A stretch of DNA of 21,483 bases, from the IMG/VR virus record IMGVR_UViG_3300032291_000277, positions 1-21,483 of that record, one strand, 5' to 3'. This DNA comes from a virus. The stretch's first letter is position 1. Every line of letters begins with the position of its first letter. Below are positions 1 to 21,483 of this stretch, in pieces. The position numbers were made by a program, and so were the translations under genes. The notes below the pieces were generated by a model. It did not search any database, had not been told where the DNA came from, and worked only from the letters and a program-made list of their open reading frames with translations.

Positions 1-132
1 ATTGCTTGACCAGATCTTGTAGTAGATCTTCTTTTCGGAACCGCTTGCGTCTTTAGAGCTGACGCTGACTGTGTAGCCCTTTTGTCCTAGTAGATTTTCT
101 ACTGTTGCGTTTTCTATAATTACTTTTGCCAA
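1..132 (-). CDS. Conserved small phage protein, 3' part beyond window
   Basis: The reading frame opens with TTG at 132-130 and runs without a stop to the window edge (44 codons seen). The visible protein begins MAKVIIENATVENLLGQKG and continues as alternating beta-type residues ending in KIYYKIWSS. The start is supported by GAGAGG about 8 nt upstream. The pattern of an N-terminal strand, a G-x-K-G-[YF] turn and a C-terminal [FY]-x-[IV]-W motif is shared by small OB-fold-like proteins in replication modules of actinobacteriophages. That resemblance is from memory and no function is assigned. It lies 14 nt downstream of the zinc protein gene and probably shares its transcript. The protein is truncated by the window, not by mutation. 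Confidence 0.6.
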   Translation of the reverse strand, partial: MAKVIIENATVENLLGQKGYTVSVSSKDASGSEKKIYYKIWSSN

Positions 133-146
133 GGTGTTTGCCTCTC

Positions 147-401
147 TTATTCGATGTGTTCTGGGTTGATACAGTCCCGATGACCGCATCTCCGTTTTCC
201 AGCCATAAAGACTTGCCCATTATGAACTGGATTGTCATCGCGATCAAAATCTCCGCGCCACGCCAAGCAAGTTTCGCCGTTCGGATAACGGATAACATGC
301 TCGACCTTGACACGACAACCGCGACAAGCCTCATTTTTAGTTCTCTTCGCAGGTAGCTCGCGGTCAATACCGCACCGCGCACATAACCGCTTAGATTCCA
401 T
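147..401 (-). CDS. Small HNH-like zinc-binding protein
   Basis: This 84-aa protein has two N-terminal Cys pairs (CARCG near residue 8 and CRGC near 27), a middle C-L-A-W-R-G, and a C-terminal CGHRDCINPEHIE. The last segment matches the second half of the HNH nuclease signature (H-x2-C-x-NP-x-H), in which the Cys residues hold a structural zinc and the His/Asn lie at the active centre. The protein is short and the usual first His of the motif is not obvious, so it may bind DNA without cutting it. The ATG at 401 is preceded by GAAAG, and the start lies 9 nt past the stop of the replication gene. A longer frame across the same DNA lacks any motif and was not chosen. Confidence 0.65.
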   Translation of the reverse strand: MESKRLCARCGIDRELPAKRTKNEACRGCRVKVEHVIRYPNGETCLAWRGDFDRDDNPVHNGQVFMAGKRRCGHRDCINPEHIE

Positions 402-410
402 TCTTTCATT

Positions 411-1247
411 CTAGCCATTACTAATACCTTTTGGTATCTGCCTTAGGCATTTTTTACAGTAAACCAGCTTCTCGCCATGCTCGCAAAGCGGGATTGGTTC
501 GGCTGGCTTTTCTGATTCGCTAAGGATCTTCTGGGTGTTTTCCTTCTCTCGTTGGCTTTTAGCTGCTCGCTCTAATCTCTGGCGCTCGGCGATCTCGTCT
601 TGGCTAAGTTGGCGCTCTGGGTAAGGATCGTCATTCCAACCATCTCGGTTTAGCCAAGTAGTCGGGTATGGGACATACTGAAGCGCTGGCAGGTTTCGGT
701 CCTGTGCGAGCCGTATGGCTCCTGAAACGACCATAGCCTCAAAGTCCCCTGTTTCGCCCTCGTAGCGACCTCTAGCAGCCGTATACGCCCTTAGAGCGCT
801 AGTTTTGCCAACCCTGCGAGGATAACTTTCCCAGAACTGTTCAAATCTAGTCAATTCGGGTATATGTTTCTTTTCTTTGGTCTTCTTATTATTGTTCTTC
901 TTAGGGGTAGGATTTCCCGATGACGGATAATCCGATGACGGATAACCCGATGACGGATCAACGGTAGTCCAGATGCTTTCTGCGAACTGATTATTATCGC
1001 CACGCGCCTGATCCCTGCGTAAGTATCCAGCGGACTCTAGCTCGCTAATGGCGCTGCGAATTAGATCTAACCCGCATTGGTTAGCTTCCGCCAAAGATCT
1101 AATGCTTAGACGCCAGCCAACCGAGTGCGAGTGAAGTTGAGCCATCAACCCAATCGCCTTTAGGCTTAGGCGCTCATCGCGCAACCAGCGGTTAGGTAAT
1201 CGAGTAAAGCTTTCGTCAAAGTCATGCGAGCCTCTGATAATTGGCAA
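411..1247 (-). CDS. Replication initiator/helicase-loader-like winged-helix protein
   Basis: This 278-aa protein probably initiates phage DNA replication. Residues about 1-95 look like the winged helix of phage replication proteins (FTRLPNRWLRDERLSLKAIG, then WRLSIRSLAEANQCG and LESAGYLRRD). A low-complexity linker follows: three PSS[GD][YN] repeats and a Lys/Asn-rich stretch. Residues about 130-205 form a second helical domain with FEQFWESYPRR and PTTWLNRDGWNDD, typical of the C-terminal part of DnaD-like phage proteins. The end carries C-x-H-x7-C-x2-C, a possible zinc knuckle. The start is TTG at 1247, chosen for the strong GAAAGGACAAGAA just upstream. The DNA of the linker holds three iterons next to an AT-rich tract, so the gene may contain its own origin. 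Exact subfamily (DnaD or lambda O-like) is inference. Confidence 0.72.
   Translation of the reverse strand: MPIIRGSHDFDESFTRLPNRWLRDERLSLKAIGLMAQLHSHSVGWRLSIRSLAEANQCGLDLIRSAISELESAGYLRRDQARGDNNQFAESIWTTVDPSSGYPSSDYPSSGNPTPKKNNNKKTKEKKHIPELTRFEQFWESYPRRVGKTSALRAYTAARGRYEGETGDFEAMVVSGAIRLAQDRNLPALQYVPYPTTWLNRDGWNDDPYPERQLSQDEIAERQRLERAAKSQREKENTQKILSESEKPAEPIPLCEHGEKLVYCKKCLRQIPKGISNG
917..961. repeat. Three tandem 15-bp iterons, candidate replication origin
   Basis: Three adjacent units at 917-931, 932-946 and 947-961 share the 12-bp core CCGATGACGGAT, with only the last three bases varying. The core is itself partly palindromic (CCG-ATGA-CGG). The repeat is in frame and codes for PSS[GD][YN] repeats in the linker of the replication protein. 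Immediately to the left, at about 855-905, is a markedly AT-rich tract coding for the Lys/Asn-rich stretch. Iterons followed by an AT-rich unwinding region inside the initiator gene is the known layout of the lambda O origin. Origin function here is inference. Confidence 0.5.
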
Positions 1248-1259
1248 TTCTTGTCCTTT

Positions 1260-1583
1260 CTAGATTGGTTCTTTTGAGTAATCGTCTTTCAATCGGTAAG
1301 TAAAACCTGTCATAGCATCGTAAACTGGCACAACCGCAGGATCTTGCCATGATTCTAATTTCCAACCAAATCTTCTAGCGTCTTCCGCCACCTGACTTTG
1401 TTGCTCCATCGCGCCGTTCAGTAAAGCGCAAACCAAAAGAATGTTAGCTGGGTTGTCGCGCAACTTAGATCCACCCATGCCACGATTCTTGCGATGGTGA
1501 GGCACTAGGTAAGGCACACCAATACCACAATGAGGACAATAAGGGTCGCGAGCTTCAAACTTCTTGAATTCATTTGGTTTCAT
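1260..1583 (-). CDS. HNH endonuclease family protein
   Basis: This 107-aa protein contains a zinc-type HNH core: YCPHCG (residues about 15-20), VPHHRKNRGMGGS (about 28-40) and NPANILLVCALLNGAME (about 44-60). The first Cys pair and the later Cys would hold zinc, the double His is the catalytic position, and the Asn of NPANI completes the motif. Standalone proteins with HHR-x3-GMGG are common in actinophage replication/recombination modules and are thought to nick or cut DNA. The position between a coiled-coil protein and the replication initiator fits DNA metabolism. Its ATG at 1583 overlaps the previous stop (ATGA), indicating translational coupling. It is not flanked by intron-like sequence, so a free homing function is less likely but cannot be excluded. 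Confidence 0.75.
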   Translation of the reverse strand: MKPNEFKKFEARDPYCPHCGIGVPYLVPHHRKNRGMGGSKLRDNPANILLVCALLNGAMEQQSQVAEDARRFGWKLESWQDPAVVPVYDAMTGFTYRLKDDYSKEPI

Positions 1584-1933
1584 CTTCCCAGTCCAGCTTG
1601 CGTGTAAGTAATCTCAACCATTCTGGCTTGGGTCTGTAAAGCGCTCTGCGCCTGATTGAGCTGTTGGAGTTTAGTCTTGACACGATTGAACTTGGCTTTC
1701 GCTAGATCAGCTTCTAGACGCGCCTCAGAGCTTTCTAGCTTCGCAAGAGCTTGGCGATCTGCGACCAGTCCGTTGATTCTTAGGAAAGCTGCGGACTCTA
1801 ACCGATCTACTTCTAGTTGCTTTTGACTCAGCTCAACTTCGGCTCGGTATTGAGCTTCGATTCCCTTTTCAGCTTCTGCGCGAATCTCAGTCAGCGCTTT
1901 GATTATTTGGTCGGGGGTGACAATCTCGCTCAT
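1580..1933 (-). CDS. Coiled-coil protein of the recombination module
   Basis: The ATG at 1933 gives a 117-aa protein that is almost wholly alpha-helical and rich in Glu, Lys, Ala and Gln, with heptad-like Leu/Ile spacing from residue 10 to about 105. It ends in LQTQARMVEITYTQAGLGR. The frame stays open upstream to 1990, but that extension would cross an intergenic hairpin and lacks a ribosome site, while AAGAGAG lies 6 nt before 1933. Similar helical proteins sit beside annealing proteins and exonucleases in actinophage genomes; their role is unknown to me. No catalytic motif, zinc site or membrane segment was found. Its stop overlaps the HNH gene start. Confidence 0.65.
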   Translation of the reverse strand: MSEIVTPDQIIKALTEIRAEAEKGIEAQYRAEVELSQKQLEVDRLESAAFLRINGLVADRQALAKLESSEARLEADLAKAKFNRVKTKLQQLNQAQSALQTQARMVEITYTQAGLGR

Positions 1934-1956
1934 GGTATCTCTCTTATTTTTTAGTA

Positions 1957-1988
1957 GCGGGGTAAAGTCCGTAGCTACCTTACCCCGC
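1957..1988. other. Intergenic inverted repeat (9-bp perfect arms)
   Basis: GCGGGGTAA (1957-1965) and TTACCCCGC (1980-1988) are perfect inverted copies around a 14-nt loop that itself contains the palindrome GTAGCTAC. The element occupies most of the gap between the annealing-protein gene and the coiled-coil gene. On the minus-strand transcript the hairpin is followed by an A-rich stretch that merges with the ribosome site, not by a T tract, so it does not look like a Rho-independent terminator. An operator, RNA-processing hairpin or translation modulator is possible. Confidence 0.55.
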
Positions 1989-2001
1989 AAGCCTTACTTT
2001 A

Positions 2002-2514
2002 CTATTCTTTAGTAGTTTCTTCTAGTGCTTTCGCGTAATCAGTTATCTGCGCTAGGATGTGTTGCCCTGCGCCACCTTGACGAGCTTTGTTGTAAAGATC
2101 CCTAAGCTCTTTCGTGTTCATAATTGCTTGCGCTTCGGCGATCCAATCGCGACTCGGTTCGGCACCGCGCTGAACCTTTGCCATTTCTTCTCGGCTGGCT
2201 CGCTGATCACCTGACAAGCCCATGTTCGCTAAGGCTCTACCAATCGCGCTGGTTTCGCAGTTCTCTAGTGCGCTGGTTTTGTTAGCCATACCCGCGCCGT
2301 CAATCTCAAAAGCCAGTCCGTTCGACTTTGGCAGTCCGCGTTCTTGTTCATCGGCGCTTAGGTAGATAACCGCGCGTACTACCCAAGTCCCGCGCTCGCG
2401 GTCGTAAGAAGTCGTAAGGTTATCTGTTTGGATACGCGCGTCAGGGTGAGCTTCGTACAGCTTGGTAATTCTGCTTGCTACGGTTTCATAATCTTCTAAA
2501 TTGAACTGTGCCAT
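2002..2514 (-). CDS. Probable single-strand annealing protein (ERF/Rad52-like)
   Basis: This 170-aa protein has a beta-rich N-terminal half (TWVVRAVIYLS, GLAFEIDGAG) and the segment SALENCETSAIGRALANMG at residues about 80-100. An [EN]-x2-ETSAIGRAL[AG]-x-[ML]G motif recurs in phage ERF-type annealing proteins and in related ssDNA-binding proteins. The C-terminal third is helical (DWIAEAQAIMNTKELRDLYNKARQG). The gene is in one operon with a YqaJ-type exonuclease, the standard partner of an annealing protein in two-component phage recombination, where one resects double-stranded DNA and the other anneals the strands. I assign the role from motif and context. The alternative is a plain ssDNA-binding accessory protein. 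Confidence 0.55.
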   Translation of the reverse strand: MAQFNLEDYETVASRITKLYEAHPDARIQTDNLTTSYDRERGTWVVRAVIYLSADEQERGLPKSNGLAFEIDGAGMANKTSALENCETSAIGRALANMGLSGDQRASREEMAKVQRGAEPSRDWIAEAQAIMNTKELRDLYNKARQGGAGQHILAQITDYAKALEETTKE

Positions 2515-2515
2515 T

Positions 2516-2830
2516 TTAGTTTTCTTCTCTCTTTCTTCTTGTTAGTTTTTTATCCTCAAAGTCAGGCATAGTGTTTAGGATCTCCCACTTGTCTGCCTTT
2601 AGCCAGCCTTTTACGCCAGCTATTTTTATTGCGAAAGCTGACCAAACTACAAACTCAAAATCAGCTTCAGCGTGCCAACCGCGTTGTGGCTGAGTATGCT
2701 TGAGCGCTTGAACTTCGCCTGTGACAATCGTTTCGTTGTAGTTGTGTTTGATAATCACCCAATCACCGACATTAGGTTCGTCTTCGTAAATGGTTTCGTA
2801 CATTTCTTTTATTTCTGATTCGTCATACAT
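2516..2830 (-). CDS. Hypothetical protein between exonuclease and annealing protein
   Basis: I do not recognise this 104-aa protein. The first 20 residues are acidic (MYDESEIKEMYETIYEDEPN). The middle is strand-rich: VGDWVIIKH, TGEVQALKH and FVVWSAFAIKIAG resemble a small SH3-like or OB-like barrel. It ends in a basic tail KKLTRRKREEN. The last codons double as the ribosome site for the next gene, which explains the AGA/AAG-rich tail and its likeness to the tail of the exonuclease (LTRKRGA). The ATG at 2830 forms a TAATG overlap with the exonuclease stop, so translation is probably coupled and the product likely serves recombination or replication. Confidence 0.6.
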   Translation of the reverse strand: MYDESEIKEMYETIYEDEPNVGDWVIIKHNYNETIVTGEVQALKHTQPQRGWHAEADFEFVVWSAFAIKIAGVKGWLKADKWEILNTMPDFEDKKLTRRKREEN

Positions 2831-3729
2831 TACGCGCCTCTCTTTCTTGTTAGGTAAGGTGTGCCACCTTTGCGTGAAGATCGAACGAAAGCTGGCGTGT
2901 CGTAGATTATGCCTGTCTTTGCCGATCCCATCGCGTCTAGAACTCTTGCTTGTAGCTCGTTTACTTTAGATTTTGCGGTTTCTAAATCATCAAGCGAAGA
3001 ACTGTAATGTAAACCTAGCTCACCCAGCTCAACTTGCGACTTAGGATCTATGTCTTGGTGTTGCTGGCGAACCGCCATAACTGTGGCTTCAGCGCCGTCC
3101 CAAGCTGGCTTCTGTTCTAGCCGTAAGCATTCTCTAAAGTTCTGAACTTTCTCTAGATCCGATTCCTGCCACATTGGTTCAGCGCGAATAAAGAACTCGC
3201 GGTATTCCGATCCCGCAAAAAGAACTGCGACATAAGCCTCATTGAAACCAAAGCAAGATAAGTACCATTGAACTTGCGTCATGTAATACTGTGGGACTCC
3301 GTCTACCCAATCGTCAGAGTATCGTGCGGTTTTTATTTCCAGTACGCCATACGAGCCGTCAGGCTTCTGGTAAATCGCATCTGGGTTGGCTAAGTGATAG
3401 TCGCGCTCGCGGTGAACCCAAGTCCCGACATCTCGTAGCAATCTCAGTTCTGGGTGATCAAGCTCGAACCTATCTATTACAACTGGCTCTAGTGCGCGCC
3501 CCCAATACATAAACTCATTGTCGGAAACTTCATCAGAGATTAGACCAAGCTTCTTAGCCCAAAGGGAATAGGCGCTCTCGTACTTACTAGCGCCGACAAT
3601 AGCACCAACCTCAGATCCCCCAATACGGTTAGATCTAAGTTCGTGCCATTCTGGATTGTCAGGGGTAAACGACCCTAGCCATGTCGCTGTGGACTTAGCT
3701 TGTATTTCTGCTATGCTTTCAGTAGTCAA
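2830..3729 (-). CDS. YqaJ/RecE-family recombination exonuclease
   Basis: The TTG at 3729 gives a 299-aa exonuclease that degrades duplex ends to expose single strands for annealing-type recombination. The motif NPEWHELRSNRIGGSEV lies at residues about 25-41. The PD-(D/E)xK core is visible: Glu in ALEP (about 81), Asp in LANPDAI (about 117), and Glu and Lys in LEIKTA (about 131 and 133), followed by the PQYYMTQVQWYLS helix characteristic of YqaJ proteins. The frame is open to a GTG at 3777, but that start would lie inside a perfect inverted repeat. AGAAAGGACAAGGA precedes the TTG, so I prefer it. The gene heads the leftward recombination and replication operon, and its stop overlaps the next start. 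Confidence 0.88.
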   Translation of the reverse strand: MTTESIAEIQAKSTATWLGSFTPDNPEWHELRSNRIGGSEVGAIVGASKYESAYSLWAKKLGLISDEVSDNEFMYWGRALEPVVIDRFELDHPELRLLRDVGTWVHRERDYHLANPDAIYQKPDGSYGVLEIKTARYSDDWVDGVPQYYMTQVQWYLSCFGFNEAYVAVLFAGSEYREFFIRAEPMWQESDLEKVQNFRECLRLEQKPAWDGAEATVMAVRQQHQDIDPKSQVELGELGLHYSSSLDDLETAKSKVNELQARVLDAMGSAKTGIIYDTPAFVRSSRKGGTPYLTRKRGA

Positions 3730-3754
3730 GAGTTCCTTGTCCTTTCTTTTGACT

Positions 3755-3790
3755 GCGGGTGGACCTTGAAGCTCCACCCGCTTTTATTTT
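3755..3790 (+). terminator. Rho-independent terminator facing right, in the divergent region
   Basis: GCGGGTGGA (3755-3763) and TCCACCCGC (3773-3781) form a perfect GC-rich 9-bp stem with a 9-nt loop, followed directly by TTTTATTTT on the plus strand. That is a canonical intrinsic terminator for rightward transcription. No plus-strand gene ends here. It may stop antisense transcription leaving the recombination operon, or act as a leader attenuator if the WhiB promoter lies further left. On the minus strand the same hairpin is in the 5' leader of the exonuclease gene but has no T tract there. Confidence 0.65.
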
Positions 3791-3804
3791 GCCTACAAAA
3801 GAAC

Positions 3805-3833
3805 TTTAGCTCGAACCACCGACATTTTATGCT
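3805..3833 (+). promoter_or_regulatory. Weak candidate promoter for the WhiB gene
   Basis: TTTAGC (3805-3810) and TATGCT (3828-3833) are spaced 17 bp apart and lie 31 nt before the WhiB ATG. The -10 is a fair match, while the -35 matches only half of the consensus. Just downstream, CTATTT and AAATAG form a 6-bp inverted repeat around CCGCA, which could be an operator. This is a suggestion from spacing and position only. Confidence 0.25.
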
Positions 3834-3864
3834 ATTTCCGCAAAATAGTTATAGGGTTGTTGGA

Positions 3865-4176
3865 ATGAATAGGGATAGAGCTTTTACCGAGTTTTGCCAC
3901 GCCCAAGCCGAGCTTGAGGATCGAGGCGAAACTCTCGCTTGCCGAGAGAATGCGGACTTCTTCTTTCCCGAAGACTTCTATGCGCCGAAAGCCAAGCTAC
4001 TTTCCGAGCGTATCGCGCGAATGTTATGCGATGAATGCCCCATAAAAGACTTGTGCCGAGATTACGCGATCTCGGCACAAGAGGATTATGGAATTTGGGG
4101 TGGGACTAATGCGCGTGAAAGACGCGAAGCCCGATTAGAACTTAGTCGGAAGAACCAGATTCTTCAGGCGCAATAG
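3865..4176 (+). CDS. WhiB-family iron-sulfur transcriptional regulator
   Basis: This 103-aa protein is the only plus-strand gene in the window. WhiB proteins bind a [4Fe-4S] cluster and associate with the primary sigma factor to change promoter use; phage copies can repress host WhiB genes. The four cluster cysteines are Cys26 (LAC), Cys55 and Cys58 (LCDEC) and Cys64 (DLC). The G[VI]WGG turn is at residues 76-80, followed by a basic segment (ARERREAR) that would contact DNA. ATG at 3865 was chosen because AGGG lies 8 nt upstream and it places FFFPEDF normally; the longer open frame covers non-coding leader. The gene converges on the holin and overlaps its 3' end by 35 bp. Confidence 0.93.
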   Translation: MNRDRAFTEFCHAQAELEDRGETLACRENADFFFPEDFYAPKAKLLSERIARMLCDECPIKDLCRDYAISAQEDYGIWGGTNARERREARLELSRKNQILQAQ

Positions 4177-4411
4177 CAGCCTGGACTTTAGCACCGATAC
4201 CGTATTCGTCCTGATTAGGATCTAGCGCCTTGATTAGCGGTCCGAGGATTCCACCAAGAAGCGCTGACAAAGTAATCTGTTGCGGATCGTCAATGCCAGC
4301 CAAAAGCATCGCGCCAACCGCTGCGACAGAAGCGCGTAGGTAAGACCAGAGCGCAGCTTTGAGCTGTCTAATGGTTTCTTCGTTTTTTAGCTTGTCGATA
4401 ATTTTCTTCAC
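4142..4411 (-). CDS. Holin
   Basis: This 89-aa membrane protein probably forms the lesion that lets the lysin reach the peptidoglycan. It has a basic, polar N-terminus (MKKIIDKLKNEETIRQLK), a hydrophobic helix at about 21-42 (LWSYLRASVAAVGAMLLAGI), a short polar turn (DDPQQ) and a second hydrophobic helix (LSALLGGILGPLIKAL) before a charged tail. The A-x-LGGxLGPLIKAL-x-P pattern is common in small actinophage holins. The start is GTG at 4411, overlapping the lysin stop by 4 nt (GTGA), so expression is coupled to the lysin. Its last 35 bp are antisense to the WhiB gene end. No lysis-inhibitor dual start was evident. Confidence 0.75.
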   Translation of the reverse strand: MKKIIDKLKNEETIRQLKAALWSYLRASVAAVGAMLLAGIDDPQQITLSALLGGILGPLIKALDPNQDEYGIGAKVQAAIAPEESGSSD

Positions 4412-4890
4412 TTGAGTTTCTCCAATGCGATCTGTGTTTTGATAAAGCTGACTGGCTCGGTGTATCTGGTTCCGTTGTTTGTCCAGATGTAGTTCTTACC
4501 GCGCTGGATCTCGAAGTGTGTGTGCGGTCCTGTTGATTCACCAGTATTTCCGAGCAATCCGATTGTGCGACCCTCTAGAACCCTGTCACCCTTTTTGACT
4601 GTGATAGATCCTTTGCGTAGGTGCATGTATGCCGAGGTAATCCATTCGCCGTTTACCTTGTGACGGATCTTGACGATGTAGCCACCGCCAGCGGGTTCGC
4701 CATCTGGGAACTTTAGCGTGCTTGGTCCAGCAAAGATAACCACGCCTTCTTCAATAGCTTTTACTGGTGTGCCCATCGCACCTGCGTAGTCCACGCCATT
4801 GTGGTGTTTGCGGGTTTTCTCGATTGGGTGGATTCGCCAGCCGTAAGGTGAGCTGATTCTAGGCATTGGCTTATCAAAAGGGAATCTCAT
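4408..4890 (-). CDS. Endolysin, M23-type zinc metallopeptidase
   Basis: This 160-aa protein would cleave peptide cross-links in host peptidoglycan. It is a near-minimal M23 (LytM) domain: ISSPYGWRIHP at about 12-22, zinc ligands H30 and D34 in HHNGVD (HxxxD), the AYMHL segment with H90, and H123-T-H125 in GPHTHFE. Catalysis by a single zinc follows from these ligands. No signal peptide or cell-wall-binding domain is present, so export depends on a holin and binding on the catalytic domain itself. Many actinophage lysins are larger and modular, so this is a compact example. It is followed by the holin with a GTGA overlap and preceded by the XhlA-like gene after 4 nt. A virion-associated role is less likely given these neighbours. 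Confidence 0.87.
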   Translation of the reverse strand: MRFPFDKPMPRISSPYGWRIHPIEKTRKHHNGVDYAGAMGTPVKAIEEGVVIFAGPSTLKFPDGEPAGGGYIVKIRHKVNGEWITSAYMHLRKGSITVKKGDRVLEGRTIGLLGNTGESTGPHTHFEIQRGKNYIWTNNGTRYTEPVSFIKTQIALEKLK

Positions 4891-4894
4891 ACGA

Positions 4895-5140
4895 CTAGCC
4901 TATCAGCAGCGCAAAAATCGCCGACACCAAACCAACGATCCCAGCGGTCAATCCTGTGTAAGCAATTTTCTCAATCCAAGCCAATCGCGCCAAAGTAATT
5001 TCTACTTCGCGCATACGCGCAGGAACATCGTCTAGGTGATCGAGCTTTTCTAGCAACCTGACTAGGATCTCTCCATGCTCAAGTTGCTTGGCGTAAATAG
5101 CTTGCTGGGTTATCCGAACCCCAGTTGTTTCGTCAGCCAT
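4895..5140 (-). CDS. XhlA-like lysis accessory protein (coiled coil plus C-terminal membrane helix)
   Basis: This 81-aa protein has a soluble N-terminal part with heptad-type hydrophobic spacing (LEHGEILVRLLEKLDHLDDVPARMREVEITLARL, about residues 20-53) and one strong C-terminal membrane helix (AYTGLTAGIVGLVSAIFALLIG, about 60-81). This is the layout of XhlA-type phage proteins, which work with a holin and lysin at the membrane. I infer the role from topology and from its place directly before the M23 lysin. It could instead be an additional holin. Its ATG overlaps the previous stop (TAATG at 5140). Confidence 0.6.
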   Translation of the reverse strand: MADETTGVRITQQAIYAKQLEHGEILVRLLEKLDHLDDVPARMREVEITLARLAWIEKIAYTGLTAGIVGLVSAIFALLIG

Positions 5141-5373
5141 TAGCTTTTGAGAGCTGCGATTTCCTCAGCGGTTAGACCAAGAGCAGTTAGTTTAGCGACT
5201 GCGCTGGCTTCTGCTGAAGATCGGGCAGCCTCGGCAGCCTTGCGTTCTGCTTCCTGAGCTTCCCACGCTAGGCGGTCAGTTTCTCGCTGTGCTAGTTCCT
5301 CGGCTGTTAGAGGTACTTCTGTTGCTATGCCTGTTGAGCAGTCCACTACTAGCTTGGTGATTACTTCTGTCAT
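5140..5373 (-). CDS. Small helical protein at the end of the tail-fibre cluster
   Basis: I cannot name this 77-aa protein with certainty. It starts with a short strand region (VITKLVVDCSTGIATEVPLT) and then an Ala/Glu-rich amphipathic helix (about 25-65) ending in LTALGLTAEEIAALKS. The LTAEE-x2-QRE start and the closing LTALGLT-x-EE-x-AAL are typical of small phage proteins found next to tail fibres in many siphoviruses, where they are usually left as hypothetical. A fibre chaperone or fibre accessory role is possible from location only. The gene has an AAGAAAG ribosome site just after the preceding stop. Confidence 0.5.
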   Translation of the reverse strand: MTEVITKLVVDCSTGIATEVPLTAEELAQRETDRLAWEAQEAERKAAEAARSSAEASAVAKLTALGLTAEEIAALKS

Positions 5374-5389
5374 TTTCTTTTCTTTCTTG

Positions 5390-5908
5390 TTAGCTTGTTG
5401 TTACTATTCCGTCAGAGCCTTTTGTAATTTTGTAAAGAGAAGCGATTGTGCCAATTTCCAAGTTTCCGCTAGACGCAAAAAGAGAGAATGAAGTAATGGC
5501 TGCGGTGCTATTCCAAAGACCAGCCGTAATCTGGGTGTAAGCTTCGATGCCGTTATTCTCTGTGACAGTATCGGCACTCAGGCTTTTAGTCGTTGAGCCT
5601 GTGTAGTTAGGAATGTAAAATTGTCCGTTGCTAAAGATGTTTGAGGTAGAGGCAGAGTTTACAACTGCGTAAAAAGGCAGGTAGGTCGTAGAGCTACTGT
5701 CGGTAGCAGCAGCACCGCCACCGCCAAATAGTCTGCGAGTTGTGTAGTTGCTTCCTGTATCGCCGTTGAATTGTAAGCGAACTTCAACTGAATCTACCGA
5801 ACGCCGACCAGAGAATAAAAGAACAAGGTCAGTCCCATCTTGCGGAATTGAGGTAAACGAAATTGACGAAGTAGCAGTAGCTAGGGTTTGCGTTTGAATA
5901 AGTTTCAT
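5390..5908 (-). CDS. Tail-fibre/appendage paralogue 1
   Basis: This 172-aa beta-rich protein is one of three adjacent paralogues. Shared landmarks are a first strand set ending in SIPQDGTDLVLLF, the turn LQFNGDTGSNY near residue 45, and the C-terminal AGLWNSTAAITSFSLFAS followed by a final strand. Ser, Thr and Gly dominate, as in surface appendages. I infer a receptor-binding or virion-decorating role from composition and from its position between the minor tail protein and lysis genes. No enzymatic motif was found. The ATG at 5908 overlaps the upstream paralogue's stop (TAATG). Confidence 0.55.
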   Translation of the reverse strand: MKLIQTQTLATATSSISFTSIPQDGTDLVLLFSGRRSVDSVEVRLQFNGDTGSNYTTRRLFGGGGAAATDSSSTTYLPFYAVVNSASTSNIFSNGQFYIPNYTGSTTKSLSADTVTENNGIEAYTQITAGLWNSTAAITSFSLFASSGNLEIGTIASLYKITKGSDGIVTTS

Positions 5909-6393
5909 TAGGAGATTACTCCGTAAACGCTAAGGGTAGCTCCGCTAGAGAAACCACCAGATACTTGAATGCTTGTAATAGCAGAGGTGCTTGCCCACCT
6001 TGAAGCTTGAACTTCAACTACTTGTGTGCCTGTCGCTCTCGTAAAATTCTGTCTACTAAGAACTGTCTTGTGCTTGTTAGTAGCCGAGTAATCCATAATC
6101 TGTGCAATTGACGCAATTCTTGCCCCGCTCTGAATTGTGTTTGTTGTCAGGTAAAATCTGTCGTAAGTGTTAGATGTGCTTACTACCGATGGGTCTGTAT
6201 AAATTGTGACAAAAGAATAGTTAGTCCCAGTATCGCTGTTTATTTTTAGCTCAAGGTAGCCCACACCGCTTGCTGCGTAATCGCACACTAAAATCAAATC
6301 TCGGTAAGTTGCTGGAATGTTAGAGAACACTACGGATGTGCCTGTTGAACCTAGAGTCACAGTAGCTAGAGGTGTATAAGTCTGAGTTGGCAT
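5908..6393 (-). CDS. Tail-fibre/appendage paralogue 2
   Basis: This 161-aa protein repeats the plan of its neighbours: VVFSNIPATYRDLILVCDY near residues 20-38, LKINSDTGTNY near 48, and ASRWASTSAITSIQVSGGFSSG-x2-LSVYGVIS at the end. The -NSDTGTNY- version of the turn and the loss of some loop residues make it the most diverged of the three in that segment. The closing [LS]YG[VI] strand is shared with paralogue 3. Probable tail appendage, inferred as for paralogue 1. It starts 2 nt after the stop of paralogue 3. Confidence 0.55.
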   Translation of the reverse strand: MPTQTYTPLATVTLGSTGTSVVFSNIPATYRDLILVCDYAASGVGYLELKINSDTGTNYSFVTIYTDPSVVSTSNTYDRFYLTTNTIQSGARIASIAQIMDYSATNKHKTVLSRQNFTRATGTQVVEVQASRWASTSAITSIQVSGGFSSGATLSVYGVIS

Positions 6394-6395
6394 TG

Positions 6396-6980
6396 TTATC
6401 CCTTTATTCCGTAGAGAGAGAAGCGAGAGCCAGCGACAAAGTTCTGTCCGTTTTCAACATGAAATGAAATTGAAGTTATTGAAGCAGTATTTCTCCAAGC
6501 CCCAGAACTAAGATTCAAATTACTTGTGGAAGCTGAATGATGACCAGCTAAAGTTCTAATGGTTTTATTTTTGCTTGTCGAGTAAGCGTCAAGTATGTCT
6601 GTGACAATACCGCTAAACGCACTTGAGCTTGCCCCACCACCAGCCATAGCGAGAAGCCTCATCCAAGTTTGATTTGTTCGATTTGTAGAGCTAACGGAAG
6701 CGCCACCCTCAGTAGACAAATTGTGAGAACTGTAATTTGAGCCAGTATCGCCATTGAGCCTCATTGAGGTTTGGTAAACAAAGTTTGCATCATCTGCTCT
6801 ACCACTTGCTCTAATCTGTAAGTGCTTATAGGTAGATGAGTATGTGCCTAAGCTGCTAAAGGTGACAGAAGCAGCGGAGCTACCTAAAATTTGAGTAGTA
6901 ATTAGCTCGTAGTCAGAACTAAAGGGAGCAGCCCCACCAGCCCCAGCAGCACTAAAAATACCTAACGCTGAGAGAGTCAT
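6396..6980 (-). CDS. Tail-fibre/appendage paralogue 3
   Basis: The largest of the three paralogues (194 aa) has an extra Ala/Gly-rich N-terminus (IFSAAGAGGAAPFSSDYEL) before the common domain. The domain shows VTFSSLGTYSSTYKHLQIRA, MRLNGDTGSNYSSHNL near residues 68-83 and SGAWRNTASITSISFHVENG with a final SLYGIKG. The GAGGA segment could be a flexible linker attaching the domain to another virion protein. Beta-sandwich folding is inferred from alternating residues. It directly follows the ADVN-type fibre start protein with a TAATG overlap, which supports a shared appendage. Confidence 0.55.
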   Translation of the reverse strand: MTLSALGIFSAAGAGGAAPFSSDYELITTQILGSSAASVTFSSLGTYSSTYKHLQIRASGRADDANFVYQTSMRLNGDTGSNYSSHNLSTEGGASVSSTNRTNQTWMRLLAMAGGGASSSAFSGIVTDILDAYSTSKNKTIRTLAGHHSASTSNLNLSSGAWRNTASITSISFHVENGQNFVAGSRFSLYGIKG

Positions 6981-7369
6981 TAGACCGCTGTGGCGTTTCC
7001 GATTATGCGGTAAGAGTTAGTCCCCACACAGACAACAGATACAGCGTCATAACGCTGACCGATCCTGTAAGCGGTTCCTGCGGTTCCGCGACCAGCCAAA
7101 ATAGTAGCGGTGCCATCACGCGTAATAGTGACAGTTCCCGCACCGTCTTGAAGGATGTCTACGCGCTCGCCAGCCTGAAACGCGGTAGCGGTTCCGATTG
7201 TGACTGTGACCGCTGAAGCGGAGTCAAATTCTAAAATCTTGTATCGATCTGCGGTAGCAACTGTATAAGTTGTGGCAGTAGACACAGTAAGGGTGACCTC
7301 GTTAGAGAGGTATGTGTTAACATCCGCAGCTGCTAGAACTTCGCCAGCGGTAAATACTTTTCTTGGCAT
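6980..7369 (-). CDS. Tail-fibre-type protein with ADVN-x-YL N-terminus
   Basis: This 129-aa protein begins MPRKVFTAGEVLAAADVN and continues TYLSNE, an N-terminal signature seen in many siphovirus tail-fibre or base-plate proteins, thought to attach the appendage to the tail tip. The rest is beta-rich with repeated Thr/Val strands (TVTIGTATAFQAGERVDIL, GTVTITRDGTATI) and resembles a short shaft or head domain. The ATG at 7369 has TAAGGAAAAC just upstream. It lies 36 nt after the minor tail protein and precedes the three paralogues, so together they likely build the host-recognition structure. Confidence 0.65.
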   Translation of the reverse strand: MPRKVFTAGEVLAAADVNTYLSNEVTLTVSTATTYTVATADRYKILEFDSASAVTVTIGTATAFQAGERVDILQDGAGTVTITRDGTATILAGRGTAGTAYRIGQRYDAVSVVCVGTNSYRIIGNATAV

Positions 7370-7405
7370 GGTTTTCCTTAGTCTTTCGTGTTTTAGTGTA
7401 GCAGA

Positions 7406-8650
7406 TTAGTAGCCGAGCCTGTCGTTGTCCAGCTGACCGAATAGATCGCTGTTCAAGACGAACACGCCATAGTTGAGGGTTTCGAGGCTAAATAGAATTT
7501 GCTTCTTGTCTAATCCCCATTGGTGTGAAACACCTAGTATTCGGCAAGCCAACGAGATTGCTGGTGGTATGCCGTTAGGCGTAAACTCAACCTGAACAAT
7601 GTCACCGATCTCTAAGTCTAGAACCGCGTTTTGATTGACTGTTGAAAGCCTGTCTAGTTCGACAGTAATCGAGTCAAATCGGTATAGGGGTTCAGAATAA
7701 GTGAATAGCAACCTAGTTGCCATGTCTTCTAATTCAGTTGGATCTTGTATCAAAACATTAGAAACAGAGTAAGCGCGAGCGCCGTAAGCACCGATAGAGG
7801 CTTCGTCTTCTACATAAACTTCATCTGGGATCGCGTCAGCGTTTGTGACTGTTATTTGGTTGTAAAGATTCTCAGAACCATAAACATTTGTGACCCTGCT
7901 AAATGGGATTTTAGTAAAAGCGCTAGGAGTTAGATCATCGGTAAAAATAAGATCTACCGCGTTAGTTGCGGTATTTCTTTCCTGAAATACTACTGCGCCA
8001 TCTTTACCAATAAAGAAGTTTCCTTGCTCACTTATGGCAACCAACTTTAGATAATCCAAAGCCCCTGTGCCGTCAGCGACATCAGCGTCCAACATAATAG
8101 AATTACCATCGTCAATTCTTCGTTCGGTAGAACTCCAACCGATCGTAGGTAAGTCAAGAACTGCGTTTACGCGTGCGCCAGATAACTGGCTAACAGGCGT
8201 GTAATCTTCAATGCCAGTATTAGTAAATTGGCTGAGCGCGTCCGCTACCGAGATAGAAACGCTGGATCTATTTTCAGGTAAGTAGTTTAGATCTAAATCT
8301 TCAATAAAGCCAAAGAAGACTGGCTTATCATTAGCGGAAATGCGGACTTTTTTGCGGGGAACTAAGAATCCGAAATACAAGCTGTCAGGGTAAAGCGGGT
8401 CAAACTCTCTGTCGTTGTTGTTTAGGCTGATGTCAGCAATACCAGCGTCAATACGATCTAGTGCTTGGCTTTTACCTCGCTTGACCGACACGCTGGTAAG
8501 TCTGTCGGTGATGTCATAGAACAACTCGCCACCTAAAATAAAGCTGGTATTGTCTAGCACACCTTTTATCGCGTCATCGAGGGTAAATCCCTGCGGAGAA
8601 TTATCGCCTAGATCTAGACCAAGCTCGACTTTGACTGCTGGTGCTGGCAT
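7406..8650 (-). CDS. Minor tail protein (tail-tip component)
   Basis: This 414-aa protein follows the tape measure, the usual place for the distal tail and tail-tip proteins. The N-terminal region carries ITDRLTSVSVKRGKS, then ISLNNNDREFDPLYPDS and VPRKKVRISANDKPVFFGFI (about 45-125). The N-[ND]-x-DR-x-FDPLY and VP-x-K-x-VRI pair is typical of actinophage minor tail proteins, where the domain resembles a base-plate hub. The C-terminal half has strand-rich segments such as LEIGDIVQVEFTPNGIP and ILGVSHQWGLDKKQILFSLETL. No peptidase or hydrolase motif was seen. The start overlaps the tape-measure stop (TAATG at 8650). Confidence 0.75.
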   Translation of the reverse strand: MPAPAVKVELGLDLGDNSPQGFTLDDAIKGVLDNTSFILGGELFYDITDRLTSVSVKRGKSQALDRIDAGIADISLNNNDREFDPLYPDSLYFGFLVPRKKVRISANDKPVFFGFIEDLDLNYLPENRSSVSISVADALSQFTNTGIEDYTPVSQLSGARVNAVLDLPTIGWSSTERRIDDGNSIMLDADVADGTGALDYLKLVAISEQGNFFIGKDGAVVFQERNTATNAVDLIFTDDLTPSAFTKIPFSRVTNVYGSENLYNQITVTNADAIPDEVYVEDEASIGAYGARAYSVSNVLIQDPTELEDMATRLLFTYSEPLYRFDSITVELDRLSTVNQNAVLDLEIGDIVQVEFTPNGIPPAISLACRILGVSHQWGLDKKQILFSLETLNYGVFVLNSDLFGQLDNDRLGY

Positions 8651-10899
8651 TACGCGCCCTGCCAGACCGCGCCTGAAGTTCTTTCATAAGCCTTGATTGC
8701 GTCCACGATTGCTTGACCAATAGTTGCGCCAGATCCCACACCGCCGTTTACTTCTATGTTGTAAATGTTCTGTTGGCGCTCGGTTCCGAATAGCGCGTTG
8801 GTTCCAGTCGTTCCAATCGCAGTTCCTAGACCTGATAATTCTGCGTAGCCTGTGTTGATTGCTGTGAGTCCAGAAACTCCGCCAGAAACCAAACCAGCTG
8901 CTAATCTTGCCCCTGCTATTGGACCCTGAGAAATAATCTGCTGTAATAGTTGCGGATCTAAGCCCATAGAACTTAGCTTCGTAATGTTAGCGGAGAACTC
9001 TCTGGTCTTAGTTAGCAACTTACCCATGTTGCGAATAATTGCGTCTGTGCTGCTACCTAGTTGCGGAAGATCAAAGCTGTTTACTATTCCTTCTCTAATT
9101 GCTGCGAAGGTAGAAATAATTGAGCTAGCAAAAGAAGCTATAACGCGCTGTCTTTCGGCTAGAGCTTCAGCTTCTTTTCTAGCTGCTTCTTGCCTAGCTT
9201 GGTCAGCTGCTGCGTCAATAGCAGCTTGCGCTTGAGCATTGGCTTCATTTTGCGCTGTAATGGCTTGTAGCGTGCTTGCTGCTTTTTTGTTTTGGTTAGT
9301 GACATAGTTAGCGTTCTTTGTGGCTTTCTGAACCGCTAATTTAGCTGCTGCGACTGGTTTAGTAGCCGAGGTAAATAGATTCTCAATGTAAGTTTCGCTA
9401 AAGCCTTTACCCTTTAGAGCAGCAGCTTGTTCAGCTTGTTTGCGACCTAGATCTAGAGCTTTGTTTACTGGCGCTAATGCGGAAGTGACTGCCTTAGTTG
9501 CTGAAGATGCGCTACTACCGCTGTTGCTCTTGCCATCAAGCCCAAGAAGCGAAGACATGTAGTTAGTCATACCGCCTTGAGCAAAAGACCTTTCTAAGTT
9601 CATTCGGCGCTCGAACGCGTCTGGTCCCACAATCGCAGGTGACTTATAATTAGCAGACGCTCTGTTTAGATCGTCGATTGCGCCTTTGGCTATGCCATAT
9701 TTACCAGCTGCCCATTCTGCGTCCGCCCCAGATTTCTGCAAAGCACCGCCGTAATTCGTGACAATAGGCTGACCGTCTTTTGCTGCGTCATTGGTGTTGA
9801 TTATTGCTTCGATTATGAAGCCAAGCCCAACGACAAGCGCACCGATACCAGTAGTCACAAGTGCGGTTCTAAATAATTTGAGAGCGCCAGTAGTTAGCGC
9901 GATTTTACCTGCTGTTATTGTAAATGTCGCATTCAAGATTGTGGCTGCTGCGTTGTACAAACCAGTAGCAGCTCTTACAGCATTGAAGGCTGTGTTCAAT
10001 AAGAACAAGCTAGTAGCTAATCTAGTAATGGTTTCTATGTTGCTGACTACAAAAGTAAAGAACTGTACAAGAGATCCAATTACTGATTCCCAATCAACAG
10101 ACTTGACCGCGTTAGCTAATTTCCAACCGAACTCTCTGGCTAGTTGTCCGATAATCGGTGTGACTTCGGCAATTATTGGCAGTAGCTCCATGCCGATGTC
10201 TTTGGTAATGTTTTGAATGTCAGTCTGAACTGTCTTGAACGCGTTGCCGAAAGTATTTTGGTATTTTACGAAGTCACCCTGCTGGATTTGGGTATCTTTC
10301 ATGATCAAGCTATAAGAAGCCAGCATTTTCTGTTGATCGGTTAGTGCGCCAGTTCCGTCGTAAATCGCCATCGCCTGAGCCTCGGCGCGTAGCTTAGTAT
10401 CTGTAAGAAATACACCGAATTTGCGTAGTGGTTCGGATTGCCCCATTAGACCAGACTGAAGCGCTGCGAGCGCTTCTTCTGTCGGGACATCGTTGAACGA
10501 ACCTAGATCACCAGCAAGCTGAACCAAGCTGGTCGCGAACTTGGCAGCTTCTTCTTCGCCTAGTTTTGCGCTCTTAGCAAATAGACCAAAAGTTTTAGCG
10601 CCTTGTAGAGCTGCCGTTTCAGAAAGACCAGCGGTTTTTGAGGCAGCCACCGCGAAGGCTTGAACGCTTTTAGCAGCAGAACCAAATACTTGATTTACAC
10701 CTTCGTATTCAGCCTCAAAGTTAGAAGCTGCTTTTACTGCTACTCCAAGACCAGTAGTAAAAACACCAATAGCAGTTCCCGCAATAGCGAAGTTTCTGCC
10801 TAGCGCACTAAAGCTTCCAGATACCTTGTTTAGCTGATACTGAGCAGCGCGTAATCCTTTGTTATCAAAGACGGTGATAATTGGTATTTTGATTGCCAT
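8650..10899 (-). CDS. Tape measure protein
   Basis: The longest gene of the window (749 aa) sets tail length. The N-terminus (FDNKGLRAAQYQLNKVSGSF, then GVAVKAASNFEAEYEGVNQVFG) matches TP901-type tape measures, and the next 200 residues carry SFNDVPTEEALAALQSGLMG and EPLRKFGVFLTD, a conserved block in that group. The centre has hydrophobic helices (about 270-370) that may enter the host membrane. The region about 490-620 is an Ala/Gln-rich coiled coil. At about 0.15 nm per residue a tail near 110 nm would be expected. No lysozyme or peptidase insertion was seen. It starts 2 nt after the preceding gene's stop. Confidence 0.92.
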   Translation of the reverse strand: MAIKIPIITVFDNKGLRAAQYQLNKVSGSFSALGRNFAIAGTAIGVFTTGLGVAVKAASNFEAEYEGVNQVFGSAAKSVQAFAVAASKTAGLSETAALQGAKTFGLFAKSAKLGEEEAAKFATSLVQLAGDLGSFNDVPTEEALAALQSGLMGQSEPLRKFGVFLTDTKLRAEAQAMAIYDGTGALTDQQKMLASYSLIMKDTQIQQGDFVKYQNTFGNAFKTVQTDIQNITKDIGMELLPIIAEVTPIIGQLAREFGWKLANAVKSVDWESVIGSLVQFFTFVVSNIETITRLATSLFLLNTAFNAVRAATGLYNAAATILNATFTITAGKIALTTGALKLFRTALVTTGIGALVVGLGFIIEAIINTNDAAKDGQPIVTNYGGALQKSGADAEWAAGKYGIAKGAIDDLNRASANYKSPAIVGPDAFERRMNLERSFAQGGMTNYMSSLLGLDGKSNSGSSASSATKAVTSALAPVNKALDLGRKQAEQAAALKGKGFSETYIENLFTSATKPVAAAKLAVQKATKNANYVTNQNKKAASTLQAITAQNEANAQAQAAIDAAADQARQEAARKEAEALAERQRVIASFASSIISTFAAIREGIVNSFDLPQLGSSTDAIIRNMGKLLTKTREFSANITKLSSMGLDPQLLQQIISQGPIAGARLAAGLVSGGVSGLTAINTGYAELSGLGTAIGTTGTNALFGTERQQNIYNIEVNGGVGSGATIGQAIVDAIKAYERTSGAVWQGA

Positions 10900-10901
10900 G
10901 A

Positions 10902-11498
10902 TTACCTAAGTTTTCTGTTTACTATTGCTGCGTATTTGTCAAGAACTACTTGGAGAGCGAGGTTTAGCGCTGGTCGTTTTTTGATTGTCGCTTCGTAAGC
11001 GAATCTTCCTTCTTGCGAACCAAATCTGTCATTGAGAACTCGTATCATGTTATCACCCTGTCCGTTGATTGCTATCGAGCCATCTCCGCGACCAGCACCG
11101 CGCAAACCTGTGCTTGGTATTTTAGATCGAGATCTTGGTGGGTGTCTGCGAATACCTGCTAATTCGGAGTAATCGAAACCGAGACCATCTGGGGAACCTG
11201 TTGCCTGAATAGAGATAATTGGTGTATCCCTTTTCCGAGCTAATCTTCTAAGGGTAATTGGTGGTATCGCAGTTTTCACGCTAGTTATGCCAGCCCACTT
11301 AGTCGCGCCATTATGAACCATTCCGCTCATCGGTGCCACCGAAGGCGCATTAGATCTAATTGCCGAGAACACGCCTGTGCTACGAACAGCAACATCAGCG
11401 TCCTTCTTGAGTTGCTTTACGCTGTCACCTTCGATTGCTTCGAGAATAATTAGCGTGTCTTTTAGACCCTGAACTCTAATGTTGGTTTGTAATGCCAT
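10902..11498 (-). CDS. Neck/tail-completion-like protein (possible HK97 gp10 relative)
   Basis: This 198-aa protein opens with a short strand and helix (IRVQGLKDTLIILEAIEGDSVKQLKKDADVAVR), then SNAPSVAPMSGMVHNG near residues 48-64, a basic middle rich in Arg (RRLARKRD, RRHPPRSRSK) and a closing helix with RPALNLALQVVLDKYAAIVNRKLR. An N-terminal G-L-x2-T-L helix, an AP-x4-P-x-[ST]G loop and a final helix after [KR]RPA fit gp10-like tail-completion proteins. Those genes normally lie before the major tail protein, whereas this one lies between the chaperones and the tape measure, so the call is uncertain. Its ATG is separated from the chaperone frame by a strong hairpin. Confidence 0.4.
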   Translation of the reverse strand: MALQTNIRVQGLKDTLIILEAIEGDSVKQLKKDADVAVRSTGVFSAIRSNAPSVAPMSGMVHNGATKWAGITSVKTAIPPITLRRLARKRDTPIISIQATGSPDGLGFDYSELAGIRRHPPRSRSKIPSTGLRGAGRGDGSIAINGQGDNMIRVLNDRFGSQEGRFAYEATIKKRPALNLALQVVLDKYAAIVNRKLR

Positions 11499-11530
11499 AG
11501 CACACCTCGCTGATCTAATTGTAGCAAATA

Positions 11531-11570
11531 CAGAAATAGACCCCTTACCGAAGTAAGAGATCTATTTCTG
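11531..11570 (-). other. 18-bp hairpin with cUUCGg loop after the chaperone frame
   Basis: On the minus-strand RNA a 10-bp perfect stem (CAGAAAUAGA with UCUAUUUCUG) continues through three U-G/C-G pairs into CUUAC-UUCG-GUAAG, making about 18 stacked pairs closed by the very stable C(UUCG)G tetraloop. The stop codon of the frameshifted chaperone (11564-11562) lies inside the 5' arm. The downstream sequence is only mildly T-rich (TATTTGC), so termination would be weak. An mRNA-stabilising or processing hairpin that sets the level of downstream tape-measure mRNA is a good alternative. Confidence 0.65.
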
Positions 11571-11962
11571 AATGTTTCTAGCGACTAGCCATCGGTGCAT
11601 CGTCCAAAGCATTCTGTCTGATTGTTCCAATAAAACATTTGGAGCTATACCAGATTCGACTGCTATTGAAGCGATGAACCAATGAGCAGAACTGTCACCT
11701 AAGCCTTTGATCCCGATGCTTTTGGGTCAGTAGTTTCACCAATCGACTCTACTAGATCTAGCCATTCCTCGTAAGGCTTCTCTGTTTGCTTTCTTCTCTT
11801 TTCAGAGTGCCAAGCTAAGAATAGAAGCCAGCCCATTCGTGGGTCATCTAGTTTTGCGATGGATACATTGAACTTATCCTCAAAAGCCACCATGTCAGCA
11901 GCAGATACAGTTATGTCTTTGTTTGTTGCGTCTTGAAACTCAATGCGTAGGGTCAGTTTCAT
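11562..11962 (-). CDS. Tail assembly chaperone long form via -1 frameshift
   Basis: The long form joins 11962-11720 to 11720-11562 by a -1 slip, giving 133 aa: the first 81 residues of the short form, then 52 from the second frame (GDSSAHWFIASIAVESGIAP and ending WLVARNIQK). The slip site is C-CCA-AAA, read as CCC-AAA after slippage. The second frame has no plausible start of its own and carries a conserved helical pattern (LEQSDRMLWTMHRWL) seen in the second part of actinophage chaperone fusions. The lambda G/GT pair is the known precedent: short and long forms bind tape measure and tail subunits during tail assembly. The location between major tail and tape measure genes fits. Confidence 0.8.
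11699..11962 (-). CDS. Tail assembly chaperone short form (G-like)
   Basis: The 87-aa unshifted product starts MKLTLRIEFQDATNKDITVS and has helical segments AADMVAFEDKFNVSIAKL and DDPRMGWLLFLAWHSEKRRK, followed by an acidic linker (EEWLDLVESIGETTDPKASG). The MGWLLFLAWHS-x-KR block is typical of actinophage chaperones. Ribosomes that do not slip at 11720-11726 stop at TAG (11701-11699), so this is expected to be the major product. AAGGAAAAC precedes the ATG at a good distance. It acts as a chaperone and should be absent from mature virions. Confidence 0.82.
   Translation of the reverse strand: MKLTLRIEFQDATNKDITVSAADMVAFEDKFNVSIAKLDDPRMGWLLFLAWHSEKRRKQTEKPYEEWLDLVESIGETTDPKASGSKA
11720..11726 (-). 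promoter_or_regulatory. -1 programmed frameshift slippery heptamer CCCAAAA
   Basis: The minus-strand sequence C-CCA-AAA is an exact X-XXY-YYZ heptamer in the zero frame, six codons before the short-form stop. The -1 frame is open from here to 11562 and codes for a chaperone-like continuation. The paired nearest-neighbour sequence downstream (GCATCGGGATC) does not show an obvious strong hairpin in the first few bases, so any stimulator would be further away or absent. Confidence 0.75.
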
Positions 11963-11972
11963 TTTGTTTTCC

Positions 11973-12383
11973 TTAGGCTGTTGCGCTGGTTACAGAACCA
12001 GAGGTTGGGTACGATACGGAGAATGTAGCTAGATCGCCGACTGCGCCAGAGATTGGGGTGATGCTGTTCACGAGAACAGTAGCGGTCCATACTGGGTTGG
12101 TTGCGGAAGTAACAGTTCCGTTTGGTTTTAGAGTCACAGTTGCGATTGACCCAAGTAGCGGGTTCAATAGACTTGCGATTGCGCCAGCTGCGTAATCTTG
12201 GTGGAAGTCCAAAGAAACTGTGCCAGATTTTAGTCCGCCAACTACCTCTGTGAATCCACCTGATCCGAAGTCGGTCACATCTACATCAGCAGCAGTCAAT
12301 TCCAAAGATGCCTGAGCTACGCTGTCTGAGATGTTGCTTCCGTTGAGTGTGACATTTGTTGCCGTCACTACATATTTTGCCAT
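11973..12383 (-). CDS. Major tail protein (tail tube subunit)
   Basis: This 136-aa beta-rich protein forms the tail tube. Characteristic segments are YVVTATNVTLNGSNISDSVAQASLELTAADVDVTDFG (about 4-40), GLKSGTVSLDFHQDYAAG with SLLNPLLGS (about 50-80) and the C-terminal PISGAVGDLATFSVSYPTSG. The [VT]LNG-x-[ND][IL]SD start, the SG-x-VSLDF-x2-D strand and the VGDLATFSVS strand match short actinophage tail tube proteins. No immunoglobulin-like extension is present, which keeps it near the minimal size. AAGGAAAAC precedes its ATG. The order terminator, tube, chaperone, tape measure is the standard siphovirus arrangement. Confidence 0.83.
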   Translation of the reverse strand: MAKYVVTATNVTLNGSNISDSVAQASLELTAADVDVTDFGSGGFTEVVGGLKSGTVSLDFHQDYAAGAIASLLNPLLGSIATVTLKPNGTVTSATNPVWTATVLVNSITPISGAVGDLATFSVSYPTSGSVTSATA

Positions 12384-12406
12384 TTGTTTTCCTTACTAGC
12401 TAGTTT

Positions 12407-12814
12407 TTATTGTGTGTACACGACTAGGTCAAACTCGGCAGCTAGATAAGTTTGCTCTGCTACCAGAATAGAACCATAGTTTCTCATTGAAACGACCCTA
12501 AGATCTTGGATAACCCCAGAGAGCGTTCGGTTCGATTCTATCGCAACTTTGACTGATGAGCTTCCAGTACCCGCGCAATAAAGATCTAGTAGGTTTTGTG
12601 CGTTTCTTTCTGAAGCTCGCCCAACAATAACTGTCACAACGAAGTTGTACTGATCTAACCCGCGTTGCATCGCGCGGTCATAATCTATCGAAGCTGGCTG
12701 AATAATAGCTGTTGGTGGCTGAGGATTATCGGGCACAGTTTCCGTCACCCGCAAACCGCTGATTGTGCTTAGGTTAGTAGCTATACCATCGCGTATCTGC
12801 CCGATTGTCGCCAT
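12407..12814 (-). CDS. Tail terminator protein
   Basis: This 135-aa protein probably caps the finished tail tube before head joining. It begins with an amphipathic helix (IGQIRDGIATNLSTI) and then strands GLRVTETVPDNPQPPTAIIQPAS, a pattern common to siphovirus tail terminators (an N-terminal helix, then the P-x2-P-PTA-[IV] strand). It continues with YNFVVTVIVGRASERNAQNLLDLYC and ends in strands FDLVVYTQ. The assignment rests on this pattern and on its position directly before the tail tube gene. The start overlaps the connector stop (TAATG at 12814). Confidence 0.68.
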   Translation of the reverse strand: MATIGQIRDGIATNLSTISGLRVTETVPDNPQPPTAIIQPASIDYDRAMQRGLDQYNFVVTVIVGRASERNAQNLLDLYCAGTGSSSVKVAIESNRTLSGVIQDLRVVSMRNYGSILVAEQTYLAAEFDLVVYTQ

Positions 12815-13410
12815 TACGCAAACCTAACCCTACGGAATGGGGCTACAAGCGCTTGAACATCGAAGTCAATTCGGCTAATTCTCATTACGCCTAGATCTCC
12901 GACACCAGCGACACCAAGAGGAGAGTCGTATCTCTTGAACTGGCGCTGTGCCAGCATAAGTGTTGCCTGTTTGATTGCGATAGGAATTGCCGACCAACCG
13001 AAAGTTCCAACGATCTGAACAGTCGCTTCGCCACCAAAGACTGGCCATAGGAAGTCATCTACCGCGCGAATCTGTGTGAATGGGGTGACAATACCACCAG
13101 CGCGACCATTCAGCGGTTCTAGTTGGTAATCGGTAGTTTTCCAAGTCGTGTCGAAACCTTCTCCGTCAGAAGAAGTTTTGATTGTGGTAATAGAAACTAG
13201 ATCGTCAGTTTCGCAGACATAGCTGTCGTTCGGCACAAAAACTCTAGTTCCAGCGGTGCTATAAAAAACACGCTCACAGTATCCGTCTAGTTGCCGAGAG
13301 GCTGCTTCGATTGAGGTTTCTAGTAGCGAGTCATCGACAGTATCGGCACTAGGTATCCTCATTACTGCTTTCAATTCAGCTAGAGTCGCGTAGCCGTTAG
13401 TTATTGCCAT
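12814..13410 (-). CDS. Head-tail connector (gp6-like adaptor)
   Basis: This 198-aa protein fits the ring that sits below the portal and links head to tail. The N-terminus (YATLAELKAVMRIPSADTVDDSLLETSIEAASRQLDGYCER-x-F) is the classic helical bundle of gp6/gp15-type adaptors, with a first helix, an acidic D-x2-LL-x3-I-x-AAS turn and a long helix ending in C-x-R. The centre carries strands (DDLVSITTIKTSS, EATVQIVGTFGWSAIP) and is followed by a helix with IKQATLMLAQRQFKRYDSPLG, which is typical of the family. It overlaps the end of the sugar dehydrogenase gene by 14 nt, showing that the sugar cassette is now translationally joined to the tail module. Confidence 0.82.
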   Translation of the reverse strand: MAITNGYATLAELKAVMRIPSADTVDDSLLETSIEAASRQLDGYCERVFYSTAGTRVFVPNDSYVCETDDLVSITTIKTSSDGEGFDTTWKTTDYQLEPLNGRAGGIVTPFTQIRAVDDFLWPVFGGEATVQIVGTFGWSAIPIAIKQATLMLAQRQFKRYDSPLGVAGVGDLGVMRISRIDFDVQALVAPFRRVRFA

Positions 13411-14164
13411 TTTTCCTCACAAGTTCTTCGTTGTATTCGAGTAGAGCGTTGGTAGCGGTTGGAATGTTCGAGTTAGTGTTAGCCCACTTCGCCCAAGCGT
13501 AAATGTCTTTTGGCAAGCATTTGCTATTCGCGCCCCTATTACCTTCGTAAATAAAGCTCCAGCCTAATTCCATTCTAGGGTCATCGCCGTAAACGATTTC
13601 CCTGATGGTGTAATAGTCTAATCCATTGGCTTCGCAAGCGTCATACAATTCCTGCGCTTGTAGTAGCTTGAAGAAGATTGCCCTGTTTGCCGAGAGCTTG
13701 ACAACCTGAGCTTCGGCGATACTTAGTTGTCTAATGTTTAGGTTTGCATTGTAAACAGTCGTGTAAAGCTTGATAACTTCTCTGCGGTCTTCGGGATCTC
13801 CACCGATAACTATGTAAGGTGGCTGACCACCCAAAGACATAGAATGGTTAGCTGTTTCTCCGATGTATTCAGGCTGGAATACGATTCGCTTTTGATACTT
13901 CTCTTTCAGATAATCTAGAAACCCAGCATTACAGGTACTTCTAACAATAAACATCTTGGCTTCGGTGTCGCGAATAACAGCTTCGACTTCAGAACAATCC
14001 AGTTCATCTCCGACTAAGGGTGTCGGGACACAAACGAATACAAAGTCGCACCCGCTTAGATCGTCTTTCGGACCGCTGTATTTGTCATAGATTTTGGCTT
14101 GAGGAAATGCGCTTGCGGTATGTTTACCGACAACTCCATAACCAGCGACTCCGACACTAAACAT
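13397..14164 (-). CDS. Compact nucleotide-sugar dehydrogenase (UDP-glucose dehydrogenase-like)
   Basis: This 255-aa enzyme resembles UDP-sugar 6-dehydrogenases, which oxidise a nucleotide sugar to its uronic acid with NAD+. The Rossmann motif G8-x-G10-x2-G13 is present, as are VFVCVPTP (42-49), STCNAG (76-81), FQPEYIGE (96-103), EAQVVKLSAN (151-160) and the catalytic Cys216 in KCLPKD. Family members are usually about 400-450 aa; here the protein ends shortly after the catalytic segment and lacks the C-terminal UDP-binding domain. The catalytic loop reads NSKCLPKD rather than the usual GG-x-CLPKD. It may use an altered substrate or be a different sugar dehydrogenase. It follows two glycosyltransferases and probably works with them. 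GGGATAGGAAAAG precedes the ATG. Confidence 0.75.
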   Translation of the reverse strand: MFSVGVAGYGVVGKHTASAFPQAKIYDKYSGPKDDLSGCDFVFVCVPTPLVGDELDCSEVEAVIRDTEAKMFIVRSTCNAGFLDYLKEKYQKRIVFQPEYIGETANHSMSLGGQPPYIVIGGDPEDRREVIKLYTTVYNANLNIRQLSIAEAQVVKLSANRAIFFKLLQAQELYDACEANGLDYYTIREIVYGDDPRMELGWSFIYEGNRGANSKCLPKDIYAWAKWANTNSNIPTATNALLEYNEELVRKNGNN

Positions 14165-14217
14165 TTCTTTTCCTATCCCTGTTTTCTAGTTATTTTGGGC
14201 ATACTCATTCTATCGAA

Positions 14218-14865
14218 CTAATCCCAGCTGTTCTCTCGCCTAACTTTCAACGACCAGTTGCCTTCTGAGTAGTCGTTGTTTAGGATTTTGCTCTCAAACA
14301 GTTTTTGGTTCTTGCCGAAACTAACTGCGTTCTTATGCTCGTAGCCTGATTTGAGGGTAGAGCTATTTTCGTGATGAACCTTAGCGTCTATGTAGTTAGT
14401 CAGGAAACCGACTTTGTGTATTCTGCGCTGGTAATCGTCATCGTCAAAATAGGTAGGGTATAGGCGCTCATCAAACAGTCCTACTTCTTCAACCAGTTTC
14501 TCGCCTAGCACTAGCGCTGACCAATTAGGCTCGATGTTTAGGAAGTTTAGAGTTGTCGGATCTACTTCTTTAGCAATTTTCTCTAACGAACCCGCCTCAA
14601 ACCAAGCGTCATCATTGACTAATAGCCAGTAAGGCGCGTGAGGCGTGGACTTTACGATTAGATTCATCCCGCCAACGAAGCCTAGATTGTAAGGAACTTC
14701 TATGTGCCAAAGATTTTGGACTAGATCTGGTTTGCGTGGTTGCCAAGATTTACTGCCAGAATTATTTACAATTACCAGATGTTCGACTGGATAATCTATT
14801 GAGTCGAGTAGCCTTTCCGCTAGATCGAAGCGCTTTAGCGTTGCGAACCCAAGTACAGGAATCAT
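14218..14865 (-). CDS. Family 2 (GT-A) glycosyltransferase
   Basis: This 215-aa protein has the GT-A plan. The N-terminus (VLGFATLKRFDLAERLLDSID) starts the nucleotide-binding fold, VEHLVIVNNSGS forms the next strand, LGFVGGMN (61-68) is the usual loop contacting the donor, and LLVNDDAWF carries the metal-binding Asp pair (D85-D86). VGLFDERLYPTYFDDDDYQRRIHKVG (about 127-153) holds the acceptor and catalytic acidic residues. It lacks membrane segments and would act in the cytoplasm. The acceptor could be virion protein, host glycan or DNA; the sequence does not say. The ATG overlaps the GT4 stop (ATGA), so both enzymes are translated together. There is no sign of decay. Confidence 0.82.
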   Translation of the reverse strand: MIPVLGFATLKRFDLAERLLDSIDYPVEHLVIVNNSGSKSWQPRKPDLVQNLWHIEVPYNLGFVGGMNLIVKSTPHAPYWLLVNDDAWFEAGSLEKIAKEVDPTTLNFLNIEPNWSALVLGEKLVEEVGLFDERLYPTYFDDDDYQRRIHKVGFLTNYIDAKVHHENSSTLKSGYEHKNAVSFGKNQKLFESKILNNDYSEGNWSLKVRRENSWD

Positions 14866-16064
14866 GCTAGAAGTTTCCCTAGCGTGGGCAGCCAGTATTT
14901 CTTCCAGACATTCTCAACATCGAACTCTTTAGCAAAGTCAATAGACACCTGTGACTTTTCACGACTCTCTGCGTAGGCTTCTTCTAGCGCCTTTACTATT
15001 GACGGAATGTTCGGGGTCTGCCACCAAGCGTTCTGACCACTATCCCAAGCTGGTGTGCCATCAACTAACCAACCGTCTTCGGAAACTAGATCGGGAGTCG
15101 CAGCCCAATTAGAGCCAATTACCCTAGTGCCACACGCTTGTGCTTCCATTGTCGGCACTCCGAAACCTTCGCCGTAAGAAGTTGCGAGCATAACATCGAA
15201 AGCTGTATAGAAGGCTGCTAGATCCGAGTGCGACAAACCGAATCGGTAGTCGTTAGGATCGGGAAAGCATACTGCGTCTTCGGGAATGCCTAAACTCGAA
15301 AGCAAACTCGGCAAGTTCCAGCCACCTGATCTGCCCATCGGATCTGTGTGTAAATAAAGAACCGCATCTGGATACTTCTTCTGAAAGATTGAGAAAGCCA
15401 TAATGTTTTCGCTGAAAGCTTTGCGGTGAACCATACCGCTGGCTTTGTTTGCTGCGACCATTCCCACAACGAACTTATCCTTCGGTGCTAATAGTTCGCG
15501 AGCGCTTTTGCCATTGGATAATTTGTAAGTCGGTTTCATAACCTTAGTGTCTATGGCGTGAGGCACATACTCGCATTCGATACCCGCCTTCTCCATTTGA
15601 CGGACTCCGTTTGGTGCCATCGCGATTGGGGTCACATTAGGTTTTTTTAGAAAGGCTTCGACTTCTGCTGGCATTGTCACATGATCTAACGGAACCCAAG
15701 CGCCAATCTTTCTCAGCTTGTCATACTGCTTTGACTTCATAACCCAAACATCGTAAAGACTAATGAATACATCATTCAGATCGGGGAACTTAGAAATAAA
15801 CATTTGATGATCGTTCGGCGCGACATCATTACTGTATAGATCTAACCCGCGCGGGAAATGTTTTACCTTTCCGTATGGAGTCTTGATTGTGTTGATGATT
15901 CCCTCTAGTCCGTAGTTAGACAACATCGCAACATCAGCACCATCGCGCACTAAGCGATCTACTAGAAGTTTTACTTGCTGTCCGTAGCCAGTCGGGGAAT
16001 CGTAGGAATTAGACCAGACACTAATCGCGCCTGATAATGGTTTCTCTCTTTTAGTCATACTCAC
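14862..16064 (-). CDS. Family 4 (GT-B) glycosyltransferase
   Basis: This protein of about 400 aa is a retaining GT-B enzyme. The N-terminal domain contains the glycine-rich loop SPTGYGQQVKLLVDRL. The domain boundary has PNGV and YVPHAIDTKVMKP, then VVGMVAANK with RKAF starts the C-terminal donor-binding domain. GEGFGVPTMEAQACGTRVI (298-316) is the E-x7-E motif (E299, E307) that binds the nucleotide-sugar donor. The start may be GTG at 16064 or ATG at 16058; neither has a strong ribosome site. A terminator lies between this gene and the capsid gene, so it may depend on readthrough or on its own promoter. The substrate is unknown. Confidence 0.85.
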   Translation of the reverse strand: MSMTKREKPLSGAISVWSNSYDSPTGYGQQVKLLVDRLVRDGADVAMLSNYGLEGIINTIKTPYGKVKHFPRGLDLYSNDVAPNDHQMFISKFPDLNDVFISLYDVWVMKSKQYDKLRKIGAWVPLDHVTMPAEVEAFLKKPNVTPIAMAPNGVRQMEKAGIECEYVPHAIDTKVMKPTYKLSNGKSARELLAPKDKFVVGMVAANKASGMVHRKAFSENIMAFSIFQKKYPDAVLYLHTDPMGRSGGWNLPSLLSSLGIPEDAVCFPDPNDYRFGLSHSDLAAFYTAFDVMLATSYGEGFGVPTMEAQACGTRVIGSNWAATPDLVSEDGWLVDGTPAWDSGQNAWWQTPNIPSIVKALEEAYAESREKSQVSIDFAKEFDVENVWKKYWLPTLGKLLA

Positions 16065-16072
16065 AGAATAGC

Positions 16073-16106
16073 AAAATCCCCACCGATAGCAACTACCGAT
16101 GGGGAT
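16073..16106 (-). terminator. Rho-independent terminator after the major capsid gene
   Basis: On the minus strand ATCCCCATCGGTA pairs with TATCGGTGGGGAT (13 pairs including two G-T wobbles) around a 5-nt loop, and is followed by TTTTGC. It lies 17 nt beyond the capsid stop and 12 nt before the glycosyltransferase start. The T tract is short, so partial readthrough into the sugar cassette and tail genes is likely, giving much more capsid mRNA than tail mRNA. Confidence 0.72.
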
Positions 16107-16123
16107 CTGCTTACAACTAGGGT

Positions 16124-17281
16124 TTAGCTTGCTGCGCCCTTGAAGTACTTGATGTGTCCTGCGTGAGTCAGGTTTCCATCAACGCGCATGGTCACGCGGA
16201 AGGTGGTTACATCTTGGTTGAATGCGTAGTCCGCAGACTGAGCAACCTGAATACCGCCAGCCATACGAACCTTGTAGCTAGGTAGGTGTCCGAATAGTAC
16301 GGAACCAACAACAGCAGTTCCAGCTGAAGGTAGAGCAGGGTTCTCAGAGATTGGGAAACCAGCGAATGTGTCAGGCTGACCTACGCCGACCTGATACAAG
16401 TAGTTTCCTGCTGAGTCCTTGAGCTTGCGAATCGCACCAACAGAAGCAGAGTTAGCCATGTAAGCAACTCCTGGCAGTCTGCGAGCAGCGCCGTCTAGTG
16501 AGTAAGCAAGGTCAATTAGGTTGTCGGCAGTGAATCCACCAGCAACACCAGTTCCACCTGTGATACCAGAACCAGCAACAGTTCTTACACCAGTCGGCTG
16601 AACAGTTCCAGTTCCGTTGGTTAGACCATCGTTTACTGAGTAACCAATTGCGTTACCAGCCTGTTCTGCGATCAGACCAGAGATGTCGAAACCAGCATCA
16701 GAGATTAGCTCGTTGGCTACTGGTACCAAGAATGAGTACTTGTATGCGCCTAGAGTAATCGAGCTGAAGGTTGGCTCGGAGTCGGAAATTGCTGAACCAG
16801 CACCCTTGATAGTTGCGGTTGAGTAAGCGGTCAAGGTTGGAATGGTTAGGTTCTCACCAGAGGTTGTGTTGATAACCTGTGAGGTTTCTAGCATTGGACC
16901 AACTAGACGAGCTACCTGAAATACCTCATCGTAGAACGACTTTGGTACTGTGTTGTCAGAAGGAACGAGAGTACGCTTTGAGAAATCAAATGAGCGTAGT
17001 TCTCCGCCAGCGATCTGACGAAGAATGTCTGCGTCTGATCTTGACTCGGTGGCAGGAACGAACTCGCGACCTGCGTCAGCAGCTGCGGTCATTCTTTCCT
17101 CGTTGCGCTGAGCAACTCCGATTGCTTCTTCAGCTGAACGAATGTCAGCCTCGATCTTTTCAATCTTCGATACTTCTTCAGCTAGTAGTCCGCGCTTTTC
17201 AGCTTCGGCGAAGTCTGTGACCTCACGGATCTGGCTGACCAAGTTTGCTCGAAGTTCTTGCTGTGCCTTGATAAAGGACAT
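16124..17281 (-). CDS. HK97-fold major capsid protein
   Basis: This 385-aa protein builds the icosahedral head. Residues about 1-75 are a charged coiled coil (LRANLVSQIREVTDFAEAEK and EEVSKIEKIEADIRSAEEAIG) that acts as the scaffolding delta domain and is normally removed by the prohead protease. The mature part starts near residue 95-105 and contains VPKSFYDEVFQVARLVGPML, ENLTIPTLTAYSTATIKGAG, EPTFSSITLGAYKYSFLVPVANELISD and, near the end, FNQDVTTFRVTMRVDGNLTHAGHIKYFKG. These blocks are the E-loop, spine and P-domain segments of the HK97 family. AATAGGAG before ATG is the strongest ribosome site in the window, fitting the most abundant virion protein. It is followed by a terminator. Confidence 0.93.
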   Translation of the reverse strand: MSFIKAQQELRANLVSQIREVTDFAEAEKRGLLAEEVSKIEKIEADIRSAEEAIGVAQRNEERMTAAADAGREFVPATESRSDADILRQIAGGELRSFDFSKRTLVPSDNTVPKSFYDEVFQVARLVGPMLETSQVINTTSGENLTIPTLTAYSTATIKGAGSAISDSEPTFSSITLGAYKYSFLVPVANELISDAGFDISGLIAEQAGNAIGYSVNDGLTNGTGTVQPTGVRTVAGSGITGGTGVAGGFTADNLIDLAYSLDGAARRLPGVAYMANSASVGAIRKLKDSAGNYLYQVGVGQPDTFAGFPISENPALPSAGTAVVGSVLFGHLPSYKVRMAGGIQVAQSADYAFNQDVTTFRVTMRVDGNLTHAGHIKYFKGAAS

Positions 17282-17386
17282 GTGATACTCCTATTGGTTA
17301 GTTGATTGTTTTTTTACCGCGCTAACGCTGGCTACCTCGGCAGAGCTAACTCACTTCCGATGATTATTACTTTACCAGATAACTGG

Positions 17387-17614
17387 CTACTCGTCTTCCC
17401 AAGGATCGTATTTTTTTGCTGGGAGATCTAATCCAGTCCCAGAGTAATCGGCACTAAATCCGATTGTGCTTGACATTTCTACTTCGCGCGTTTCGACTTC
17501 ATCGTTCGGTTCGGGACACTTATGGCGCTTGACCCATTTGGCGTAAAGCGTTGCTGCCTCATCGCCTTCGGCTAAGAAAGAAGATCCGCAAGCGCAGATC
17601 TCCTTTACTTTCAT
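17387..17614 (-). CDS. Small Cys-containing protein before the capsid gene
   Basis: This 75-aa protein has an N-terminal ICACGSSF and, about 20 residues later, HKCPEP, so Cys7, Cys9, His31 and Cys33 could form a small zinc site. The rest is acidic (DEVETREVEMSS and YDPWEDE). C-x-CG-x2-F followed by a [WY]-x4-H-x-C is seen in small actinophage proteins of unknown role. The spacing of the potential ligands is unusual and there is no DNA-binding helix. Its ATG overlaps the stop of the membrane protein gene (ATGA). A 105-bp gap separates it from the capsid gene; that gap holds an A-rich run and the capsid ribosome site. Confidence 0.6.
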   Translation of the reverse strand: MKVKEICACGSSFLAEGDEAATLYAKWVKRHKCPEPNDEVETREVEMSSTIGFSADYSGTGLDLPAKKYDPWEDE

Positions 17615-17775
17615 CTTCTTGGATTCACCCTCTCAACAATCACAAAGAACATCAGCCCAGCGAGCGCCACGCCAAGCGCGTAGCCCAATAGCTGGTCGCG
17701 CTCTACGACCCACAATACCATCGCGGTTAGTAGCAGCCCGATAATCCAAAGTAATGCGTCTTGTAGCTTTCTCAT
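17611..17775 (-). CDS. 54-aa two-helix membrane protein
   Basis: This short gene codes for a protein that starts MRKLQDALLWIIGLLLTAMV, has the turn VVERDQLL and a second hydrophobic helix (YALGVALAGLMFFVIVERV), and ends NPRR. Two membrane helices with a short polar loop and a basic end are clear. AAGGAAAG lies 6 nt before the ATG at 17775, and the TGA overlaps the next ATG, so it is well supported despite its size. Its place far from the lysis cassette argues against a main holin. A role in superinfection exclusion or membrane modification is possible but unsupported by motifs. Confidence 0.7.
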   Translation of the reverse strand: MRKLQDALLWIIGLLLTAMVLWVVERDQLLGYALGVALAGLMFFVIVERVNPRR

Positions 17776-17783
17776 GGCTTTCC

Positions 17784-18005
17784 TTACTTTCCTAGAAATG
17801 AGTAGATGGCTTCGGTCAAGTTAGATCCGATGTAAGTTTCGCCAGCGCTGTCAATTTCCCAGCCGTTTTGGAACTGATAGATACGACCGATTAGGGTATC
17901 TGATCCGTCAATCTCGCGCCACAGATCATAGTCGTTCAGACTTATTGGGTCTTTCGCTATTTTGGTTGCCCATAGATTTTTGGCAATCTCTATTTTCTGG
18001 TTCAT
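17784..18005 (-). CDS. Hypothetical protein, first gene after the regulatory gap
   Basis: I do not recognise this 73-aa protein. It opens with a helix (MNQKIEIAKNLWATKIAKD) and continues with strands DTLIGRIYQFQNGWEIDSAGETYIGS and a short helix NLTEAIYSFLGK. It may form a small alpha/beta fold. The ribosome site GAAAGGACAAGAA directly before the ATG is the same cassette used by the replication gene, suggesting strong translation. It is the first gene downstream of the candidate promoter at about 18047-18075. Being first in the transcript and small, it could be a regulator, but no DNA-binding motif is visible. Confidence 0.6.
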   Translation of the reverse strand: MNQKIEIAKNLWATKIAKDPISLNDYDLWREIDGSDTLIGRIYQFQNGWEIDSAGETYIGSNLTEAIYSFLGK

Positions 18006-18025
18006 TTCTTGTCCTTTCGTTTTTT

Positions 18026-18040
18026 ATAGGTTTTCCCTAT
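18026..18040. promoter_or_regulatory. Operator-like 15-bp palindrome near the predicted start site
   Basis: ATAGG (18026-18030) and CCTAT (18036-18040) are perfect inverted copies around TTTTC. The element begins where transcription from the adjacent -10 would start, so a bound protein could block initiation, or the RNA could form a small leader hairpin. Confidence 0.35.
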
Positions 18041-18046
18041 GTATCA

Positions 18047-18075
18047 AGTATAGCGCTTTTCTAGCCGTTTCGCTA
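18047..18075 (-). promoter_or_regulatory. Candidate minus-strand promoter inside the virion operon
   Basis: TATACT at 18052-18047 is a 5 of 6 match to the bacterial -10. With a 17-bp spacer the -35 would be TAGCGA (18075-18070), only half matching. The predicted start lies about 35 nt before the first gene of the capsid segment, and an upstream terminator isolates it from the portal-protease transcript. A weak -35 plus nearby repeats suggests control by an activator. Confidence 0.4.
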
Positions 18076-18093
18076 CTTTTGACCGCGTTTTGT

Positions 18094-18114
18094 ATAACGA
18101 TTTCATAACGATTT
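18094..18114. repeat. Direct repeat ATAACGATTT with 11-bp period
   Basis: ATAACGATTT occurs at 18094-18103 and 18105-18114. The 11-bp period puts both copies on the same face of the helix, and they lie about 20-40 bp upstream of the candidate -35, where activators usually bind. The neighbouring TAGCGGGGTA also occurs at 1955-1964. Confidence 0.45.
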
Positions 18115-18200
18115 TTTAGCGGGGTAGGGTAATTCCCTTACTGGAAGGCTCAAAAGCCCTCTACGAGCCTCACAGAGCCTCTGATGGCATGGTCTGGGTA

Positions 18201-18243
18201 AAGGGAAACCCCAGCTAGGTAAGAGAGTGAAACCTAGCTGGGG
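18201..18243 (-). terminator. Rho-independent terminator after the portal-protease genes
   Basis: On the minus strand CCCCAGCTAGGT (from 18243) pairs perfectly with ACCTAGCTGGGG (to 18209) around an 11-nt loop and is followed by TTTCCCTT. It lies 10 nt past the stop of the 67-aa gene. The 12-bp perfect GC-rich stem is the strongest such structure in the window. The T tract is interrupted, so some readthrough is possible. Confidence 0.75.
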
Positions 18244-18253
18244 CAACGCGTGG

Positions 18254-18457
18254 TTATCGCCTTTCGGCAGCCCCTACGACACGCGTTTCTTTTGTCGCGC
18301 TTGATTGTGAGTTATTATCGGCACTACTTTGTGCCCCTCCACTAATCAGCTTGACGATTGCTTCAGCCCACAAATCTGCGTACTGAACAACTACACCTGA
18401 CTCTGGGTTGCCAGCGGTGTTTAGGATCGTGTCTTTGATTTCTTGTTTAGTAGCCAT
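18254..18457 (-). CDS. Small conserved protein after the protease gene
   Basis: This 67-aa protein starts with a helix (TKQEIKDTILNTAGNPESGVV), continues YADLWAEAIVKLIS and ends in a Ser/Asn-rich tail with KETRVVGAAERR. The layout of KEIKD-x-IL-x2-AGNP-x-SG, an Ala-rich helix and a final KETRV is typical of a small protein that follows the prohead protease in actinophages; its role is unknown to me. The ATG overlaps the protease stop (TAATG at 18457). It is the last gene before the terminator. Expression should match the protease, and a head-assembly accessory function would be the simplest guess. Confidence 0.6.
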   Translation of the reverse strand: MATKQEIKDTILNTAGNPESGVVVQYADLWAEAIVKLISGGAQSSADNNSQSSATKETRVVGAAERR

Positions 18458-19182
18458 TACATCTCCATTAGTTTGAGTTTGAATTTCTTCAGCTCTAGCA
18501 TCGAAAGATCTCCGTTGTCTTCCGCAATAGCTTCTGAAGTCTGTTCGGCTTTTGGTACTAGTTCGCTAATTGCTGTGCGTAGCAATTCCGCTGCTTCAGG
18601 AGTTAGATCCTTGCCTTCTTCCAGTAGCAACATCGCGTCAGCTAGTTCATCTACATCTAGCAAAGCTCTTTCGGCTAATGCTGCGAGTCCACGAACTGAG
18701 GTTGTGCCAGCAGTCGAGGTATACGCGGGGAAAGCCACAATCGAAACTTCGTGAAGTCGGACAGATTTTAGAGTGCGCTCTGTGCCTTCTTGGTTCCAAG
18801 TATCTCCGCCAGCAGGAACACTAAACCCGAAAGACATAGAATCTACATCTCCGCGCTTTAGTAGCACCGCAGCATCGCGTCCGCTAGTCGTATTCGGTAG
18901 CGTTGCCGATACCCTTAGACCTTTATCATCTTCTACGAGCTTTAGAGTTCCAGCGCGGGTAGATCCTAGAACTGCGCTAGTGTCGTGGTTCCAGAGTAGC
19001 TTGATGTCATTACGAGCTTGCTTTAGACTGCGGTTGAAAGCACCGCGCTTGATACGCTCGATAAAGGGTAGTGGCTCGCTTGGGGAATCGAAGATTGCTG
19101 CGTATCCCTCAAATGTCATACCACTTGCGTCTTCGCGGATCTCAAATTCAGAAACGCTAACTCTTTGTTCTACTTTTGCCAT
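18457..19182 (-). CDS. Possible internally initiated 241-aa prohead protease
   Basis: ATG at 19182 (MAKVEQRVSVSEFEIRED) begins exactly where the conserved protease domain starts and is preceded by AGAAAGTGAAAGC, a moderate ribosome site. The product would be 241 aa, the normal size for HK97-type proteases. In-frame internal starts in protease/scaffold genes are known from lambda C/Nu3, although there the short product is the scaffold. This is a proposal and not a separate gene. Confidence 0.4.
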   Translation of the reverse strand: MAKVEQRVSVSEFEIREDASGMTFEGYAAIFDSPSEPLPFIERIKRGAFNRSLKQARNDIKLLWNHDTSAVLGSTRAGTLKLVEDDKGLRVSATLPNTTSGRDAAVLLKRGDVDSMSFGFSVPAGGDTWNQEGTERTLKSVRLHEVSIVAFPAYTSTAGTTSVRGLAALAERALLDVDELADAMLLLEEGKDLTPEAAELLRTAISELVPKAEQTSEAIAEDNGDLSMLELKKFKLKLMEM

Positions 19183-20310
19183 GCTTTCACTTTCTACGCT
19201 AATTTTTGCGCGATTTTCTTCTTCCAGTTTAGCCTTCACTCGGTTGGCGTAAGCTAATGCCCTTTGTGCGGATCTTTTACTTGGACCAGATCCCCAAAGC
19301 AAATGAGCAACCACACCAGCACTTGGGTAGTTTTCGTTGCTTGGGTTTGCTGCTGGCGCATCTAGGTCTGATGTGTGTCGCGCGATCCAAGCTCCCATCC
19401 GCACCCATTTGTCAGCAGTCACATTTCCCGCAGCCATAGCACGAGCCTCGCGAATAGTTGCGTCTACTAAGCCATCTCCGCCTAAGCCCTGTTCGTAGTA
19501 GCGCAAGCCTTGTCGTGCTGCTGCTCTCATAAAGGCTGGTGGGGTTAGGTTTACTGCGCGATCTTCTAGGTCGGCAGATCTAGTTAGAGGCTGGATTTTA
19601 GTGAGCGTGGAGAATCTGTGTCCGACTAGGGTTTCGGTTTCGTTCCATTCGCCGTCTGCCTCACGATAGATTCGAATCAGCGCAGCAGGATCTTCAGGAG
19701 TTGCGTTGATAGAGAAACTGCTATCAGGAATACCTAGTGTGCCTTCTCGCATAATGTATTCGATACGACCTCGAGCGCGTCCGCCTGATGAGTTCCAAGA
19801 AACGAAGTCCCCTTCGGATAGAGCATTCGGTTCAGCCCTGTCTTCTTCTAGATCCTCAATAACATCTTCAGCTGGGTCTGTCGGTTCATTCGGGTCATCC
19901 ATGCTTTCTGGATCTTCTTCTTCCATAGTGTCAGCCTCGTAAGCAATCATTTCTGGTCTAGGGATTCGCTTTAGCTTTAGTATGTTGAGAATCATCAACT
20001 TGTCTTCTGGCGAATAGACCATGTTCTCGTCTAGCTCAAAAATACGCAATACCGCATACTCGCCGTTTACTTCTACAACTTGTGCCAGTATCTTTGGGTC
20101 ATCAACATTCCAGCTAACATAGTCCCCAATTTTTAGCTGACCGACTGCTGCGCGTTCGCCGTCAAATGGCTCATCGGTGCTAAGGCTAATTGCTACTGCT
20201 TGTTTGATTGCCGATGCCTTAGTTGTGTGACAGCCGTAAAAGCCATCTCCGCCATCTACGACAGCCCAGCCATCACACTCTGCGTTTTTGCCAGTTATGA
20301 AATAAGGCAT
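18457..20310 (-). CDS. Prohead maturation protease fused to long N-terminal region (S78)
   Basis: The 617-aa frame ends in a complete S78 prohead protease (about 377-540) that cleaves the capsid delta domain. Likely catalytic residues are His442 in LLWNHD, Ser491 or Ser493 in DSMSFGF, and Glu521 in LHEVSIVAFPAY. The N-terminal part is unusual: a CDGWAVVDGGDGFYGCHTTKASA segment (12-34), two SH3/Tudor-like barrels (KIGDYVSWN at about 60 and EGDFVSWNSSGGRARGRIE at about 165) linked by an acidic stretch (about 125-160), and a helical domain with YPSAGVVAHLLWGSGPSKR near 330-348. HK97 proteases are about 225 aa. An ATG at 19182 would give a 241-aa protease alone. It precedes the capsid gene, as expected. 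Confidence 0.85.
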   Translation of the reverse strand: MPYFITGKNAECDGWAVVDGGDGFYGCHTTKASAIKQAVAISLSTDEPFDGERAAVGQLKIGDYVSWNVDDPKILAQVVEVNGEYAVLRIFELDENMVYSPEDKLMILNILKLKRIPRPEMIAYEADTMEEEDPESMDDPNEPTDPAEDVIEDLEEDRAEPNALSEGDFVSWNSSGGRARGRIEYIMREGTLGIPDSSFSINATPEDPAALIRIYREADGEWNETETLVGHRFSTLTKIQPLTRSADLEDRAVNLTPPAFMRAAARQGLRYYEQGLGGDGLVDATIREARAMAAGNVTADKWVRMGAWIARHTSDLDAPAANPSNENYPSAGVVAHLLWGSGPSKRSAQRALAYANRVKAKLEEENRAKISVESESMAKVEQRVSVSEFEIREDASGMTFEGYAAIFDSPSEPLPFIERIKRGAFNRSLKQARNDIKLLWNHDTSAVLGSTRAGTLKLVEDDKGLRVSATLPNTTSGRDAAVLLKRGDVDSMSFGFSVPAGGDTWNQEGTERTLKSVRLHEVSIVAFPAYTSTAGTTSVRGLAALAERALLDVDELADAMLLLEEGKDLTPEAAELLRTAISELVPKAEQTSEAIAEDNGDLSMLELKKFKLKLMEM

Positions 20311-20582
20311 TAGTCCTGAGTCACCACCATAATTCGTAGATTACAATCATCATTTGCTATTGCGTAAAGATCGTCATTCGGACCAAGCGTAATGATGCTG
20401 GTTTGTGTTGCGACTGCGTGCATTCCGTTAGCAAGAGTCACACCCGAGTTGCCCAAAAAGATTTCTCTATTCTGACTGTGTTCGTGATTGTGAATACAAA
20501 CTTCTTGCGACATAGTTTTAGGTGGGACTACCAAAGTCCGCACATTCGCCACTAGGTCGTACGCGTAAGTCGTGACTGGCAT
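20310..20582 (-). CDS. Small beta-rich protein between portal and protease
   Basis: This 90-aa protein is composed of short strands: YAYDLVANVRTLVVP, EVCIHNHEHSQNREIFLGNSGVT and SIITLGPNDDLYAIANDDCNLRIMVVTQD. The IFLGN[SA]GVT-x2-NG pattern followed by a P-x2-DLYA strand recurs in small proteins near phage portal genes. I read it as a small beta-sandwich likely associated with the head, for example a decoration or accessory protein, but there is no direct evidence. Both ends use TAATG overlaps (20310 and 20582), so it is translated in strict coupling with portal and protease, which supports similar stoichiometric control. Confidence 0.6.
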   Translation of the reverse strand: MPVTTYAYDLVANVRTLVVPPKTMSQEVCIHNHEHSQNREIFLGNSGVTLANGMHAVATQTSIITLGPNDDLYAIANDDCNLRIMVVTQD

Positions 20583-21483
20583 TACTTAACCTCGTAAGCT
20601 GCTAGTGGATCTTCGGGATCTAGTTGCGCCAGCGCCTGAAGTTGGGTGCTTGGGACTCCTGTGTGAGTAATTGTCGGTAGCCCTAGCGCGTTGAGAACCT
20701 GTGCTGGATCGAATCCAGAGATTACTAGCTTCTGTGCCATGCTGACCTTCTTGTCCGTTCCAGTTAGCGCAGCGTCTTCGACATTGACATTCGCTAGTGG
20801 CACTCGGACCGTGTTAGCGCTTGGGTTGTCAATCGCCTGAAGATCCTCAAGCCTACGAACATCGTTGATTGTCAAGAAGCCTGACTGAAGACCGATACTG
20901 TAAGCGCTCATTCGTGAGTTGATGTCAGCGCGAAGTAGCCCATCTATGTTGAAGCGCAAGAAAGCGTTTTGTCCATTAGGACTTAGCGCTAGTAGAGGCG
21001 ATAGAGCGTTCTCGATTTTAGAAATGATTGGTCGTAGACCGTGAGTGACCCACGCCAAGTTGTTCTGTTCTACCGAAGCGTAAGAGTTAGTTCCTGATAG
21101 TCCTAGTAGGTGCGGTGGCACATTGAAAGCGCGAGCCACATCTTCTACTGCCATTCTTCGAGAGTCTAGGAACTGCGCCTGATCATTCGGAACATTTGTT
21201 GGTTTGTAAGTTGCGCCACCAGATAGAACACCAGTCTTATGCGACTTGCGAAGACCCTTGTGCTTTGCGTCAAATGCTGCTGCCAAACCCTGTGACTGCT
21301 CGAAGGTTAGATCGTGCGGGTACTCAATAATTCCGCTGGTGGTTGCGCCATGACCAAAGAATCTAGCTGCGTAAGTTTCTAGTGCTTTAGCCAAACCAAA
21401 GTTATCCTTTAGCGCGTCTACTCTGCTAACTCCGCGTAGGTGTCCTGGTCTTACAACATCAGGAATAAAGATTACTTCTTCGC
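20582..21483 (-). CDS. Portal protein (HK97 type), 5' end beyond window
   Basis: The frame is open to the right edge (299 codons seen), so the TTG at 21394 is not the true start. The portal forms the dodecameric DNA gate of the head. The visible part shows VIFIPDVVRPGHLRGVSRVD at the edge, then FFGHGATTSGIIEYP, GLRKSHKTGVLSGGATYKPTN, DSRRMAVEDVARAFNVPPHLLG and NSYASVEQNNLAWV. The last two blocks (R-x4-EDVARAFNVPPHLLG and the SYASVEQ-x3 segment) are hallmarks of HK97-type portals. The C-terminus becomes helical and then polar (DPAQVLNALGLPTITHTGV). Terminase genes would be expected to the right, outside the window. Confidence 0.92.
   Translation of the reverse strand, partial: EEVIFIPDVVRPGHLRGVSRVDALKDNFGLAKALETYAARFFGHGATTSGIIEYPHDLTFEQSQGLAAAFDAKHKGLRKSHKTGVLSGGATYKPTNVPNDQAQFLDSRRMAVEDVARAFNVPPHLLGLSGTNSYASVEQNNLAWVTHGLRPIISKIENALSPLLALSPNGQNAFLRFNIDGLLRADINSRMSAYSIGLQSGFLTINDVRRLEDLQAIDNPSANTVRVPLANVNVEDAALTGTDKKVSMAQKLVISGFDPAQVLNALGLPTITHTGVPSTQLQALAQLDPEDPLAAYEVK

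Follow-up and report, generated by a model that had tools for sequence, protein, structure and literature searches.

The initiator gene and its dyad array

The window, meaning the whole stretch of DNA analysed here, comprises 21,483 nt (positions 1–21,483 of the IMG/VR virus record IMGVR_UViG_3300032291_000277). The features around which the analysis turns all lie in one replication initiator gene and are, in coding order:

411..1247, minus strand: replication initiator gene, an open reading frame of 278 aa with a TTG start
963..1247, minus strand: winged-helix DNA-binding domain, residues 1–95 (PF13730 match and AlphaFold2 model)
947..956: dyad 1 in coding order, CCGTCATCGG on the minus strand, encoding PSSG
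932..941: dyad 2, CCGTCATCGG, encoding PSSD
917..926: dyad 3, CCGTCATCGG, encoding PSSG
852..911, minus strand: A-rich tract, a candidate unwinding element, 65% AT, directly downstream of the dyads in the coding direction
510..851, minus strand: C domain of the FWxxYPRK type, residues 133–246, helical in the AlphaFold2 model

The start codon is ATG in relatives at 71% identity and beyond, as opposed to the TTG of the window. An HNH nuclease gene lies alongside the initiator gene, with the YqaJ exonuclease and WhiB genes farther off, and the relatives of the window phage include actinobacterial phages and prophages.

In the Pfam scan, residues 26–76 of the initiator match PF13730 (HTH_36; E = 4.3e-8, 33.3 bits against a cut-off of 25), and no other domain attains its cut-off; the best PHROG is 270, replication initiation protein (E = 2e-29). 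The AlphaFold2 model (mean pLDDT 84.5) has a confident N domain at residues 1–95, a disordered linker at about 100–130, and a helical C domain at 133–246. A fold search with the N domain returns generic winged helices with several initiators topmost, the likeness to RctB domain 1, Geobacillus DnaB, the NTD of plasmid RepA and the DnaD NTD being middling (Z 6.7–9.3), and a sequence search of the PDB gave no significant relative. The C domain matches the C-terminal regions of PHROG primosomal and initiation proteins.

The array itself lies about 290 bp into the gene, between the N and C domains, and has three units only. The string CCGATGACGGAT is found at 917–928, 932–943, and 947–958, a step of exactly 15 bp, and forms the top-scoring tandem repeat of the window; allowing up to two mismatches, the 12-mer has five copies in the window where 0.8 are expected, a count attained in 0 of 100 shuffles. 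Read on the coding strand, a unit consists of CCGTCATCGG and a 5-bp A/T-rich spacer, so that the array spells PSSGY-PSSDY-PSSGN in frame with 411–1247. The element that is conserved is, however, the 10-bp dyad CCG-N4-CGG and not the 12-bp string. All three units use the codons CCG-TCA-TCG, none of them a frequent choice in this phage (15%, 16%, and 14% of the codons for the respective amino acid), and with the codon usage of the window the chance of the three units agreeing through codon choice alone is about 4e-4. The bare count of CCG-N4-CGG is not unusual (six in the window vs. 2.4 expected); it is the tandem arrangement at 15 bp that is. The three tandem 15-bp units with an identical 12-bp core, from which the original prediction had started, are thus confirmed at 917, 932, and 947, and their assignment to a linker between a winged-helix N domain and a C domain is upheld by the PF13730 match and the AlphaFold2 model.

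Conservation of the dyads in relatives

Relatives were gathered in two sets: 71 loci found via a pattern inside the N domain only, reduced to 42 clusters below 80% identity, and 36 clusters around the Rep protein of phage TP901-1, giving 78 diverged initiator clusters in combination. Relatives at 92%–95% identity keep all core codons. At greater distance the core remains fixed while its surroundings drift: nine of nine core codons are identical between the window and L031 (71% identity) vs. 51% of the other codons for shared residues, and again nine of nine vs. 40% in L036 (55% identity). In L033 the peptide is altered to PSLDY-PSTAH-PRTEN, encoded by CCGTCGTTGG, CCGTCGACGG, and CCGCGCACGG, so that the half-sites are unchanged while the middle of the dyad and the protein differ. 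The units of L042 likewise differ in peptide and keep the dyad (CCGTTGGCGG/CCGTTGCCGG/CCGTCATCGG).

Across the 42 clusters, CCG-N4-CGG is the most recurrent of 45,056 gapped pairs of 3-mers in the linkers, with 74 copies against 15.0 under a synonymous redraw of the codons (sd 3.3, maximum 28 in 2000 redraws); elsewhere in the same genes there are four copies in the N part, a longer stretch than the linker, and 15 in the rest. Pairs of CC-N6-GG at a lag of 15 bp are found in 32 of the 42 clusters, and any other lag, 30 excepted, in at most four. The TP901-1 set behaves in the same manner, with lag 15 in 23 of 36 clusters, lag 30 in 22, and nearly nothing else. Altogether, arrays of CCN-N4-NGG every 15 bp are found in 57 of the 78 clusters (40 in frame 0 and 17 in frame 1) and spell 123 different pentapeptides, although these counts are not independent events, as the clusters share ancestry. 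A tree of the clusters, weakly resolved and with few supported forks, implies at least five changes of frame and at least 14 of half-site. A CC-N6-GG array at 15 bp is absent from the other 21 of the 78 clusters, some of which have other repeated dyads (CTAATGTTAG in L081, GGATCATCC in L085) and some no evident one.

The half-sites, moreover, vary in step: CCG with CGG, CCA with TGG, and CCT with AGG. Of 180 units, 145 have complementary bases at positions 3 and 8 of the dyad, where 79.5 are expected and the highest permutation reached 100. With the units set by the protein alone, as a proline at every fifth residue, 149 of 214 cases show a silent proline base that complements the middle base of the codon two positions later, compared with 85 expected (maximum 111 in 5000 permutations), and permutation within genes gives P = 0.0002. 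Proline is thus written CCG where Ser, Thr, Ala, or Pro stands two codons on (97/116), and CCA where Val, Leu, Met, or Ile does (40/56); the wobble base of the third codon is G in 129 of 155 protein-defined units vs. a background of 25%. As a silent base tracks a base two codons away, a constraint on the protein is insufficient as the cause, and the codon comparisons indicate that selection is acting on the DNA of the linker, not on the encoded peptide. This agrees with the earlier suggestion of a linker whose sequence DNA sites have shaped: relatives conserve the dyad while the peptide changes, and in the alignment of homologues free synonymous change of the core is not seen, the core codons staying fixed where relatives have a PSS linker. 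A coevolution of dyad type with residues of the N domain was also considered and set aside, as the top-ranking columns fall outside the recognition helix and are confounded by ancestry.

Reverse search for the bare array

In the opposite direction, we scanned viral contigs for four copies of CCG-N4-CGG at 15 bp and identified the host gene only afterwards. In 66 of the 80 matches listed, the array lies 14–48 residues past the winged helix of a member of the HTH_36 initiator family, whereas with a control spacing of 18 bp none of the 80 matches listed belongs to that family, the two scans being compared by the nature of the matches listed and not by totals. Among the 14 listed 15-bp matches outside the family, 12 are low-complexity proteins (PPPTE, AAPAP, DNGTT, or Gly-rich); L237 and L262 seem to belong to the family, with the N domain displaced or cut off. 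A spacing of 16 bp was met at three loci only in the viral scan, two of which (L314 and L316) are HTH_36-type initiators. There, the spacing carries one dyad through all three reading frames, giving in L314 the peptides PLSEN, TDNGE, TRQRE, and PSSV.

The A-rich tract

The AT-rich tract expected beside the repeats is indeed present: 855–910 is 66% AT, where the gene as a whole has 50% and the window 53%, and 3.3% of the window's 56-bp stretches are as AT-rich. Within 852..911, TAAGAAGAACAA at 892–903 and TAAGAAGACCAA at 877–888 are themselves 15 bp apart. In relatives, the tract that follows the array has a mean of 62% AT, compared with 46% for the genes, and in 16 of 32 it falls within the top 5% of the gene's 60-nt windows for AT.

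The tract at 852–911 also carries TAAGAANAC(TA) and TAAGAANACTA repeats, of the TAAGAA type. Tract repeats run at 15-bp steps in L046, L071, and L079 as well, and are in a different frame in L085 and L087. The TAAGAANAC(TA) repeats could belong to the unwinding element; since most copies share one frame, a protein cause is possible too. As a separate observation, the AT-rich unwinding tract of lambda, GACACTATTACAAAAGAA in the O gene (L185), resembles the tracts of L039, L045, and L048. In L039, AACACTATTACTAAAGAA agrees with the lambda tract at 16 of 18 positions; chance, a shared protein motif, and a shared DNA element are all possible explanations. The tract motif shared with lambda (ACTATTAC.AAAGAA) reaches p ≤ 0.05 against codon-shuffled tracts in 11 of 42 genes, a weak lead.

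Comparison with lambda, TP901-1, 80alpha and plasmid initiators

The original prediction had called the locus lambda-O-like, and the order of parts inside the gene is indeed shared: as in the window, the DNA-binding domain of lambda O is N-terminal, and its gene has dyad iterons in the DNA of the linker with an AT-rich unwinding region adjoining them (PMC6022878). The parts themselves are different. Lambda O matches PF04492 (Phage_rep_O) at 6e-36, whereas the Pfam scan of the window protein gave no match to PF04492, and its O-like PHROG matches are weak (E of 3e-4 to 8e-4). The iterons of lambda are four 18-bp units, ATCCCTCAAAACGAGGGA, at spacings of 20, 24, and 23 bp in mixed frames, with long half-sites (CCCTC...GAGGG), compared with the 10-bp CCG-N4-CGG every 15 bp in the window. 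Kinship with lambda O was rejected on the N domain and the iterons; lambda O is an analogue of the window initiator, with a different domain and different iterons.

By its domain and the placing of its repeats, the nearest experimentally studied relative of the window initiator is the Rep of TP901-1 and Tuc2009. TP901-1 Rep (ORF13) and Rep2009 of Tuc2009 are reported to bind direct repeats in their own genes that serve as ori (PMC8965321). TP901-1 Rep is an HTH_36 protein with CCAGATGTGG dyads 15 bp apart, placed as in the window: the array has CCAGATGTGG twice and an imperfect first unit, CCAGATTCCG, and in both genes 15-bp CC-N6-GG units come after the winged helix and are followed by an A/T-rich tract. 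The half-site differs at dyad positions 3 and 8, A/T in TP901-1 and G/C in the window, and the Lactococcus host of TP901-1 has an AT-rich genome. The DnaB_2 (DnaD-like) C domain of TP901-1 Rep is not found in the window protein, but it is not defining, since the Rep of Staphylococcus phage 80alpha is without DnaB_2 too. Like the window protein, that of 80alpha has an N domain of this family (by a weak HTH_36 match), and its gene carries tandem 15-bp dyads in the linker along with the A/T-rich tract; it differs in its Phg_2220_C C domain and in the reading frame of the dyads, which here give TVNGK peptides; the 80alpha record has a rep_origin annotated at the place equivalent to the window array.

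A PF13730 domain, 15-bp dyad repeats conserved as DNA, and an adjoining A/T-rich tract are thus all found in the window. Because lambda shares the plan and not the parts, while TP901-1 Rep shares domain, place, and spacing, the window very probably joins the TP901-1-like in-gene origins of HTH_36 initiators. With TP901-1 Rep as the closest characterised relative, the window array is probably not an independent invention, contrary to what had first been suggested.

A similar plan is known from plasmids. In pSK41 (RepA_N), the origin lies in the rep coding region and is bound by the N domain, and the central part encoded by ori is a linker that is dispensable in trans; between pPR9 and pSK41, the N domain and origin differ as one block of ~500 bp, the N domain of pPR9 being HTH_36/PF13730 (PMC5703833). 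The pPR9 linker has degenerate 15-bp units, CCGTTTACTG and CCGGATACGG. Unlike the window initiator, pSK41 has PF06970, to which the Pfam scan of the window protein gave no match, as well as other Rep boxes, and the C domains are plasmid-specific. The window N domain compares with the RepA_N structures 4pql, 4pt7, and 4pta at a middling Z of 6.7–7.8, so that RepA_N plasmids share the plan with the window and perhaps the fold.

Clear arrays are present in five of eight plasmid relatives, those of Prescottella, Enterococcus, Streptomyces, Leptospira, and Caldicellulosiruptor. The Piscirickettsia plasmid has no clear array and has transposase genes directly after the initiator gene; the Bacillus carboniphilus plasmid, also with no clear array, has a CCG-N5-CGG variant 31 bp apart. 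The initiator of the Enterococcus faecium DUF6017 plasmid (L188) has six dyads and that of the Leptospira plasmid (L191) four, in each case 15 bp apart, suggesting one origin layout that serves conjugative and spirochaete plasmids alike.

A probable replication origin inside the initiator gene

On this basis, we consider it very probable that the array marks the replication origin of the phage, lying inside its initiator gene. The case is built on sequence comparison, and selection at the DNA level would look alike were the dyads an operator or the sites of another protein.

The first of these, in which the initiator or another regulator would block transcription of the gene by binding the array, with the origin elsewhere, we regard as unlikely. 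Selection on DNA-binding sites fits it equally well, and autoregulation is frequent among plasmid initiators; yet the dyads are some 290 bp into the gene and adjoin an A-rich tract that is conserved too, the equivalent repeats of TP901-1 and Tuc2009 are reported to be used as the origin (PMC8965321), and a rep_origin is marked at the equivalent place in the 80alpha record. A double role of the array, as operator and origin, is possible.

Binding by a different factor, such as host DnaA or a partition or packaging protein, is very unlikely. The correlation between dyad type and residues of the N domain leaves some room for it, being confounded by ancestry, but the array goes with one N domain in phages and plasmids from several bacterial phyla whose initiators differ in their C domains, and the Rep proteins of TP901-1 and Tuc2009 (PMC8965321) and of pSK41 (PMC5703833) are reported to bind sites within their own genes.

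Scarcely credible is a protein feature, namely a flexible Pro-rich pentapeptide linker grown by tandem duplication whose likeness in DNA stems from ancestry and codon bias: the linker is predicted to be disordered, the three identical units could be recent copies, and a proline recurs every five residues in many relatives, but the reading is already contradicted by the sequences at hand, in which the dyad in frame 1 encodes unrelated peptides and in L314 and L316 passes through all three frames of a single gene, the choice of proline codon varies in concert with a base two codons off, dyads are fivefold above the synonymous expectation, and the units of L042 change peptide and keep the dyad.

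For an origin within the gene, we propose that the winged-helix N domain (963..1247) binds the dyads, probably as one dimer per dyad. With several copies of the initiator bound, the DNA would be distorted and the neighbouring A-rich tract opened; the C domain (510..851), tethered by the disordered linker, is proposed as the recruiter of the replication machinery, bringing in the helicase or its loader. That the dyads are kept while peptide and frame vary, taken with the outcome of the reverse search, suggests that the peptide of the linker follows for the most part from the binding sites, with flexibility as the only demand on it.

Whether this extends to the family is a broader claim, which we favour on balance, though with reservation: the linker of an HTH_36 initiator would be the read-out of a row of 15-bp CCN-N4-NGG dyads forming the origin, in phages and plasmids from several bacterial phyla. 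If so, the DNA site would allow prediction of the sequence of the linker, its silent codons, and its reading frame, and sequence alone would suffice to locate origins in uncultured phages. To our knowledge, most phage origins are unmapped; as 66 of the 80 listed array matches lead to an initiator gene, many origins of uncultured phages could be predicted by scanning. In mycobacteriophage RepA systems, the origin has only been guessed to lie within or adjoining the gene (PMC7157519), and in the open-access papers searched we found no description of the family-wide pattern. The locus would be a tidy example of a stretch of protein whose sequence is dictated by the DNA to which the protein would bind, with silent codons, residues, and frame following the site.

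Other observations in the window

Elsewhere in the window, a WhiB regulator gene (3781–4176, plus strand) adjoins the exonuclease gene and lies on the strand opposite to its neighbours; a WhiB gene is likewise found close to the initiator in Pontimonas phage phiPsal1. At 13397–16064, a UDP-glucose/GDP-mannose dehydrogenase-like gene, an unassigned gene, and a group-1 glycosyltransferase gene are found between the major capsid gene (16124–17281) and the head-tail genes, where sugar-modifying genes are not usually seen. Finally, the gene at 18457–20310 encodes a protein of 617 aa that joins a prohead protease (PF04586) to a long N-terminal extension containing a TUDOR-like domain (PF11160).
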